In this document: positions 1-64,000 of the stretch, in pieces | Layout: every line of letters starts with the position of its first letter | Numbering within the stretch: the stretch's first letter is position 1 | DNA from: an uncultured Clostridia bacterium | GTDB lineage: Bacteria > Bacillota > Clostridia > TANB77 > CAG-465 | Direction: 5' to 3' | DNA: 64,000 nucleotides | Assembly: GCA_944388585.1 (NCBI GenBank) | Contig: CALXJI010000004.1 | Location: 124,001-188,000, forward strand | The notes under the pieces: model-generated | What the model was told of the DNA's origin: nothing | The model's database searches: none | The model's input: the letters and a program-made list of their open reading frames with translations, nothing else | Position numbers and translations under genes: made by a program

Positions 1-822
1 TGGCTTGTTATAACTATTTTTTATAACGTCAATTATAATACTATTCATAATTTGTGTATTTTCTGTACCTAAATATTTCTTTACATTTTCTGGTAATAAT
101 TCTTTGTTAAAAACCCCGAGTCGATTAGCATCATCAATATCTTTTCCTATATATCCAATAATATCTGATATTCTAACAACACATCCCTCAAGAGTCATAG
201 GTACCAGTCGTTTTATATTTTTTTCATCTTTTAAGCACTCTTCATATTCTTTCTTTAAAGTATCAAAGTTCTTATTTCTATTTGGTGTATATTTTTCTTG
301 TATAAACTCGCCATTATGACACATTATTCCATCTAAAACCTGTAAAGTAAGATTTGTACTTTCTCCTTTTTTCTCAAGTATAGTAAATACTCTTACACTA
401 TTTAAATTATGTGCAAAGCATTTTCCATCATTATAATTTTTAGAAAGCTTATTTAAAACTCTCTCACCAAAATGCCCATATGGTGTATGTCCTACATCAT
501 GTCCTAAAGCAATAGCTTCACATAAATCTTCATTTAACTTTAATGCTCTTGCTATAGTCCTTGCAGCTTTAGATACATATTGAACGTGAGTCATTCGTGT
601 AGATATATTATCATTTATAGGATCAACAAAAACTTGTGTTTTAGACATATACCTTGTATAACAAGATGAATGTATAATCTTATCCACATCACGTGCATAC
701 TCAAGTCTAATATCTTCGTCTTGTGGATACTCTCTTATAGCATCTTTTGATTTACATGCATATTTTCCTAAGATTTTTTCAGTATCTAACATAACTTTTT
801 TTATCTTTTTTATACCTATCAC
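1..822 (-). CDS. dGTPase-like HD phosphohydrolase, partial (3' end off the left edge)
   Basis: Likely a dNTP triphosphohydrolase of the dGTPase family, a metal-dependent HD-domain enzyme that removes triphosphate from deoxynucleotides. 274 residues are visible with no stop before position 1. HD signature: His near residue 79 (MTHV), His-Asp at 108-109, and the LGHDVGHTPYGH stretch around 107-117, all typical of this family. The start is GTG at 822-820, chosen because GGAGGT at 836-831 sits 8 bases upstream; the first ATG (codon 11, 792) has no comparable site. It begins 17 bases after the lipid kinase stop, and its ribosome site lies in that gap, so the two are probably co-transcribed. Family assignment is secure; substrate is inferred. 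Confidence 0.85.
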   Translation of the reverse strand, partial: MIGIKKIKKVMLDTEKILGKYACKSKDAIREYPQDEDIRLEYARDVDKIIHSSCYTRYMSKTQVFVDPINDNISTRMTHVQYVSKAARTIARALKLNEDLCEAIALGHDVGHTPYGHFGERVLNKLSKNYNDGKCFAHNLNSVRVFTILEKKGESTNLTLQVLDGIMCHNGEFIQEKYTPNRNKNFDTLKKEYEECLKDEKNIKRLVPMTLEGCVVRISDIIGYIGKDIDDANRLGVFNKELLPENVKKYLGTENTQIMNSIIIDVIKNSYNKP

Positions 823-839
823 AAATTCTCACCTCCATT

Positions 840-1724
840 TTATAAGAACATATTAATAGCACCTTCAACACATGTAACTGTTAATGGAAAATCTGGTCCT
901 TCATCTCCATCAACATCTGGTTTGTCACAGTTTCCTTTCATCTTTTCTATCTTTATATTTTTAGTCTTTTTATATATTATATTTTTATCTTCTAATTTAT
1001 GTCCTGCCATAACTTTGGCAACTAATCCTCCAAGCTCATGAAGATTACAGTTTTTTATTATTACCAAATCAAGCAAACCATCTTGTATGCTAGAGTCCGA
1101 TGTAAAGTATGTCATACCTCCAACACTACTTCCATTAAATATTAAAAATAAATTTATATTCTCTATAAATATTTCATCGTCTGTTTCTATTTTTACACTA
1201 AATGGTCTAAACTTAAATAATTCTTTAGCACCAGTTATAAAATAGGAAAGCTTACCAACAGCCTCTTTTAGATTTTTATCTGCTTTTTGCGAAGAATTAG
1301 TAAAAAGTCCTGCAGAACATACATTAATAAAATACTTATCATTAGCTTTTCCAACATCAACAGGTTTTACATTATTTTTTAATATTTTTTCTATACAATC
1401 TGAAAAATTATTAGGCATATTAATATGTTTTGCAAAATCATTTGATGTACCTGCAGGTATTATTCCAAGTGGAACTTTTATTTCATAGTTCATCATAATA
1501 TTTACTACTCTATTTATAGTTCCATCTCCACCAGCTACTATAATGCCATATAAATTTTCATTATTTGCATCTTTTAAAAATTCTTCTAAATTAGTATTTT
1601 GATTAGTTCTGTAGATAGATACTTCTATATCATTTTCTACAAATTTTTCTATTATTGTATCTAAAAAATATGTAAACTTACTCTGTCCTGCTCCAGAGTT
1701 ATATATTAACTTTACTTTTTTCAT
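840..1724 (-). CDS. Diacylglycerol/lipid kinase family protein (YegS/BmrU/DagK type)
   Basis: A soluble lipid kinase of the DAGK catalytic superfamily, which phosphorylates diacylglycerol or a related lipid at the inner membrane face using ATP. The nucleotide-binding GGDGTINRV motif lies near residue 65, and the PLGIIPAGTSNDFAKH stretch near residue 90 is the family's second signature. About 294 residues, normal for the family. Two in-frame ATGs exist (1733 and 1724); I prefer 1724 (MKKVKLIYN) because the AAGGGATGGAG site abuts the first ATG but leaves room before the second. A promoter lies at 1759-1787. Downstream is the HD phosphohydrolase, 17 bases away. The lipid substrate cannot be told from sequence. 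Confidence 0.88.
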   Translation of the reverse strand: MKKVKLIYNSGAGQSKFTYFLDTIIEKFVENDIEVSIYRTNQNTNLEEFLKDANNENLYGIIVAGGDGTINRVVNIMMNYEIKVPLGIIPAGTSNDFAKHINMPNNFSDCIEKILKNNVKPVDVGKANDKYFINVCSAGLFTNSSQKADKNLKEAVGKLSYFITGAKELFKFRPFSVKIETDDEIFIENINLFLIFNGSSVGGMTYFTSDSSIQDGLLDLVIIKNCNLHELGGLVAKVMAGHKLEDKNIIYKKTKNIKIEKMKGNCDKPDVDGDEGPDFPLTVTCVEGAINMFL

Positions 1725-1758
1725 AATCTCCATCCCTTAAAAGGCATATTACAAGCAT

Positions 1759-1787
1759 ATTATATTACAAAAAGCCTATAAATTCAA
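1759..1787 (-). promoter_or_regulatory. Sigma-A type promoter of the lipid kinase gene
   Basis: On the minus strand, -35 TTGAAT (1787-1782), 17-base spacer, -10 TATAAT (1764-1759). It precedes the lipid kinase and follows the terminator of the upstream small gene. Confidence 0.6.
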
Positions 1788-1796
1788 GAAATTTAC

Positions 1797-1834
1797 AAAA
1801 ATAAAAAGAGATAACCATAAATTTGGTTATCTCT
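1797..1834 (-). terminator. Intrinsic terminator of the dockerin-like gene
   Basis: Perfect 11-bp stem (1807-1817 with 1824-1834, AGAGATAACCA) and a 6-base loop, followed on the minus strand by a T-rich tail (TTTTTATTTTT). Confidence 0.85.
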
Positions 1835-1846
1835 AAAAATTATTGA

Positions 1847-2137
1847 TTAATTTCTTACTGCATAATCATACATCAATGACGCATCTAATGAATTTATTAT
1901 ACCATTTTTATCTAAATCATACATTTCTAATTCTTCATCTGTAACATCAAGATTTGATTTATATATTTCTAATACTTTGTCTATATCTTCTTGTGTAAAT
2001 ACCTTATCTAATGTAGATATATTATCCTTTATTATATTTTCATTCTTGTTAGGAGCATACGTAACAGCAAGAACCTGTGATATAACTGCCATACATAAAA
2101 ATACAGCTCCAAATATCATATTGAATTTTCTTTTCAT
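1847..2137 (-). CDS. Small secreted protein with one dockerin-like calcium repeat
   Basis: About 96 residues. The N-terminus has a short basic stretch and a hydrophobic segment ending VLAV near residue 25, a signal peptide or signal anchor. The C-terminal third contains DLDKNGIINSLDASLM, which matches the calcium-loop half repeat of type I dockerins (D-x-D/N-x-N/D-G-x-I-x-x-x-D). Only one repeat is visible where classical dockerins have two. The start is placed at ATG 2137 rather than 2143 because the AGAGGGGGG site is adjacent to the first ATG but well spaced from the second. It has its own promoter and terminator, so it is a stand-alone unit. No cohesin partner is visible here; function unknown. 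Confidence 0.7.
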   Translation of the reverse strand: MKRKFNMIFGAVFLCMAVISQVLAVTYAPNKNENIIKDNISTLDKVFTQEDIDKVLEIYKSNLDVTDEELEMYDLDKNGIINSLDASLMYDYAVRN

Positions 2138-2164
2138 ATGCATTCCCCCCTCTTATCTGATTAA

Positions 2165-2193
2165 ATTATATAACAAATAATAAAAAGTATCAA
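2165..2193 (-). promoter_or_regulatory. Promoter of the dockerin-like gene
   Basis: Minus strand -35 TTGATA (2193-2188), 17-base spacer, -10 TATAAT (2170-2165). Confidence 0.6.
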
Positions 2194-2260
2194 TTAAATA
2201 TTAAATTTATATAAATATTATTTTGTATATTACAAAACAATTACGTTTTTTTTACAACAA

Positions 2261-3409
2261 TTAGATGTTATAATTATTATTTATCTTTACATCTGTAGGA
2301 ATTTGAGCATAGTTATCTATTACAAATTCCTTTACTCTTCTTTTCGTTACCAAAGACATAAAGCTAGTATCATAATTATATAAATAAACTCCCATTTCTT
2401 TATCTATCTTATAAAAAACTGTATTATCTATATTTTGTAATATTTCAATAGATGCAGATATTATCCTTTTATTTTCCCCATTTTTTAAGTCATAACACCA
2501 TAATGCATCTTCATCATCAGTATTTATATAATATAATCTATCATCTTTAATGAACATATATTTTTTACCATTTGACTCTTCAACTTGTCCTCTATCTGCC
2601 ACTGTTTTTATATCTGCAACTTTTGTAACATCATTTCCTTCGGAACTTACTCTATATATTTTATTTTCATCACTCTTATTTACAAAATATATTGTCTTAT
2701 TATCAAGTATTGCATATGATACCTTCTCATCATTGGTAATCTTAGTCTTACCTTGTCCATTATAATCAAATCTATATATAGCTTTCTCTGATGTATCATG
2801 AGTTATTCCATATACATTTTCATCATCTGCCAAAATTTGTTGTACATTTATAATATCAAAAGATATTGTTTCTTTTGTAGATAAATTATATGCTTTCAAT
2901 CTTTTTTCATCCGAAGTTATATAAAATATATATCCATTATTTACTATATATTTTTCTACATTATCTGTAACTAATTCTTCTATTTGATAATTATCTCTTG
3001 TAATTTTACATACAACTCCATTTCTTAATCCATATAAACATTCTTCTGTAACTGAAATTTGTTGTATATCACTTGACGGAAGTATACTTTCTTCGTTTTT
3101 TCCAGATGAAAGTATTGTACTTACAGAATATATAGGATCATATGTATAGCCTTCTGTTACAAAATAAATACTATATATAGCTTGACTTGTTACTCCTTCA
3201 CCTACTGTATATTTAAAATTATTATATTTTCTGTATATACAAACTTGTACAACTATATAAATTGCAAGAGCTATAAATATAGCTATTAAAATATATGTTA
3301 TCTTACTTCTTTTTCTTAGAAGTTTAGAACTTTTTCTTTTTCTTTTTAAATATTCTTTTCTTGAGATTTGTTCCCCTAAATCAAATTGCAATCTCTGCAA
3401 AGGCTTCAT
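2261..3409 (-). CDS. Single-pass membrane protein with DUF5050-like beta-propeller repeats
   Basis: 382 residues. A basic N-terminus (KRKRKSSKLLRKRSK) leads into one hydrophobic segment at about 38-58, so the bulk should face outward. The rest is a series of short beta-rich repeats with Tyr/Phe-rich strands such as IYSIYFVTEG, YIFYITSD, TIYFVNKSD and RLYYINTDD, the pattern of DUF5050 or TolB/WD-like propellers that read out as one blade per 40-50 residues. No catalytic motif is visible. The start has AGGGGAG directly upstream. It has its own promoter at 3435-3463. It lies downstream of the sortase but is separated from it by a terminator. A sensor or wall-associated role is possible but not shown. 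Confidence 0.6.
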   Translation of the reverse strand: MKPLQRLQFDLGEQISRKEYLKRKRKSSKLLRKRSKITYILIAIFIALAIYIVVQVCIYRKYNNFKYTVGEGVTSQAIYSIYFVTEGYTYDPIYSVSTILSSGKNEESILPSSDIQQISVTEECLYGLRNGVVCKITRDNYQIEELVTDNVEKYIVNNGYIFYITSDEKRLKAYNLSTKETISFDIINVQQILADDENVYGITHDTSEKAIYRFDYNGQGKTKITNDEKVSYAILDNKTIYFVNKSDENKIYRVSSEGNDVTKVADIKTVADRGQVEESNGKKYMFIKDDRLYYINTDDEDALWCYDLKNGENKRIISASIEILQNIDNTVFYKIDKEMGVYLYNYDTSFMSLVTKRRVKEFVIDNYAQIPTDVKINNNYNI

Positions 3410-3434
3410 CTCCCCTCTATTTGCGCAGGGAAAA

Positions 3435-3463
3435 ATTATATAACAATATAATCTTTTTGTAAA
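3435..3463 (-). promoter_or_regulatory. Promoter of the propeller-like membrane protein
   Basis: Minus strand -35 TTTACA (3463-3458), 17-base spacer, -10 TATAAT (3440-3435). Confidence 0.6.
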
Positions 3464-3481
3464 TAAAATACGACTTTTTTT

Positions 3482-3521
3482 TCAAAAAAAGTACATACCG
3501 ATTTTAGATATGCACTTTTTA
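3482..3521 (-). terminator. Terminator of the sortase gene
   Basis: Stem AAAAAGTGCATA... / ...TATGTACTTTTTTT (about 10 bp with a G-U pair) just after the sortase stop. The minus-strand tail is seven T. The plus-strand copy also ends in a T run, so it could work both ways. Confidence 0.75.
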
Positions 3522-3526
3522 AATTA

Positions 3527-4381
3527 TTATCTAGGCATTTCAACATTAGAAATTAATTTTGCATGTACTATAATTCTTCTTTTTGTGTCAGAAGTACATG
3601 TCTGTAAAGTTATAATTGTATCATCCACACCAACTGTTTGGTTAAAGTTTATGGCACTTCTTGCTGACATAGTATTTAAATATGTACTATATTGTTCATC
3701 GTTTGTAAAATTAGTTGTTAAATAATACATTTCTGGGTCGTATACATATGCTGAGAAAACTTTATATGTCAATAATCTATAATCTTTTCTGTATATGTCT
3801 ATCTCTACATCGTTTCCTAAAGAGCCATTATAAATATTAGTTAAATCTGCAAACATTAATCCACTTACTATATTGTGCCCATAAATTACTGTATTTCTAT
3901 CTGTAAAATCTGGAGAATTTTTATAATCTAAAAAAGGCCATCCAAATTCATTCCATGTTAAATCTAAAGAGTGCCTTAAATATTTATTATTATCATCTGC
4001 TTGAACTAAAGCATAACTTATTGATGTATTAGGGATTCTTATCCATCCAACTATATCCGAATTATATGCAAGCAAAGCCTCAAAATCTAACCCAAATTCT
4101 GCACCTGGATTTTCATCTTCTTTTACATCCGATACACCTGCAATATCATTTACATCATTCATTACTTTATTACTTTCTACATTATTCATAATCCATGTAT
4201 AAAGCATTCTACCTGAATATATAAGCCCACATATACACACAATCAATATAATTACAGAAATTATATTATCTAATGTTTTTCTTTTCTTCTTAGCAGTACC
4301 TTTACGCATATTTTCATTTATATTAGAATCTTCAATTTCTTGAGTACCTTTGCCAACTTTTTCTAAGTCCTTATTATCCAT
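3527..4381 (-). CDS. srtB: Class B sortase
   Basis: A membrane-anchored transpeptidase that cleaves a C-terminal sorting motif and attaches surface proteins to peptidoglycan. Residue numbers are from the chosen start (284 aa). One membrane segment at about 37-62; then the class B pattern: DIVGWIRIPNTSISY near 109-123, YGHN with catalytic His about 169, TLQTCT with catalytic Cys about 262, and TKRRIIVHAKL with catalytic Arg about 268-269. An ATG at 4435 would add 18 residues, but GGAGAGG lies 4 bases before ATG 4381, which is therefore preferred. The promoter at 4407-4435 overlaps the end of the upstream gene. Candidate substrates are the LPXTG-type proteins at 54.6-64 kb, although class B enzymes often prefer other motifs. 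Confidence 0.9.
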   Translation of the reverse strand: MDNKDLEKVGKGTQEIEDSNINENMRKGTAKKKRKTLDNIISVIILIVCICGLIYSGRMLYTWIMNNVESNKVMNDVNDIAGVSDVKEDENPGAEFGLDFEALLAYNSDIVGWIRIPNTSISYALVQADDNNKYLRHSLDLTWNEFGWPFLDYKNSPDFTDRNTVIYGHNIVSGLMFADLTNIYNGSLGNDVEIDIYRKDYRLLTYKVFSAYVYDPEMYYLTTNFTNDEQYSTYLNTMSARSAINFNQTVGVDDTIITLQTCTSDTKRRIIVHAKLISNVEMPR

Positions 4382-4406
4382 ATACCTCTCCTCATTTACA
4401 CAATAA

Positions 4407-4435
4407 ATTATATAATGAACAAAAAAAAAAGTCAA
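4407..4435 (-). promoter_or_regulatory. Sortase promoter with a ten-base poly-T run in and beside its spacer
   Basis: Minus strand -35 TTGACT (4435-4430), spacer 17, -10 TATAAT (4412-4407). Nine of the 17 spacer bases are T, and with the last base of the -35 they make a run of ten (4421-4430). The -35 overlaps the stop codon of the DprA-like gene. Length changes in the run would alter the spacing. Confidence 0.65.
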
Positions 4436-5163
4436 TAAATTATTTTTTTAGATGTAATAAATTTTATGTCTTGTTTATTAAGCAAAATATCCGCACCTTG
4501 CTTTATTAAGTAATTTGAGAAATAGCTATTTTTACTAAAAATATTAGACGGTACTACATATATATCTTTATTATTTTCTAAAAAAATATCTACGAGCTTA
4601 ACTATATCTTCTTCATATTTTGCTTCTATTATTATTAAAAAATCTATAATTTTAAAAAATATATTTGTATATATCTTGCTAACATAAATATTATTTTCTT
4701 TTTTTAAATCAAAATTTTCAATATCTGTTAAGTTTATATATTTTACATTCAAACAAATATTGTTATCATCTACATATTTTGAAAAAACATTACAATTATT
4801 AGATTTAAAATTTTTAATAAAATAAGTTAATACTTTTCTACCATATTTAGAGAAATATTCATTAAAATAAAAATATATATTTTTAGTATTTAAGTTAATT
4901 TTTCTATCACATATAATACAAAATGGAACATTGTTAGACTTATTTAAAAATTTTCTAGGATATTCTTTATCTAATATTGTAATAATAATTTTATTGTTTG
5001 CTTTTAATCTGATATATATATTTTCTGCTATTTTCTTTATATTATCATTTTTTAATAAAGAAATTATATTTTTATCTATATTTATATCTATATTATTAAT
5101 ATAAAATATATTTTTAAGCTCAATATATTTTTCTATTATTTTATTATAAATATAAATATTCAT
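4432..5163 (-). CDS. Degenerate DprA (DNA processing protein A)-like protein
   Basis: 243 residues of extremely AT-rich coding sequence dominated by Lys, Asn and Ile. Fragments of the DprA Rossmann fold are recognisable in order: ILDKEYPRKFLNKSNNVPF at 63-81 (cf. YPxxLxxxxxxP), a KYGRK segment at 106-110 where DprA has SxYG, DFLIIIEAKYEED at 174-186 (cf. dxxxVvEA), and IYVVPSN followed by NYLIKQGADILL at 201-228 (cf. VfAvPG...N.LI..GA). The GxR and SGSLxTA motifs used for DNA binding are missing, and the protein is short compared with about 280-370 residues. No good ribosome site precedes ATG 5163. DprA loads RecA on incoming single-stranded DNA; whether this one works is doubtful. Confidence 0.6.
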   Translation of the reverse strand: MNIYIYNKIIEKYIELKNIFYINNIDINIDKNIISLLKNDNIKKIAENIYIRLKANNKIIITILDKEYPRKFLNKSNNVPFCIICDRKINLNTKNIYFYFNEYFSKYGRKVLTYFIKNFKSNNCNVFSKYVDDNNICLNVKYINLTDIENFDLKKENNIYVSKIYTNIFFKIIDFLIIIEAKYEEDIVKLVDIFLENNKDIYVVPSNIFSKNSYFSNYLIKQGADILLNKQDIKFITSKKIIY

Positions 5164-5237
5164 ATCTAAATTAATTTCTGCTATTATTTGTAGCCATAAA
5201 AAATATATTGTATCTATTTGTCAATCCCTCCTTAAAT

Positions 5238-5267
5238 GGCAAAAGAAGCATCAAATGATACTTCTTT
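5238..5267 (-). terminator. Terminator of proS
   Basis: Stem AGAAGTATCA / TGATGCTTCT (10 bp with one G-U pair, short loop) 25 bases after the proS stop. The T tail is modest on the minus strand (TTTT) and longer on the plus strand (TTTTTT). Confidence 0.65.
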
Positions 5268-5291
5268 TTTACTCTATAATTATTAATAATA

Positions 5292-6728
5292 CTAATATTG
5301 TCTTGCTGTGTATACCATATGTTTTGCTTTTTTACCACATATAGAACATACATCTTGAAATTTATCTTCTTCAAATGGAATACACCTAATTGTTGTAGAA
5401 TTTTCTTCTTTTATTTTATCTTCACATTCTCTATCGCCACACCACATAATTTTTGCAAATCCTTCATTTTCTTTAAATATCTTTTTATATTCTTCAAAAT
5501 CATGTGCAACATATGTACGTTTTTCAAAATTTTTCTTTGCATTCTCGTACATATTATTTTGTATATCTTCCATTAAAAATTCTATTTTTTCTTCTAATTT
5601 ATCTAAAGAAACGATTTCTTTTTCTAATGTATCTCTTCTAAATACTATACACTGATTATTAGCTATATCTTTTGGTCCAATCTCTATTCTTACTGGAACT
5701 CCTCTTAATTCCCAATAATTAAATTTAAAACCTGGAGATACCTCACTTCTTTGATCAAGTTCAACACTATATTTATTAGATAGCTTTTCTTGTAAGTTTT
5801 TAACTACTTCAAGAACATTTTCTTTTTGTTGAGCGATAGGAACTAATACAACTTGAATTGGCGCTATTTTTGGAGGTAATTTTAATCCTCTGTCATCTCC
5901 GTGAACCATTATAATTCCACCAATTATACGTGTTGTCATTCCCCAAGAAGTTTGGTAACAATACTCTAATTTTCCTTCTTTATTTTGAAATTTTATGTCA
6001 AAAGCTTTAGCAAAGTGATTTCCAAAATAGTGCGAAGTTCCAGATTGTAAAGCTTTCCCATCATGCATCATTGCTTCAATTGTATATGTGGCTTGTGCTC
6101 CAGCAAATTTTTCTTTTTCAGACTTTTGTCCCATTATAACAGGAATTGCTAAATATTCTTTACAAAAATCTGCATATACTTTATGCATTGTAAGAGTCTC
6201 CTCTATAGCTTCTTGTTCTGTCGCATGAATTGTATGACCTTCTTGCCATAAAAATTCTGCTGTTCTTAAAAATGGTCTTGTTGTTTTTTCCCATCTTACA
6301 ACATTTGCCCATTGATTGTATTTTAATGGTAAATCTCTATATGATCTTATCCATTTCGAATACATAGTACAAATAATAGTTTCAGATGTTGGTCTTATAC
6401 AAAGTCTTTCTTGAAGCTCATTTTCTCCACCTTGTGTTACCCATGCAACTTCAGGTGCAAATCCTTCAACATGTTCTTTTTCTTTATTTAGCAATGACTC
6501 TGGTATAAGTAATGGAAAATATGCATTTTTATGTCCTAACTCTTTAAATTTTTTATCCAGAACATTTTGTATATTTTCCCATATAGAATAACCATATGGT
6601 CTTATAACCATAAATCCTTTAATAGGTGCATAATCTACTAACTCTGCTTTAAGTACTATATCTGTATACCACTTAGCAAAATCATCTTCCATTTTTGTTA
6701 AATCTTTTACAAACTCTTTATTATCCAT
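5292..6728 (-). CDS. proS: Prolyl-tRNA synthetase, archaeal/eukaryotic type
   Basis: A class II aminoacyl-tRNA synthetase that charges tRNA-Pro. 478 residues, the length of the type without the bacterial editing insertion. Class II motifs are visible: RPTSETIICTMYSKWIRSY near 110 (motif 2 region with the TxE loop), FLRTAEFLWQEGHT near 153, and GGIIMVHGDDRGLKLPP near 270 (motif 3 area). The C-terminal ProS-C domain carries CGDRECE and CSICGK, a four-cysteine zinc site, and ends in Tyr as usual in this type. It follows rbgA by 25 bases in the same direction with AAGGA before the ATG. A terminator follows. Confidence 0.95.
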   Translation of the reverse strand: MDNKEFVKDLTKMEDDFAKWYTDIVLKAELVDYAPIKGFMVIRPYGYSIWENIQNVLDKKFKELGHKNAYFPLLIPESLLNKEKEHVEGFAPEVAWVTQGGENELQERLCIRPTSETIICTMYSKWIRSYRDLPLKYNQWANVVRWEKTTRPFLRTAEFLWQEGHTIHATEQEAIEETLTMHKVYADFCKEYLAIPVIMGQKSEKEKFAGAQATYTIEAMMHDGKALQSGTSHYFGNHFAKAFDIKFQNKEGKLEYCYQTSWGMTTRIIGGIIMVHGDDRGLKLPPKIAPIQVVLVPIAQQKENVLEVVKNLQEKLSNKYSVELDQRSEVSPGFKFNYWELRGVPVRIEIGPKDIANNQCIVFRRDTLEKEIVSLDKLEEKIEFLMEDIQNNMYENAKKNFEKRTYVAHDFEEYKKIFKENEGFAKIMWCGDRECEDKIKEENSTTIRCIPFEEDKFQDVCSICGKKAKHMVYTARQY

Positions 6729-6753
6729 TTTTCACAAATCCTTCCCTAAAAAA

Positions 6754-7617
6754 TTATACATTTTCTAGACTTATCTTGCCAATTTTTCCTGATTTTAAAT
6801 CTTCTAAAAATACATTTGATGCTTTTTGCATATCTACATTTCCACCAGATATTAAACATCCTCTTTTTCTTCCTAGTAGCTCTAGTATATCATATGAATC
6901 TAAAGAATCAATATCTTCGTCATTAATTTTATACTTTTCTAAAAACATAGATTTATACTTGTCAGTTTTAAGTAGCATTTCAATTCCATAACATGCTATT
7001 GACTCTAAGTCTAAAATTTCTTTTTTTATATTTCCTGTTAAAGCAAGTTTTATTCCTGCATTGTTATCATCTAATTTCGGCCACAAAAGGCCGGGTGTAT
7101 CAAGCAAATCTATATTTTTATTAACTCTTATCCATTGATTTTTTTTAGTAACACCAGGTTTATTAGAAACATTCACACTATTTTTATTTGCTATTTTATT
7201 TATTATAGTTGATTTTCCTACATTAGGAATCCCAGCGATGAGAACTCTATATATTGGGTTATAATTAAAATTTAAATTTTTTATTTTATCGTTATAAACT
7301 TCCTTTCCTTTTAAAATTATAGTATCTACTATTAACTTTATATCTTGAGGATTAGAAGAATTTACAGCTATGCATGTAGTATAATTATTTTGAAAATACT
7401 CTATCCACTTTTTTGTCTCTATATCATCTGCTAAGTCTTTTTTATTTAAAACTACTATCTTATGCTTATCCTTAGCTAAATCATCTATTATTGGATTTTT
7501 ACTAGAAAGTGGTATTCTTGCATCTAAAACTTCTACAACTATATCTATCAATTTTATAACAGCTTTTATATCATTTTGTGCTTTAACCATATGTCCTGGA
7601 TACCAATTTATATTCAT
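6754..7617 (-). CDS. rbgA: Ribosome biogenesis GTPase RbgA (YlqF)
   Basis: A circularly permuted GTPase that helps late 50S subunit maturation. The G motifs occur in permuted order: NKKDLAD (G4) near 58, GIPNVGKSTIINK (G1, P-loop) near 129, and DTPGLLWPK (G3) near 175. The N-terminus INWYPGHMVKA is the family signature. 287 residues, normal. AGAAAGGAGG precedes the ATG. In many Firmicutes rbgA directly follows rplS; here two envelope polysaccharide genes sit between them. It is followed by proS. Confidence 0.94.
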   Translation of the reverse strand: MNINWYPGHMVKAQNDIKAVIKLIDIVVEVLDARIPLSSKNPIIDDLAKDKHKIVVLNKKDLADDIETKKWIEYFQNNYTTCIAVNSSNPQDIKLIVDTIILKGKEVYNDKIKNLNFNYNPIYRVLIAGIPNVGKSTIINKIANKNSVNVSNKPGVTKKNQWIRVNKNIDLLDTPGLLWPKLDDNNAGIKLALTGNIKKEILDLESIACYGIEMLLKTDKYKSMFLEKYKINDEDIDSLDSYDILELLGRKRGCLISGGNVDMQKASNVFLEDLKSGKIGKISLENV

Positions 7618-7643
7618 ACTAATCCTCCTTTCTGATTATTTGC

Positions 7644-8822
7644 TTAATTTTTAAATTTTCTATTTTTTTTACTTGTAAATGTAGACTTAATTTTATTTTT
7701 AAATCTTTTCAATTTAAAATCTACTGTATTATTTAATACTTCATTTGTTTCTTTATATAACTTCTCATAATGATCTTTCCAATATTTTAACTCATTTATC
7801 TCATCATACATTTTAGCACTTTTTTCACACTCTTTTTCATAGGTTTCTTGTAATGTAGTAACTAATCTTAATGGTAAAGATCTCATTGCTCTACTTCTTT
7901 TTATACAATTATTATATTCTTCTACTTCCATTAAAGGCTCTTCTTTAATTTCAGCATTTATAAATTCTTTACATTTTTCTTCTAATTTTTCTCTAAGCTC
8001 TATATATTTAGTAGAATTCTCTTTGGGATTTTCAAAATCTATTTCTGTATTTAAAAATTCTTCTCTTTTTACATAATTTAAATATGATAAATATGTACCT
8101 ATGCGATCTTCATTTTCAGCAAAAGAATTATCATATAAAAGCAATACTGGCGTTCCAAGAGCAAGACAAGGTAATGAACAATGAAGCTTTGTAGTAATAA
8201 CTAGATGAGCTCCTTGATATAATTTTAAAGCATCTTCAACTCTTTTTCTTCTTTCATCCCAAGACTCATTAGAAAAGCTTCCTCGCTCTACATCTTGTAC
8301 AAACTTTATAACTTTACGATTCGTTTTTTTTCTTAATATATTCAATTTCATGATCTTTAAGACCAACAACTATTATATAATCTTCTTTTTTTACATTTGG
8401 AAGCTTATTTATAGTAAGAGTCATACAACCCGAAAAATAATTAGGTATATTTAAACTATCCAATACTTTTTAGTATGAACATCTCTTGTTCCAACAGGTC
8501 CATATTTTTTTAAGCTCTCTAAAACATTATTATTTAAATAATCTGTTCCTATTGTAATACCACCTTTATATGGTATCCTTTTTAAAAACATAGAAATATA
8601 TAAAGGCTCTATATATGGTGAAATGTCAAAATTAAGTACATCATGAATATACCAAGCATTCATAATAACCTTTACTTTTTCTTTTTGATTTGGCGTAAAC
8701 AACTCCAGATTTTCTCTATCTACTAAATAATCAACATGTGGCAAAAATCTCTCTTGAGCATACGTTTGAACGTCGTCCCCTATATTATCAGTATCTTTAT
8801 AATATAATAGTCCATATTTCAT
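7644..8822 (-). pseudogene. Polysaccharide pyruvyl transferase family gene with two compensating frameshifts
   Basis: The N-terminal half (8822-8451) shows the family motif DNIGDDVQTYAQ. The frame then meets TAA at 8453-8451. In another frame the sequence continues as NIPNYFSGCMTLTI, the classical PS_pyruv_trans motif, then returns to the first frame near 8312 at a run of eight A (minus strand) and continues (8369-7644) through HLVITTKLHCSLPCLALGTPVLLLYD. So one base appears lost near 8462 and one gained in the A run; together they restore frame, leaving about 50 codons misread. The C-terminus is coiled-coil. The family adds pyruvate ketals to cell-surface polysaccharide. Start 8822 fits AAGGATGG. 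It is either a pseudogene or two homopolymer-type assembly errors. Confidence 0.75.
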
Positions 8823-8870
8823 ATAATCCATCCTTTTTTATCAAAATTTAACCTATTTTGTCATACATTT

Positions 8871-8899
8871 ATTTTACTACATGTTATCATATTTAGCAA
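8871..8899 (-). promoter_or_regulatory. Promoter of the pyruvyl transferase gene
   Basis: Minus strand -35 TTGCTA (8899-8894), 17-base spacer, -10 TAAAAT (8876-8871). Confidence 0.5.
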
Positions 8900-8925
8900 C
8901 TATTTGTATTTTATAATTATTGCCA

Positions 8926-10002
8926 TTATGCTATATCTTTGTTTTTTAGAGGCATTTTTAAATATATTTTTTCTAATATATTAAAAATCCATTTTTGAAA
9001 AGTATTTATTGTAATTTTTTCTATTAAAATGCATATAAAAAAAACTAAAATAATAAAAATCGGTATTACTATCATTTGATATATATCATTCCACCAAATA
9101 TCTAAATTTAATATATCAAAATATAAAATTTTTCTTAATACAGATTGTTCGTGGATCACATACACTCCTAGTGTCAAAGGAACAATTTTACCAACCCATT
9201 TTTTTATCTTCGTACTTTTTATATTTATATTTTTAAAATATAAGAATAAAAATATAGAAGCTAAAAAAACTGTAAATGTATTATACCCAAATAAACTAGT
9301 ACTAAAGTCATAAAAATTAAACTTAGCAGATAAATATTTTATAAATAGTGACACTAAAAAACTACCAATTGTAATTAATAAATAAATATATAAATTTTTA
9401 TTATTATTGTAATTATCTTTCCAATATAATTTTATATATGCACCAAATAAATATAAAACAATAAACCATATAATTCCATATCCACCTGTAGAGTCAAAAC
9501 TAAAATTTCCTGGTAAAAAACTAGAAAATACTGAGAAAAATATAAAAAGTATTAATAATAGCATTTCATATTCTTTTTTTTCTAATACTCTTATAAATTT
9601 ATTAATGAATGGTGAAAGTATATATAAAAGAATATATGAATTAATAAACCAATATCTTTTAGTAAAGAATGGAAAGAAAGATTCTAAACATTCAACCAAA
9701 GAAAATTGAGTTTTATTTAAAAAAAGTAAAATCAAATATATTGCAGATGAATAAAAGAATATTTTTACCCATAATTTTAAAATTTTAGAAAATTTAAACT
9801 TCAAATCTACCTGAAAATATCCTGTAATTAATACATAACAATTAACTGCAACTATACAAAATGTCTCTAATAATAGTGCTGGCGCAATCAAATTAGAATT
9901 GTTGCTTGATAAAAAGCCACCTTGTCCTAAAATATGTAAAGATAATACCATTATCATAGCAAATATTTTTAAAATATCTAATCCCACTTTTCTCTCACTC
10001 AT
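8926..10002 (-). CDS. Membrane acyltransferase, acyltransferase family 3
   Basis: An integral membrane enzyme that transfers acyl groups to surface glycans. 358 residues with about ten hydrophobic segments. The N-terminus RKVGLDILKIFAMIMVLSLHI is shared across the OafA/WecH-type family, with the conserved Arg/Asp early and the putative catalytic His at about 23. The middle contains RYWFINSYILLYILSPFINK, also typical. AAGGAG lies well placed before the ATG. It precedes the broken pyruvyl transferase on the same strand, which supports a joint role in decorating an envelope polysaccharide. The two genes interrupt the usual rplS-rbgA neighbourhood. The acyl donor and target are unknown. Confidence 0.85.
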   Translation of the reverse strand: MSERKVGLDILKIFAMIMVLSLHILGQGGFLSSNNSNLIAPALLLETFCIVAVNCYVLITGYFQVDLKFKFSKILKLWVKIFFYSSAIYLILLFLNKTQFSLVECLESFFPFFTKRYWFINSYILLYILSPFINKFIRVLEKKEYEMLLLILFIFFSVFSSFLPGNFSFDSTGGYGIIWFIVLYLFGAYIKLYWKDNYNNNKNLYIYLLITIGSFLVSLFIKYLSAKFNFYDFSTSLFGYNTFTVFLASIFLFLYFKNINIKSTKIKKWVGKIVPLTLGVYVIHEQSVLRKILYFDILNLDIWWNDIYQMIVIPIFIILVFFICILIEKITINTFQKWIFNILEKIYLKMPLKNKDIA

Positions 10003-10040
10003 ATTATTCTCCTTATATCAACTTATAATATATATTTAAA

Positions 10041-10066
10041 CTCCCGGTATTTGAAAGTACTGGGAG
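10041..10066 (-). terminator. Probable terminator of the rplS operon
   Basis: Hairpin CTCCCAGTA / TACCGGGAG with an 8-base loop, 17-42 bases after the rplS stop. On the minus strand there is one A-C mismatch (G-U on the plus strand), and the tail is only TTTAAATATATATT, so efficiency may be partial with read-through into the acyltransferase gene. Confidence 0.55.
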
Positions 10067-10082
10067 CTTATTATATATACTA

Positions 10083-10430
10083 TTATTGTTCTATTTTTTC
10101 TCTAGTTTTAGCAGCTTTACCTACTCTATCTCTTAAGTAATATAATTTAGCACGTCTAACTTTACCAACTCTTTTTACTTCGATTTTAGCAATTCTTGGT
10201 GAATGAGTTGGGAATGTTTTTTCAACGCCAACACCATAAGATATCTTTCTTACTGTGAATGTTTCATTTAATCCACTATTTTGACGTTTTATAACAGTAC
10301 CAGTAAATACCTGTATTCTTTCTTTATTTCCTTCTTTAATTTTGATGTGTACATCTACTGTATCACCAACTTTAAACGGTACTACTTCTTCTTTTTTATA
10401 TTCATTTTCTATTGCATTTATTATATCCAT
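10083..10430 (-). CDS. rplS: Ribosomal protein L19
   Basis: Large-subunit protein at the 30S-50S interface. 115 residues, typical. Recognised by [17 protein letters not shown] near the N-terminus, [16 protein letters not shown], the [18 protein letters not shown] core and the basic C-terminus [16 protein letters not shown]. It starts 2 bases after the trmD stop, so it is translationally coupled as last gene of the ylxM-ffh-rpsP-khpA-rimM-trmD-rplS operon. Confidence 0.97.
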
Positions 10431-10432
10431 TA

Positions 10433-11149
10433 CTAATTTCCCTCCTTTTTTGGAATTATTTCATTATTTATTAAATCTGGTCTGTGCTGTCGTGTTATTC
10501 TAATAGACTCTTGTCTTCTATAATCAGCAATCATTTTATGATGTCCAGAAAGTAATATATCTGGAACTTTTCTTCCCTTAAATTCATATGGTTTTGTATA
10601 CTGCGGATATTCTAATAATCCATTAGTATGAGACTCTTCAAATAAAGATTCTTGATTTATTACCCCTGGTATAAGACGAATTACACTATCCATTAGAACT
10701 TGACATGCAAGTTCTCCACCAGTTAGAACATAATCTCCAATTGAAATTTCTTCTACATTATATTCATCAATTATTCTTTCATCTATTCCCTCATAATGAC
10801 CACAAATAATTATATAATTACAATCATTTTGTGATAATTTTTTAGAAATATTATAATTCAATAATTTTCCTCGCGGAGACATATATATAATTTTTATTTT
10901 CTTTTTATATTTTTCTAAAGAAAAAATTGCATAATCTATCGCATCTCCCAAAGGCTGAGCAGACATTATCATTCCACTTCCTCCACCATAAGGAGGAAAA
11001 TCTACTCTTTTATGTTTATCTTTAGTAAATTCTCTTATATCTAGCACATCAATTGAAACAACATTTCTTTCTATTGCTCTTTTAATTATACTAGTATTTA
11101 CAAAAGCATCAAACATTTCCTTAAAAAGTGTTAATACAATAAATCTCAT
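10433..11149 (-). CDS. trmD: tRNA (guanine37-N1)-methyltransferase TrmD
   Basis: A SPOUT-family methyltransferase that uses S-adenosylmethionine to methylate G37 of tRNAs and so prevents frameshifting. 238 residues. Motifs: [20 protein letters not shown] near 52, [13 protein letters not shown] near 112, and [16 protein letters not shown] near 134, which forms the trefoil-knot cofactor site. Its start overlaps the end of rimM by one base. Confidence 0.97.
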
Positions 11150-11655
11150 TATATTAATCCTTCCATTATATCTACAAAAATCTTCTTATTCTTAATATCC
11201 ACTTTTTTTATGACTTGCTTTATAGCTGGTAAATATACTTTTTTATTATCTTGTGTTAGCACTTCATAAACATCATTTGCTCCAGTATTATATATATATT
11301 CTAGTTTTCCAAACAAACTATTATCTTTTATATTTATAATATCAAGTCCTAATAGATCTTTAATATAATAATTATCTTCTTCAAGTTTATCTAAATTTTT
11401 TTCATCTATGTATATATATTTACCTCTAAGCTTTTCTGCTTGTTCAATAGTATCTACACCAGATATTTTACAAAGAAGCATTCCTTTTTGAATTCTACAG
11501 ACTACTTTATAGCATTCTTGCTTCATAGTTTCATCTAAGAAAATATTTTTTAATTTTTTTGCTAATTTTTCTAAATCATCTGTATATGGATATACTTTTA
11601 CCTCTCCTTTTATACCATGTACATTTACTATTTGTCCTATTAAAACACTTGACAT
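11149..11655 (-). CDS. rimM: 16S rRNA processing protein RimM
   Basis: A 30S assembly factor that binds ribosomal protein S19. 168 residues with the N-terminal barrel (IGQIVNVHGIKGEVKVYPYT) and the C-terminal PRC-barrel (YYIKDLLGLDIIN...YLPAIKQVIKKVDI). It starts 3 bases after khpA and overlaps trmD by one base, the standard arrangement. Confidence 0.96.
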   Translation of the reverse strand: MSSVLIGQIVNVHGIKGEVKVYPYTDDLEKLAKKLKNIFLDETMKQECYKVVCRIQKGMLLCKISGVDTIEQAEKLRGKYIYIDEKNLDKLEEDNYYIKDLLGLDIINIKDNSLFGKLEYIYNTGANDVYEVLTQDNKKVYLPAIKQVIKKVDIKNKKIFVDIMEGLI

Positions 11656-11658
11656 ATT

Positions 11659-11907
11659 TTAATTATTCTCCTTTGTTTCCTCAACATCTACAGAGACTTT
11701 TTTTGATTCTTTTGCAGCATATGCATAGATAATTTCTCTTATAGAACGAATTATTCTTCCTTCTTTTCCAATTACTCTACCCATATCTTCCTTTGCTACT
11801 TTTAACTTTAAAGCTACTTTCCCATCATTTTCAATTTCAGAGATTTCGATCTTTTCTGGATAAGCAACAAGATTTTTAACTATGTATTCTAATAATTCTT
11901 TATACAT
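11659..11907 (-). CDS. khpA: KH-domain RNA-binding protein KhpA (YlqC)
   Basis: 82 residues that form essentially one KH domain with the VIGKEGRIIRSIREI GxxG loop at about 44-58. In Firmicutes KhpA partners KhpB in RNA binding linked to cell division and envelope growth. It lies between rpsP (13 bases upstream) and rimM (3 bases downstream), its usual place. Confidence 0.94.
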   Translation of the reverse strand: MYKELLEYIVKNLVAYPEKIEISEIENDGKVALKLKVAKEDMGRVIGKEGRIIRSIREIIYAYAAKESKKVSVDVEETKENN

Positions 11908-11920
11908 TATTCTTGTCCTC

Positions 11921-12166
11921 CTATATTTCTAATCCTGCTTTTTTAATAAGTGCCATAGCAGTATCTGTTGGCTTAGCTCCTTTTTTGATCCACTGTGCTA
12001 CTTTTTCAATATCAACTTTTAACTCAGCAGGTTCAGTCATCGGGTTATATGTGCCCACCTTTTCAATGAATCTTCCATCTGCTGGATATCTAGAATCAGC
12101 AACAACAATTGTATAATATGGAGCTTTTTTTGCACCATCTCTTCTTAGTCTAATTTTTACCATCAA
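11921..12166 (-). CDS. rpsP: Ribosomal protein S16
   Basis: 30S subunit protein. 81 residues with the diagnostic [20 protein letters not shown] start and [18 protein letters not shown] segment. AAGGAGGTGA precedes the start. It lies 33 bases downstream of ffh in the same operon. Confidence 0.97.
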
Positions 12167-12199
12167 GTTTCACCTCCTTATAGTGAAATAAAAACAATT

Positions 12200-13534
12200 T
12201 TACTTAAATAATTTGTTCATTCCTGGTATTTTAGGATATTTTCCATTACCACTCATCATAGATTTCATCATTTTTTGCATTTGTTCAAACTGAGTTATAA
12301 ATCTATTGATATCTTGAACTTTATTTCCACTTCCCTTTGCAATTCTTTGACGACGTGAAGCATTCAAAATTTTAGGATTTCTTCTTTCTTCTTTTGTCAT
12401 TGAAGTAATAATTGCATCTATACGAAGTAATTGTTTTTCATCAATTTCAATATCTTTTATTTCTTTTGGGATGCCAGGAAGCATAGCAAGAATTTGCTTA
12501 AAAGATCCCATCTTTCTTATCTTTTTCATCTGATCTAAATAATCATCTAAAGTAAATTCATTTTTCTTTATTTTTTTCTCAAGCTCTATTGCTTCTTCTT
12601 CCTCATATGCTTCTTCTGCTTTATCTATAATAGATAGTACATCTCCCATACCTAAAATACGAGATGCTATTCTATCTGGATAAAAAGGCTCCAAATCACT
12701 AAGCTTTTCTCCAACTGATGCAAATTTTATTGGTTTTTTAGTAATGCTTTTTACTGAAAGAGCAGCACCACCTCTAGAATCAGAATCTAATTTTGACATT
12801 GTTATAGAATCTATTCCAAGTTTATCATTAAAAGCTTGTGCCACATTTACAGCTTCTTGACCAATCATAGCATCAATTACAAGCATTATTTCATGTGGTC
12901 TTATTGCCTTTTTTAATTCAACAAGTTCATTCATTAATGCTTCATCTATTTGTAGTCTACCTGCTGTATCTATTAATACTACATTACATAACTTAGAATT
13001 TGCCATCTTTATACCATTTTTTGCAATTGATATTACATCTTTATTATCTTGCTCACTATAGACATCAACATTTAAGCTTTTTCCTAAAGTTTCAAGTTGC
13101 TTTATAGCAGCTGGTCTATATACATCACATGCAACCATAAGTGGCTTTTTACCTTGTTTTCTTAAATAATTACTCAACTTTCCACATAGTGTTGTTTTAC
13201 CACTACCTTGTAGACCTACAAGCATTATTATTGTTGGTGGATTTGAAGAAAAATTAATACCACTATTGGTGTCACCTAAAAGTTCTGTTAACTCATCTCT
13301 TACTATCTTTACAACCTGTTGTCCGGGTGTTAAAGACTTCATAACATCTTCTCCTAAAGCTTTAGATTCAATAGAAGAAACAAAATCTTTAACAACTTTA
13401 TAGTTAACATCTGCTTCAAGAAGCGCGAGTTTTACTTCTCTTAACATTTCTTTTAGTTCTTTTTCTGAAATTCTTGTTTGACCTTTAATTTTCTTCATCA
13501 CATTTTGCAATTTATCTGATAAGCTATCAAACAT
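12200..13534 (-). CDS. ffh: Signal recognition particle protein Ffh (SRP54)
   Basis: The GTPase subunit of SRP, which binds 4.5S RNA and signal sequences and docks with FtsY. 444 residues: N domain 1-90, G domain with P-loop GLQGSGKTTLCGK near 107, DTAGRLQ near 190 and SKLDSDSRGGAALS near 247, then the methionine-rich M domain with the GSGNKVQDIN signature near 405. The usual TKxDGDARGG is SKLDSDSRGG here, a mild variant. It overlaps ylxM by one base. FtsY is encoded at 42.7 kb. Confidence 0.97.
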   Translation of the reverse strand: MFDSLSDKLQNVMKKIKGQTRISEKELKEMLREVKLALLEADVNYKVVKDFVSSIESKALGEDVMKSLTPGQQVVKIVRDELTELLGDTNSGINFSSNPPTIIMLVGLQGSGKTTLCGKLSNYLRKQGKKPLMVACDVYRPAAIKQLETLGKSLNVDVYSEQDNKDVISIAKNGIKMANSKLCNVVLIDTAGRLQIDEALMNELVELKKAIRPHEIMLVIDAMIGQEAVNVAQAFNDKLGIDSITMSKLDSDSRGGAALSVKSITKKPIKFASVGEKLSDLEPFYPDRIASRILGMGDVLSIIDKAEEAYEEEEAIELEKKIKKNEFTLDDYLDQMKKIRKMGSFKQILAMLPGIPKEIKDIEIDEKQLLRIDAIITSMTKEERRNPKILNASRRQRIAKGSGNKVQDINRFITQFEQMQKMMKSMMSGNGKYPKIPGMNKLFK

Positions 13535-13854
13535 TATATATCATCCTCACTTCTTAAGAGTTTTTTTAGTTGTTGTCTTTTTTTATTTAAATCTTCACTA
13601 TCACATAAATCATATGCTTTTTTCATACGCTCTATAAGAGATAAAGTTTTTGTTGTGTTTTCAAAATTTATTAATGCACTTTCGCTTGATTTTATACTAT
13701 CTCTTACTGCTTGATACGAAATATTTTTATTTTCAGCAATCTCTCTTAAAGATAAATTATATAAATAATATTCTTCAAAAATTTCTTGCTGTTTCTTAGT
13801 TAATAATTTACCATAAATATCATATAACAAAGTAAATTCTAAATTTCTATCCAT
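13534..13854 (-). CDS. ylxM: Putative helix-turn-helix SRP-associated protein YlxM
   Basis: 106 residues of the YlxM/p13 family, a small sigma-factor-like HTH protein almost always encoded just before ffh. The region LTKKQQEIFEEYYLYNLSLREIAENKNISYQAVRDSIKSS (read in pieces) is the HTH. A GTG at 13863 overlaps the AGGTGA site, so ATG 13854 is preferred. Transcription starts from the perfect promoter at 13900-13928, and the mRNA begins with a strong hairpin. Stop overlaps ffh start by one base. Confidence 0.92.
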   Translation of the reverse strand: MDRNLEFTLLYDIYGKLLTKKQQEIFEEYYLYNLSLREIAENKNISYQAVRDSIKSSESALINFENTTKTLSLIERMKKAYDLCDSEDLNKKRQQLKKLLRSEDDI

Positions 13855-13864
13855 AGAAATCACC

Positions 13865-13902
13865 TAAAAATATGTGTAAAGCTTAAAAACTTTACACATA
13901 TT
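13865..13902 (-). terminator. 13-bp hairpin between the unknown operon and ylxM (terminator and/or 5' mRNA stem)
   Basis: Perfect 13-bp stem (13869-13881 with 13890-13902, AATATGTGTAAAG) and an 8-base loop, followed on the minus strand by TTTTTA. It fits a terminator for the gene at 13991, but it also begins within the expected transcription start of the ylxM promoter, so the ylxM-ffh mRNA would open with it. The ylxM ribosome site follows directly. Confidence 0.75.
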
Positions 13903-13928
13903 ATACATTCTCACATTGATTTTGTCAA
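13900..13928 (-). promoter_or_regulatory. Consensus promoter of the ylxM-ffh-rpsP-rplS operon
   Basis: Minus strand -35 TTGACA (13928-13923), spacer exactly 17, -10 TATAAT (13905-13900): a perfect sigma-A consensus, as expected for a ribosomal protein and SRP operon. Confidence 0.9.
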
Positions 13929-13990
13929 CTATTTATTTAAAAATATTTAATTTTTAGCATATTTTATTGAATCAAATTCCAATTTTTCTA

Positions 13991-14989
13991 TTATTTATTG
14001 CTATTTAATGCTTCACATGAGTACCAATAATAATTTCCGTTGTCATCTAATTTAAAAGTGTGTTTAAATTTAACTAAGCCATTTTCTTTATATTTATAAA
14101 AAATGTTATCAAATATATGCATATCTTTCAAATCATATGGTATATCATTTTCTATACCTATGCTATTACTATTTGTCGAATACGTATATATTTGATATCC
14201 ATTATTATCATCTCCTGTAGCTTTTATATAATAATCATATAAGTATATTTCTGTACAATCATCGTTGCTTTCTACACTATCTAAAACTGTTCTATAAACA
14301 AATCCAAAACCACCACCACCAGCATAACTATGTCCATAAAAGCAATTATCTTGTTCATCATATTCAAATATAAATCCAAGGTTAGTTTCATAATCAACTT
14401 TATCTATTTCTCGATCACTACCAAATACTGACTTATAATTTCTTTCAATATCTGCAATTTCATACTTTTGTAACACACTTATTACATTTCCTGAAGTATC
14501 ATATATTTTTTGTGGCTCTAGTCTTTTAATAATTCCTTCAGATGATATTTCTATATACTCTTTATTTTGTTGCATATTAATAAGTATAAATAACATTTTC
14601 TGTCTTTGAGTAAAATCAGCTTGTGTAGTTAAATTATGATCATACATTGCTTGTGAAAAATAATTAACCGGTACTTTTTTATATAATTGTTGTACAAAAC
14701 TGCTATTTATATCTAAATTTATTTCTAATAGATAAACTTGTCCATTATTTACCTCATCATCACTTACTAGAGGTTTTGTTTCACCTATTTGATCAGTTTT
14801 TATATCTTCTATATTATTATCAAATAATTTATCTTTAAAGCACAATAAAAATATTAAACTAGCAATTAAAGCTCCAAGAATCACTAATATTATACAAATC
14901 AGCATACTTGGTCTTCTTTTATCATTATATATTCGACTTTGTATTAATTTTTCATCTTTAATATCATTATCTACTTCATCTTTATCCAT
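13991..14989 (-). CDS. Membrane-anchored protein of unknown function
   Basis: 332 residues; not recognised. An acidic and basic 30-residue cytoplasmic head (KDEVDNDIKDEKL, then NDKRR) precedes one hydrophobic segment at about 29-50. The remaining 280 residues should be extracellular, rich in Asp, Asn and Tyr, with a glycine stretch HSYAGGGGFGFVYR near 220 and a YKYKENGLVKFKHTFKLDDNG stretch (given in part) near the end. AGGAGG precedes the start. It is the last gene of an operon with the coiled-coil genes at 15025 and 15248 and ends at a strong hairpin. Function cannot be given. Confidence 0.75.
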   Translation of the reverse strand: MDKDEVDNDIKDEKLIQSRIYNDKRRPSMLICIILVILGALIASLIFLLCFKDKLFDNNIEDIKTDQIGETKPLVSDDEVNNGQVYLLEINLDINSSFVQQLYKKVPVNYFSQAMYDHNLTTQADFTQRQKMLFILINMQQNKEYIEISSEGIIKRLEPQKIYDTSGNVISVLQKYEIADIERNYKSVFGSDREIDKVDYETNLGFIFEYDEQDNCFYGHSYAGGGGFGFVYRTVLDSVESNDDCTEIYLYDYYIKATGDDNNGYQIYTYSTNSNSIGIENDIPYDLKDMHIFDNIFYKYKENGLVKFKHTFKLDDNGNYYWYSCEALNSNK

Positions 14990-15024
14990 ATACCATCCTC
15001 CTAAATGTAGATTAATATTTTAAA

Positions 15025-15258
15025 TTATTTTTTGCTTCTTTTTAGAAATTCTATAGCTTTTTTCATCCTTTTTTTGTAATCTTCAATTTCATCTTTCATT
15101 TTTTGTATTTCATCGTCAAGCTCAATTAATTGCACTTCATATAGCACGCTTATAAGAAGAGCTTCATCTTTACTTATATCTACTTCTTTTATTTTTCCAG
15201 ATTCAAAATCTAACTTTACTTTTTCTATACTATTGATAGTCAATGTATTATTTTCCAA
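15025..15258 (-). CDS. Small coiled-coil protein of unknown function
   Basis: 77 residues from a TTG start at 15258. I chose TTG because GGAG lies 8 bases upstream and no ATG is suitably placed; an ATG at 15282 would lie inside the upstream gene without a site. The protein has a short beta-like N-terminal half (NNTLTINSIEKVKLDFESG) and a C-terminal heptad-rich helix, EIQKMKDEIEDYKKRMKKA. Its first 11 bases overlap the end of the large coiled-coil gene, so translation is probably coupled. Function unknown; the context suggests a partner of that larger protein. Confidence 0.7.
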   Translation of the reverse strand: MENNTLTINSIEKVKLDFESGKIKEVDISKDEALLISVLYEVQLIELDDEIQKMKDEIEDYKKRMKKAIEFLKRSKK

Positions 15259-17839
15259 TGTTATTGCTCCTTTCTTCTTCATTTATATCTTGTTCTACTT
15301 GTTTTAAATGATCTTCTATACTTTTAATATCTTTTAATGCTTCTTCTAGCTCAACAATCTTTTTATTTTTTTCATCTACATTTTCCTTATATTCAGCTAA
15401 ACTATTCTCTCTTATTGTAACTTTTCTTACTAAATCTAGTATATATTCATAATATTCTTGCCTTTTATCATTTAAATTTCCAACTTCTACTGCTTTTTGA
15501 TGAGTATTTAGTTTTTCATTAGATAATATTTCTGATAACTTCTTATCCATTATTTTCTTTGATAATTCTTTTGCATATTCCTTAAAACTTTCCACTCTTG
15601 ATTCAACATCTTTATATTCATACTCTTTTTCTACTTTATTATCTTTATTTTGAATATTTTCTTCTTTATCATTATTTTCTCTTATGTCTTCATTAGTATT
15701 CTCTTTATCATTTCTCAATTTGTTTTCATCTTTTACATTATCTTCTAAATTAATATTAACATTTATATTACTAATGTCTCCTTTATGATCATCTTTTGAT
15801 TCTACATCATTTAAAATTTGCTCTGCATTATCATTATCTATTAAATTTTCTTCATCTTTTATTATTTTCTTTTCTATATCTAAATTATTTTCTTTTGTTT
15901 CCACTTTAACAGAATTTTTCCCTATCACTTCTTTATTATCTTCCATGTTATTTTCAGTCTTAGCATTATTATCTAAGTTAGTCTTATCATTATCACCTGT
16001 ATTACTAACATTTTCTTCATAGTCATCTTTTAACAATGTATCTTTTTTATTTTGTTCTACTTCTTCATTATCTATAATACTTGCATTATCATCTATTTTT
16101 TCTACACTTTCAGAAATTTCTTTTTTCAAATTTGATTCTATATCTCTATTTTCAATAGCATCAACTTTACTTTTTAATTTAGATATTTCATCATTTATTT
16201 TTAAAATTTCTTCATCATTATCTTTTATGTCTAAATTGCTGACTTTAATATTTAAATTATTTAACTCTTCTAAAATTTCTTTATTTACATTACCATTTTG
16301 ACCTACTTCATCTATTTTTTTATTTATTTCTTCAATCTCATCTTTTAAATATGTGTCATTGTACAAACTTTTATTTTCAACATTAATCTTATCTACGTCA
16401 CTTTCTTTTGAATTTTCTTTACTACTATCTTTTTCTTCTTTAGTATTTTTTACACCTTCATCAATATTCTCAAGCTTTTTATTCTTACTATTTTTTTCTT
16501 TTACCTCATTTGCTTTTTCTTTTAATGCTTCTTTTCGTTTTTCTCTTTTTTCTTTTCTATTATTATCTTCTTGTTTTAACTCTTCTTCATTATATGGTTC
16601 AATTATACTTTCACCTTTTTCAGTGACCTGTGTTTTCAAATTTTCTATTTCTTCATTTAATCTTACAATTTCATTTTTATCTATATTAACTATTGCCTCA
16701 TTTTGTTTTTGCATATCTTGCTGAATTTTATTTAATAATTCTTCATATTTATCGCTATTTTCAGATGTTAATTTATCCATAATTTTTTCTTTATTATTTT
16801 GTAAATAATCTATATTTTTTTGAGTTTCTCCACCATCACTTTTTAAATTTCCAATATTGTTATCATCTAATTTTTCCAATTCTTGCTTTACTTTATCATA
16901 GCCTAATCTTTTTAACATGTCCAATAAATTGTCTTTTAAGAATGCATCATATATCACATTAGAATATGCTTCATTTAATTGATTTATTAAAATTTCTTTG
17001 TTGGCATCAGTGATCCTTTCATTTTCATATATAGTCTTTATTTCACTGTCTCTTAAACTTAATATTTCATCAAGTTCTTTTTTCGATCCATCTATATTAT
17101 ATGCTTTTTCTAATCCGTTATTTTTATAAACAATTTCAGGCTTTTGAGATACTATAATATCTTGATATGAAGCTTTTTCTTCCTTTCCATCTATTTCTAC
17201 AGTAAAATCTTTAGATGGAATTTCTATTAACTCATCTGTTCTTTGGTATTGTCTATAAAAGTCACTTATAATTTTATTTAGTGTGTTTTCATCTATATTT
17301 TTATCCCATTTAATAACATCAGAATAAACTTGTAAAACTGATTTTTTAGCAATATTAGGATCAATGTATTCTCCACTTTCTATATTAAATATTTCTTTAG
17401 AATTATCTATATAAGCTTTGTTTATATTATTTTCTAAAACTTGCGCTTTTGTTTCCTCATCTAAGGATAAACCATAAGTAGTAGAATTACTATTGATATC
17501 TGCCTCAAAAATTGCTTCTTGTACATCTATAGTTGACTCGATCATACAATTCATTCTTGAAACTTTACTTTCTGTATTTCTTTGACCATTTATTATATTT
17601 TCATCTAAATTAATCCTCATAAATTCCTGACCATCAATTGTTGCAGTCACTACGCCATTATTTATATTTACATCCAAATTATTTACTTTTTTTTCATATT
17701 GTGTATCTCTCATAGAATAATTTATATATTCTTTTATATAATTAGAAATATATCCTTCAAACTCATTGTCTCCAACCTTATTTTTTACTATCTTATTATA
17801 TGTATCCTGTTGTAAATATACTCTATCTTTATATCTCAT
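15248..17839 (-). CDS. Large acidic coiled-coil protein of unknown function
   Basis: 863 residues, with no signal peptide, membrane segment or family I recognise. Residues 1-330 look folded, with motifs such as TIDGQEFMRINLDENI and DFTVEIDGKEEKASY. About 330-680 is low-complexity, very rich in Glu, Asp, Lys and Asn with long heptad stretches, and 690-863 is again coiled-coil (ENVDEKNKKIVELEEALKDI). ATG 17839 is preferred over 17893 because AAAGGTGG lies just before it. A possible promoter (TTGTTT, 16, TACAAT) lies just upstream after the murD terminator. The operon continues with the 77-residue coiled-coil protein and the membrane protein at 13991. A scaffold or cytoskeleton-like role is speculation. 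Confidence 0.75.
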   Translation of the reverse strand: MRYKDRVYLQQDTYNKIVKNKVGDNEFEGYISNYIKEYINYSMRDTQYEKKVNNLDVNINNGVVTATIDGQEFMRINLDENIINGQRNTESKVSRMNCMIESTIDVQEAIFEADINSNSTTYGLSLDEETKAQVLENNINKAYIDNSKEIFNIESGEYIDPNIAKKSVLQVYSDVIKWDKNIDENTLNKIISDFYRQYQRTDELIEIPSKDFTVEIDGKEEKASYQDIIVSQKPEIVYKNNGLEKAYNIDGSKKELDEILSLRDSEIKTIYENERITDANKEILINQLNEAYSNVIYDAFLKDNLLDMLKRLGYDKVKQELEKLDDNNIGNLKSDGGETQKNIDYLQNNKEKIMDKLTSENSDKYEELLNKIQQDMQKQNEAIVNIDKNEIVRLNEEIENLKTQVTEKGESIIEPYNEEELKQEDNNRKEKREKRKEALKEKANEVKEKNSKNKKLENIDEGVKNTKEEKDSSKENSKESDVDKINVENKSLYNDTYLKDEIEEINKKIDEVGQNGNVNKEILEELNNLNIKVSNLDIKDNDEEILKINDEISKLKSKVDAIENRDIESNLKKEISESVEKIDDNASIIDNEEVEQNKKDTLLKDDYEENVSNTGDNDKTNLDNNAKTENNMEDNKEVIGKNSVKVETKENNLDIEKKIIKDEENLIDNDNAEQILNDVESKDDHKGDISNINVNINLEDNVKDENKLRNDKENTNEDIRENNDKEENIQNKDNKVEKEYEYKDVESRVESFKEYAKELSKKIMDKKLSEILSNEKLNTHQKAVEVGNLNDKRQEYYEYILDLVRKVTIRENSLAEYKENVDEKNKKIVELEEALKDIKSIEDHLKQVEQDINEEERSNNIGK

Positions 17840-17894
17840 TTTTACCACCTTTGCCTTCATTATTTTTCTCTTATTGTATTTAAAATATATCATA

Positions 17895-17930
17895 AAACAA
17901 AAAATTACTCTATACTTTCGTATAAAGTAA
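17895..17930 (-). terminator. Terminator of murD
   Basis: Minus strand stem ATTACTTTATAC / GTATAGAGTAAT (12 bp with one U-G pair) closed by a GAAA tetraloop and followed by TTTTTTGTTTT. A textbook intrinsic terminator 10 bases after the murD stop. Confidence 0.9.
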
Positions 17931-17939
17931 TTGAATTTA

Positions 17940-19325
17940 TTATTTAAAACTATTTACTAATTCCTTAAAATAATTACCTCTTTCCTCAAAGTTCTTATAT
18001 AAATCAAAAGAAGCACTAGCAGGAGACATAGCAACAATATCTCCACATGTAGAATTTTCTTTAGCATAATCTACTGCATCTTTTAAATTTTTAAACTCTT
18101 CTATATTAATTACTTTTTTTCTACGTCTTTTAGCTTCTTTTTCAACTGCTTCTCTTATTTTATTAGATGTAGTACCAACAAGTATTAACAGCTTTACCTT
18201 ATCCATTATATAAGGTCCCATAACATCATATGGTATGTTTTTATCATAGCCCCCAGCAATAAGAATTATTTTTTGATCAAATGATTTAAGTCCAGCAATA
18301 GTACGTGTAGGACTACTTGCAATAGAATCATTATACCATTTAACTCCATTATATTCTCTTACAAGTTCCATTCTATGTTCTACTCCCCCAAAACTCATTG
18401 CTACCTTTTTTATAGCGTCCTTTCCTGTAATATCTATTACAAGAGATGAAGCTGTACAGATATTTGCTATATTATGCATACCCACAAGTTTTACATCCTT
18501 AGCATCCAATATTTTTTCTTTTTTACCATTAACTGTAGATATAATTTCACCATTTTCATAATATACACCGCAATCCACTTTTTCTTCTATGCTAAACATT
18601 CTAACTTTCCCTTTAGCTTTTTTTGCAAATTCTTTAGTAAGTTCATTATCTTGATTTAATACCAAAATTCCATTTTCATCCTGTCCATTAAATATATTAG
18701 TCTTTGCAAAAATATATTCTTCATAACTTCTATGATAATCTAAATGATTAGGAGAAATATTTGTTATTGCTGCTCTGTCTATTTTTTCATCCATTGTCAT
18801 AAGTTGAAAACTACTAAGTTCAAGTACTACATAATCATCTTTACCAATTTGCTCAACTTTATCTAAAAGTGGTGTTCCAATATTTCCACCAACATATACT
18901 TTTCTACCTGCTTCTTTTAAGAAAAGTGATGTAAGCGTTGTAGTAGTAGTCTTTCCATCAGAGCCTGTTATACCAATTATTGTAGCATTTGTTAAATGTA
19001 TAAATAGTTCCATTTCAGATGTTAGTATTACTCCCATTTGTACTGCTTTTTGAATTTCTGGTATAAATGGCTTTACTCCAGGTGATCTTAATATATAATC
19101 TGATTCTTCTAATCCTTCTAAGTATTTATCTCCAAGAACATATTCTATATTTTCCATTCCTTTTAACTCATTTGGAATTTCTTCTTTTTTATCTCTTCCA
19201 ATTACATAAGCACCAAGCTTAATTAAATATTTTATAGCTGGAATATTACTTATTCCCATTCCTATTACAGACACTTTTTTACCTTTTATATTTTTTTTAA
19301 ATTCTTCTAATTTTAAATTTGACAT
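17940..19325 (-). CDS. murD: UDP-N-acetylmuramoyl-L-alanine--D-glutamate ligase MurD
   Basis: Cytoplasmic peptidoglycan-precursor enzyme that adds D-glutamate to UDP-MurNAc-L-Ala using ATP. 461 residues. Rossmann N-terminal domain (GKKVSVIGMGISNIPAIKYL), the ATP-binding GITGSDGKTTTTTL near 118, ELSSFQL near 162 with ISPNHLDYH near 185, and HRMELVREYNGVKWYNDS near 312 are all Mur-ligase signatures. It is a single gene with its own promoter and terminator, away from a dcw cluster. AAAGGGG precedes the start. Confidence 0.97.
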   Translation of the reverse strand: MSNLKLEEFKKNIKGKKVSVIGMGISNIPAIKYLIKLGAYVIGRDKKEEIPNELKGMENIEYVLGDKYLEGLEESDYILRSPGVKPFIPEIQKAVQMGVILTSEMELFIHLTNATIIGITGSDGKTTTTTLTSLFLKEAGRKVYVGGNIGTPLLDKVEQIGKDDYVVLELSSFQLMTMDEKIDRAAITNISPNHLDYHRSYEEYIFAKTNIFNGQDENGILVLNQDNELTKEFAKKAKGKVRMFSIEEKVDCGVYYENGEIISTVNGKKEKILDAKDVKLVGMHNIANICTASSLVIDITGKDAIKKVAMSFGGVEHRMELVREYNGVKWYNDSIASSPTRTIAGLKSFDQKIILIAGGYDKNIPYDVMGPYIMDKVKLLILVGTTSNKIREAVEKEAKRRRKKVINIEEFKNLKDAVDYAKENSTCGDIVAMSPASASFDLYKNFEERGNYFKELVNSFK

Positions 19326-19350
19326 ATAAATTTCCCCTTTTATCTATATT

Positions 19351-19379
19351 ATTATATTACTATTTTATATGTTATGCAA
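19351..19379 (-). promoter_or_regulatory. Probable promoter of murD
   Basis: Minus strand -35 TTGCAT (19379-19374), 17-base spacer, perfect -10 TATAAT (19356-19351). The -35 is weak. Confidence 0.5.
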
Positions 19380-19464
19380 CTGGAATTTTTATATATTTAA
19401 AGTAAAGAAAAGAATTAATCCATCTTACAAAAAAAGGCGGATAGTAAATGTTCTTTATTATTTA

Positions 19465-19493
19465 GTGGTAGAAAAAATTCAATTTTCTACTAC
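19465..19493. other. Unexplained hairpin in the murD-DUF1540 gap
   Basis: The 259-base gap 19326-19584 holds the murD promoter, the DUF1540 terminator and this 11-bp stem (GTGGTAGAAAA / TTTTCTACTAC, one G-T pair, 7-base loop). No T tract follows on either strand, so it is not an ordinary terminator. No ORF covers it. Confidence 0.35.
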
Positions 19494-19550
19494 AGTAACT
19501 CATATTTCAGCATTGGCCAAAAAAATTATTAACCATACAAAATAATCTAA

Positions 19551-19586
19551 TAATACATAAAACTCACTTCATTTGAAGTGAGTTTT
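19551..19586 (-). terminator. Terminator of the DUF1540 gene
   Basis: 13-bp perfect stem AAAACTCACTTCA / TGAAGTGAGTTTT with a 2-base loop that overlaps the stop codon; the minus-strand tail is TTTTATGTATT. Confidence 0.8.
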
Positions 19587-19791
19587 AATTTCCTCCAAGT
19601 ATTTCTGATTGATTTAAGTTTCCAGAATACTCATAAGATCCACATGCTGTTTGATCTTCTCTTCTTTGACTTTTTTCATCATTCATACATTCACATACTT
19701 TTATAGAATTTAATCTACAAGTTGAATCATCTATACAATTATGTACACATTTTGCAACATTACATTTTATTCTATCATCACCTTTTCTCAT
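19585..19791 (-). CDS. DUF1540 cysteine-rich small protein
   Basis: 68 residues with six Cys spaced as in DUF1540: IKCNVAKCVHNCIDDSTCRLNSIKVCECMN, here cited as the CxxxxCxxxC...C...CxC pattern, then TACGSYEY. Such proteins are found in spore-forming Clostridia and Bacilli and are thought to bind a metal; role unknown. ATG 19791 is used instead of 19800 because GGAG is adjacent to the first ATG but 8 bases before the second. It is a monocistronic unit, divergent from the radical SAM gene. Confidence 0.8.
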   Translation of the reverse strand: MRKGDDRIKCNVAKCVHNCIDDSTCRLNSIKVCECMNDEKSQRREDQTACGSYEYSGNLNQSEILGGN

Positions 19792-19852
19792 TTTTCTCAT
19801 CTCCTAAAAATATTATTTACATTATTTAAATTATTATACCGTATTTTTAATA

Positions 19853-19881
19853 TTGTTTTTTATGTAAATTTTTGATATACT
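19853..19881 (+). promoter_or_regulatory. Promoter of the radical SAM gene, predicting a leaderless mRNA
   Basis: Plus strand -35 TTGTTT (19853-19858), 17-base spacer, -10 TATACT (19876-19881). Only 9 bases separate the -10 from the ATG, so transcription should begin within about 3 bases of it. No ribosome site is present. Confidence 0.55.
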
Positions 19882-19890
19882 TATTTTATT

Positions 19891-20808
19891 ATGGAAAAAG
19901 AAAGATATAATCATTTAAACACTTATTTTAAAAATAAATTTGGTGAAAGGACACTAAAAATATGTATTGATGGTGGATTTACATGTCCAAATCGTGATGG
20001 AAAAAAAGGATATGGAGGATGTATATTCTGTAGTGAGAGAGGCTCTGGAGATCATTTAAAAAAAGTAAATATTAGTGAACAAGTAAAAAAACACCTAGAA
20101 AGCTATAGAGGAAAAAGAGCAAATAAATTTATAGCATATTTTCAAAATTTTAGTAATACATATGACTCTTTAGAAAATTTAAAAAAAAAATATGATTTAG
20201 CATTTATAAGTAATAAGATCGTTGGTCTACAAATTGCAACAAGACCGGACTGTATAAATGAAGATATAATTAAATTATTATCTGAATATAGTAAAAAATA
20301 TTATGTTTGCGTTGAACTTGGATTACAGACTTCAAATGATAATACAGGAAATCTAATAAACAGATGCTATACATCTCAAGATTTTACAAAAGCTGTAAGT
20401 CTTTTAAACAAATATAATATTGACGTTATAGCCCATATAATGGTAGGTCTTCCAAATGAAACATTTGAAGACTTAAAAAATACAATCTCTTTTATAAATA
20501 AGCATAATATCCAAGGAATAAAAATTCATTCAACATATATAATATCTAATACTAGATTAGAATATCTTTTTTTAAATAAAAACTATAATCCTATTTCTTT
20601 AGAATATTATCTAAATTCTCTTACATATATAATAACTCACATAAATCCGAACATAATAATTCATAGAATTAGTGGTGATGCTCCAAAAGATCTACTTATA
20701 GCCCCAAAATGGAATAGTCATAAGAAACTTGTACTTAATGGAATAGAAAAGATACTAAAAGAAAACAATCTGTATCAAGGAATGTATTTTAATGAAGACT
20801 GCTGTTAA
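19891..20808 (+). CDS. TIGR01212-family radical SAM protein (YtqA-like)
   Basis: 305 residues. The N-terminus HLNTYFKNKFGERTLKICIDGGFTCPNRDG (read in pieces) with CPNRDGKKGYGGCIFCS gives the cysteines of the [4Fe-4S] cluster; the CxxxxxxxxxCxxC spacing is the hallmark of TIGR01212 rather than the classical CxxxCxxC. Further motifs: QIATRPDCI near 113, CVELGLQTSND near 138 and AHIMVGLPNET near 180. The substrate of this family is unsettled, with tRNA-related roles proposed. It has no Shine-Dalgarno and appears leaderless. One of the few plus-strand genes; the peptidase C26 gene follows but has its own promoter. Confidence 0.9.
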   Translation: MEKERYNHLNTYFKNKFGERTLKICIDGGFTCPNRDGKKGYGGCIFCSERGSGDHLKKVNISEQVKKHLESYRGKRANKFIAYFQNFSNTYDSLENLKKKYDLAFISNKIVGLQIATRPDCINEDIIKLLSEYSKKYYVCVELGLQTSNDNTGNLINRCYTSQDFTKAVSLLNKYNIDVIAHIMVGLPNETFEDLKNTISFINKHNIQGIKIHSTYIISNTRLEYLFLNKNYNPISLEYYLNSLTYIITHINPNIIIHRISGDAPKDLLIAPKWNSHKKLVLNGIEKILKENNLYQGMYFNEDCC

Positions 20809-20822
20809 AATTTGTCATATTG

Positions 20823-20831
20823 TGGTATAAT
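20823..20831 (+). promoter_or_regulatory. Extended -10 promoter of the peptidase C26 gene
   Basis: TGGTATAAT, an extended -10 element. Transcription from about 20838 would exclude the ATG at 20836, which supports the second ATG (20848) as the true start. Confidence 0.6.
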
Positions 20832-20847
20832 ATAAATGGTGATTTTT

Positions 20848-21531
20848 ATGAGACCTATTATTGGTGTCGTAGCAAGACCATATATGACAGATAATGGTAG
20901 ATATGCTATGTGTATATTAGATAATGTAAGAAATTCTATAATACGATCTGGAGGAATTCCTTTATTAATATTACCTACACAAGACATGAACTATTATAAC
21001 AATAATGAATCTTCTCTAACAGATACGGACAAAGAAATATTAGACAATCAAATATCTCTTTGTGATGGAATTCTAATGCCAGGTGGAGATAAAATATATT
21101 TTTATGATTATTATATATGTTCAAAAGCAAATGAACTGAATATTCCACTACTTGGAATTTGTATGGGAATGCAACTTATGTGTAATTATAATAATAATAA
21201 TAAAAATGTAAAAGTAGAAAATCATAAAGAGCCTAATCTTAACTATGTTCATAATATTAATATATCTAAAGATTCTATATTATTTAATATAATAAAAAAA
21301 GATAAAATAAATGTAAACAGTCTTCATAATTATACTGTTCCAAACAGCGGAGATTATGAAGTATGTGGAAAATGTAATAACATAATAGAAGCTATAGAAA
21401 AGAAAGATTCTGCTTTTAATATAGGTGTACAATGGCATCCTGAAAGAAATTACGATGAAAATGATCAGCATCTTTTCAATTCGTTTATTACAGCTTGTCA
21501 AAGTTATAGAGAAAATAAAGACTCATTATAA
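20848..21531 (+). CDS. Gamma-glutamyl-gamma-aminobutyrate hydrolase-like (peptidase C26)
   Basis: A class I glutamine-amidotransferase-fold hydrolase, probably acting on a gamma-glutamyl compound. 227 residues from ATG 20848, chosen because GGTGAT lies 5 bases before it and the ATG at 20836 would be upstream of the transcript. Motifs: MRPIIGVVARPY at the N-terminus (typical of C26), GILMPGGDK near 81, the nucleophile elbow LGICMGMQL with Cys near 109, and GVQWHPERNY with the catalytic His and Glu near 199-202. A bidirectional terminator overlaps its stop. Substrate is not deducible from sequence. Confidence 0.88.
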   Translation: MRPIIGVVARPYMTDNGRYAMCILDNVRNSIIRSGGIPLLILPTQDMNYYNNNESSLTDTDKEILDNQISLCDGILMPGGDKIYFYDYYICSKANELNIPLLGICMGMQLMCNYNNNNKNVKVENHKEPNLNYVHNINISKDSILFNIIKKDKINVNSLHNYTVPNSGDYEVCGKCNNIIEAIEKKDSAFNIGVQWHPERNYDENDQHLFNSFITACQSYRENKDSL

Positions 21532-21547
21532 TGAGTCTTTATTTTTA
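21515..21547. terminator. Bidirectional terminator between peptidase C26 and nitroreductase
   Basis: Perfect 12-bp stem ATAAAGACTCAT / ATGAGTCTTTAT with a TATA loop. TTTTT follows on the plus strand and TTTTC on the minus strand; convergent genes flank it. Confidence 0.85.
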
Positions 21548-22081
21548 TACATATCTAATATAATCTTGTTTTCTAGGTTTAGAATTTGGATACTCACAAT
21601 TTCTATATCCTAATATACAATGTCCAACTCCTACATACTTGTTTTCATCAATCCCCCAATTTTTTAATAATCCTTTTCCTTCTTTACTTTCAAATTCTTC
21701 ATATGCTCTATGTATCCAGCATGAATCAATTTCTAAGCTATGTGCAACATTCATCATATTTCCTATAACTAAACTACCATCTTCTTTGTATGTCATTATA
21801 CTTTTATCTGCAAAAACTATTACTATTGTTGGTGCACCATAAAATGGATCTATATCTTCATTACCTGTTTTACCCATTGCTTTAAGATTCATTTTTCTTA
21901 GCTCTTCTCTTACTTTATCATTCTGAACAACTACAATTAATGGAGATTGCGCTCCCATACCACTTGCAGCATATGTACCAGCTTCCAATATTTTATCTAA
22001 TTTTTCTTTTTCAACTCTTTTACTCTTATCATACGATCTTATACTTCTTCTTGTTATTATATTTTCTATTGTTTCATTCAT
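21545..22081 (-). CDS. Nitroreductase family FMN protein
   Basis: 178 residues. The N-terminal IITRRSIRSYDKSKRV is the FMN-phosphate-binding start of the family, GTYAASGMGAQSPLIVVV lies near 35, and the C-terminal GVGHCILGYRN is near 155. Such proteins are NAD(P)H- and FMN-dependent reductases of nitro groups, quinones or similar; a specific role cannot be assigned. Single gene with an extended -10 promoter upstream and convergent with peptidase C26. Confidence 0.9.
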   Translation of the reverse strand: MNETIENIITRRSIRSYDKSKRVEKEKLDKILEAGTYAASGMGAQSPLIVVVQNDKVREELRKMNLKAMGKTGNEDIDPFYGAPTIVIVFADKSIMTYKEDGSLVIGNMMNVAHSLEIDSCWIHRAYEEFESKEGKGLLKNWGIDENKYVGVGHCILGYRNCEYPNSKPRKQDYIRYV

Positions 22082-22104
22082 ATTATCATTCCCTAAATAA
22101 TTAT

Positions 22105-22113
22105 ATTATACCA
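22105..22113 (-). promoter_or_regulatory. Extended -10 promoter of the nitroreductase
   Basis: Minus strand TGGTATAAT at 22113-22105; no convincing -35. It lies just downstream of the terminator of the previous gene. Confidence 0.5.
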
Positions 22114-22119
22114 TATAAA

Positions 22120-22154
22120 TACAATAAAAAAGTAGAAAAACTTTTCTACTTTTA
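22120..22154 (-). terminator. Terminator of the HD/coiled-coil gene pair
   Basis: 12-bp stem AAAAGTAGAAAA / TTTTCTACTTTT with a 2-base loop that overlaps the stop codon of the coiled-coil gene; the minus tail is TTTTTTATTG. Confidence 0.85.
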
Positions 22155-22553
22155 TCCAATTATATCTAATTCTTTTTTTAGTCTCTGAACTTCCATATTA
22201 TATGCTTCTGTATTTTTCTTATGTTCTTGTATACTTACTCTTAGTCTCTCATTTTGCATTTCAAATAATTTTATTAAAGCATATTTCTGATCCTCATTCA
22301 TGTTTTCAATAGATATTTCGCCACGCCTATACATATTTTGAAATTCATAAATATCTACTCTTTGATGTACACCACTAACTTTAACAGAATCACTAAACTT
22401 GTTATTTTGTTTTGCTCTTTGTGCTAAAATTTGTGCTCTTTTTTGATCTCTTTTCTTTCTTTTTATATTAAAAAAACCTTGAAATAATTTTTTTAAATTT
22501 CTTGAAACAAAATTTTCTCTTACCATCGGTAAGTTATAATACTCTTCTCCCAT
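22152..22553 (-). CDS. Coiled-coil protein of unknown function
   Basis: 133 residues; not recognised. A strongly basic region (NIKRKKRDQKRAQILAQRAK) near 29-48 could bind nucleic acid or membrane. A middle segment YEFQNMYRRGEISIENMNEDQK is followed by a long C-terminal heptad-rich helix to residue 130. AGGAGG precedes the ATG and lies in the 8-base gap after the HD gene, so the two proteins are translated together. No signal peptide or membrane segment. Confidence 0.75.
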   Translation of the reverse strand: MGEEYYNLPMVRENFVSRNLKKLFQGFFNIKRKKRDQKRAQILAQRAKQNNKFSDSVKVSGVHQRVDIYEFQNMYRRGEISIENMNEDQKYALIKLFEMQNERLRVSIQEHKKNTEAYNMEVQRLKKELDIIG

Positions 22554-22561
22554 AATGCCTC

Positions 22562-23605
22562 CTAAGATTTCATTGTTAATCGTATTTTCATATCATTAAA
22601 TTTATTCATTAAATTTTTAGCATTCTCTTCTCTCATCTGTTCTATTTGATTCATTGCAACAAGTTCATTATATTCATTAGTTGCATCAATTAACTCCTGC
22701 GTCAATGCACCATCCATCTGATATTTTTCCATTGAGTTTTGAAAAACTTTATATGCTTCTGGTAAAACCCCCTCTATTATAGCTGCAACTCTTACTTTTT
22801 CAGCACGAGTAGCTATTAGTTTTCCTCTTTGATAAGATCTTTTAGCTTGAGCCTTATAATTTGCTATACTAAGTTTTACAAGCATTTTATAATCTTTTAA
22901 TGTAGGTGTATAATCGTTTTTTATATCAACTAATCTACATTTTAAATCTTGCATATCAACAGGTGCTATTTTTACTTCATTTCCTTTTTCATCCTCAAAA
23001 AGTGGCCATTCTTCATTTCTTACTAAAGCATAACACACAGCTTTAATTTGTAAATTATCTAATCCTATTGATATAAATTTATATTCATTTTCTATCATTT
23101 GCTCTGCAATAGTTTGAGGTGATATTTTCTTTATAAAAGCATGATGTTCATAATAATATGGTAAATCATCCTTATAATACATAAAATCTTCTAAATGTAG
23201 TATATAAAAACATATTCTTTGTATATCTTCTTGTAAATATCCTAATTCTTCTAAAAAAATCTTTGCCATTTTTGATGACTCTATTTCACTTCCAAAGTAA
23301 GTAGCTTTTCCAAACACTTCCTGTGCAACAACAGGTTTTCCAATATCGTGTAAAAATGCTGCTATTTTTAATAATTTAATTTCTTCATTTGATAATTCAC
23401 CTGTAGGAATATCTTTTACAGTTCTTAAAGTATGTTCAAATAAGTCATAACACTCATGTGGATTATTTTGACTATATCCAACCATAGTAGATATTTCTTT
23501 TCCAAATTTATATTCAATCTCATCTTTTGACATATTAAGGTAATATTCAACTACATCTTGTCTTAATAATGAGTTTTCAAATTCACTTTTTGTAATTCCT
23601 ATCAT
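22562..23605 (-). CDS. HD-domain phosphohydrolase-like protein
   Basis: 347 residues. Metal-binding HD pattern: HECYDLFEHTLRTV with His near 50 and 58, and FLHDIGKPVVA with His-Asp at 86-87, then ILHLEDF near 152. The arrangement resembles the HD domain of tRNA nucleotidyltransferases (the H-x-x-D/HDxxKP type) but without the nucleotidyltransferase half. The C-terminal third is helical (ATNEYNELVAMNQIEQM). ATG 23605 is used because AAGGTGA lies just before it; 16 further residues upstream have no site. It has its own promoter and is coupled to the coiled-coil gene. Substrate unknown. Confidence 0.8.
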   Translation of the reverse strand: MIGITKSEFENSLLRQDVVEYYLNMSKDEIEYKFGKEISTMVGYSQNNPHECYDLFEHTLRTVKDIPTGELSNEEIKLLKIAAFLHDIGKPVVAQEVFGKATYFGSEIESSKMAKIFLEELGYLQEDIQRICFYILHLEDFMYYKDDLPYYYEHHAFIKKISPQTIAEQMIENEYKFISIGLDNLQIKAVCYALVRNEEWPLFEDEKGNEVKIAPVDMQDLKCRLVDIKNDYTPTLKDYKMLVKLSIANYKAQAKRSYQRGKLIATRAEKVRVAAIIEGVLPEAYKVFQNSMEKYQMDGALTQELIDATNEYNELVAMNQIEQMREENAKNLMNKFNDMKIRLTMKS

Positions 23606-23624
23606 AAAATCACCTTTCAAGCAT

Positions 23625-23653
23625 ATTTTACTACATTTTCTTTGATTTATCAA
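23625..23653 (-). promoter_or_regulatory. Promoter of the HD/coiled-coil gene pair
   Basis: Minus strand -35 TTGATA (23653-23648), 17-base spacer, -10 TAAAAT (23630-23625). Confidence 0.6.
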
Positions 23654-23707
23654 CTAAATTGTGTATTTTAGTATACTTTTTTTAGTAACATTTCTGTAAC
23701 AAATAAA

Positions 23708-24655
23708 CTATTTGCTGCGTTTTTCTTTGTTTCTTTTATCATTTATTATATCCATTTCCTTTTCTGTAATTAAAGATACATTATTTTCTTTTGCCCATGC
23801 TACACAGCCCTTTAATACTGTATTCAAAAAAACTCTTGGCACTTTAACTAATTTCTTACATGCTTCATCTGTAAACTTAACGTCTGGATCTAGTCTTGAT
23901 GCTGCATATTTTACTGTGTCTAAACTTATTCCTTTACTTGCTGGTATTGGCTCTGCAATAGGCCTTCTAAACTTTGTATACCAGAAATATTTACTGTCTC
24001 TATATCCATAGTCTACTGGAATCTGAGGAAATCCTGATGCAGTTACACCATTTATTATTGAACTATAATATTTTTTCTTCATTAAAATATTATCTATTTT
24101 TAATATAAAATGTGCTCCATATTGACTTGTTATGCCATTAAAATTATGATATGGAGGCAAATACTCGTCTTGTACTTTATCGTCTTGAGCATTATCTAAT
24201 TCTTTTACCCATGTACATTCAAATACTTGATATGCTTCCTTTACAACCTTAGGATATTTTTCATTAGGATTTTCTCTTGCTCTTTTCCCATCAACTAAAG
24301 TAAATAAACAATCTTTCATTTTTTCATCTGTTGTCTCACCTGGGTATCCTAGTCTTACAGCCTCTTTAAAAAATTTTCTATCGTGAGTTATAAAATTAAT
24401 TGAACACTTTCCAGTTCTTAATATATTTTTACATGTGTTAGAACTATTCCTACAGCAAAGTAACATAGCATAATAGTCTTTTCCTGCTATATAATATGGA
24501 AAACATAAAGAATATGAGCCTAAGTTTGTCTTTCCCTCCTCATTTAAAGTTCCAATCTCAGTAGTAGGCATAGGGAAAAAACTTGATGTTTGATAAAAAT
24601 TATCTACTATTCTCATATCCTTAAAGCCATTCATTTCTTCATCTATCTCTTTCAT
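23708..24655 (-). CDS. Flavin reductase-like barrel fused to a PCP_red-like C-terminal domain
   Basis: 315 residues. Residues 25-200 match the flavin-reductase-like FMN-binding split barrel: TTEIGTLNEEGKTNLGSYSL, then YYAMLLCCRNSSNTCKNILR and GKCSINFIT. Residues 259-307 (VKFTDEACKKLVKVP...VAWAKENNVSLITEKEM) follow the pattern of the PCP_red domain, the C-terminal segment of light-independent protochlorophyllide reductase subunits and several Fe-S enzymes (EAxxxLxxVPxFVR...AxxxGxxxIT). Five Cys lie at 51-115. AGGAGG is ideally placed. No redox partner is adjacent. The flavin-binding half is fairly clear; the second domain is a pattern match by eye. Probably a flavin-dependent redox protein of unknown substrate. 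Confidence 0.72.
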   Translation of the reverse strand: MKEIDEEMNGFKDMRIVDNFYQTSSFFPMPTTEIGTLNEEGKTNLGSYSLCFPYYIAGKDYYAMLLCCRNSSNTCKNILRTGKCSINFITHDRKFFKEAVRLGYPGETTDEKMKDCLFTLVDGKRARENPNEKYPKVVKEAYQVFECTWVKELDNAQDDKVQDEYLPPYHNFNGITSQYGAHFILKIDNILMKKKYYSSIINGVTASGFPQIPVDYGYRDSKYFWYTKFRRPIAEPIPASKGISLDTVKYAASRLDPDVKFTDEACKKLVKVPRVFLNTVLKGCVAWAKENNVSLITEKEMDIINDKRNKEKRSK

Positions 24656-24761
24656 AATAACAACCTCCTATATTAATTTAATATTATCACATATAAAAAC
24701 TTTACTCAATATTTTTATTACTTGATCTATATGATAAAATATATAAAATAGGAGGAAAAAA

Positions 24762-25256
24762 ATGATAGCAACTCATCCATTTAAACCAATTTATAATAAT
24801 GAAAGTAAAATTTTAATACTTGGTAGCTTTCCATCAGTAAAATCTAGAGAAATTAATTTTTATTATGGACATCCACAAAACAGATTTTGGAAAATACTAG
24901 AAAATATATTTAATGAAAAAATACAAAACAATATAGAAAATAAAAAAGAATTTTTACTCAAACACCATATTGCACTTTGGGATACAATTAAAAGCTGTAA
25001 AATAACAGCCTCAAGTGACCAAAGCATAAAAGAAGCCACTCCAAATAATATAGATAAAATTATTTTAAATAGTAATATACAAGCAATATTTTGTAATGGA
25101 AATACATCATACAAAATATTTTTAAAATTTTATAAAGACAAAATAAATATTCCAATTATTTGTCTTCCTTCCTCTAGCCCTGCAAATGCAAAATATTCGC
25201 TAGAAAATCTAACAAATATTTGGAAAATTGAAATAAAAAAATATATAAATATATAA
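24762..25256 (+). CDS. DNA-deoxyinosine (hypoxanthine) glycosylase, uracil-DNA glycosylase superfamily
   Basis: 164 residues. The uracil-DNA glycosylase fold is shown by ILILGSFPSVKSREINFYYG near 18, HPQNRFWKILENIF near 38, and LPSSSPANA near 138. These are the family 6 (hypoxanthine-DNA glycosylase) signatures, with a Ser-Pro-containing second motif in place of the HPS of other families. It removes deaminated adenine from DNA to start base-excision repair. AGGAGG lies just before the ATG. Monocistronic, plus strand, and convergent with the gene at 25315. Confidence 0.88.
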   Translation: MIATHPFKPIYNNESKILILGSFPSVKSREINFYYGHPQNRFWKILENIFNEKIQNNIENKKEFLLKHHIALWDTIKSCKITASSDQSIKEATPNNIDKIILNSNIQAIFCNGNTSYKIFLKFYKDKINIPIICLPSSSPANAKYSLENLTNIWKIEIKKYINI

Positions 25257-25305
25257 AAAAGCATAATTTACATTAAAATAAAATGTAAAATTATGCTCTT
25301 TTTAA
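25255..25305. terminator. Bidirectional terminator between the DNA glycosylase and the gene at 25315
   Basis: Stem GCATAATTTACAT / ATGTAAAATTATGC (about 13 bp with one bulge), flanked by AAAAAA on the left and CTTTTT on the right, so a T tail exists on both strands. Confidence 0.75.
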
Positions 25306-25314
25306 TATTATATT

Positions 25315-26010
25315 TTAATCATCTGGATATTGCTCAAGCAACCTTATTAGTTGATCTCCTATATCATATGCTGTACCGTCTTCTTGAATTAATAAAGTTG
25401 TCGTACCATAAAGTGATGCACTAGCATCCACTATTTCCACAATATTTTCTGCTCCATCTATCTTTCCATAACTTCTAAAATCATTATTAACTATAGCATA
25501 TGCAAGTGGCATATATTCAACTGTTCCGTCTTCCATTAAAAATAATATAAAATATCCATAACCTGTTCCACCAGGTCCTGTATTATATACATTTTGAACT
25601 TTTCTGTCTCCAAAATCAATTTCAGGATAATAGTCATATTTTTCGACATCAAATGACATATCATCTTCAAATTTCTCTAATGACAAAGATACAGTACTAT
25701 CATTTTCTATAGTAGCTCCTACACCAAGTGGTGCAGATGAGCTTCTTGTTATTGTTGTATAATTTCTATCTTGTACATTAACTACATTAATTTCATCTGA
25801 GAACTTAAAAATTCTACTATATTCCTCTTCATTAATATTTTGACTTTCTGTTTCTTCTTTAACTTCTACTTCTTCTTGAGCTGTTAGTGCTTCGAGTTGA
25901 GCGTTTTTTTCGACTTCATTTGATAGAGTTATTCCCAAATATATTGTAGATCCAGCAAATATTACTGTTGTTGTAGCAAATACTCCTATTAACATATTTT
26001 TAATATTCAT
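25315..26010 (-). CDS. Membrane-anchored or secreted protein of unknown function
   Basis: 231 residues; not recognised. A hydrophobic N-terminal segment at about 7-28 is followed by an acidic linker (AQEEVEVKEETESQ) at 44-57, and then a beta-rich domain with a glycine turn YNTGPGGTGYGYFILFLMEDG near 143 (cited in part) and alternating strands to the end. The layout suggests a signal anchor with an extracellular domain. AGGAGGGG precedes the start; a weak promoter (TTGAAA, 17, TATCAT) lies upstream. Single gene convergent with the DNA glycosylase. Confidence 0.7.
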   Translation of the reverse strand: MNIKNMLIGVFATTTVIFAGSTIYLGITLSNEVEKNAQLEALTAQEEVEVKEETESQNINEEEYSRIFKFSDEINVVNVQDRNYTTITRSSSAPLGVGATIENDSTVSLSLEKFEDDMSFDVEKYDYYPEIDFGDRKVQNVYNTGPGGTGYGYFILFLMEDGTVEYMPLAYAIVNNDFRSYGKIDGAENIVEIVDASASLYGTTTLLIQEDGTAYDIGDQLIRLLEQYPDD

Positions 26011-26084
26011 ATATCTTCCCCTCCTATACTAATATGATATATAATAATTTACAATTTTTCAATTAAATAGTGTACAAAATAAAA

Positions 26085-26119
26085 AAACAAAAAAATAAAG
26101 ATGAATTTTAATTCATCTT
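26085..26119 (-). terminator. Terminator after the foreign-looking gene and its 3' region
   Basis: 10-bp stem AAGATGAATT / AATTCATCTT with a 2-base loop, followed on the minus strand by TTTATTTTTTTGTTTTTTT. It lies 174 bases beyond the stop of the gene at 26293, leaving a long structured 3' region between. Confidence 0.8.
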
Positions 26120-26206
26120 CTGTGTTAATAACTAGCTTTTTTAGTTCATAAAATAAACATATATGGGTGTCAAACCATATAGGGGTCTAATTTAATCCTT
26201 AAAAAA

Positions 26207-26279
26207 GGTAGAGCTCGGGATTAGTCGCGGGACATACTAATAAATATTAGATATTTATCTATGTCAGAGCCATTTTACC
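26207..26279 (-). ncRNA. Candidate structured RNA element downstream of the foreign-looking gene
   Basis: On the minus strand the segment can fold into nested stems: GGT/ACC outermost, GGCTC/GAGCT, GACATA/TATGTC, and an 8-bp ATAAATAT/ATATTTAT tip, with an internal CCGCGACTAATCCC single-stranded side, and TTTTTT follows. A second hairpin (CCTATATGG / CCCATATA) lies beyond at about 26163-26190. It is GC-richer than its surroundings. It could be a 3' UTR element, a processed RNA or a terminator of unusual size; I do not recognise a known class. Confidence 0.4.
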
Positions 26280-26292
26280 GCCACCAGACAGA

Positions 26293-26817
26293 CTAAACTA
26301 TCTTAGCATAGTCAAAGCCTAAACTCTTAGCTTTCGCTTTAGAGACTATAGAACCATGACTAACTTCAGACACTTCAATCACAGAAGGACGAATAGGTTC
26401 ACCTGGATGAAATGTAAACACAACGTCTACACCATCTTCCTTACCTACAATTAGATAAGTATCAGGTACCATTTCTCCTCTTATGCCTTTGACAGTCATA
26501 GCTACTTTACCAGTATGCTTACTATCATCAGCAACGATTTTAGCATCGTCTGGTAGATCTGAGATCTTAACGATTCCAAATCTTCCCTCTAAGTGAGCCT
26601 TAAACACTCTGCAACCAGGCATAACGTCAGGATGTGTAGTTTCAGTCCAATCAGCATTTAAAAGAGCTTTTTCAAGTTCTTCTACGCTTGAAAATTGGTC
26701 ATATACGCTACCAACCCCACCGCTTAAACGGTTTTTGCAAGTGCTAACCCAATAGTCTGGTAACATCTTCTTGGTATTACTTATAGCACTACCAACAAAA
26801 TTCTTCACGCATTTCAC
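26293..26817 (-). CDS. Orphan protein of unknown function with foreign base composition
   Basis: 174 residues; not recognised. The codons are clearly GC-richer than neighbours: three sample lines inside the gene count to about 41% G+C against about a quarter nearby, suggesting transfer. No signal peptide or membrane segment. The C-terminal half has VPDTYLIVGKEDGVDVVFTF followed by HPGEPIRPS, a pattern that might belong to a small enzymatic or nuclease-like fold, but I cannot name it. AAGGAG precedes ATG. It has its own strong promoter, an approximately 85-base leader, and a long structured 3' region, so it is an independent cassette between native genes. Confidence 0.7.
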   Translation of the reverse strand: MKCVKNFVGSAISNTKKMLPDYWVSTCKNRLSGGVGSVYDQFSSVEELEKALLNADWTETTHPDVMPGCRVFKAHLEGRFGIVKISDLPDDAKIVADDSKHTGKVAMTVKGIRGEMVPDTYLIVGKEDGVDVVFTFHPGEPIRPSVIEVSEVSHGSIVSKAKAKSLGFDYAKIV

Positions 26818-26911
26818 TCCTTTTTTCTAGAATACTATCCTTTTGACTAAGGAATCATATTCCATATTAGACACTATTAAGTACTAATTTAAAGAAAAAA
26901 CGTCTAGAAAT

Positions 26912-26941
26912 ATTATAACATAGTTTTTTATTTTATGTCAA
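26912..26941 (-). promoter_or_regulatory. Strong promoter of the foreign-looking gene
   Basis: Minus strand -35 TTGACA (26941-26936), 18-base spacer, -10 TATAAT (26917-26912) with a TG extension. The leader that follows holds short inverted repeats (GGAAT/ATTCC at 26851-26863, ATTAG/CTAAT at 26866-26888), and TTTCTAGA/TCTAGAAA flanks it at 26824-26831 and 26903-26910. Confidence 0.75.
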
Positions 26942-26942
26942 T

Positions 26943-27326
26943 TTAATTATTATAATTCCAAAGTCCAAGCTGTCCTTTAATTTCAACCTGATCATCTAGC
27001 TTTTCTACATTTTCAAGTTTAAATCCATAATTTCTAGAAAAAGAATGAGTTGTATAGATATCATTATTTTCTTTTGCTAGCATATCTGCAAAATCTTTGC
27101 TCATTGGAATACAGTCTATAAGAGTAGCTTTGCCTATTATTTTTCCAAGAGGTATTTCATCTGGTAAATATTTTTTAAGACGCTCCATTGCCTCTTTATC
27201 TATGCCTTTTCCAGCATGAATAAGTATATCTCCTCTATAATTTGTCTTCCAACTTCTAAACTCAAATCTTTTATATCCTTCTACAATTAAAGTTGCCCAA
27301 GGTTGCTTTATAGTTATTACCTTCAT
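26943..27326 (-). CDS. ASCH-domain protein
   Basis: 127 residues. The N-terminus ITIKQPWATLIVEGYKRFEF with RSWKTNYRGDILIHAGKG is the ASCH fold signature (a PUA-like RNA-binding domain; some members hydrolyse N4-acetylcytidine or act as RNA-associated enzymes). GKIIGKATLIDCIPM near 60 completes the barrel and GQLGLWNY ends it. GGGGGA precedes the start and overlaps the uvrC stop, so it is translated with uvrC. Its direct role is unknown. Confidence 0.85.
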   Translation of the reverse strand: MKVITIKQPWATLIVEGYKRFEFRSWKTNYRGDILIHAGKGIDKEAMERLKKYLPDEIPLGKIIGKATLIDCIPMSKDFADMLAKENNDIYTTHSFSRNYGFKLENVEKLDDQVEIKGQLGLWNYNN

Positions 27327-27335
27327 AAAATCCCC

Positions 27336-28988
27336 CTATTTTTTTCTCTTCACATTTTTATATACAGTTCCATCTTTAAGTTTTACACTATCTCTTAGCT
27401 TTCTATGATAAGTTATAACAAACCTATGTACCTCATCTTGTAAGAAAGTTAAAAAATTAAGTATCTTTTTATCCTTAGATAAATCAAATTCATTACCATT
27501 TTCATCTATTAATCCACGTGTTCTATGCTTATCATTTTTGACCATGCCATAAATATTAGTATGTTCACCAGACTCTTGCATTGCTTTTTTTACCATATTA
27601 AGTTGTGTTTTCCCGCCATCTATTAGCATTACATCTGGAAGTGGCCAATCTTGAGCATGTTTTAATCTTCTTTGGATTACCTCATACATACAAAGTGGAT
27701 CATCTTGAGTAAGTGTACTTCTAATTTTAAACTTTCTGTACATACTTTTATTAAGTTTACCATCTTCAAATCGTATCATACACCCTACAATATATTCATT
27801 TCTTAAATTAGAAATATCATAACACTCTATAGAATCTATTCCCTCTTTAAAATCAAGTAAAGCAGATAAATCACTTACTACATTATTTTTATTATCTTCA
27901 ATATTAATATGAATATTATTTTCTACCATTTTTACTAAATTCAATTTTTCTCCACGTTTAGGGCAATTAACCTGTAATTTTATCTTTCTATTGTTAAAAA
28001 GTTTATTAATAAGCTCAATATTTTTTTCATCTAATTTAATATATACTTTTTTAGGCATGTCCTTATTGTCTGTATAATAATTTGATACAATTTGTACCAA
28101 AGATTCTTCTATTTCATCTTCAGATACTTCTGTAATTTTTACATTATCATGTAATACTATCTTATAATCTCTAATTTTAAATATTTGTATATATAATGTA
28201 TCATCCAAAAACACATATCCCCATATATCTGTACTTATCTCATTTAAATTAGACACATTTTGTTTTTGACTAAATTTTTCTATATTATCTAGTCTTTGCT
28301 TTAATACAGAAGCTTTTTCAAAGTCTAATTTTTCAATACACTCATCTATTTGGTCTTGTATCATCTTTTTTACATCAGATGTCTTTCCTTCTAAAAATAA
28401 TACAACTTGTTCAATCATTTCTTTATATGCTTTAAGACTTACCTCATTAATACATGGTCCTAAACATCTTCCTATATGATAGTATAAGCATGCATTTTTA
28501 ACTTTAGTCTTATCTAAATTATATTTACATCTTTTAACAGGAAATATTTCTTTTATAGTATGTAACGCATCACGCATTGCTGAAACATTAGTATATGGTC
28601 CAAAATACAAAGACTTATCATTTACTCTTCTTCTGGTCACATATATTAAAGGATATTTATCTTTTATTGTAACTTTAATATATGGGTATGTCTTATCATC
28701 TTTAAGCATTACATTAAATTTAGGAGACAACTTTTTTATATAGTTACATTCAAGATTTAGTGCTTCTACCTCATTTTTTACTACTATATAATCTATATTT
28801 CTAACTAAAGATGCCATTTTTTCTATTCTTGCTGTCTTATTATTTTTTTGAAAATATTGTCTTACCCTTTTTCTTAAAGATATAGCTTTACCAACATAAA
28901 TAATTTCTCCCTTTTCATCTTTCATCATATATATTCCAGGCTCGTATGGAATTTTTTTTACTATATCTTTTACATACTCATTTGTCAT
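27336..28988 (-). CDS. uvrC: Excinuclease ABC subunit C, lacking the C-terminal helix-hairpin-helix
   Basis: The nuclease subunit of nucleotide excision repair, which makes both incisions around a lesion with UvrA and UvrB. 550 residues from ATG 28988 (GGAG 8 bases upstream; an ATG at 29021 lies inside the preceding terminator). Order: GIY-YIG nuclease (PGIYMMKDEKGEIIYVGKA, about 17-35), Cys region CLYYHIGRCLGPC near 165-177, UVR helix near 205-235, and an RNase H-like endonuclease with ECYDISN, MLIDGGKTQLN and EVHRFVITYHRK. It ends about 15 residues after the last motif, where other UvrC proteins continue with a helix-hairpin-helix domain of about 60 residues. Confidence 0.92.
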   Translation of the reverse strand: MTNEYVKDIVKKIPYEPGIYMMKDEKGEIIYVGKAISLRKRVRQYFQKNNKTARIEKMASLVRNIDYIVVKNEVEALNLECNYIKKLSPKFNVMLKDDKTYPYIKVTIKDKYPLIYVTRRRVNDKSLYFGPYTNVSAMRDALHTIKEIFPVKRCKYNLDKTKVKNACLYYHIGRCLGPCINEVSLKAYKEMIEQVVLFLEGKTSDVKKMIQDQIDECIEKLDFEKASVLKQRLDNIEKFSQKQNVSNLNEISTDIWGYVFLDDTLYIQIFKIRDYKIVLHDNVKITEVSEDEIEESLVQIVSNYYTDNKDMPKKVYIKLDEKNIELINKLFNNRKIKLQVNCPKRGEKLNLVKMVENNIHINIEDNKNNVVSDLSALLDFKEGIDSIECYDISNLRNEYIVGCMIRFEDGKLNKSMYRKFKIRSTLTQDDPLCMYEVIQRRLKHAQDWPLPDVMLIDGGKTQLNMVKKAMQESGEHTNIYGMVKNDKHRTRGLIDENGNEFDLSKDKKILNFLTFLQDEVHRFVITYHRKLRDSVKLKDGTVYKNVKRKK

Positions 28989-29003
28989 TTTCTCATCTCC
29001 TAT

Positions 29004-29030
29004 TAAAAAAGAGGGCATCAAAACCCTCTA
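29004..29030 (-). terminator. Terminator of spoVG
   Basis: Stem AGAGGG / CCCTCT with an 8-base loop, followed on the minus strand by TTTTTT. It lies 27 bases after the spoVG stop and just upstream of the uvrC ribosome site, which rules out the longer uvrC start. Confidence 0.85.
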
Positions 29031-29056
29031 CACTTTCAATATAATTTATCTAACTA

Positions 29057-29311
29057 TTACTCAGCCTCATTATATTTATCAATAATTAATTTTTGTAACA
29101 TTTCTCTAGTTTCAGTATTGATAGGATGAGCAATATCCTTAAATTCTCCATTTGGAGTTTTTCTGCTAGGCATAGCAATAAATAAACCTTTATCGCTTTC
29201 AATAACTTTGATGTCATGAATTACAAAAACATCATCAATTGTTATTGATGCAATAGCTTTCATTCTGTTTTGAGAAGTTACTTTTCTAACTCTTACATCT
29301 GTAATTTGCAT
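29057..29311 (-). CDS. spoVG: Septation/sporulation regulator SpoVG
   Basis: 84 residues matching SpoVG along its length: [31 protein letters not shown], and [23 protein letters not shown]. It is a small DNA/RNA-binding regulator conserved in Firmicutes, linked to septum formation and sporulation and also present in non-spore formers. It has its own strong promoter and terminator. Confidence 0.96.
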
Positions 29312-29343
29312 AGTCTACACCGCCTTCCTTGAATGTTACCTTA

Positions 29344-29372
29344 ATTATCGCATATTAAAAATTCAATGTCAA
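29344..29372 (-). promoter_or_regulatory. Promoter of spoVG
   Basis: Minus strand -35 TTGACA (29372-29367), 17-base spacer, -10 GATAAT (29349-29344) with a TG extension. Confidence 0.75.
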
Positions 29373-29430
29373 CTATTTGTTTACCATAAAACATTACTTT
29401 TGTGTTACAAAATTATTGCTACCTATTTAT

Positions 29431-30105
29431 TTAGTTATATAATATTTTAACACGTTTAACATCATATGGAACTTTTTCATTTATATATTCTATATACCCA
29501 TCCATTAAAATAGCTGGAGATATATTAGATCTTGCACCAGCAGATACCACTATATCTACACTATCATCTATATTAAAATTATATTTTTCAATTTGTGGTT
29601 TTATATCTAATCTTTCCATTCTATCATAGCTCTTTTTTACAACTAATATTTGTGATTGAGCAAGATACATTTCCATTTTCTTTCTATAATAAGATCTTAT
29701 CTCATCTTTTTCTCTTAAAGATTTATCTTTAAATTTTTCTGTATAATCCAAGTTAATTACATATTCTGCTGCATACACTCTTAAATTTATACTATCTTCA
29801 TTAGATGATACATATTCTGCAGACATTACAATAAATCCTGCTGGTAGAGATCTGTTTAACTCTTTTATTAAATAACGTGTATCTACCTCTTCAGTAAGAT
29901 TTACCTCAAAAATTTCACCTGTACTTTGATATCCATCAGTAAGTGGATGAGCAAACATCATTTCTACCAAATTAGTATCTTTAGATCTAATTACTGGTAT
30001 TTGAGCCTTTAAAAATGCATCACTAAATATTCTTATTGTATCTTCTTGTGATATATACATTGCATCTTTTGATTTACCATAAACTACCCTAAGCTTGTTC
30101 ATCAT
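29431..30105 (-). CDS. DUF2344 radical-SAM-linked protein, stand-alone
   Basis: 224 residues similar to the TIGR03936/DUF2344 family: LRVVYGKSKDAMYISQEDTIRIF at the start (cf. the R-x-x-Y-x-K-x-x...S-x-x-D signature), then FAHPLTDGYQSTGEIFEVNL near 51-70 and ELNRSLPAGFIVMSAEYV near 83-100. In many bacteria this domain is fused to or next to a B12-type radical SAM protein; no such gene is nearby. The acidic C-terminal half carries IDDSVDIVVSAGARSNISP. It may assist radical SAM chemistry in tRNA or ribosomal protein modification, but this is inference. GGAAG precedes the start. Confidence 0.8.
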   Translation of the reverse strand: MMNKLRVVYGKSKDAMYISQEDTIRIFSDAFLKAQIPVIRSKDTNLVEMMFAHPLTDGYQSTGEIFEVNLTEEVDTRYLIKELNRSLPAGFIVMSAEYVSSNEDSINLRVYAAEYVINLDYTEKFKDKSLREKDEIRSYYRKKMEMYLAQSQILVVKKSYDRMERLDIKPQIEKYNFNIDDSVDIVVSAGARSNISPAILMDGYIEYINEKVPYDVKRVKILYN

Positions 30106-30193
30106 ATATCATCTTCCTTCCTGCTGGTATTATATCACAGCAAAGGTCAAAATTAAAGTTTTTTTTACTAATTACAACAAATTTTAACAAAGC

Positions 30194-31375
30194 TTATCTA
30201 GTAAGTTTAAACAAATTCATTTCTTTTTTATAATATCCTTTTATTGCATCTTTTAATATATCCGCTCCTATTAACATTTGAGAAATTGATGAGCTTCCAA
30301 CACCCAAGTTTATATATGTATTGGGAACATCTTCTATTTCTCCAATTACTGGCATATTATCTTTCGTTACATATATATTTCCACTATACATTCCTATTTC
30401 TTCAGATATTTCTGTCTTTGGAAATAATTTACTAATAACACTTACTAGTCTTCTTGCATTATCTTTTTTTAACATATCAATATATTTTTCATTTTCCATT
30501 TTTGCAATATACTTCGTATCTATACCTGATACTATCATATTACCTCTTTCATCATTTCTAATATATATTGGAATATCATTTAAAAGCTTAGCACATATTC
30601 TTTTATTTAAATTTGTATTTGTAACAATACTAAATCTTCTATAAACTTCAATATTTGGTATTTTAGACAACGCAAAACTATCAATTCCTGTAGTTAATAT
30701 TAAAGATGATGCTTTTATTTTAAAGTCATTTTGCGTAGTGATTTCGACATAATCATAATTTGCATTTATATTTTTCAACTTTGTATTTTCAAAAATATAT
30801 ACATTAGGAAAAGATGCTATATACTCAAAAATCTTAGATGTAAAATCATATGCATCAATCATTCTACTTCCACCTTTTACATTTACTGCACAATGTGCAT
30901 TCATATAATCTATATCTTCTAAAAGTTCAGCTTTTTCTCCAAGTTCTTCTCTTATACTTGCTTCGCTTCTAAATAGTCCCTTCTGAAACATTTTATTATT
31001 TAGTATTATATAATCTGTCTTTTTTAAGTATTCTTGCTTTTGAATATCAACTAATATCTCATCTAGTAAAGCATTTGCTCTCTTTTTCATATCAAAAATT
31101 TTTCTTCTTATATTATCTTTTGTATCTTTACTATTTTTAATATACAAATCGTCAACAAAATCGGTAATACATGCAGATGAAAGACTAGTATTTTTATATC
31201 CAATAATATTTTTTTCTATTACAGCTACTTTAAACCCATCTTTTGCTAGAAAATATGATGTTATAGCTCCACATATTCCTCCACCAACTATTATTACATC
31301 ACATTCCATATTCTTAGATAGGTATGGATATACATTTGTAATTTTATTTTTATTCAACCAAAATCCTTTTTGCAT
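30194..31375 (-). CDS. FAD-dependent oxidoreductase (DAO family)
   Basis: 393 residues. The dinucleotide-binding ECDVIIVGGGICGAITSYFL at about 24-43 with VAVIEKN following is a typical FAD Rossmann motif, and the C-terminal NMPVIGEIEDVPNTYINLGVG (in part) near 345-365 matches the DAO family of glycine/D-amino acid oxidases. GAGGTG precedes the ATG. Divergent from the CAP-domain gene. Substrate not deducible; an amine or sarcosine-like compound is possible. Confidence 0.88.
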   Translation of the reverse strand: MQKGFWLNKNKITNVYPYLSKNMECDVIIVGGGICGAITSYFLAKDGFKVAVIEKNIIGYKNTSLSSACITDFVDDLYIKNSKDTKDNIRRKIFDMKKRANALLDEILVDIQKQEYLKKTDYIILNNKMFQKGLFRSEASIREELGEKAELLEDIDYMNAHCAVNVKGGSRMIDAYDFTSKIFEYIASFPNVYIFENTKLKNINANYDYVEITTQNDFKIKASSLILTTGIDSFALSKIPNIEVYRRFSIVTNTNLNKRICAKLLNDIPIYIRNDERGNMIVSGIDTKYIAKMENEKYIDMLKKDNARRLVSVISKLFPKTEISEEIGMYSGNIYVTKDNMPVIGEIEDVPNTYINLGVGSSSISQMLIGADILKDAIKGYYKKEMNLFKLTR

Positions 31376-31476
31376 ACTTTACACCTCATAAATATTCTTT
31401 TTAAAAATTGGAAAAATATACTAATTTTTATAATATACAGGAAGAAATTGGTAATAATACTAGTGAGGTGAAAAAA

Positions 31477-32454
31477 ATGAAAAACACAAAAAATATTATA
31501 ATAGTAATAATTGCTATTATGTTTGTTATTTTATTTTCTACTATATTTGCTGCAACTATTACTCATTTTTCTCCTGAATATGGTGTGACTACAGCAAATG
31601 TAAATCTTAGAAATAAACCAAATACAGATTATTCATCTTTTATAAGAACGCTTGATCCTAATACAAAGATTAAACTTGTTGGATCAATAGATAATTTTTA
31701 TATTGTACAACTTGAAAATAATGAAGTGGGTATTATATCTAAAGAATATGCAAAAGTAACAGGAGAAAATGTAAATGCCCTCACTTACACAGATTACTCC
31801 CCATTTCATGCAACAGTAAAGGGAGATAATACTATCGTAAGAGGAGGTCCTTCAACATCATTTAGAGTATATGGAAAATTAAATGCAGGAGACCAAGTAT
31901 ACGTAATTGGAGCAATAGATAATTTTTTACTAGTAATAACTCAAGATAATTTAGTTGGAATGATTAGAGAAGATTTGCTTGAATGTAACTTAGAAGATTC
32001 AAATAATAATTCTAATATAGCTCAAGAAAATACTAATGAACAGGAAAATACAACTCCAAGTACACCAGATTCTAATGCAAATATAGAATACATTCTATCT
32101 AAATTGAATGAAATAAGAAAAGAAAATGGTCTTCCACTATTTACACTAGATTCACTACTTACTGCAACTGCTCAAACTAAAGCTCAAGATATGGTAGCAA
32201 ACAATTATTTTTCTCATACTTCGCCTACATATGGAAATCCCTTTGAAATGATGCAAAATGCTGGGGTAACTTACAAAGCGGCTGGAGAAAATATAGCTGG
32301 AAATAATAATATAGATGATGCTATAAATTCTTTTATGAAATCTAGTGAGCATAGTCAAAATATACTTTCAAATTCATTTAATTATATTGGAATAGGACTT
32401 GAAAAAAGTGAAACATATGGATATGTTATTGTTCTTATGTTTATTGGAAAATAA
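31477..32454 (+). CDS. Secreted protein with two bacterial SH3 domains and a CAP (SCP/PR1) domain
   Basis: 325 residues from ATG 31477, chosen for GAGGTG 6 bases before it; ATG 31408 would add 23 residues without a site. N-terminal hydrophobic signal or anchor about 5-27, then SH3-type repeats: TTANVNLRNKPNTDYSSFI near 40 and DNTIVRGGPSTSFRVYGKL near 118, which usually bind peptidoglycan. A linker rich in Asn and Thr (residues 170-205) leads to the CAP domain: LNEIRKENGLPLF, MVANNYFSHTSP, and AGENIAGN. CAP domains of this type are extracellular and common in Firmicutes; function unsettled. A terminator with an embedded element follows. Confidence 0.9.
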   Translation: MKNTKNIIIVIIAIMFVILFSTIFAATITHFSPEYGVTTANVNLRNKPNTDYSSFIRTLDPNTKIKLVGSIDNFYIVQLENNEVGIISKEYAKVTGENVNALTYTDYSPFHATVKGDNTIVRGGPSTSFRVYGKLNAGDQVYVIGAIDNFLLVITQDNLVGMIREDLLECNLEDSNNNSNIAQENTNEQENTTPSTPDSNANIEYILSKLNEIRKENGLPLFTLDSLLTATAQTKAQDMVANNYFSHTSPTYGNPFEMMQNAGVTYKAAGENIAGNNNIDDAINSFMKSSEHSQNILSNSFNYIGIGLEKSETYGYVIVLMFIGK

Positions 32455-32477
32455 AAAAACAGAAATTATATAAATGA

Positions 32478-32567
32478 AAAAAGTGAACATATAATGAAGT
32501 GAGCCCAAATTATTAGACAAAAAAGTTTAATAAGGAGGAGTCACTTCATAAGCTATGTTTACTTTTT
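32478..32567. terminator. Bidirectional terminator of the CAP gene and guaA, interrupted in its loop
   Basis: The outer arms AAAAAGTGAACATA (32478-32491) and TATGTTTACTTTTT (32554-32567) pair over 14 bp with one G-U and have T runs on both strands. Between them lies a 54-bp palindromic element plus a duplicated TAA. Without the insert the loop would be TAAGC. The whole can still fold as one long nested hairpin. Confidence 0.75.
32495..32548. mobile_element. 54-bp IS3-like mini-element (MITE or deletion remnant)
   Basis: The ends are imperfect inverted repeats: the left 25 bases (TGAAGTGAGCCCAAATTATT...) and the reverse complement of the right 25 (TGAAGTGACTCCTCCTTATT...) match at 18 positions and resemble IS3/IS150-group ends (TG....GACCC...GTTAGACA). 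It is flanked by a TAA direct repeat (32492-32494 and 32549-32551), the 3-bp duplication expected for IS3 transposition. It carries no gene, so any movement would need a transposase in trans. Confidence 0.6.
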
Positions 32568-32572
32568 ATCTT

Positions 32573-34108
32573 TTATTCCCATTCTATTGTTGCAGGAGGC
32601 TTAGAAGTTATATCATAAACAATTCTATTTACATGTTCTACTTCATTAACTATTCTCTTAGATATTTTATCTAATACTTCATATGGAATTTGAGCAAATT
32701 TAGCAGTCATAAAATCATCTGTTATAACAGCTCTTAGCGCTACCATATAATCATATGTTCTTTCATCTCCCATAACTCCTACAGAACGAGTATCTGTTAA
32801 AACTGCAAAATATTGACTTAAACTTTTATCTAAATTACTTTTACTAATTTCATCTCTAAATATATAATCTGCCTCTTTTAAAATATCTAGTTTTTCTTCT
32901 GTTATATCTCCTATAATTCTAATAGCAAGACCTGGACCTGGAAAAGGTTGTCTATTTACCAAATAATCTGGAAGACCTACTTCTTTTCCTACTTTCCTTA
33001 CTTCATCTTTAAATAGATCCCTTAAGGGCTCTATTATTTCTTTAAAATCGACATAATCTGGAAGACCTCCAACATTATGATGACTTTTTATTACCGAGCT
33101 TTTTCCAAGACCACTTTCAATTACATCTGGATATATAGTCCCTTGAACAAGGTAATCTACTGTACCAATTTTTTTTGCTTCTTCTTCAAATACTCGTATA
33201 AATTCTTCTCCTATTATCTTTCTTTTTTTCTCAGGAGAAGTTATTCCTTTAAGTTTATTTAAAAATCTATCTTTAGCATTTACTTTTACAAAATTTACAT
33301 CAAATTTTTCTTTAAATATCTTTTCTACTTCTTCTACTTCGTTTTTTCTAAGGAGACCATGATCTACAAATATACAAGTTAAATTATTACCTATTGCTTT
33401 AGATAAAAGTACTGCTGCAACAGAAGAATCAACACCACCAGATAAAGCACATAGTGCTTTTTTATCTTTTATTTTTTCTTTTAAATTTTCAATTGTTGTC
33501 TTTGTAAAATAGTCCATTTTCCATAAACCTTTACAACCACAAATATCTATTACAAAATTTTCAATTATTTTATCTCCATCTATGGTATGATTTACTTCTG
33601 GATGAAATTGCACGCCATAGAAATTCTTATTTAAATTTTGCATCGCTGCAATTTTACAAGTATTACTTTTAGCTATTTTTTCAAACCCTTTTGGTACACT
33701 ATCTACATAATCTGTATGACTCATAAGACAAATATTACTACTTTTAAATCCTTTAAATAACTTTGAACTATTATCTAAGCTAACCTCCATTTGTCCATAC
33801 TCTCTTTTAGTTGCTCTTTTAACTGCTCCACCAAGAGTATACGCCATAAGTTGCATTCCATAACAAATTCCAAGAATAGGTATACCAAGTTCAAATACTT
33901 CTATATCACATTTTGGTGCATCATCTGCATATATACTTGATGGACCACCCGTAAAAATTATTCCTTTAGGATTTTTCTCTTTTATTTTTTCTATTGATAT
34001 TGTATTGGGAACAACTTCACAATATACATTTTTTTCACGAACTCTTCTGGCAATTAATTGATTATATTGTCCTCCAAAGTCTATTATTAAAATCTCTTCT
34101 TTTTCCAT
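32573..34108 (-). CDS. guaA: GMP synthase (glutamine-hydrolysing)
   Basis: Converts XMP to GMP with ATP and glutamine. 511 residues. Glutaminase half: [19 protein letters not shown] at the N-terminus, [11 protein letters not shown] with the nucleophilic Cys near 81, and [11 protein letters not shown] with His/Glu near 168. ATP-pyrophosphatase half: [15 protein letters not shown] near 217. The C-terminal dimerisation domain ends [11 protein letters not shown] as usual. It starts 12 bases after guaB in one purine operon. Confidence 0.98.
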
Positions 34109-34120
34109 TAGTATTACTCC

Positions 34121-35617
34121 TTATTCAATGTCCTTAGTTATTACATCATGTGCTCCACCCTCACGAATACTTACATTTGACACAAGAGTAAGTCTTGCAT
34201 TTTCATGTAGATCTTGAATTGTTATTGAACCACAATTACACATAGTAGATTTTATCTTATCTAATGTTATTGATAAGTTTTCCTTTAAAGTACCAGCATA
34301 TGGAATATATGAGTCAACTCCCTCTTCAAAGGCAAGTTTAGTTTTACTTCCACCCATATCATATCTTTGCCAATTTCTTGCTCTATTTGAACCTTCTCCC
34401 CAATATTCTTTATAAAAGCTTCCATTTTTCTTTACAACTCTTGTTGGACTTTCATCAAATCTTGCAAAATATCTTCCCATCATTACAAAATCTGCTCCAA
34501 GAGCTAAAGCAAGTGTTATATGATAATCGTGTACTATACCACCATCTGAACATACTGGTATATATACACCTGTTTCTTCAAAATATTTATCTCTTTCTGC
34601 TACTACATCAATTAATGCGCTAGCTTGTCCTCTTCCTATACCTTTAGTCTCACGAGTAATACAAATAGAACCTCCGCCTACGCCAACTTTAACAAAGTCT
34701 GCTCCAGCTTCAGCAAGATATCTAAATCCTTGTGCATCAACAACATTTCCTGCACCTATTTTTACATCATCACCATATTTTTTTCTAACAAAATCTATTG
34801 TATTTTTTTGCCAAACTGAATATCCATCAGATGAATCAATACATAAAATATCTACACCTGCATCTACAAGTGCAGGGATTCTTTGCTCATAATCACGAGT
34901 ATTAATACCAGCACCTACAACATATCTTTTTTCTTCATCAAGTAATGAATTAGAATTATTTTTTCTATCTTCATAATCCTTTCTAAATACTAAAAATTTT
35001 AAGTTGCCTTCTTTATCCAATATAGGTAGACAACTTATTTTATTTTCCCAAATTTTATCATTTGCCTCTTTAAGCGTTATTCCCTCATCCGCATAAACTA
35101 AATTTTCTTTACGATTCATAAAATTTTCTATTTTTTCGTCTAAATTATCTCTTGAAAGTCTATAGTCTTTATCTGTAACTAACCCTAAAAATTTTCCATT
35201 TGCAGTTCCATCATCTGTAATCATTACTGTAGAATGTCCAGTTTGCTCAACAAGCTTTACTACATCTCTTAGTGTAGCATATGGTGTAACATTAGAATCA
35301 CTTATTACAAAACCAGCTTTATTTTTCTTAACATTTTCAACCATCTTTGCTTGTGACTCAATAGATTGAGAACCAAAGATAAATGCAATTCCTCCTTCTC
35401 TTGCAAGCGCTACCCCCATTTCTTCACCAGAAACAGATTGCATAATTGCAGAAACCATCGGAATATTTGCACATAACTTTGGTTCTTCATTTTTCTTAAA
35501 TTTTACTATTGGTGTTTTTAATGATACATTCTCAGGAATACATTTTTCTGTAGTTAAATTTGGTAATAGTAAAAACTCGCTAAATGTTCTTGAGATATCT
35601 GATAATATTTTACTCAT
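34121..35617 (-). CDS. guaB: Inosine-5'-monophosphate dehydrogenase
   Basis: Oxidises IMP to XMP with NAD, the committed step to GMP. 498 residues. The catalytic loop [20 protein letters not shown] near 308-327 contains the Cys nucleophile. A Bateman module of two CBS domains is visible between about 100 and 215 ([24 protein letters not shown]). [18 protein letters not shown] near 385 is the phosphate site. AAGGAGGAG precedes the start; promoter at 35651-35679. Cotranscribed with guaA. Confidence 0.97.
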
Positions 35618-35650
35618 TTTTCTCCTCCTTCTATAAAAATATGTAGATAC

Positions 35651-35679
35651 ATTATATATTTTTTTTATGATTTTTACAA
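35651..35679 (-). promoter_or_regulatory. Promoter of guaB-guaA
   Basis: Minus strand -35 TTGTAA (35679-35674), 17-base spacer, -10 TATAAT (35656-35651). No purine riboswitch is visible in the short leader. Confidence 0.65.
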
Positions 35680-35716
35680 GTATTTTCGAGGAAAAAACGC
35701 AAATAATTCTCTTATT

Positions 35717-36583
35717 TTAAACTATGCCATGCTCATACAAATAACTTTTCATAGTTCTATATCCTAAAGTTACCATATAGTCTATTTTAGATACATCAAG
35801 AAGTGATATATTTCTACTTTCTATATCTAGCATATAATCTGCTTGTTTTATTTGCCATTCATTTATTTCATGCCCCATAATATCAAAAGACTTAAGAGCT
35901 GTATCTATTATATTATGAGGCTCTCTATTATTATCTATTTTTTCAAAATACACCACTAAAATTTTCTCATTACGCTCTCTTATGTCTTTTAATATAGTAA
36001 CTGGGCTATTTACACGAGTTCCACCATCTATAAGCAAATGATTTCCTATTCTTTTTGGTGAAAAAGCTGCAGGAAAAGCAGTACTTGCTCTTACTATACT
36101 AGACAATCTGCCATTATATACAATTTCTGGTACATCATCATAATATGTAGTATTTCTATTTATTTTTCTACTACAAAAATATACAATTTTTCCATCTATT
36201 ATATCTACTGCAGGAATTGCACATGGAATATTTACCTGACAAATATCTATCTTACCTTTTCTATAACACATATTATGTATTATATATTCAATATTATTTC
36301 CTTTTGCTAATGATTTTAATTTTATTTTTCCAGTAAATAAAGTTCCAAGAACTTTAAAAGGAATTAACTTATCATAATCTGTTATGCATTTACAATATTT
36401 TTTAAATATATAATATATTTCATCTGGAGAATATCCACATGCATATAATGATGCAACAATACTACCACTACTAGTTCCAGATATAGAGCTTATTTTTATT
36501 CCTTCTTCCTCTAAAGCTTTTAAAACACCGATGTGTGCAGCTCCCTTTACTCCTCCACCACTTAAAGCTAATCCTAGCTCCAT
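35717..36583 (-). CDS. Patatin-like phospholipase
   Basis: 288 residues. The oxyanion loop SGGGVKGAAHIGVL at 8-21, nucleophile elbow GTSSGSIVASL at 36-46 (Ser-39 in the GxSxG) and catalytic-dyad DGGTRVNSP near 188-196 are the patatin signature. These serine acylhydrolases cleave lipid acyl chains; in bacteria they can act on membrane phospholipids or be secreted, but this one has no signal peptide. AGGAGG lies before the ATG, inside a hairpin. It is the last gene of the ftsY-to-patatin run. Confidence 0.92.
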   Translation of the reverse strand: MELGLALSGGGVKGAAHIGVLKALEEEGIKISSISGTSSGSIVASLYACGYSPDEIYYIFKKYCKCITDYDKLIPFKVLGTLFTGKIKLKSLAKGNNIEYIIHNMCYRKGKIDICQVNIPCAIPAVDIIDGKIVYFCSRKINRNTTYYDDVPEIVYNGRLSSIVRASTAFPAAFSPKRIGNHLLIDGGTRVNSPVTILKDIRERNEKILVVYFEKIDNNREPHNIIDTALKSFDIMGHEINEWQIKQADYMLDIESRNISLLDVSKIDYMVTLGYRTMKSYLYEHGIV

Positions 36584-36585
36584 AA

Positions 36586-36620
36586 AAAATACACCTCCTA
36601 CTTTGTAGTTAGTGTATTTT
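36586..36620 (-). promoter_or_regulatory. Hairpin enclosing the ribosome site of the patatin gene
   Basis: Minus strand arms AAAATACAC (36620-36612) and GTGTATTTT (36594-36586) pair perfectly over 9 bp. The AGGAGGTG ribosome site lies at the edge of the loop and its last bases are in the stem; an inner CTAC/GTAG pair is also possible. TTTTTT follows, so it could terminate transcription after ruvC or limit patatin translation. Confidence 0.5.
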
Positions 36621-36628
36621 ATGACTTT

Positions 36629-37288
36629 TTATTTTAATATGTTACTTATGCCTTTTTCTTTACTCTTTGATTTTTTTTCTTTTTCAAGCGCTTTCTTTAT
36701 CATTTTATCTCTTTTTTTTAGTAATTCTTTATCTTTTTGAGACTCTTTTATATAAATCTCTTCAAGTTTAGTATAGCTTTTTTTCTTACTTTTATCTGTA
36801 CCATCAAACTCGGTATATCTATTATATTGAGTATGGCAAATTGCAAGAGCTAATGCATCTGCAGTATCATCAAGTTTAGGCATATTTTCAAGTTTTAAAA
36901 ATCTTTTAAGCATATCCATTACCTGATGCTTATTTGCTCTTCCATACCCCACAATCGCCTGTTTTGCTTGAATTGGTGTATATTCATATATATCTATATT
37001 ATGTTTAGATAGCGTGTTTAAAATGACACCTCTTGCTTGTGCAACTTTAATAGCTGTTGTTGTATTGGTATTAAAATATAAGTCTTCAATAGATGCTACA
37101 TCAATGTTTTTATGCCTTAAAAGGATTGCTTCTAAATCCTCTTCTATTTTATTAAGTCTTTTTGGAAAATAACTATTTTCAGGTGTAGTAATACATCCAT
37201 ATTCTAATATTTTATATTGATTATTACTAAAATTTATTATCCCATAACCTATTCTTCCAAATCCTGGATCAATACCAAGTATTACCAT
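36629..37288 (-). CDS. ruvC: Holliday junction resolvase RuvC with a basic C-terminal extension
   Basis: Structure-specific endonuclease that resolves Holliday junctions. 219 residues against about 160-190 usual. Catalytic acids fit: Asp-7 (ILGIDPGFGRIGYG), Glu-68 (VASIEDLYF), and Asp-141/144 (LDDTADALALAICH). The last 55 residues are a lysine-rich tail (KKRDKMIKKALEKEKKSKSKE) beyond the fold. ruvA and ruvB are not adjacent. Confidence 0.95.
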   Translation of the reverse strand: MVILGIDPGFGRIGYGIINFSNNQYKILEYGCITTPENSYFPKRLNKIEEDLEAILLRHKNIDVASIEDLYFNTNTTTAIKVAQARGVILNTLSKHNIDIYEYTPIQAKQAIVGYGRANKHQVMDMLKRFLKLENMPKLDDTADALALAICHTQYNRYTEFDGTDKSKKKSYTKLEEIYIKESQKDKELLKKRDKMIKKALEKEKKSKSKEKGISNILK

Positions 37289-37363
37289 AATACATTTATG
37301 ATATATACAAAAAAATATATCATATACTCCTTTCTTTTATAAAATATATATTTTTAACTTTTA

Positions 37364-37921
37364 TCAACCAGCCCATGATGAAATAAACCTCATCATAGAT
37401 ACAACGCCAAAAATAATAAATCCCAAACAAATATTAATTATCATTTTATATGTATAATATTTTTTAATAATACCTTTTTCATTCTCATTTAAAATTTCAT
37501 TACTAGATAACTTTATAATTAATATTATATTTGCAATTACTCTAGTAGGTACATATATTAATATAAACAGTTGAACTACTGTAATTAATGATTCATATAT
37601 ATATCTATCATCTGTATTAGTATAATTAATAACATCTTGTAGAGCCGGTGGTAAATCTAGTTCATTACTATCATTTATATCATTTTGTCTAATATACATT
37701 TCATTTATTACATTCAATGCATAAATCCCTATAAAAAATACTAAGTATACTATTAACAATATTTTAACGTATTTATTTATACGCTTAACCAAATCTAATT
37801 TTTTTGCTTTTTCAATTATATCTTTATTTTCTTTTTTCAATAAAACATGATTAACAATTGTTATAATAACTACAACAATTGATACTATAGGACAAACAAA
37901 TAACAATAATATTATATCCAT
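37364..37921 (-). CDS. Four-segment membrane protein of unknown function (paralogue A)
   Basis: 185 residues with hydrophobic segments at about 3-25, 50-70, 112-135 and 157-180. After segment three it has LNENEKGIIKKYYTYKMI, which closely resembles the KINENEKALIEKIYNV stretch at the same place in the next gene (37988), so the two are probably diverged duplicates. GGGGGAG precedes the start. It lies between ruvC and its paralogue. No functional motif is visible. Confidence 0.7.
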   Translation of the reverse strand: MDIILLLFVCPIVSIVVVIITIVNHVLLKKENKDIIEKAKKLDLVKRINKYVKILLIVYLVFFIGIYALNVINEMYIRQNDINDSNELDLPPALQDVINYTNTDDRYIYESLITVVQLFILIYVPTRVIANIILIIKLSSNEILNENEKGIIKKYYTYKMIINICLGFIIFGVVSMMRFISSWAG

Positions 37922-37987
37922 ATTCTCCCCCTTTATATAAAATATACTTTAACTTATTTTTATAAAATATTCCCCTTAAGCTAAGAA

Positions 37988-38512
37988 CTAATAATAAGGC
38001 TCACTAAATACAAATCCCCATATAACTCTATAAACATCTAAAAATATAAACAAAAATATTAATCCTAAAATAGAAACATTATAGATTTTCTCAATTAAAG
38101 CTTTTTCATTTTCATTTATTTTTTTACATTTATTTACATATATCTTTATTATTATACTCTTTAATATATATATTATAAAAGCCCAAATTATAAGAGTAGT
38201 AATTGTAGTAAAAATTTCTGTAGTTGGTGTCCTAACTACTACTTTAAACATTTCACTCATTAGCACGCTATATTCAATTATACTGTTTATAGATAAGATT
38301 ATTGAAAAAGTAACTAAACCTATTATAATTGCAAACATAATGTAGTTAAATATTTGTATTCCTTTTAATTTTTCTCTTATTCCTTTTAAAGTATTATTTT
38401 CCTCTTGTGTTAAATTTTCTATATTCTTTTTAATCTTAAAAATTCTTTTTAAACAAAAAGCACCTAATACTATTAAAAATATCAACAAAACAATTAATTT
38501 AATTATTTCCAT
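37988..38512 (-). CDS. Four-segment membrane protein of unknown function (paralogue B)
   Basis: 174 residues with hydrophobic segments near 3-22, 55-75, 103-125 and 145-170, and the shared NENEK...I.K.Y element before the last segment. It follows the debranching-like gene by 18 bases. GAGGTAGATAGT precedes the ATG. Paired with paralogue A; possibly a two-subunit membrane assembly. Confidence 0.7.
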   Translation of the reverse strand: MEIIKLIVLLIFLIVLGAFCLKRIFKIKKNIENLTQEENNTLKGIREKLKGIQIFNYIMFAIIIGLVTFSIILSINSIIEYSVLMSEMFKVVVRTPTTEIFTTITTLIIWAFIIYILKSIIIKIYVNKCKKINENEKALIEKIYNVSILGLIFLFIFLDVYRVIWGFVFSEPYY

Positions 38513-38530
38513 ACTATCTACCTCAAACTA

Positions 38531-40348
38531 TTACATAAACATATGATATAATCTTACCATTTCAGCATTTGTAAGAATATCATAACTCATACCATCAATT
38601 GCAACACCTTTTTCACTGTAAACTTTTTTAGTTCCACCATTTACATATTTTCCCACATCTTGTAATAATTCTTTAACAAGATTATATGCTATTTTTTGTG
38701 ATGCCCTAGTTATTCCTGTAAGTCTTAAATTTGCTTTTATAAAATGTGCCATATATTTTGGATATATAAGTCCATCATAATGTGGTGAATACTTAGAAAC
38801 ACTTCTAAGTCCATATGGTGTATATAACTCTTTAAATATAGAATCTAGTAATTTATTTGGAATATCATCACTTACACAAGGAAACGATAAACTTAAAGTA
38901 TAAATCATTTCAATATTTGCATATGACTCTTCTTCATCAATTCGTCTTTTCATTATATTCTTTTCTTTAATCCAAAACTCATTTTCAATCAAATTTTTAA
39001 AATAAGTTTCTTGTATTTCAAACTGTTTATCCGTATCTCCTATCCAAGTTAATATATTTAAATATATCTTAATTGCATTAAGCATTAAAGCTGTAATCTC
39101 TATAGACTTAAAACAAGTAGCTCTATTTTCTGGCTCTATTAAATTATATAAAATTTCCTTTATCGAATCCATATAAAGTTCAATTCTTCCTTCTTTTTGA
39201 AGAATTCTATTTACAGCTTCAATGTACCATAATCTCAAGATATTGTATTTTTCTTTTAAATCATCTTTAAGTTCTAATTTAGATATCTCTTTTATCATCT
39301 TATATATATTTAAAACAGTAATCTTTGCTTCCTTTACACGTTTGAAATATAAATATTTTCCTTCTACTGCACGAACTATATCTATGAGTTCATCGATGTC
39401 TTTTTCTAGCTCTTGCTCAGTTAACAAATGTATTAAATTTTTATAATCATTTTCAAAGAATTTTGAATATGGAAGAGTTGTAATCATAATGTCTTTCATA
39501 TTGGAATTAATCATAGACTTTGCCAAGTCTTGCAATTCTATAAAACTATCATCTACATCAAATGTGGCATTTTTATTTCTAATTTCTATATTATTAAATA
39601 CATCTAATACATTTATGTCTTCTAAATTAAAATCTTTATATGAACAAAATACATATAATTTTGTTTCACTAAGTCCTTTTATATCTGACTCAAAATGTCC
39701 ACATATTGCTAAGTCTTCAAAATATATTTCCTTTTTTAATTCTGTATTTACAAGCTCATGCTTTACTTCTCTTAACACATTATTATCTGCAACCCAATTC
39801 ATTTTATCCGATTTTAGTGATAAATTTTCTTGTTTTAAAACACTAATTGAGATAAATGTACCATCGTCTGTATCTCTTTGATTAAATTTTAGCATACTAT
39901 TATTTTTCATATTATAAAAATCTCTATATGTTATTAGTGGAATAACTTTAAACTTAACATTACTTCTTAACATATTTTTTATAGTATACTCTATACATAA
40001 TATTCCTTCATTTTCAACAAACGAAAATCTTTTTGAATAGCTTAAATCTGAAAAATTATATTCAAAATAATTTTTTTCCAAGTCAATACTTGTTAAATAT
40101 TCTTTTGTATTCATCTCTTTTGAATTTGTATCAATTTCTACCATTCTATATGTATTTCCATCTATATCAAAAGTTTCTACAATATTTTCTAACAAAACTC
40201 TTCCATTTTTTATATACATTCCATGATAAGGCTTTTTTGTATATAGTGTACCTGTTGTACAAAAACATATCTTAGAGTTGTCAGTTAAAGAATATTCAAT
40301 TTGTCTTGCTTGTTCATAATTATTTATTTCTCTTTTGTATTTAAACAT
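38531..40348 (-). CDS. Diverged glycogen debranching enzyme-like protein
   Basis: 605 residues. The N-terminal third matches the GDE N-terminal beta domain: YHGMYIKNGRVLLENIVETF near 41-60, then FSFVENEGILCIEYTIKN near 107 and KVIPLITYRDFYNM near 133. The C-terminal (alpha/alpha) part retains PYGLRSVSKYSPHYDGLIYP and AHFIKANLRLTG near 505-548 but I could not find the WGRD-type active-site motifs of amylo-alpha-1,6-glucosidases. It may be a catalytically altered carbohydrate-binding relative. Its ATG is 3 bases from the yvcK stop with the ribosome site inside yvcK. Confidence 0.65.
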   Translation of the reverse strand: MFKYKREINNYEQARQIEYSLTDNSKICFCTTGTLYTKKPYHGMYIKNGRVLLENIVETFDIDGNTYRMVEIDTNSKEMNTKEYLTSIDLEKNYFEYNFSDLSYSKRFSFVENEGILCIEYTIKNMLRSNVKFKVIPLITYRDFYNMKNNSMLKFNQRDTDDGTFISISVLKQENLSLKSDKMNWVADNNVLREVKHELVNTELKKEIYFEDLAICGHFESDIKGLSETKLYVFCSYKDFNLEDINVLDVFNNIEIRNKNATFDVDDSFIELQDLAKSMINSNMKDIMITTLPYSKFFENDYKNLIHLLTEQELEKDIDELIDIVRAVEGKYLYFKRVKEAKITVLNIYKMIKEISKLELKDDLKEKYNILRLWYIEAVNRILQKEGRIELYMDSIKEILYNLIEPENRATCFKSIEITALMLNAIKIYLNILTWIGDTDKQFEIQETYFKNLIENEFWIKEKNIMKRRIDEEESYANIEMIYTLSLSFPCVSDDIPNKLLDSIFKELYTPYGLRSVSKYSPHYDGLIYPKYMAHFIKANLRLTGITRASQKIAYNLVKELLQDVGKYVNGGTKKVYSEKGVAIDGMSYDILTNAEMVRLYHMFM

Positions 40349-40351
40349 TTC

Positions 40352-41821
40352 CTACTCCTTTGAGATTTCATCTTTTATTTTATTTATAGTAGCTTGTGTT
40401 TTCTCACTTGTTTTTATCTCTTTTGGCTTTTTATTCTTCTTTTGTTTTTCTATTTTTTTCTGTACGTTTTTTCTTTTTGCATTTTGCATTTTTGCTTTAA
40501 TAAATTTCTTACCATTAAGAATTTTTTCTTTTTGCATATGTTTTCTTTTAACTGATACAATATTTAAATCTCCTATTGATTTTGTCAAAGATAAAGTCAT
40601 AATTATCTCTGCAAGTCTATCTGCATCATGTATTAAAGCATTCTTAGCAGTTAAAACTAAATCTTCTTGAATTACACATATTGCTCTATTTTGTATATTT
40701 TCAAGATCTATTGTTACTGCTGTTGAATCTTCCTGATTGAAATCTTTTATCATTTCAGGTGTTATTTCACCATTATTTACTATTGCATAATCTAGTACAT
40801 GTTTTCCTAGATATCTTTCAACTTCATTTATATATCTTGCAAGAGTATATCCTTCTGTTTGACCTGGTTGATTCATAATGTTTGCAACATATACTTTTTT
40901 TGCTTTAGATTTTACAATAGCTTTTGTTACATCTTCAAATAATAGATTTGATATAATAGATGTATATAATGATCCTGGACCAAGTACTATAATATTTGCT
41001 TTTTTAATTGCATCTATTACTTCTGGAACAACTTTTAAACTTCCATCTTTCAAAAATACTTGCTTTATTGCTGTTCTTGTTTCTCTTACTCTTTCGCTAA
41101 TATTTTCTTTTCCAACAACCACTTCACCATTTTCAAGACCTGCACAAAGTATTAACTCATCTGTTGTTACAGGATAAATATCTCCTTGTACTTTAAATAT
41201 ATCTGATAGCTTGTCTATAGCTTTTGGAAAACTTCCTGTAATATCTGTTAGCGCATTTATTATTAAGTTTCCAACAGATGTATCACCTACTGTTTTATAT
41301 GTTAAAAGCTTAGAAAAATCTGACTCAGATGTAGATAAAGCAGACACACACTTTCTAATATCACCTGGTGTTATTCTTTCTTCTTTACTCATAGCTGATG
41401 TTAGTGTATAGTCATCTGCTGAAACATTTACTACTGCTGTAATATTTGATGTATATTCTTTAAGTCCTTTAAGTAAATTAGGAAGACCAGATCCTCCACC
41501 GATTACCACTACTCTTGGACCTTTTTTAAGTCTTGGATCACCATATAATAATTGTCTTATACGTACATTTTTATTTCTCTTTGAAATATTTTTAAGAGAA
41601 ACAAGTAATATATTTCTTTGTGCTAAAATAAATGAAAATATTATTCCAAATATAGATAAAGTAATTAAAAGTACATATGCTATAAGCATAGTAGGAGTTA
41701 AATCACTTGTTCTACCTAAACTTATTCCACAAAATATTAAAAGTAATACTGATACAATAAGCGTAAATATATATCTTTTTACTCTAGCTCCTGGCTTTAA
41801 CCATTCTAATAAATCTTTCAT
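40352..41821 (-). CDS. yvcK: YvcK/CofD-like protein with membrane segments, degenerate active-site motif
   Basis: 489 residues. Two hydrophobic segments at about 17-35 and 44-66 precede the YvcK/CofD fold, with GPRVVVIGGGSGLPNLLKGL at 101-120, TPGDIRKCVSALS at 151-163, and PGSLYTSIISNLL and VANIMNQPGQTEG (UDP-sugar-binding region). In YvcK the loop after the second strand reads VADDGGSSGRLR; here it is NVSADDYTLTSAMSKEE (132-148), so GGSSG is gone. The C-terminal 70 residues are lysine-rich. YvcK proteins bind UDP-GlcNAc and regulate wall synthesis and central carbon use. It lies between murB and the debranching-like gene; rapZ and whiA, its usual partners, are absent here. Confidence 0.85.
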   Translation of the reverse strand: MKDLLEWLKPGARVKRYIFTLIVSVLLLIFCGISLGRTSDLTPTMLIAYVLLITLSIFGIIFSFILAQRNILLVSLKNISKRNKNVRIRQLLYGDPRLKKGPRVVVIGGGSGLPNLLKGLKEYTSNITAVVNVSADDYTLTSAMSKEERITPGDIRKCVSALSTSESDFSKLLTYKTVGDTSVGNLIINALTDITGSFPKAIDKLSDIFKVQGDIYPVTTDELILCAGLENGEVVVGKENISERVRETRTAIKQVFLKDGSLKVVPEVIDAIKKANIIVLGPGSLYTSIISNLLFEDVTKAIVKSKAKKVYVANIMNQPGQTEGYTLARYINEVERYLGKHVLDYAIVNNGEITPEMIKDFNQEDSTAVTIDLENIQNRAICVIQEDLVLTAKNALIHDADRLAEIIMTLSLTKSIGDLNIVSVKRKHMQKEKILNGKKFIKAKMQNAKRKNVQKKIEKQKKNKKPKEIKTSEKTQATINKIKDEISKE

Positions 41822-41823
41822 AA

Positions 41824-42732
41824 TTAATTTCCTCCTAAAATTACAACCTCTTCTTGTAATTTAACATTAAATTTTTCATATACTTTTTCCTTTACATACT
41901 CTATTAAGTCTAATACATCTTTGCAAGTAGCGTCTCCTGCATTTATCATGAAGCCTGAATGCTTTGTAGATACTTGTGCTCCACCTATTTTATATCCTTT
42001 AAGTCCACAATCATCTACAAGTTTTCCTACAAAATATCCCTCAGGTCTTTTAAATACACTTCCAAAGTTTGGATACTCTATTGGTTGTTTTTGTTTTCTA
42101 GAATTCATATTTTCTTCCATTACTCTAGATATCTCTTCTTTATTACCCTTTTGTAATTTATATATAGCATATACTACCACATATTCAGGATTTTCTACAA
42201 ACATACTATGTCTATATGTAAAATTTGCATCTTTTCCATCAATTTCATTTAAATTTCCGTTTTCATCTAGAAATCCTACTTTTTCTACTACATTTACCAT
42301 TTCAGATCCATATGCTCCTGCATTCATTCTAATTCCTCCACCAACACTTCCAGGGATTCCACATGCAAACTCTAGTCCTGATAATGAGTTTTCTTTAGCA
42401 ATTTGAGAAAGTTTTGGAACAGAACATCCAGAATATGCTTTAATATGCTCACCATTTACCTCTACAGTTGAAAATTTATTTGATATTTTAATAATTAAAG
42501 CATTTACTCCTTCATCTTTTACCAAAAGATTACTTCCGTTTCCAATGACATAATACTTTATGTTATTTTTTCTAGCATACTCTAATATCTTTTGTATTTC
42601 TTCTATACTTGATGGCTCAACCATACAATCACATGGCCCTCCAACCCTCATTGTAGTATGCTTTTTCATAGGCTCATTATATTTTATACTATCTTTAGAT
42701 AAAATCTCTTCTAATCCTTTATATTTATCCAT
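41824..42732 (-). CDS. murB: UDP-N-acetylenolpyruvoylglucosamine reductase MurB
   Basis: FAD enzyme that forms UDP-MurNAc, the first committed peptidoglycan precursor. 302 residues, type II (short). Motifs: KKHTTMRVGGPCD near 23, IGNGSNLLVKDEG near 63, GLEFACGIPGSVGGGIRMNAGAYGSE (in part) near 117, and FGSVFKRPEGYFVGKLVD near 223 carrying the catalytic Ser. The C-terminal EEVVILGGN is normal. It begins 9 bases after ftsY and is followed by yvcK. Confidence 0.96.
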   Translation of the reverse strand: MDKYKGLEEILSKDSIKYNEPMKKHTTMRVGGPCDCMVEPSSIEEIQKILEYARKNNIKYYVIGNGSNLLVKDEGVNALIIKISNKFSTVEVNGEHIKAYSGCSVPKLSQIAKENSLSGLEFACGIPGSVGGGIRMNAGAYGSEMVNVVEKVGFLDENGNLNEIDGKDANFTYRHSMFVENPEYVVVYAIYKLQKGNKEEISRVMEENMNSRKQKQPIEYPNFGSVFKRPEGYFVGKLVDDCGLKGYKIGGAQVSTKHSGFMINAGDATCKDVLDLIEYVKEKVYEKFNVKLQEEVVILGGN

Positions 42733-42741
42733 ACCTACCTC

Positions 42742-43653
42742 CTATATTATTGCATCAACAAAAGTTTTAGCATCAAACATTTCAATATCATCTATTTTTT
42801 CACCAACACCTATATATTTTACAGGTATTTTTAGTTCATCTACTATACTAAATACAACTCCACCCTTTGCTGTTGAATCTAATTTTGTTAAAAATATTCC
42901 ATTAACATTTGTTTTTTCAAGAAAGCTTTTTGCTTGAATAGCTCCATTTTGACCTGTTGTTGCATCAAGCACCATAATTGTTTCTTTTAAAACATCATCT
43001 GGTATATTTTTATCTATTATCTTCTTCATTTTTTCAAGTTCATCCATTAAATTCTTCTTATTATGAAGTCTACCTGCTGTATCACAAATTAGTATGTCAT
43101 AATTTTCATTCATAAATTTTTTAGTAGCGTCAAATATTACTGATGATGGGTCTTGCATCTCCTCACCAAGACAAATATCTACACTATTTCTTTTCGCCCA
43201 TACATCTAATTGTTCTATGGCACCAGCTCTAAATGTATCTGCTGCTGCAAGTAATACTTTTTTACCTGCATTTTTATATAATTTTGCAAGTTTACCAATT
43301 GATGTAGTTTTACCTACACCATTTACTCCTACTACTAATATTACTTGCTTTTCATCTAAATTAATACTATTTTGAGCATTAATCTCATCTGATGTTAAAA
43401 CTTCTGTCATTTCTTTTCTAAGTAACTCTTTTATTGCATTTTCACTTTTATCTACCTGCTTTTTTAAATCTGCTCTTAATTTATCACAAATCTTTGTACT
43501 TGTTTCATATCCTACATCAGATAAAATTAAAGTTTCTTCAATTTCATCAATTACTTCTTCTATATCTTTTTTATCTGCAAAAATGTTACTCATTTTTACA
43601 TCTATTGCTTCTTTTGTCTTTCTTAAATTTTCTTTTATTTTGTCAAAAAACAT
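42742..43653 (-). CDS. ftsY: Signal recognition particle receptor FtsY
   Basis: GTPase that docks SRP-bound ribosomes at the membrane. 303 residues from ATG 43653 (GGAGG 6 bases upstream; the ATG at 43659 touches it). N domain 1-90, then GVNGVGKTTSIGKLA P-loop near 110, DTAGRLHNKKNLMDEL near 195, and LTKLDSTAKGG near 255. It lacks the long acidic A domain, as in most Firmicutes. It begins the murB-yvcK run. Confidence 0.96.
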   Translation of the reverse strand: MFFDKIKENLRKTKEAIDVKMSNIFADKKDIEEVIDEIEETLILSDVGYETSTKICDKLRADLKKQVDKSENAIKELLRKEMTEVLTSDEINAQNSINLDEKQVILVVGVNGVGKTTSIGKLAKLYKNAGKKVLLAAADTFRAGAIEQLDVWAKRNSVDICLGEEMQDPSSVIFDATKKFMNENYDILICDTAGRLHNKKNLMDELEKMKKIIDKNIPDDVLKETIMVLDATTGQNGAIQAKSFLEKTNVNGIFLTKLDSTAKGGVVFSIVDELKIPVKYIGVGEKIDDIEMFDAKTFVDAII

Positions 43654-43685
43654 AATCATCCTCCAATGTATATTAACTCATATTA

Positions 43686-43713
43686 ATTATATCATATAAT
43701 TAATATAATTCAA
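43686..43713 (-). promoter_or_regulatory. Promoter of the ftsY-murB-yvcK run
   Basis: Minus strand -35 TTGAAT (43713-43708), 16-base spacer, -10 TATAAT (43691-43686). Confidence 0.5.
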
Positions 43714-43727
43714 TATAATTAAAAAGT

Positions 43728-43768
43728 AAAAGAAAAAATAGATTGCCAATATAATTGACAACCTATTT
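43728..43768 (-). terminator. Terminator of the gene at 43773
   Basis: 15-bp stem (43736-43750 with 43754-43768; AAATAGGTTGTCAAT on the minus strand, two G-U pairs), 3-base loop, tail TTTTTTCTTTT. Confidence 0.88.
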
Positions 43769-43772
43769 TATA

Positions 43773-44438
43773 TTATTCAGATGCTTCTCTTTTTGCTTTT
43801 TTCTTTCTTCTAAATGGAAATCTTAATCCTTCTTCAGATGTAGGTAATACACCAAATCCAAGTATTAATAATATAATTGAACCAATACCTGCAAATGCTG
43901 TATTTCTTGCATACTCTGGATTTAAGTTGAAATTCCAACTTCTAAGTCCCATTCCCTTTTCAAGATTTTGTTGGTAATATAATATTTCTTTTACTACTCT
44001 TGCATCATTGTCTATGCCTTCTTTTGTCTTATCTACAACATCTTTTGATGAATCATCAATATTTGTTGTAATTATTAAAGTATCTGTATCTTTAAAATAG
44101 GTATAAACAATATATGGCTGAGTCTTATATACATTATTTACTATGTTTCCAACAATCTTGTCTATATATGTCTCATCAATATTAAATGTAGTTAATTGGT
44201 AATCTAAAACTATTGCTATTTTATTTTCTTTTGAAGCTTCACTTATTGCATTTCTAGCGTAAGTTTTATCTGGTTCGGACATCGAATTTGATACGTCCTG
44301 TACATAATCTACATCGTTTTTTAATGGTAGTTTAGGAAACACTATAGTACTAAGTACCATCCATATTAGCCATATTGCAAGTGCAATTAACAAAATACCA
44401 ACAATAAGTCTTGATATGAACTTGTATGTTTTCTTCAT
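43773..44438 (-). CDS. Membrane protein of unknown function with a central alpha/beta domain
   Basis: 221 residues from ATG 44438, preferred over 44444 because AGGAGG is too close to the first. Hydrophobic segments at about 10-35 and near 175-200 bracket an extracellular domain of about 135 residues containing IAIVLDYQLTTFNIDE and VYTYFKDTDTLIITTNID, alternating like an alpha/beta fold such as the TPM domain; the match is not strong enough to name. The C-terminus is basic (RFPFRRKKKAKRE), so it faces the cytoplasm. It has a perfect promoter and a palindrome in a long leader. Monocistronic. Confidence 0.7.
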   Translation of the reverse strand: MKKTYKFISRLIVGILLIALAIWLIWMVLSTIVFPKLPLKNDVDYVQDVSNSMSEPDKTYARNAISEASKENKIAIVLDYQLTTFNIDETYIDKIVGNIVNNVYKTQPYIVYTYFKDTDTLIITTNIDDSSKDVVDKTKEGIDNDARVVKEILYYQQNLEKGMGLRSWNFNLNPEYARNTAFAGIGSIILLILGFGVLPTSEEGLRFPFRRKKKAKREASE

Positions 44439-44474
44439 AACCATTCCTCCTTTTTAAAATTTTTTACAGATTTT

Positions 44475-44492
44475 TTAAACGTTTTCGTTTAA
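44475..44492. promoter_or_regulatory. 18-bp palindrome resembling a CcpA cre site in the leader of the gene at 43773
   Basis: Perfect 7+4+7 inverted repeat, TTAAACG TTTT CGTTTAA on the plus strand. Read on the minus strand, CGAAAACGTTTAAA fits 12 of 14 positions of the cre consensus TGWAARCGYTWNCW. It lies about 55-75 bases downstream of the predicted transcription start, where a bound repressor could block elongation. Confidence 0.45.
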
Positions 44493-44554
44493 CTCCTTTT
44501 TTCCGTACTTTGTAATATCAATTGCTATTACATTTAAAAAATAACTGCAAAACA

Positions 44555-44583
44555 ATTATATCATCGCTTTTATATTATGTCAA
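44555..44583 (-). promoter_or_regulatory. Consensus promoter of the gene at 43773
   Basis: Minus strand -35 TTGACA (44583-44578), 17-base spacer, -10 TATAAT (44560-44555). It gives a leader of about 110 bases. The rest of the gap to 44670 holds AT-rich sequence with several possible -10 boxes for lysC and no other structure I can see. Confidence 0.85.
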
Positions 44584-44670
44584 GCAATATTCATATAACT
44601 ATATTAAAATTTAAATTATAATATAACATTTTTTAAAGTATAGCATAAAATACATTATGGTGGTGAAATT

Positions 44671-45654
44671 ATGAATATAATTGTGCAAAAATATGGTGGT
44701 AGCTCTGTTGCAGATAAAGAAAAACTAGAGCTAATATGCAATAAAATAATAAAAGAGAAAAATAAAAATAATGATGTTGTAGTTGTTGTATCTGCTCAAG
44801 GTAAAACTACTAATAATTTAATTGCTAAAGCAGAAGATTATACAAATAACAACGAATTTATATCTAAAAAAGATTTGGACTTTTTACTTTCTACAGGCGA
44901 GATGCAAACTGCCTCTTTACTATCTCTTATGCTAAATTCAAAAGGTGTAAAAGCAGTATGTCTTACTGGTGCACAAGCAGGAATAATTACCGATTCAAAC
45001 TTTGGTAATGCTAAGATAATAGATGTTGTAACATCTAATCTTATATCATATATAGAAGACAATTACATAGTTATAGTAACAGGATTTCAAGGCATGGATA
45101 AGCTTGGAAATATTACTACTTTTGGAAGAGGTGGTTCAGATTTAAGTGCTGTTGCTCTTGCTGGAGCATTAAATGCTAAAAAATGTGAAATTTATAGTGA
45201 TATAGATGGAATTTATTCTGCCGACCCTAAAGTAATACCTAACTCAAAGCTTTTAAAAGAAATATCTTTTGATGAAATGCTTGAAGCATCCTCTGCAGGT
45301 GCAAAAGTACTACATAACAGATCTGTAAATCTTGCTAAAGAATGTAACATTGAAATTTCTGCTAAAAATACCTTTAGAAATTCTAGAGGAAGTAAAGTAA
45401 GAAAAAATATAAAAGAAGACTTTGATATTCACTTTATAACTAAAAAAGACGATATATCTAAAATTTGTATTGTAGGACCTATGATGTTATCTAACAGAGA
45501 AGCAATTTCTAAAATATTTAAAATAGCACATGATGAAAATATTGAAGTATATATGATATCTTTTAGTGAACTTGCAATAAATATTATAGTCGATACAAAA
45601 AAGTCTAAGCTATTTATGGAAAAATTACATGAAGAATTAATAGAAAAAAAGTAG
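44671..45654 (+). CDS. lysC: Aspartate kinase with a single ACT domain
   Basis: Phosphorylates aspartate as the first step to lysine, threonine and methionine. 327 residues, against about 400 usual. Kinase motifs: IIVQKYGGSSVADKEK at 3-18, VVVVSAQGKTTNNL near 37, TGFQGMDKLGNITTFGRGGSD near 138 (in part) and YSDIDGIYSADPKVI near 182. Kinase domain ends near 245; one ACT domain (ISKICIVGPMMLSNREAISK) fills 262-327 and corresponds to the second of the usual two. Feedback control by lysine or threonine may therefore differ. GGTGGTGA precedes the ATG. Plus strand, single gene. Confidence 0.92.
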   Translation: MNIIVQKYGGSSVADKEKLELICNKIIKEKNKNNDVVVVVSAQGKTTNNLIAKAEDYTNNNEFISKKDLDFLLSTGEMQTASLLSLMLNSKGVKAVCLTGAQAGIITDSNFGNAKIIDVVTSNLISYIEDNYIVIVTGFQGMDKLGNITTFGRGGSDLSAVALAGALNAKKCEIYSDIDGIYSADPKVIPNSKLLKEISFDEMLEASSAGAKVLHNRSVNLAKECNIEISAKNTFRNSRGSKVRKNIKEDFDIHFITKKDDISKICIVGPMMLSNREAISKIFKIAHDENIEVYMISFSELAINIIVDTKKSKLFMEKLHEELIEKK

Positions 45655-45678
45655 CAAAATTATAATTTGTATAAAAAT

Positions 45679-45712
45679 AAACCTATAAAGCATATTGTTT
45701 TATAGGTTTATT
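45679..45712. terminator. Bidirectional terminator of lysC and the AI-2E transporter gene
   Basis: 10-bp stem AAACCTATAA / TTATAGGTTT with an 11-base loop between convergent genes; T-rich tails lie on both sides. Confidence 0.8.
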
Positions 45713-45717
45713 TACTT

Positions 45718-46860
45718 TTATGACTTTTCATTTATTGTTTTTATTTGTTTTTTTCTCTTAAGTATACCTTTTTTAGGCTTTTTATCATCTTCATCTGGTA
45801 AGTCAAAATTTATCCCAAATCTATATTTAATAAATATTTTAGCTATTGCAAGAACTGGCATTGCAAAAAGCATTCCAAACATACCAAACAATCTTTCAAA
45901 TACAAGTAGTCCACAAATTACCACTACTGGATGTAATTTAACAGACTTTGCAATTATATTAGGTTGTAATATATTTGCATCTATCATTTGAATAATAAAT
46001 GATGCTATAAATGTTATTATTGCAAGAACAGGTCCTCCAACAGTAAAAGCATATATAGAAGTAATCGTATAAGAAATAACAGCACCAATATATGGAATTA
46101 AATTTAAAAATGTTATTATTATACCAAATATAACTGCATATTTAAGTTGTAATACCATACACACAACAGTTGTCATTATACCAACAATTATACTATCAAG
46201 TAACAAGCCTCTTACATATGAATTTAGAATGTCATCCATCTCAACTAACATCTTATATCTATTAGAATCTTTACTATTTTTAGATAAAAACACTATTAGA
46301 CTATTTTTAGTTCTATCCATATCCTTAACCATAAAAAAGGATATTATAATAGCAGTTACAGCACTGAATAAAAAACTCCCAACTTTTTGAACAGTATTTA
46401 ATGAATAGCTTACAATATCTCCTAAATAATCTGATATTATACCAAGTTCATCTATATTTGATGATATTTGATAATCTAGCCCAAATCTTTCATACAAAAG
46501 TAAATTTACCTTATTTATTGCACTAGTATATAATGTTGGTAAATCTTTTATAAGCTGAGTTACCTGTGTTACTATTATTGGTATTATATATGATAAAGCT
46601 AAAATTACTATAGCAAATATAACAACTAAAGAAATTATTGCAGATAGGCTTTTACTAAGCCCCCATTTTCTAAGTTTATTTGCAAGTGGTCTAGATAGCC
46701 AACATATAACAATTCCCATATATAGTGGAGTAAGTGCTACTAAAATTTCTACAACTTTATCTATTACTCCAACTTCTTTAAGTGCAAAAAATACTATTAT
46801 AATAGTAACTATATACATGACTTTATTTAAAAATTTAAAGTCAAATTTATTTTCTTCCAT
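45718..46860 (-). CDS. AI-2E family transporter
   Basis: 380 residues with seven to eight hydrophobic segments. The family layout is visible: a helical pair at the N-terminus, IVICWLSRPLANKLRKWGLS near 51-70, the periplasmic linker VTQLIKDLPTLYTSAIN, and a C-terminal membrane block with VFERLFGMFGMLFAMPVLAIAK (in part). Members move diverse small solutes or ions; substrate unknown. AAGGAGG precedes the start. It follows nrdG by about 60 bases on the same strand. Confidence 0.9.
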   Translation of the reverse strand: MEENKFDFKFLNKVMYIVTIIIVFFALKEVGVIDKVVEILVALTPLYMGIVICWLSRPLANKLRKWGLSKSLSAIISLVVIFAIVILALSYIIPIIVTQVTQLIKDLPTLYTSAINKVNLLLYERFGLDYQISSNIDELGIISDYLGDIVSYSLNTVQKVGSFLFSAVTAIIISFFMVKDMDRTKNSLIVFLSKNSKDSNRYKMLVEMDDILNSYVRGLLLDSIIVGIMTTVVCMVLQLKYAVIFGIIITFLNLIPYIGAVISYTITSIYAFTVGGPVLAIITFIASFIIQMIDANILQPNIIAKSVKLHPVVVICGLLVFERLFGMFGMLFAMPVLAIAKIFIKYRFGINFDLPDEDDKKPKKGILKRKKQIKTINEKS

Positions 46861-46921
46861 TTTGCCTCCTTAAGTACACTTATTTTTATTATTCCTCTAT
46901 TAAATACTTTATATAAATTAA

Positions 46922-47428
46922 TTATTCAAAATGATATTCAACAATTTTATTTTCTTTTATACTTTTTTTAACATCTATAGCTCTTTGATTAGAACTTCCT
47001 CTAAACATTAAATTTTCATCTTTAAGCTCTAGTATAAATTTTCCATCAATTAGTATATCTGTTTTATTTAAAAGTTCTAATACATTTTTATTTTTACTTT
47101 GTATTAATTGTTCATATGTAAATCCAGTATAAGTTATTACATTTAAATTTTTATTTTTAATTTTCTCTATAAGTTTTACAAGCTCTAAAGGTTGTAAAAA
47201 TGGTTCTCCACCACTTAAAGTTATACCACTAAGTAGTGGATTTTCATCTATTTTTTGAGCTAGTTTGTCTATATTTTCATATCTGCCCATATTAAAATCA
47301 TGAGTTTGTGGATTATGACATCCTACACATTTATGTGGACATCCCTGTGTAAATATAACAAACCTAATGCCTGGGCCATCTACAATTGATTCTTCTACAA
47401 CTCCTGCTATTTTTATTTTATTGCACAT
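46922..47428 (-). CDS. nrdG: Anaerobic ribonucleotide reductase activating enzyme NrdG
   Basis: Radical SAM activase that abstracts hydrogen from the glycyl residue of NrdD. 168 residues. Cluster motif CPHKCVGCHNPQTHDF near 30-45 (CxxxCxxC), substrate-side IVDGPGIRFVIFTQG near 15-29, and GITLSGGEPFLQPLEL near 68. It is the last gene of nrdD-(tail gene)-nrdG, 8 bases after the tail gene. Confidence 0.96.
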   Translation of the reverse strand: MCNKIKIAGVVEESIVDGPGIRFVIFTQGCPHKCVGCHNPQTHDFNMGRYENIDKLAQKIDENPLLSGITLSGGEPFLQPLELVKLIEKIKNKNLNVITYTGFTYEQLIQSKNKNVLELLNKTDILIDGKFILELKDENLMFRGSSNQRAIDVKKSIKENKIVEYHFE

Positions 47429-47436
47429 AATCTCTC

Positions 47437-47709
47437 CTATATTAATACATCATGCTTTACTCTATCACGCTCTTCTGCTCTTTTACCATCATTAAATCTA
47501 TCTAACGTACCAACTAAATATCCTGTTATTCTTCTAATCCTTTCAAATGGTACATCATTTTCAAAAGTATAGTTTAAATCTACATAGTCCCCATTTACAT
47601 TTAAGTCTAATGTAGCAATTTTTTTATCTGGATATTTTTCCTCCACATATTTTATATATTCATTTATTTCCTCTTGAGAAATATTTTCTCCATTTGTATT
47701 TATCTTCAT
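47437..47709 (-). CDS. Stand-alone glycyl-radical tail of class III ribonucleotide reductase
   Basis: 90 residues. The C-terminal 37 residues read FERIRRITGYLVGTLDRFND then GKRAEERDRVKH, the pattern found at the C-terminus of NrdD around the radical glycine (R-V-x-G-Y-L...N-x-G-K-x-x-E-x-x-x-R-V-K-H). The predicted radical site is Gly-63. The N-terminal 55 residues are a separate small alpha/beta part (ISQEEINEYIKYVEEKYPDK). An AGGAGG site lies 8 bases before its ATG, inside the last codons of nrdD, so this is a real gene and not a frameshift artefact. It probably acts as the radical-bearing partner of the 748-residue NrdD and the NrdG substrate. Confidence 0.78.
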   Translation of the reverse strand: MKINTNGENISQEEINEYIKYVEEKYPDKKIATLDLNVNGDYVDLNYTFENDVPFERIRRITGYLVGTLDRFNDGKRAEERDRVKHDVLI

Positions 47710-47714
47710 ATATA

Positions 47715-49961
47715 CTACCTCCTTATTCTTAAAATTCTTTCACTTACTTTTTCTACTTCTTCAAATTCTTTTCTACCACAACATGGACATATGTCTTTTA
47801 TGATTCCAGTAAACCCACATATTGGATCTCTATCTACAGGATGGTTTATTGAGCCATATCCAATTCCTGATTCTTTCATACATCTTATTACTTGCTCAAA
47901 AGCTTGTAAATTCTTAGTTGGGTCTCCATCAAGCTCTACATAGCTTATATGACCACCATTAGTTAATTCATGATATGGTGCTTCAATTTTTATTTTATTA
48001 AAAGCACTAATTTTATAATATACTGGTATATGAAATGAATTTGTATAATATTCTCTATCTGTTACACCCTCTATTACACCATATTTTTTCTTATCTATCT
48101 TAACAAATCTACCGGACAATCCTTCTGCAGGTGTTGCAAGAAGTGTAAAATTAAGCTTTTCTTTTTTAGACTCTTCGTCTACTCTTTGTCTCATATGAGT
48201 AATTATCTTAAGTCCAAGTTCCCTTGCTTCTTCACTTTCCCCATGATGTTTACCAATTAAAGCTTTCAAAGTCTCAGCAAGTCCTATAAATCCTACTGTA
48301 AGTGTACCATGCTTTAGTACTTCTCCTACTTTATCTGTATTTTTTAATTTTTCTGAATCAAGCCATACATTCTGTTCCATTAAAAATGGATAATTATATA
48401 CATGTTTATTTGCTTGAATTTCAAATCTTGCTTTAAGTTGATCTATTACTAAATCCATTTTTTCGTCTAACATTTCAAAAAACTTTTCTATATCACCTTT
48501 TGCCTCTATTCCAAGACGAGGAAGATTAATTGAGGTAAAACTTAAATTTCCTCTTCCACATGTAACTTCTTTTGAAGAATCATATACATTTGCCATAACT
48601 CTTGTCCTGCATCCCATATATGCTACTTCACTATTATAATCTCCTTTTCTATAATATTTCAAATTAAATGGAGCATCTATAAAAGAAAAGTTTGGAAATA
48701 ATCTTTTAGCTGATACTTTACAACTAAGTTTAAATATATCATAGTTTGGATCTGTTGGATTATAATTTATTCCATCTTTTACTCTAAATATTTGTATTGG
48801 AAATATTGGCGTTTCACCATTTCCAAGACCTGCCTCTGTTGCATATAAAAGCTCTTTCATAACAAGTCTTCCCTCAGGAGAAGTATCAAGTCCATAATTT
48901 ATACTACTAAATGGTACCTGAGCTCCTGCTCTTGAATGCATCGTATTTAAGTTATGTATAAAAGCTTCCATTGCTTGATAAGTAGCTTTTTCTACTTCTT
49001 TTTCTGTATATTTTACACAAAAATCTTGAATTTTTTTAATAGTATTTTTATCTAAATACTTACTTAAATATTGTCTTTCTACTTTTAAATATCCATTTGA
49101 ATCTTTATATGTTGCAAGTAAGTCTTTGTCATATTTAATAGATTTTACAATATCACTTGCAAGTTTTTCTGGCTCTTTTTCATCTGTTAAAAGCTCTATT
49201 GCTTTAGTAAGATTTTTTAGATGTTCTTTTTTATATGTTACCTTTACTCCTTTTGCCATAGCATACTCAAAATTTGGTATACTCTGTCCACCATGTTGAT
49301 CGTTTTGGTTAGATTGTATTGCAATTGCAGCAAGTGCTGCATAACTTCCAATACTTTGTGGCTCCCTTAAAAATCCTTCACCTGTACAGAAGCCATCTTT
49401 AAATAATTTTATTAGATCTATTTGACAACATGTAGTAGTAAGTGTTAAAAAATCTAAATCATGTATATGTATATCCCCATTTTTATGTGCTTGTGCATGT
49501 TCTGGCTTAAGTACACATAGCTGATAGAAATTTTTTGCTCCCTCAGAGCCATACTTTAACATTGTACCCATAGCAGTGTCTGCATTTATATTTGCATTTT
49601 CCCTTTTTACATCACTATCTTTTGAATCTTTAAAAGTTAACTTCTCATATGTCTTTATTATAGGTAAATTTCTTTCTCTTACTTTATCTCTTTGCTCTCT
49701 AAAAAACATATATGCTCTAAGAGTAGATTCATGTCCTTGTTCGATTAATACTTCTTTTACTACATCATATATTCTACTAGCTTCTATTTGATTATTCTGC
49801 TGAATTTTGTCTAATTTTTTATATACTATTTCAGAGAGTTCTTTTGATCTTGAATAATCTTGCCCACCTATTGAGTTAGCTGCTTTATATATTGATTTTG
49901 CAATTCTTTCTACATTAAAATTTACTTTTCTTCCATCTCTTTTTACTACTTTAGTAATCAT
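47715..49961 (-). CDS. nrdD: Anaerobic ribonucleoside-triphosphate reductase, large part, without the glycyl-radical motif
   Basis: 748 residues that make deoxynucleotides without oxygen. N-terminal ATP-cone (TKVVKRDGRKVNFNVERIAK to about 95), then the catalytic barrel with HIHDLDFLTLTTTCCQIDL near 165, MHSRAGAQVPFSSINYGLD near 345 and MGCRTRVMANVY near 455. The C-terminus has CGFTGIIKDICPCCGRKEF and ends shortly after with SERILRIRR; the RVxGYL radical motif that normally follows is absent and is found in the next gene. GGGGTGA precedes the ATG, and a good promoter lies upstream. Confidence 0.95.
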   Translation of the reverse strand: MITKVVKRDGRKVNFNVERIAKSIYKAANSIGGQDYSRSKELSEIVYKKLDKIQQNNQIEASRIYDVVKEVLIEQGHESTLRAYMFFREQRDKVRERNLPIIKTYEKLTFKDSKDSDVKRENANINADTAMGTMLKYGSEGAKNFYQLCVLKPEHAQAHKNGDIHIHDLDFLTLTTTCCQIDLIKLFKDGFCTGEGFLREPQSIGSYAALAAIAIQSNQNDQHGGQSIPNFEYAMAKGVKVTYKKEHLKNLTKAIELLTDEKEPEKLASDIVKSIKYDKDLLATYKDSNGYLKVERQYLSKYLDKNTIKKIQDFCVKYTEKEVEKATYQAMEAFIHNLNTMHSRAGAQVPFSSINYGLDTSPEGRLVMKELLYATEAGLGNGETPIFPIQIFRVKDGINYNPTDPNYDIFKLSCKVSAKRLFPNFSFIDAPFNLKYYRKGDYNSEVAYMGCRTRVMANVYDSSKEVTCGRGNLSFTSINLPRLGIEAKGDIEKFFEMLDEKMDLVIDQLKARFEIQANKHVYNYPFLMEQNVWLDSEKLKNTDKVGEVLKHGTLTVGFIGLAETLKALIGKHHGESEEARELGLKIITHMRQRVDEESKKEKLNFTLLATPAEGLSGRFVKIDKKKYGVIEGVTDREYYTNSFHIPVYYKISAFNKIKIEAPYHELTNGGHISYVELDGDPTKNLQAFEQVIRCMKESGIGYGSINHPVDRDPICGFTGIIKDICPCCGRKEFEEVEKVSERILRIRR

Positions 49962-49988
49962 TTAATTCACCCCTATAATACATTTGAA

Positions 49989-50017
49989 ATTATATCATTG
50001 TCTTTTGTACATTTCAA
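49989..50017 (-). promoter_or_regulatory. Promoter of nrdD-nrdG
   Basis: Minus strand -35 TTGAAA (50017-50012), 17-base spacer, -10 TATAAT (49994-49989). No clear NrdR box pair was noticed. Confidence 0.65.
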
Positions 50018-50030
50018 CTTATTTTATACA

Positions 50031-51386
50031 TTATTTTAACCCAGAATAATTACTAACTATTGCATCTGCTATTGCATTTATATATGCCTCTTTATTGTTT
50101 ATTAAATTATTTACATCAGCTTGTGAGTTTATAAATCCAAGCTCTAATAAATATGCCTCTGCTGTTATATTGCTATTATAATACGGATTATTGCCTATAC
50201 TTGTATTTCTACCATCAACATATGCTTTTGTCATAATTCCACCAGTTTCTCTTATCATAAAAAGATATGGTGTTTGTGTAGTTAGATTTTCATACATTTC
50301 ATACCCCATATATTGTGCGTACTCTCTTGCGTCCTCTATATCTTGTTCACTATAAGTCCACACATACACACCATTTTCTACCCTATTTTGTCCATTCACA
50401 GAATATTTTGTATTCGCATAATTTACAATGTTATTTGCAAAAGATTTTGCGAAATCTAAATTTGCTTTATTAGGTGCATATATTTCAACTCCACCTTCTA
50501 CTGGAAGTGTAGCAGTACTATTTAAATGTATAGATAAAACAAGTTTTGCTTTTTTAGCATTTGGTATAACTGCTCTTCCATTTTGACCATAAGACTCAGT
50601 ATATACATCTTCTTCTCTTGTAAGTGCTACTTTAAATCCGTAAGACTCTAGCTTTTCTTTTAAAGCCATAGAATATTCTAATGTAAATTCAGCCTCTTCA
50701 TAGTCTTCATATACAGCTCCGCCATCATAACCACCATGACCTGGATCTATTACAATGTCTACAACGTCTTCTGGTAAGCTACAAGTCACAGAGGTAATTT
50801 CCATATAATCTAAACTATATTCATCATCTTTTAAATAGCTATTAAATAAAATATCTATTTTATTATTTGTATTATTTTTTGTTAGAGTATAATATTCATT
50901 TGAACTATACATGCTTATATTATCTAGCGAAAAATATTTTTCTACATTATTTTCTTCTGCAGTTCCATTTACCTTCAAAAACACATAATAATTTCCTTGA
51001 GCTATGCTATTAAGATCAACACCTTCGTTTATGTTTTCAGATAATGTAAACTCATACTTTTCTTCTTGCTGTGTATATTCTAAAGGATATTCTATGACTT
51101 GTCCATCATCTTCTTTTAAAATTAAAGACATGTTGTTTATAGTTATATTTTCTAAATAATCTTTTAATAAATAACCGTTAATATTTAAATGATTACCATA
51201 TATTGTATATAACTCTAGTACTGCTAAATTATTTTCTACATCTGAAAATACCTCTTCAATTTTATTTTCTTGCTCTTTGGCATAACCTTCTAAATTTAGT
51301 ATACGATTATACAAAAACATAAGTAAAATCATCACAATAATTGCTACTAAAGCCTTAATTAAAAAAATTATATTTTTTTGCGACAT
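50031..51386 (-). CDS. N-acetylmuramoyl-L-alanine amidase, membrane-anchored
   Basis: A zinc amidase that cuts the glycan-peptide bond in peptidoglycan. 451 residues from ATG 51386 (GGTGAG just upstream; GTG codons further up lack a site). One membrane segment at about 7-28, a 180-residue extracellular region with beta-rich character, and the Amidase_3 domain from about 210: VDIVIDPGHGGYDGGAVY (Zn His), EEAEFTLEYSMALKEKL (Zn Glu), LVLSIHLNSTATL (Zn His), and YLLELGFINSQADVN (catalytic Glu). It follows the COG2509 gene by 21 bases. Confidence 0.93.
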   Translation of the reverse strand: MSQKNIIFLIKALVAIIVMILLMFLYNRILNLEGYAKEQENKIEEVFSDVENNLAVLELYTIYGNHLNINGYLLKDYLENITINNMSLILKEDDGQVIEYPLEYTQQEEKYEFTLSENINEGVDLNSIAQGNYYVFLKVNGTAEENNVEKYFSLDNISMYSSNEYYTLTKNNTNNKIDILFNSYLKDDEYSLDYMEITSVTCSLPEDVVDIVIDPGHGGYDGGAVYEDYEEAEFTLEYSMALKEKLESYGFKVALTREEDVYTESYGQNGRAVIPNAKKAKLVLSIHLNSTATLPVEGGVEIYAPNKANLDFAKSFANNIVNYANTKYSVNGQNRVENGVYVWTYSEQDIEDAREYAQYMGYEMYENLTTQTPYLFMIRETGGIMTKAYVDGRNTSIGNNPYYNSNITAEAYLLELGFINSQADVNNLINNKEAYINAIADAIVSNYSGLK

Positions 51387-51407
51387 ATATCTCACCACTT
51401 TTTAACA

Positions 51408-52964
51408 TTATTTTTTTAATACTTCTATTGCAACTCTTATTCCATCTATTGCAGATGTCATTATTCCCCCTGCATATCCTGCACCCTCACCACAAGGATA
51501 CATACCATCAACATTTGACATTAAACTATCTTTATCTCTTACTATTTGAACAGGAGAAGATGTTCTTGTTTCAACTGCTGTTAAAATAGCATCATCATCT
51601 GAAAATCCATTTAATTTTTTATTTAACTCTACTAAAGCCTCTTTTAAAGTATCATTTATGTAGTCTGGAAATAACTCATTTATATTAGATAATTTATATC
51701 CTGGTTTATATGTAGGTAAAACACTACCTACTTTTGAGCTTTTAATATTATCTAAATAATCTTTTACTCTTTGAACAGGTGCAAAATAATTTTTGTCACC
51801 AAGTACAAAAGCTCTTTTTTCTAGCTCTTCTTGAAAATACATTCCTTTAAGTGGAGTATCATACTTACAATCATCTGGTGTAACATTTACAAGTAAAGCA
51901 CTATTTGCATTTTTTCCGTCACGTAAAAAATTACTCATACCATTTGTAACTATAGTATTTTCCTCTGAAGATGATGCCATAACTTGTCCACCTGGACACA
52001 TACAGAATGTATAACATACTCTTCCATTTTTAGCATGATATACTAATTTATACTCTGCTGGTGGTAGCTTAAATTTAGCATTTTCTCCATATTGAGCTTT
52101 ATTTATATTACTTTGCAAATGTTCAATTCTTACACCTACAGCAAAACTTTTTGGAATAATATTTACTTTTTTTTCTAAAAGTTTTTTAAAAGTATCTCTT
52201 GCACTATGACCTATTGCAAGTATTACTGTATCTGTATCAATTTTTTCATTATTTGCATATACACCACAAATTTTTCCATTATTAATTTCAAAGTCTTCCA
52301 CTTTAGTATCAAATAAAAAAATACCACCTTTTGATACTATATATTCTCTTATATTTTTTACTATATTTACTAAATTATCTGTTCCAAGATGAGGTTTAGC
52401 ATTATATAATATTTCTTTTGGTGCACCAAATTTCACAAATTCTTCTAATACTTTTTTAGAAAATTTTGAATTATTTCCTGTATTTAATTTACCATCAGAA
52501 AAAGTTCCTGCTCCACCTTCTCCAAACTGTATATTAGATGCTGTGTTAAGTACTCCATTTTTAGTAAAGTTTTCAACATCCTTAACTCTTTTTTCTACTT
52601 TAGAACCCTGCTCTATAATAATAGGTAATACACCATTATCTACAAGTGTTAAAGCAGTAAAAAGTCCTGCAGGACCCGCCCCTACAATTACAGGTCTAAA
52701 ACTACTTTTTCTATTTACTACTATAGCTGGAATTTTTTCTTCTTCAATAACTTTTGCACCTTTTATAATTTTATTATTTTTTAATTCAACATTTACAGAA
52801 TAGTTAAAAAATATATCATTTTTATTTCTTGCATCAACTGATCTTTTATTTATATATACATTTTTAACATCATTTTTATTTATTTTATATTTTTTTAGTG
52901 CAATATCTATTACTTGCTCTTCAGATAAATTATCTCGTATTTTTATATCACTTAATCTATACAT
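51408..52964 (-). CDS. COG2509-type FAD-dependent dehydrogenase
   Basis: 518 residues. An N-terminal 90-residue small domain (VIDIALKKYKINKNDVKNVY with NKRSVDARNKNDIFFNYSV) precedes the FAD-binding RPVIVGAGPAGLFTALTLVD near 90-109. FSDGKLNTGNNSKF near 160 and the C-terminal YPCGEGAGYAGGIMTSAIDG near 487 are the hallmarks of this uncharacterised family. Its reaction is not known. Probably cotranscribed with the amidase. Confidence 0.9.
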   Translation of the reverse strand: MYRLSDIKIRDNLSEEQVIDIALKKYKINKNDVKNVYINKRSVDARNKNDIFFNYSVNVELKNNKIIKGAKVIEEEKIPAIVVNRKSSFRPVIVGAGPAGLFTALTLVDNGVLPIIIEQGSKVEKRVKDVENFTKNGVLNTASNIQFGEGGAGTFSDGKLNTGNNSKFSKKVLEEFVKFGAPKEILYNAKPHLGTDNLVNIVKNIREYIVSKGGIFLFDTKVEDFEINNGKICGVYANNEKIDTDTVILAIGHSARDTFKKLLEKKVNIIPKSFAVGVRIEHLQSNINKAQYGENAKFKLPPAEYKLVYHAKNGRVCYTFCMCPGGQVMASSSEENTIVTNGMSNFLRDGKNANSALLVNVTPDDCKYDTPLKGMYFQEELEKRAFVLGDKNYFAPVQRVKDYLDNIKSSKVGSVLPTYKPGYKLSNINELFPDYINDTLKEALVELNKKLNGFSDDDAILTAVETRTSSPVQIVRDKDSLMSNVDGMYPCGEGAGYAGGIMTSAIDGIRVAIEVLKK

Positions 52965-53021
52965 TTTTACATCTCTACCTTTTTTATTTACTTTATTATA
53001 CTATAGAAAATACAAAAAATA

Positions 53022-53053
53022 AAGAAAAAAATATGCAACAATTGTGCATATTT
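53022..53053 (-). terminator. Terminator of pepD
   Basis: 9-bp stem AAATATGCA / TGCATATTT with a 7-base loop, minus tail TTTTTTTCTTTATTTTTT; it ends at the pepD stop. Confidence 0.85.
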
Positions 53054-54472
53054 TTAATCTAAATTATTAATAATTTCAAGTAATGTTTTAAGTAATGTCT
53101 TACATGATAGAAGATATAATTTTTCATTTACTGTATGAACATCTTTAACATCTGGACCTAAAGATATCATGTCTAAATGCGGAAGTTTTTCATAGATCAT
53201 TCCACATTCAACACCTGCATGTATTGCACACACAATAGGTAATTCATTGTTATGATATTTCTTATATGCTTGAATATAAATTTTTTCAAGCTTTGAGTTT
53301 TTATTATATTTCCATCCTGGATATTCTCCCTCTTCTTTTATTTCATATTCTAAACTGCTTGCTAAATTATTATTATACTCTTTTATCTCATCACGTTTTT
53401 CATCTACACTAGATCTTAAAGACTCAACTATACTAATTTTACCGTTTTGGATATTTACAACACCTATATTTCCAGATGTTTCAACAAGCCCTTCTATATC
53501 TTTGCTATATTCAATAACATTTTGCCTTAAACCTCTTATTAAAGATAAAAATTTTAAACTTTCACCATTACTAATATAATTATATTCAGTGTCATCTAAT
53601 ATTGATACATTAATTTTTACATTTTTATCTTCATTTTTAAAAGTTACACCAGATAAATTTTTATCTATAATTGACTTAACATTAAGACTACTTAAAAATA
53701 TAATCTCACTCCTATTTGCTATAGCATTATCTTTACTTCCACCATTAAACGATACTATCTTTATATCTGATATTTTTTCAAGTAGCAATGCAACAAGTAA
53801 ATTAGAATTTGTCCTCCCTTTATCTATATCTACACCAGAATGCCCTCCATAAAGTCCACTTATCTCTAATTTATATGCTTTACCTTTACACTTTTCTTGT
53901 TTAACTACTTTAGAATAATTAACACTTACTCCACCAGCACAACCAACTATTGCAGTATTTTCTTCTTCTCCATCTAAATTTATTAAATATGAAGCGTTAA
54001 TATCTGAATAATCAAAAGCTCTAGCACCATTCATTCCAATTTCTTCTTGAGTTGTAAATAAACATTCAATAGCAGGTAATTTAATATCTTTATCATCTAA
54101 TAAAAGTAGCAAATATGCAACACCTATACCATCATCTGCGCCAAGAGTTGTATCTTTTGCTCTTAATATATCTCCCTCATCTATTATTTCAATTGGATCA
54201 GTGTCAAAGTTATGAGTACTATCCTTAGTTTTTTCACATACCATATCTGTATGAGCTTGAAACATTATTGTTTTTCTATCCTCATAGCCAATACTTGTTT
54301 TTCTTTTAATTAACACATTATTAAAATTATCTTTTCTATACCAAAGATTTCTTTCTTTTGCAAAATTACATAAAAATTCAGCTATCCTTTCTTCTTTTTT
54401 AGAATTTCTAGGTACTTTAGATAATTCTTTAAAAAAAGTAATTAGTTTTTCATATTTTTCATCTATATTCAT
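53054..54472 (-). CDS. pepD: Cytosolic beta-alanyl/aminoacyl-histidine dipeptidase (PepD, M20 family)
   Basis: A zinc dipeptidase that cleaves Xaa-His and other dipeptides. 472 residues from ATG 54472: GGTGG lies just before it, and the ATG at 54484 would be at or before the transcription start set by the promoter. Metal ligands are visible in IMFQAHTDMV (His), LGADDGIGVAYLL (Asp), TTQEEIGMNGA (Glu-Glu), LINLDGEEE (Asp) and CAIHAGVECG (His). GGHSGVDIDKGRTNSN near 210 is the lid-domain signature. Confidence 0.94.
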   Translation of the reverse strand: MNIDEKYEKLITFFKELSKVPRNSKKEERIAEFLCNFAKERNLWYRKDNFNNVLIKRKTSIGYEDRKTIMFQAHTDMVCEKTKDSTHNFDTDPIEIIDEGDILRAKDTTLGADDGIGVAYLLLLLDDKDIKLPAIECLFTTQEEIGMNGARAFDYSDINASYLINLDGEEENTAIVGCAGGVSVNYSKVVKQEKCKGKAYKLEISGLYGGHSGVDIDKGRTNSNLLVALLLEKISDIKIVSFNGGSKDNAIANRSEIIFLSSLNVKSIIDKNLSGVTFKNEDKNVKINVSILDDTEYNYISNGESLKFLSLIRGLRQNVIEYSKDIEGLVETSGNIGVVNIQNGKISIVESLRSSVDEKRDEIKEYNNNLASSLEYEIKEEGEYPGWKYNKNSKLEKIYIQAYKKYHNNELPIVCAIHAGVECGMIYEKLPHLDMISLGPDVKDVHTVNEKLYLLSCKTLLKTLLEIINNLD

Positions 54473-54488
54473 TATTACCACCATAGTT

Positions 54489-54516
54489 ATTATATCATAA
54501 AAAGTATTATTTACAA
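54489..54516 (-). promoter_or_regulatory. Promoter of pepD
   Basis: Minus strand -35 TTGTAA (54516-54511), 16-base spacer, -10 TATAAT (54494-54489) with TG extension. Confidence 0.6.
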
Positions 54517-54540
54517 TTTATATGACAATACATATACTAA

Positions 54541-54585
54541 TTTTACAAAATAAAGGACTCTAAGTTTTAAACTAGAATCCTTTAT
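54541..54585 (-). terminator. Terminator of the LPATG protein gene
   Basis: 13-bp stem (54550-54562 with 54573-54585; ATAAAGGATTCTA on the minus strand, one G-U pair), 10-base loop, tail TTTTGTAAAAT. Confidence 0.75.
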
Positions 54586-54605
54586 TATTTATTAATTTTA
54601 TTTTT

Positions 54606-56363
54606 TTATTCTTGTACTTTTTGTTTTTTATTTAAAACTACTGCACCTGCCATTACTGCTATACCTACTACTGTAAATATTGCAAGTCCTATACTACCTG
54701 TTGCTGGTAAATCAAAACCTTTACCATTTTCAATTTGTACAGCACTTTCATGAGTTGTCTTTCCTACTTGTACTTCTACAGGATCCTTTAATAAATTGTA
54801 ATATTTTGTTACTCCATCTTCTATGTAACTTGGTGCTTGTGTTTCAACTAGCCAATATGATGTATCAGCTTCATTATCTGCATATTTTAATCCTTCTATT
54901 ACTGCTTGACCCTGATCATTTGTTTCTACTTCAATATCTGCTCCTGTTTCATCTTTTACAAATATTCCATCTTTTGCATTTTGCTCTGTAGTAGCTATTT
55001 TAAATTTAGCTCCTGCAAGCTTTGTTTCAACATTTCCTTTTTCTACTTTTTCTATTGATAACGCTCCTGTATGAACTTGTGCAGTATCTGTAGTTGTTGT
55101 TTTATCTTCTTCGTCTCCATTTTCTGCAACTTTGTTTGTATATTCAAGTGTTACAGTATTTACATTACCATCTCCACCTATTACTGCTTCTTCCATATTT
55201 AGTTTTGCAGTATAAGTTATTATTATTGCTGTATAATTATTTTCTGCTAATTTTTGTGGATTAAATGTAACTTCTAATCCTGTTTGAGATAATGTATATA
55301 CATCTGTTGGTACTGTCTCACTACTGTCTGCTGTTGTTGCTTCAATTTTTATACTTTCTCTATTTAAAGTTAATCCTTGTGGAATATTATCTGTAATTTT
55401 ATATGTTTTCATATCCGCAATTTGCATTGGTATACCTGCTGTTACTTTAAATTCTACAGTATCTGTTAAAAATGCGCCAACCATATCTAAATATTCTCCA
55501 CCATTTTTAACTTTTTTCTCTACTTCTGGTTTTTCGTTTTTATATGTTACTTTTGTAACATTTGCGTCTTTTGTAACTGTAAATAAATCACTATCTAGTG
55601 ATGATTCATTTTCTATAGTTATTGTTCCGTCATTATTTACTTTCCATACTAAAGTAGCTAATTGTTTATTATTAATAATATATCCAGTATCTGGTACTGA
55701 TACCTCAACTAATCTATAAGTTGCTGTATTTGAATTATAATCATAACTTGGTAAATTATTTAATGTAATTTTACCTTCACTGTTTGTAGTAAAATTAGTT
55801 TGAGCAGTATAATCTACCCATGCTCCATTATTTTGCTTTACTTGAAGTTTAAATTCAACTCCATTCATTGGAGTACCATTTGCATCTGTTTTTGTAAACT
55901 CCAAATTACCAAAAGCTGTTTTTATTTTTGGCTCAACTGTTATATCATAATCCCAACCTGTACCTGTTGAATTAGTTCTTGGTAATTCTACTATAAAATC
56001 TTCTGTTGCTACAACACCATCTGGTACATTAGTTACTTTAACATAATATCTACCAAGAGCTATATTATCAAAAACAACTGTTCCATCTTCTCCTGTTGTT
56101 TTTGCTATTCCAGTAACTGAATTACTAGTTATATAGCTTTCAGCTTGTATTGTAGTCTCAACAGTTTCATCTACTTTATATATAGTATACTCTACTCCTT
56201 CTAAAGGATCATTATTTGTAGTATTATTTTGTTGTTCATGTACAACTATGGTAAGTGATCCTGTTGTAGGGTCAGCTGCTTTTACTTTTACTGCTAAAGT
56301 TGATACTAACACCATAACCATAACAACAAAAAATATACTATACTTTTTTGTATTATTTTTCAT
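54606..56363 (-). CDS. LPATG-anchored surface protein, pilin-like with Cna_B/SpaA domains
   Basis: 585 residues. Signal peptide about 1-29 (FFVVMVMVLVSTLAVKVKAA), then beta-sandwich domains: a Cna_B/SpaA-like module with GVEYTIYKVD near 53 and RYYVKVTNVPDGVVATEDF near 105, a second with PMNGVEFKLQVKQNNG near 163, an isopeptide-type D2 pilin domain near 275-430 (TDTVEFKVTAGIPM, TYTLSQTG), and a SpaA module with LAGAKFKIATTEQN near 450. LPATG is at 552-556, followed by a hydrophobic span and a basic tail. This layout is that of Gram-positive pilus backbone proteins. No class C pilin sortase is adjacent. AGGAGG precedes the ATG. Confidence 0.9.
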   Translation of the reverse strand: MKNNTKKYSIFFVVMVMVLVSTLAVKVKAADPTTGSLTIVVHEQQNNTTNNDPLEGVEYTIYKVDETVETTIQAESYITSNSVTGIAKTTGEDGTVVFDNIALGRYYVKVTNVPDGVVATEDFIVELPRTNSTGTGWDYDITVEPKIKTAFGNLEFTKTDANGTPMNGVEFKLQVKQNNGAWVDYTAQTNFTTNSEGKITLNNLPSYDYNSNTATYRLVEVSVPDTGYIINNKQLATLVWKVNNDGTITIENESSLDSDLFTVTKDANVTKVTYKNEKPEVEKKVKNGGEYLDMVGAFLTDTVEFKVTAGIPMQIADMKTYKITDNIPQGLTLNRESIKIEATTADSSETVPTDVYTLSQTGLEVTFNPQKLAENNYTAIIITYTAKLNMEEAVIGGDGNVNTVTLEYTNKVAENGDEEDKTTTTDTAQVHTGALSIEKVEKGNVETKLAGAKFKIATTEQNAKDGIFVKDETGADIEVETNDQGQAVIEGLKYADNEADTSYWLVETQAPSYIEDGVTKYYNLLKDPVEVQVGKTTHESAVQIENGKGFDLPATGSIGLAIFTVVGIAVMAGAVVLNKKQKVQE

Positions 56364-56395
56364 ATATTTTCCTCCTCATATTTACTTCTAAATTT

Positions 56396-56424
56396 AGAAT
56401 ACTATATTTAAAAAAAATTTTCAA
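56396..56424 (-). promoter_or_regulatory. Promoter of the LPATG protein gene
   Basis: Minus strand -35 TTGAAA (56424-56419), 17-base spacer, -10 TATTCT (56401-56396). It lies in the 70-base gap after the LPEAG gene; no strong terminator is visible there, so read-through is likely. Confidence 0.45.
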
Positions 56425-56433
56425 TATTTTATT

Positions 56434-59400
56434 TTATTTTTGTAAGCTTATTTTATTATTAAATTTTATTATAACAATAGCTATAAACATAACAATTATT
56501 CCAATTGTGCTAAAAATAATTGTATAATTTATCTCTCCAGCTTCAGGTAATTCTATCTTCATCTCATTTTCTGCTATAAGCTTTATACTTCTATTATTTC
56601 CTGTTATTTCTACTTCTATGCTAGTTTTTGATAACTGATATCCTTCTGGTGCTTTTGATTCTGTCACTCTATATTTTCCAACTTCTAAATTTTCAAATAA
56701 TACTTTTCCATCTTTTCCTGTTATTAATTCTATTGCTTCATATGTATTATCTACATTTCCGCTTTCATCTAATTTTTCTACTTTAAATGTTGCTCCTTCT
56801 ATTACTTTATTATTATCACTCTTATCTACTTTTGTTACTTCTATAGTTCCTACTATCTTTATAAGTCCAACATTTACATTTGATACTGTTAGTTCTGGAA
56901 GATATATTGAATTTAATCCTGTTATTTTATCTGTTTCTCTTTTTTCTTCATCAAACTTACTATTTATCTCACTATTAGATCCAACTTGTTTTTCTGTAAG
57001 CTCATATTTTTCATTAGGTAACACTTGAGCATAATATTCTCCCTTTGGTAAACTTCCAAATCTATAATATCCATTGCTATCAGTTTTTACACTTGTAACC
57101 ACTTGTCCATTTACATCTATTACCTGTTGTCCTAGCGCATCTGTTAATGTTATTTCAATATCACTTATTACTTTTTCATTTTCATCTTTTAGTCCATTTT
57201 TATTTTCATCTTCCCATGCTATTCCTTCAATACTTCTTTCTACGACTTGTGTAGCTACATTTCCTGTTTTTATTTCCTCTGTATCTTTATATACCTGAGC
57301 TGTCGCACTGTTTACATATTTATCTAATCCCTTATTTCCATTTGTTTTCATATATATATCTACTACTACGCTTCCTTGTGCCCCTACTTCTCCTTTTATT
57401 GCAAGTGCTACCACTTTTTGTTTTATTGTCTCACTATTAACTCTACTCCAGCCTTGTCCCAAGTCTTCATCTTTACTTGTTACCTTGTCTCTTACTGATT
57501 TATCAGTTGTATATAATATTTCTAAATTCTCATTAGATATCACTTTACTTGTTCCGTCTTTTTGAGTTACAACAATTCTATCGACTGTATATTCACCTGA
57601 ATAATTTGTTCCTCTATCATCTCCATTATATGGTAATATATCTAAAAGTTGAAAATCTGATATTACACTATCTGTATTATTTTTATATGATACCATATAA
57701 TGTATATCTTGATTTTTTTCTATTACTGCCGTATATGATCTTTTATATAATCTGTGTGATGCTAAATTTATTATTTGTATTCCTACACTATGCTGATTAT
57801 CTCCAGTTATACTAGTTGGTAATCTTCCTAATTTATATTTATCATTTCCATTACTGTCCTTATATGGTACTTCAGTAACAACAACTTTACTTTCTAAGCT
57901 TGCTCCATTTGGCAAAGATTCATCTAAATATGCTTTATATTCAATAGTTGGAATATTAGATATATCTACATCATTTATATACCAAATTAATTTAGTACCA
58001 TTAGAAGAAGTAACAATTTCTGGGTCACCATAGTTACATGAATCATAAGCATAAGACATTCCCACTGGCAAATTATCTTCTATCTTTAAAGTTATAGTAC
58101 CTAAATCTTTTACAGAAGTTTGTACTCTAGATGTTATAACAAAGTTAACCTCATATTCATTTTTTGAAAAATCATAATTTACTTTTTCACTTCTATCTTC
58201 AAGATTTATAGCCTTTTTATCTGCAAATATTTTTCCGCCTTGTACTAAAACTGAATTTCCATAATACATTCCACCATTATGTGTTCCTGTTATCTGTACG
58301 CCATTTTCATCATATTCTGTTTTTATATAATTTCTATTTGAAGAATCAAAAGCAGTTTTTGGCCACTGAACATTTTTATTAGTAGCAGTATAAATACTTC
58401 TATCCAAATTTTCTGTCCATGCCTTAGTTACTTGTGTTACAGCATATGTATTTCCAATTTTTGCAGTTTCTTTTACTCTCAAAAAAGGATGAATTATAGC
58501 ATATCCATTTGTTAGATATCCTGTTTGCGTCTCATAATACTCACCAATACATAAATGACCTTCTGGTATGTCTTCCAAGTTTTCATATAATACCAAACTA
58601 TCTACATATGTTGTATTCATTTCACTTTGTGAGCTCCAATTTGTTCCATCAGGTTTTGTTGCAAACCACATTTTATATTTATATGGAGATCCTATAAACT
58701 CAGCTATTGCAGTAACATAATAATTATTACCATATTTAACTGGTTCAAATCCTTCTCCATCAAATTTTACTAACTTATTTAAAGTATATAGTGTATTTTC
58801 TTCATCATTTTCAAAGCCAGCAATTGTGTCACTCCATGCTCTAAAAACTTCACCTATAGAAGCATATGCATTACCTGCTGAGTATGGATCAGCTATAGAG
58901 CTATTATTTATATCATAAATTCTAGTATGATTGTTATACGTACCTATAGGAATAATTACATTTTGAAATCTTAAACTATCATCACTAGTAATAGTTTGTT
59001 TATTTGTTTTAGTTCCAGATATAGATGTAGCAGAAAAATTAGTGTCTGAAATAGTATAATAATAGTTATAATTTGCATCTTTATTTACATCATTAAATGG
59101 AACAAGTACTTCAAAATATACACTACTAAAAAATCCTACATGATCTGAATAAGGCTGTTCATCATTATCTGGAATATATCCATTGTATTTAGGAAAAACA
59201 CCATTAAATTTGTAATCTTTTATTGTTACATATATTTTATTACCTTGTTGTCTCATTACTACATTTCCAGAATTATATATGGAATAAATTGGATTTGATA
59301 GTACACCTAAAGGCAAACCTCTAAAAGCATAAATATGTTCAACTTTTCCAAAGTTCATATTATTTCCTAAATTTCCTATGTTAGTATTTTTATCATTTAT

Positions 59401-60264
59401 TTTATAATCATATAATAATGGCGTACATTGAGAGGTTATATCTTGAACATTACTAGTATCAAGCATACTTATTTTCTCAATTTTTGAAGTAAGTTCAAAA
59501 GTAATATCTCCTTTAGGATACTCTATTCCTCTTAATCCCTTTGAAGCATTATCTCCATATAACATTAATCCTAATCCAAAACCATACATTCTTCCTTCAA
59601 CATTACTTCCATTTATATCTACTGTAGTTTTCTTAGATAGTTGTGAATTTTTATTAATCATTATGTTATATTTTGGTGCTGCACTAACTGTAATAGTTTC
59701 TGAAATGGCTTGTGCTTTTTCACTTTCTGAATTTCCATTTAACCAAGTTTTTACTGTTAAATTAAATTTTAAATTATTTGGAGCTCCTAAAATATTTGCT
59801 ACAAAAACTAAATTTTGTTTTCCTGGAACAGTTTCCTCTTTTTCACTCATTTGATAATATCCCGTAAGTGTTAATCCATCTGACGATACTTGTGCATTTT
59901 CAATCCAACTCATAGATTCTAGATTCCACTTAGCAGTCTCTGAATTTAAAACATTTGGTAGCTTTGCTTCAAAATATATTTTTCCTCCACTAAAACTAAC
60001 ATCGGTATTATCTTTTAAAGCCATTGTATTTTCCAAAGTCCATGTTATTTGATCAAATGAACGTATTATATTATTACTATCACTAGAATCATTACCTGGC
60101 TCATCATTACTATCAAAAGGAGCAGTTCCAGTTTTTACTTGTGTTATTGCAGATGATGATATCTTCGCTCCTCCGTCAGGCAATACTACTGCTGCTATTA
60201 TTGCTATATTAAAAATAATAGCAAGAGCTATTACGCTTATTAATATAAATTTTATTTTTTTCAT
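56434..60264 (-). CDS. Large LPEAG-anchored surface adhesin with SdrD_B and SpaA domains
   Basis: 1276 residues. Signal peptide about 1-28. The N-terminal 700 residues hold bacterial immunoglobulin-like and adhesin modules without clear family (MLYGDNASKGLRGIEYPKGD near 230). A DUF11-type repeat follows with IHYMVSYKNNTDSVISDFQLLD (in part) near 870, then an SdrD_B domain (GIAWEDENKNGLKDENEK near 1020), and a SpaA domain (VIEGATFKVEKLDESGN, YRVTESKAPEGYQL) at 1150-1230. LPEAG at 1239-1243 with a hydrophobic span and NNKISLQK tail is a variant sorting signal. Its SpaA domain is nearly a copy of the one in the next gene. Confidence 0.88.
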   Translation of the reverse strand: MKKIKFILISVIALAIIFNIAIIAAVVLPDGGAKISSSAITQVKTGTAPFDSNDEPGNDSSDSNNIIRSFDQITWTLENTMALKDNTDVSFSGGKIYFEAKLPNVLNSETAKWNLESMSWIENAQVSSDGLTLTGYYQMSEKEETVPGKQNLVFVANILGAPNNLKFNLTVKTWLNGNSESEKAQAISETITVSAAPKYNIMINKNSQLSKKTTVDINGSNVEGRMYGFGLGLMLYGDNASKGLRGIEYPKGDITFELTSKIEKISMLDTSNVQDITSQCTPLLYDYKINDKNTNIGNLGNNMNFGKVEHIYAFRGLPLGVLSNPIYSIYNSGNVVMRQQGNKIYVTIKDYKFNGVFPKYNGYIPDNDEQPYSDHVGFFSSVYFEVLVPFNDVNKDANYNYYYTISDTNFSATSISGTKTNKQTITSDDSLRFQNVIIPIGTYNNHTRIYDINNSSIADPYSAGNAYASIGEVFRAWSDTIAGFENDEENTLYTLNKLVKFDGEGFEPVKYGNNYYVTAIAEFIGSPYKYKMWFATKPDGTNWSSQSEMNTTYVDSLVLYENLEDIPEGHLCIGEYYETQTGYLTNGYAIIHPFLRVKETAKIGNTYAVTQVTKAWTENLDRSIYTATNKNVQWPKTAFDSSNRNYIKTEYDENGVQITGTHNGGMYYGNSVLVQGGKIFADKKAINLEDRSEKVNYDFSKNEYEVNFVITSRVQTSVKDLGTITLKIEDNLPVGMSYAYDSCNYGDPEIVTSSNGTKLIWYINDVDISNIPTIEYKAYLDESLPNGASLESKVVVTEVPYKDSNGNDKYKLGRLPTSITGDNQHSVGIQIINLASHRLYKRSYTAVIEKNQDIHYMVSYKNNTDSVISDFQLLDILPYNGDDRGTNYSGEYTVDRIVVTQKDGTSKVISNENLEILYTTDKSVRDKVTSKDEDLGQGWSRVNSETIKQKVVALAIKGEVGAQGSVVVDIYMKTNGNKGLDKYVNSATAQVYKDTEEIKTGNVATQVVERSIEGIAWEDENKNGLKDENEKVISDIEITLTDALGQQVIDVNGQVVTSVKTDSNGYYRFGSLPKGEYYAQVLPNEKYELTEKQVGSNSEINSKFDEEKRETDKITGLNSIYLPELTVSNVNVGLIKIVGTIEVTKVDKSDNNKVIEGATFKVEKLDESGNVDNTYEAIELITGKDGKVLFENLEVGKYRVTESKAPEGYQLSKTSIEVEITGNNRSIKLIAENEMKIELPEAGEINYTIIFSTIGIIVMFIAIVIIKFNNKISLQK

Positions 60265-60288
60265 ATAATACCTCTAACTCAATTTTAT

Positions 60289-60316
60289 TTTATAATATTT
60301 CAATAACTTTTTTCAA
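60289..60316 (-). promoter_or_regulatory. Probable promoter of the LPEAG adhesin gene
   Basis: Minus strand -35 TTGAAA (60316-60311), 16-base spacer, -10 TATAAA (60294-60289). It follows the terminator of the upstream surface-protein gene. Confidence 0.45.
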
Positions 60317-60324
60317 TACTTTTT

Positions 60325-60364
60325 ATTAAAAAAAAAGATAATAAACTTTAGTCTATTATCTTTT
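60325..60364 (-). terminator. Terminator of the LPETG surface protein gene
   Basis: 11-bp stem AAAAGATAATA / TATTATCTTTT with a 10-base loop and a T9 tail on the minus strand, 10 bases after the stop. Confidence 0.85.
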
Positions 60365-60373
60365 CTTTTATTA

Positions 60374-63300
60374 TTATTTCTTTGCTTTTATTATTTTATA
60401 TCTTCTATTTAATATTATTGCTACTGATATTATTACAAGTCCAAATATTGTAAATACTATATTATTATTTATACCACCTGTTTCTGGTAATATTAATTTT
60501 AATTCGTTTTCTGCTGTTAATGTTATATCTCTATTTTCTTTTGTTATTTCTACTTCTATTCTATCTTTTAATAATTCATATCCTTGTGGTGCTCTTGTCT
60601 CTGTTACTCTATATTTTCCTACTTCCAGTCCCTCAAATTTTACCTTTCCCTCTTTATCTGTTGTTAATTCTTGATATGAAAATGTTTCTTCTACTTCTCC
60701 ATTATTATCCAATTTCTCTATTCTAAATGTTGCCCCTTCTATTACTTTATCTACATCTTCTTTATCTATTTTTATTATCTCTATACTTCCTTCTACCTTC
60801 TTATATACATATGTTATTGTTATTTGCTCTACTGTCATTTCTCCTGTCTCATTTCCTATTACTTCTTTTACTTCATATTCTTCAAATTCTTTTGCTTTTG
60901 TTTCATACCTATCTCCTACTTTTCCTGGTATTGTTTCTGGCTCTACTAAGTCTTTTCCTTCTTCATCTACATGTTTTACTATTACACTTGTTTCTTGTCT
61001 TTCAAATTCTACTTCTATATATTTATCTTCTATTACATTTACAAACTTTTCTAATACAAATTCATTTCCACTTACTATAAATTCTATCTCTTCTCCGTTT
61101 ATTCTTATCTTTGATATTTTATAACCTTCTTCTGGTGTTATTACTATTTCTTTTTTACTTTCTCCTCCATATGTTACTTCTTCGTATGGTGAATCGTTTT
61201 GACCACTAATTGTTCCTCCTGTGCCAATTACCTCTGTTGTTATTTTGTATTTTTTTATACTGTTTGTTATTATATTTCCTTCTACTTTTTTATCATATCC
61301 TTCTACTACTTCTTCATCTACTGTATATTCTTTTTCATTTCCATATTCATCATATTTATCTAGTCCTTCTACTAAATATACTTGTTCATCTTGTGTTACT
61401 TCTACTTCTTCCCTTTTTATTTCATTTACTCCTTCTTTTATTATTAGTGTTATACTTTCTGGTCTCACTCCATTTTCATTACTATTATCTTCCCATATTT
61501 TTGTTATCTGCATATTTATTTTGTCTTCTGGTACATTAAATGTATTTGTTATTGTATACCCATTTACTTGTTTTTCATAAAAATCTATATTAGTTTCGTC
61601 TATTGTATATCTTATTGTATCTCCTTTTTCATCATACATTGGAAGTCCATCTATTTGTGTAGTCCATACATTTGTATCTCCTGTTATATTTTGCCTCTTT
61701 ACAATAGTACTTCCATTTTTAACAAGTATCTCTATAATATCTGGCCTTTTTTGTGCTACATTATTATTATCTTCCCATACCTTTGTAACTTGAATACTTG
61801 TTGTTTCATCTGGTACTCTAAATGTATTTGTTATTGTATATCCATTTACTTGCTTTTCATAAAATTTTAAATCATCTGTGTTTACTTCTCTTTCGTCTAT
61901 TGCATATACAATTTCATTTCCAAGCTCATCATATTTTGCTAAATCTGTAAACTCACAACTCCAATTAGTTGCACTAGTTACCTGTTTACTTTGTATAACT
62001 TCATCTTTATTTTTTATATCTATTATTACACTTTGAGGTCTTTTTCTTGCAGAGTTGTCATTGTCATTCCATACTTTATTTGCTGTTATGCTTATTTTTT
62101 CTTCTGGTACTGTAAATGTATTTGTTATTGTATATATATCGTTATCTATACTTTTTGAATAGAAATATAGATCCCCTTCATTTACTTCTTTCTCATCTAT
62201 TGTATATTTTATTTCTTCTCCTCTATCATTATATTTTCTTAAATTTTCAAAAGTATAAGTCCAGTTATTTGTACTACTTAATGTTTGAGTTCCTACATTT
62301 GCTCCTGTTTCATCTTTTAGCTCTACAAGTATAGACTGTGGTCTTTTCTGAGCTATATCATTATTGTCATCCCAAATTTTAGTTACAGTTACACTTGTTC
62401 TATCTTCTGGCACTGTAAAAGTATTTGTTATTGTATATGTATCATTATTTATGCTTTTTGTATAAAAATATAAATCTCCTGTATTTATCTCTTCTTCATC
62501 CACTATATATACTATTGGATTTCCATTATCATCATACTTTCTAACATTTTCAAATAATATAGTTTGACTATTTCCTTGAGTTACCACTAATTCTTTGCTA
62601 TATGCAATCTCATCTGCGCTTTTAAGTACTATTTTTATTTTTTCAGGTCTTGTTTCTTGTTGATTACTACCACTATCTTCCCATACTTTTGTAACATTAA
62701 TATTCATTGTATTTTCCCTAAATGTCACAACTATATTTTTATCTTCTGCTATATTAGTAATATTTTCTAATACATATGGATCGTCTCTTAGTGAATATTC
62801 TGGTAATTGTTGTTCTACCCCATTTATCTTTATACTTGATATCTCATATCCCTGTTGCGGTGTTATTACTATATCTTTTTGACTTGTTCCACCTATTACT
62901 ACTTCCTCATATATTTGTTCATCTTGACCACTTATTGTACCACCTACACCTTCTACTCGTGTTGTTATATTATATTTTATTAATTCATTAATCACTTTTT
63001 TATTCTCATTGTCTATTTTCTTCTCATATTTTTCTGGTACATTTTCTTCATCTATTGTATATGTAATTTCATCTCCATTTAAATCGTATGTTGGTATTTT
63101 TATATTTGTTTTCCACTCACTATCACTATCTACTCCCCCTGTATATTCGCTACCATCACTACCCATAAGTTTTAATGTAATATTTTGTGGTCTTAATCCT
63201 AATATATTATTATTATCTAACCATTCTTTTGTAACAGTAACTTCTTCTACAGGTACAAAAGTTGCTGTTACTCTTATATTACTATTTGTTACTATATCTG

Positions 63301-64000
63301 TACTTTCTTTATTATCTACTAAAAAGTTAAATATTATATAATCATTTTCTTCATCTTCTACATGTCTTGCTCTTAAAGTTATTTCTATAGGATCTCCTGT
63401 AGGATCTATATAATATTCTTTTGTGTCTGTATACTGTTTTACTTGCCAGTTTTGATTTAAATATGTATATTCTGCCTCACTTGTATTATTTAAGTCTAGT
63501 GGTAATGTTGCCCATGCAGCTCCATCTTTACTTACTTCTACTCTTAGTTCTTTTATTTCATAGTCTTGATCATTTCTCCATCCTGCTACTAACTGATCAT
63601 CTACAAACTCTCTTATTTTTATTACTTTTTCTACTGTTCCATTACTGTTTATTGTTGTTTCTACTCCTCTTTTATCTTCATCTTCCTTTGTATAACTTGT
63701 ATTTAAATCTGCTATATTTTCTGTTGCTTGCTTTATATCTGGTGTTATTTGTAATGTACCCTCGTTATAATCTTTATCTGCCTTTACTATATTATTATTT
63801 AGCGTTGCTGATACTTCATTTCCCTTTATTACTACTATTTTACTATCTGTTAAATATCTTCCATCATTTAATCTCCAGTAATATTTTAGCTCATACCAGC
63901 CTGCATCATCTACATCAAAAAGCTCTTCTCCCCTCCATTTTTGATCATTTAATGCATCTGCTGTTATTCTTTCCTTCTCATCATAATTTATTACTGGTAC
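60374..64000 (-). CDS. LPETG-anchored Cna_B-repeat surface protein, partial (5' end off the right edge)
   Basis: 1208 residues are visible, open to the right edge; an ATG at 63166 is internal, since the frame continues upstream through VEEVTVTKEWLDNNN. Order in the visible part: a region without clear family, a Cna_B repeat, a GGTISGQ/ITPQQGYEIS domain, five tandem Cna_B repeats (each beginning VTKVWED-like and ending TITNTF), a second GGTISGQ/ITPEEGYKIS domain, a MucBP-like domain (VIVKHVDEEGKDLVEPE), a SpaA domain, then LPETG about 33 residues before the end with a hydrophobic span and RRYKIIKAKK tail. A sortase-anchored adhesin or pilus-tip protein; Cna_B modules usually form isopeptide-stabilised stalks. 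Confidence 0.9.
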   Translation of the reverse strand, partial: VPVINYDEKERITADALNDQKWRGEELFDVDDAGWYELKYYWRLNDGRYLTDSKIVVIKGNEVSATLNNNIVKADKDYNEGTLQITPDIKQATENIADLNTSYTKEDEDKRGVETTINSNGTVEKVIKIREFVDDQLVAGWRNDQDYEIKELRVEVSKDGAAWATLPLDLNNTSEAEYTYLNQNWQVKQYTDTKEYYIDPTGDPIEITLRARHVEDEENDYIIFNFLVDNKESTDIVTNSNIRVTATFVPVEEVTVTKEWLDNNNILGLRPQNITLKLMGSDGSEYTGGVDSDSEWKTNIKIPTYDLNGDEITYTIDEENVPEKYEKKIDNENKKVINELIKYNITTRVEGVGGTISGQDEQIYEEVVIGGTSQKDIVITPQQGYEISSIKINGVEQQLPEYSLRDDPYVLENITNIAEDKNIVVTFRENTMNINVTKVWEDSGSNQQETRPEKIKIVLKSADEIAYSKELVVTQGNSQTILFENVRKYDDNGNPIVYIVDEEEINTGDLYFYTKSINNDTYTITNTFTVPEDRTSVTVTKIWDDNNDIAQKRPQSILVELKDETGANVGTQTLSSTNNWTYTFENLRKYNDRGEEIKYTIDEKEVNEGDLYFYSKSIDNDIYTITNTFTVPEEKISITANKVWNDNDNSARKRPQSVIIDIKNKDEVIQSKQVTSATNWSCEFTDLAKYDELGNEIVYAIDEREVNTDDLKFYEKQVNGYTITNTFRVPDETTSIQVTKVWEDNNNVAQKRPDIIEILVKNGSTIVKRQNITGDTNVWTTQIDGLPMYDEKGDTIRYTIDETNIDFYEKQVNGYTITNTFNVPEDKINMQITKIWEDNSNENGVRPESITLIIKEGVNEIKREEVEVTQDEQVYLVEGLDKYDEYGNEKEYTVDEEVVEGYDKKVEGNIITNSIKKYKITTEVIGTGGTISGQNDSPYEEVTYGGESKKEIVITPEEGYKISKIRINGEEIEFIVSGNEFVLEKFVNVIEDKYIEVEFERQETSVIVKHVDEEGKDLVEPETIPGKVGDRYETKAKEFEEYEVKEVIGNETGEMTVEQITITYVYKKVEGSIEIIKIDKEDVDKVIEGATFRIEKLDNNGEVEETFSYQELTTDKEGKVKFEGLEVGKYRVTETRAPQGYELLKDRIEVEITKENRDITLTAENELKLILPETGGINNNIVFTIFGLVIISVAIILNRRYKIIKAKK
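61259..62710 (-). repeat. Five tandem Cna_B-type coding repeats
   Basis: Five consecutive modules of about 87-100 codons inside the LPETG protein gene. Each has a start like TKVWEDNNN..., RPQSI or RPESI about 15 residues on, a YDExGxxxxYTIDE motif near the end, and TITNTF as the last strand. Adjacent copies share long stretches (DLYFYxKSI, TITNTFTVPE), so unequal recombination could change copy number. Confidence 0.8.

Follow-up and report, generated by a model that had tools for sequence, protein, structure and literature searches.

The window, the whole 64,000-nucleotide stretch of DNA that was analyzed, comes from a 1.57-Mb genome (G000) that belongs to an uncultured clostridial lineage. 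Within it, a CAP-domain gene (positions 31408–32454, + strand) and guaA (32573–34108, − strand) converge; coordinates and strands bear out this arrangement, which a preliminary description of the locus had given. The junction between the two genes reads, in order, AAAAAGTGAACATA, TAA, 54 bp, TAA, GC, and TATGTTTACTTTTT. Its outer parts form a bidirectional terminator in which the left arm, AAAAAGTGAACATA (32478–32491), pairs with the right arm and T run, TATGTTTACTTTTT (32554–32567). Upon removal of the 54 bp and one TAA, the sequence becomes AAAAAGTGAACATA-TAAGC-TATGTTTACTTTTT. The stem and TAAGC loop proposed earlier are thereby restored, but the 14-bp stem is not perfect as had been claimed: it comprises 13 Watson-Crick pairs and one G·T (G·U in + strand RNA, A·C on the other strand). 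A stem followed by a T run, as in intrinsic (Rho-independent) terminators, is predicted on both strands. Our terminator scan, limited to loops of up to 8, did not detect this terminator. Folding of the whole region as RNA gave −38.2 kcal/mol versus −13.5 kcal/mol for shuffles (z = −8.6, 0/200), and for both strands an extended hairpin followed by a T run is predicted, in line with the earlier suggestion that the insert extends the existing hairpin.

Between the two TAA copies (32492–32494 and 32549–32551) lies TGAAGTGAGCCCAAATTATTAGACAAAAAAGTTTAATAAGGAGGAGTCACTTCA (32495–32548), oriented with its left end on the + strand. Its 25-base ends match at 18 of 25 positions, as previously stated, a level reached in none of 20,000 shuffles of the ends. 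Among the relatives searched, the first 44 bases correspond to the left end of ~1.45-kb insertion sequences (ISs) of the IS150 group of the IS3 family. This portion (32495–32538, + strand) comprises the inverted repeat (IRL) and a 5'-UTR hairpin that contains the GGAGG ribosome-binding site of orfA (32534–32538), the same layout that precedes the orfA ATG in full ISs such as L053. The remaining 10 bases, AGTCACTTCA (32539–32548, + strand), correspond to the final 10 bases of the IS right end, judging from other relics and from full ISs whose right ends read TTCACTTCA or TTCAGTACA. The IS3/IS150-like ends noted earlier are thus those of actual insertion sequences, with the left end common to full IS150-group ISs of relatives. 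The 54-mer itself has no open reading frame and so no transposase. No meaningful match to it was found in Rfam, and its exact left end was absent from the viral collection.

Orthologous junctions indicate how the element arrived. In the congener G020, whose CAP is 91% identical, the CAP/guaA junction reads AAAAAGTGAACATA-ATTTTA-TATGTTCACTTTTT, a terminator with an identical left arm that lacks the 54 bp. This empty orthologous terminator shows the CAP/guaA junction to be the site of an insertion. The TAA flanks agree with the proposed 3-bp target-site duplication (TSD), and full-length relatives are flanked by duplications of 3–4 bp. In a second relative, G005 (CAP 96% identical), another gene follows CAP, which makes it uninformative on the insertion. 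The deposited record of a further congener, G010, names it an uncultured Clostridiaceae bacterium (contig CANCXL010000001.1). A long structured terminator of the ordinary kind, without IS ancestry, would account for the single extended hairpin fold and its T runs. The preliminary description had reasoned that such a terminator would be expected if relatives offered neither an empty site nor other copies of the element. Instead, the G020 terminator is empty, and similar 54-mers lie between unrelated genes or form the left ends of full ISs in many other genomes. The empty site and the dispersed copies refute an ordinary terminator, for which we see next to no remaining probability.

The dispersal of the element became apparent when a 161-bp junction query was compared with 57 genomes (the window's own and those of relatives). 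Matches were obtained in 47, and the best of these cover the element only (query positions 53–110) at unrelated sites. Run against 28 genomes of the genus and 287 of the order, a covariance model built from 27 copies had matches in 21 and 218, respectively; most of these matches are insertion-sequence left ends, either complete or decayed. In full ISs, orfA follows the left-end hairpin directly (MSKYSNKFKLEVIKYY...), which places the hairpin's GGAGG as the orfA ribosome-binding site. A complete IS of 1452 bp within the genus (L053) has orfA and orfB in different frames, a right end of ...CCAACTTTTTGGGTTCAGTACA, and the TSD GTA. OrfA carries HTH_28 and HTH_Tnp_1; OrfB scores 343 bits against the NF033516 IS3 transposase model (cut-off, 160) and 84.8 bits for rve (PF00665), and shares 58% identity with E. 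coli IS150 InsK. The OrfB score, the rve domain, and the InsK identity assign the parent to the IS150 group of the IS3 family. This parent combines a DDE rve transposase, two orfs in different frames with helix-turn-helix domains in OrfA, TG...CA inverted repeats, and a 3–4-bp TSD.

A scan of named genomes with OrfB yielded 80 relatives, with uncultured Clostridia at 67–100% identity and more distant sequences (56–66%) from Flavobacterium, Pedobacter, Bacillus, Paenibacillus, Phocaeicola, and Spirochaetaceae. Left-end hairpins are predicted in the distant ISs as well, such as those of Flavobacterium (TGCCCCCAAAAAGTT...TTTGGGGG) and Bacillus (...CAATTGGAGGTGC), mostly at −16 to −35 kcal/mol. 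Over the first 62 bases of the distant Flavobacterium, Bacillus, and Paenibacillus ISs (L249–L297), the hairpin likewise appears conserved across the orfA ribosome-binding site. In a full IS, transcripts entering from outside would carry both left-end arms, which would mask that site. Several arrangements were also recorded at left ends: a second hairpin copy lies directly upstream of L186 (G165:C11:15825) and the left end of L225 is doubled, possibly through nested insertion. Many contigs (G200, G231, G273, G105, G149, and others) stop 20–75 bases within an IS left end, a pattern that would result if these assemblies are broken by multi-copy ISs.

The genome of the window offers no such parent. 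A whole-genome search for the 25-base ends and an IS3-family transposase had been proposed at the outset, and here the prospect of further copies was not borne out: no second 54-mer was detected in the genome when the left end was searched at up to 3 mismatches, nor was any rve domain or OrfB relative. A weak second match (L002), which covers only a terminator arm or T-rich stretch, was rejected as a copy. An inverted pair of TGAAGTGA at window positions 19564–19581 (AAACTCACTTCATTTGAAGTGAGTTTT) proved to be a compact terminator of the usual kind, with no relation to the IS. With no such transposase left in the genome, the relic would be immobile there.

The length and termini of the 54-mer suggest how it arose. 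In the clostridial ISs, a 7-bp direct repeat, GGGTTCA, occurs once in the left-end hairpin (AAGGAGGGTTCATTT) and once in the right inverted repeat (TTTTTGGGTTCAGTACA). For each IS with the full 7-bp repeat, the computed deletion between these two copies gives a 53–54-bp product, TGAAGTGAACCC...AAGGAGGGTTCAGTACA, which matches the window element in length. We therefore consider it likely that the 54-mer is the in-place collapse product of a full-length IS150-group element within a terminator loop. In such a sequence of events, an IS150-group element first entered the loop of the bidirectional CAP/guaA terminator and duplicated TAA, a step shown by the duplication, the empty congener site, and the target preference of the IS group. 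About 1.4 kb of the interior would then have been lost through deletion between the GGGTTCA copies, consistent with the length and with both termini. The 54-bp leftover is self-complementary because the IS left end is itself a hairpin carrying the transposase ribosome-binding site. Being self-complementary and situated in the loop, it would lengthen the terminator hairpin and leave the stem base and T runs untouched. With these intact, termination is probably kept on both strands. No full-length IS was found at the orthologous locus, and the in-place deletion is thus deduced rather than directly seen. The element first described as a mini-element that had landed as such is indeed gene-free and 54 bp long, but it is best interpreted as the remnant of a full-length IS that collapsed.

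The right end bears on a related possibility, namely that the element is an IS left end cut off by imprecise deletion, the right half being a 5'-UTR arm that came by drift to resemble the left one. Many decayed left ends with no accompanying right end occur in relatives, and hairpin arms can homogenize. However, the right terminus TCACTTCA is not IS 5'-UTR sequence (GTTCATTTTTATG), and it stops exactly at the TSD, with the terminator arm directly after; the presence of TAA on both sides, exactly at the ends, already made such a truncation unlikely, and we judge it very improbable. Within the collapse reading, the window right end is AGTCACTTCA, whereas right ends are most often GTTCAGTACA; this implies either a parent with a right end of TTCACTTCA or a later change in the arm. 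Some full ISs (L227 and L242) have right ends that finish in TTCACTTCA, as in the window relic, and relics ending in this way therefore need no extra step.

Among 385 genomes, a strict 54-mer pattern located 18 copies in 17, and the reversed control pattern located none; relics are present in several families of the order. Nearly all of the genomes with a strict relic have just one; G045 alone has two, which differ in sequence. Most strict relics, the window copy included, end in TCACTTCA or TCATTTCA, and two relics (L195 and L213) retain the right-end terminus CAGTACA (GGAGGGCTCAGTACA and TTGGGGTTCAGTACA). A perfect 3-bp TSD is kept by 6 of the 17 distinct strict relics (the window copy and five others) and is lacking in 11. 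Later homogenization of the hairpin arms is possible. In L057 (G045:C6:88261), L055, L152, and L212, replacement of the GGAGG makes the 54-mer a palindrome that is perfect or nearly so (e.g., TGAAGTGACCCCAAATTATTAGAC...GTTTAATAATTTGGGGTCACTTCA), with arms that seem to homogenize over time.

These relics also permit an assessment of whether the 54-mer is a true MITE, a short element that an IS150-group transposase carried into the terminator loop in trans. It is short and non-coding, with terminal inverted repeats and an IS-matching TSD, all traits of MITEs. Near-perfect terminal inverted repeats (TGAAGTGA/TCACTTCA) occur in many relics, which are spread over several families of the order. A TSD flanks the window copy and five other strict relics, and a 54-bp unit mobilized in trans would give one too; the target, a terminator loop, is that of the full IS. 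On the other hand, the multiple copies per genome that typify MITEs are lacking: there is one copy in the window's genome and nearly always one per genome elsewhere (strict copies in 17 of 385 genomes), with no amplified identical copies. In addition, the length equals that of the simple-deletion product, and from the established IS3 mechanism, 54 bp would seem too short for the usual synapsis and circle formation. Copies that are mostly single in their genomes would fit separate collapses better than a multiplying MITE. Although mobilization in trans deserves consideration, we regard it as unlikely and favor formation of the 54-mers in place.

The choice of a terminator loop is not peculiar to the CAP/guaA locus. 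Landing in such a loop, as inferred in the preliminary description, holds for this site and is the usual outcome for the parent IS group. The complete element L053, for example, occupies the site AAAAAGAAGTAACTAGG-GTA[IS]GTA-TCTCTAGTTACTTTTTTT, which is a terminator loop. In a first set of nine full ISs with both ends, the flanks were complementary at < −8 kcal/mol in eight, compared with 17% of mismatched flank pairs (permutation, 0/2000), and eight of the nine had a 3–4-bp TSD. End placement succeeded for 22 close and 37 distant ISs, several of the close ones being copies of the first set. Mean flank pairing was −13.4 kcal/mol for the close ISs (−5.3 kcal/mol for mismatched pairs; 0/2000 permutations) and −12.7 kcal/mol for the distant ISs (−6.7 kcal/mol for mismatched pairs; 0/2000 permutations). 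For some distant ISs of the Flavobacterium type, the automatically placed ends probably lie a few bases inside the true ends, and their TSD counts are not meaningful.

Besides mismatched flanks, shifted sites served as a control for the target preference and gave its clearest test: flank pairing in reconstructed empty sites was compared between the insertion point and sites shifted by 10–100 bp. Pairing peaked exactly at the insertion point. At offset 0, flanks paired at < −8 kcal/mol for a fraction of 0.95 of close clostridial ISs (19/20), 0.71 of distant ISs (24/34; Flavobacterium, Bacillus, and others), and 0.65 of strict 54-bp relics (11/17); at the shifted sites, the fraction was mostly 0–0.25. 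Full ISs and strict relics were used here instead of all "solo" left ends, a test that is diluted because many of these are decayed ISs with a right end elsewhere. Among placed ISs with paired flanks, 35 of 48 have an upstream A run and a downstream T run. By their stems, T runs, and positions after stop codons, the targets are predicted intrinsic terminators. Since mismatched flank pairs pair poorly, the common feature of the targets is a hairpin and not a sequence; flanks from different loci do not pair with one another, and no common target sequence of the REP-consensus type (as for IS1397) was found. We lean toward a broader reading in which a large IS150-like part of the IS3 family (in Clostridia, Bacilli, Bacteroidota, and probably spirochaetes) normally targets terminator loops by structure rather than sequence, and in which the clostridial members repeatedly collapse to 53–54-bp hairpins kept as terminator extensions.

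Several individual sites were also recorded. L137 (G130:C5:109911) is a full IS without a TSD in a perfect GGGACGG/CCGTCCC palindrome that also holds CTGCCAA/TTGGCAG; flanks resembling these occur at L104, L111, L117, and L131, a hint that the target hairpins may be related as a family. Sampled copies of E. coli IS150 (L298–L313) lie mostly at hokA, hokB, mokC, plasmid mok, and Ibs loci, within weak GCCCC...GAGGC inverted repeats resembling Sok/Sib antisense RNA terminators. Their positions are suggestive of a like target habit, but many of the sampled loci are paralogs of one another and are not distinguished by the permutation test; chosen as a negative control, these copies count neither as a control nor as support. 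An additional E. coli copy lies in gltL at AAAGCCC...GGGCTTTTT.

Target choice in the IS3 family is usually described as loose, REP palindromes being the exception. If true, a terminator-loop rule would account for the ability of these ISs to spread while doing genes little harm, and it implies the testable claim that the transposase reads a cruciform, a hairpin, or a paused transcription complex. IS collapse would be a simple source of very short bacterial hairpin repeats and would show how terminators can grow, while the 54-mer could serve genome annotators as a marker of past IS insertions. Neither terminator loops as an IS3 target nor 54-bp collapse products were found in the open-access literature searched, so novelty is unproven.

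Comparison with known systems places the element more precisely. The clostridial ISs resemble E. coli IS150 in their OrfA/OrfB layout, DDE rve, ~1.44–1.45-kb length, TG...CA ends, and 3–4-bp TSD, whereas the window element is 54 bp long and without open reading frames. Unlike E. coli IS150, which has a weak left-end hairpin, the clostridial ISs have a strong one over the orfA ribosome-binding site. IS1397, ISKpn1, and ISPsy8, which are IS3-family elements, have REP palindromes as their targets; ISPsy8 enters at the axis of symmetry and duplicates 3 bp (PMC1525189). The elements described here share with them the family and insertion into a palindrome, and share with ISPsy8 the 3-bp duplication (PMC1525189). 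In contrast, the targets here are loops of intrinsic terminators that are unrelated in sequence and lack a REP consensus, and the hosts are Clostridia, Flavobacteria, and Bacilli. The pneumococcal repeats RUP, BOX, and SPRITE are short, gene-free, mostly intergenic, and hairpin-forming; RUP and BOX have IS-like inverted terminal repeats, and SPRITE is terminator-like (PMC10969869, PMC3049150). Like these repeats and bacterial MITEs, the 54-mer is short, gene-free, intergenic, and hairpin-forming, but unlike RUP, BOX, and SPRITE it is 54 bp long, is present as a single copy, lies inside a pre-existing terminator, and has a visible origin in IS deletion. Finally, in ISPpu9 (IS110 family), the leader of the transposase mRNA folds over the ribosome-binding site and the element is regulated by sRNAs (PMC8450116). 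The leader of the clostridial ISs is predicted to fold in a comparable way, although here, in contrast to the sRNA control of the IS110-family element, the hairpin is the terminal IS end itself.
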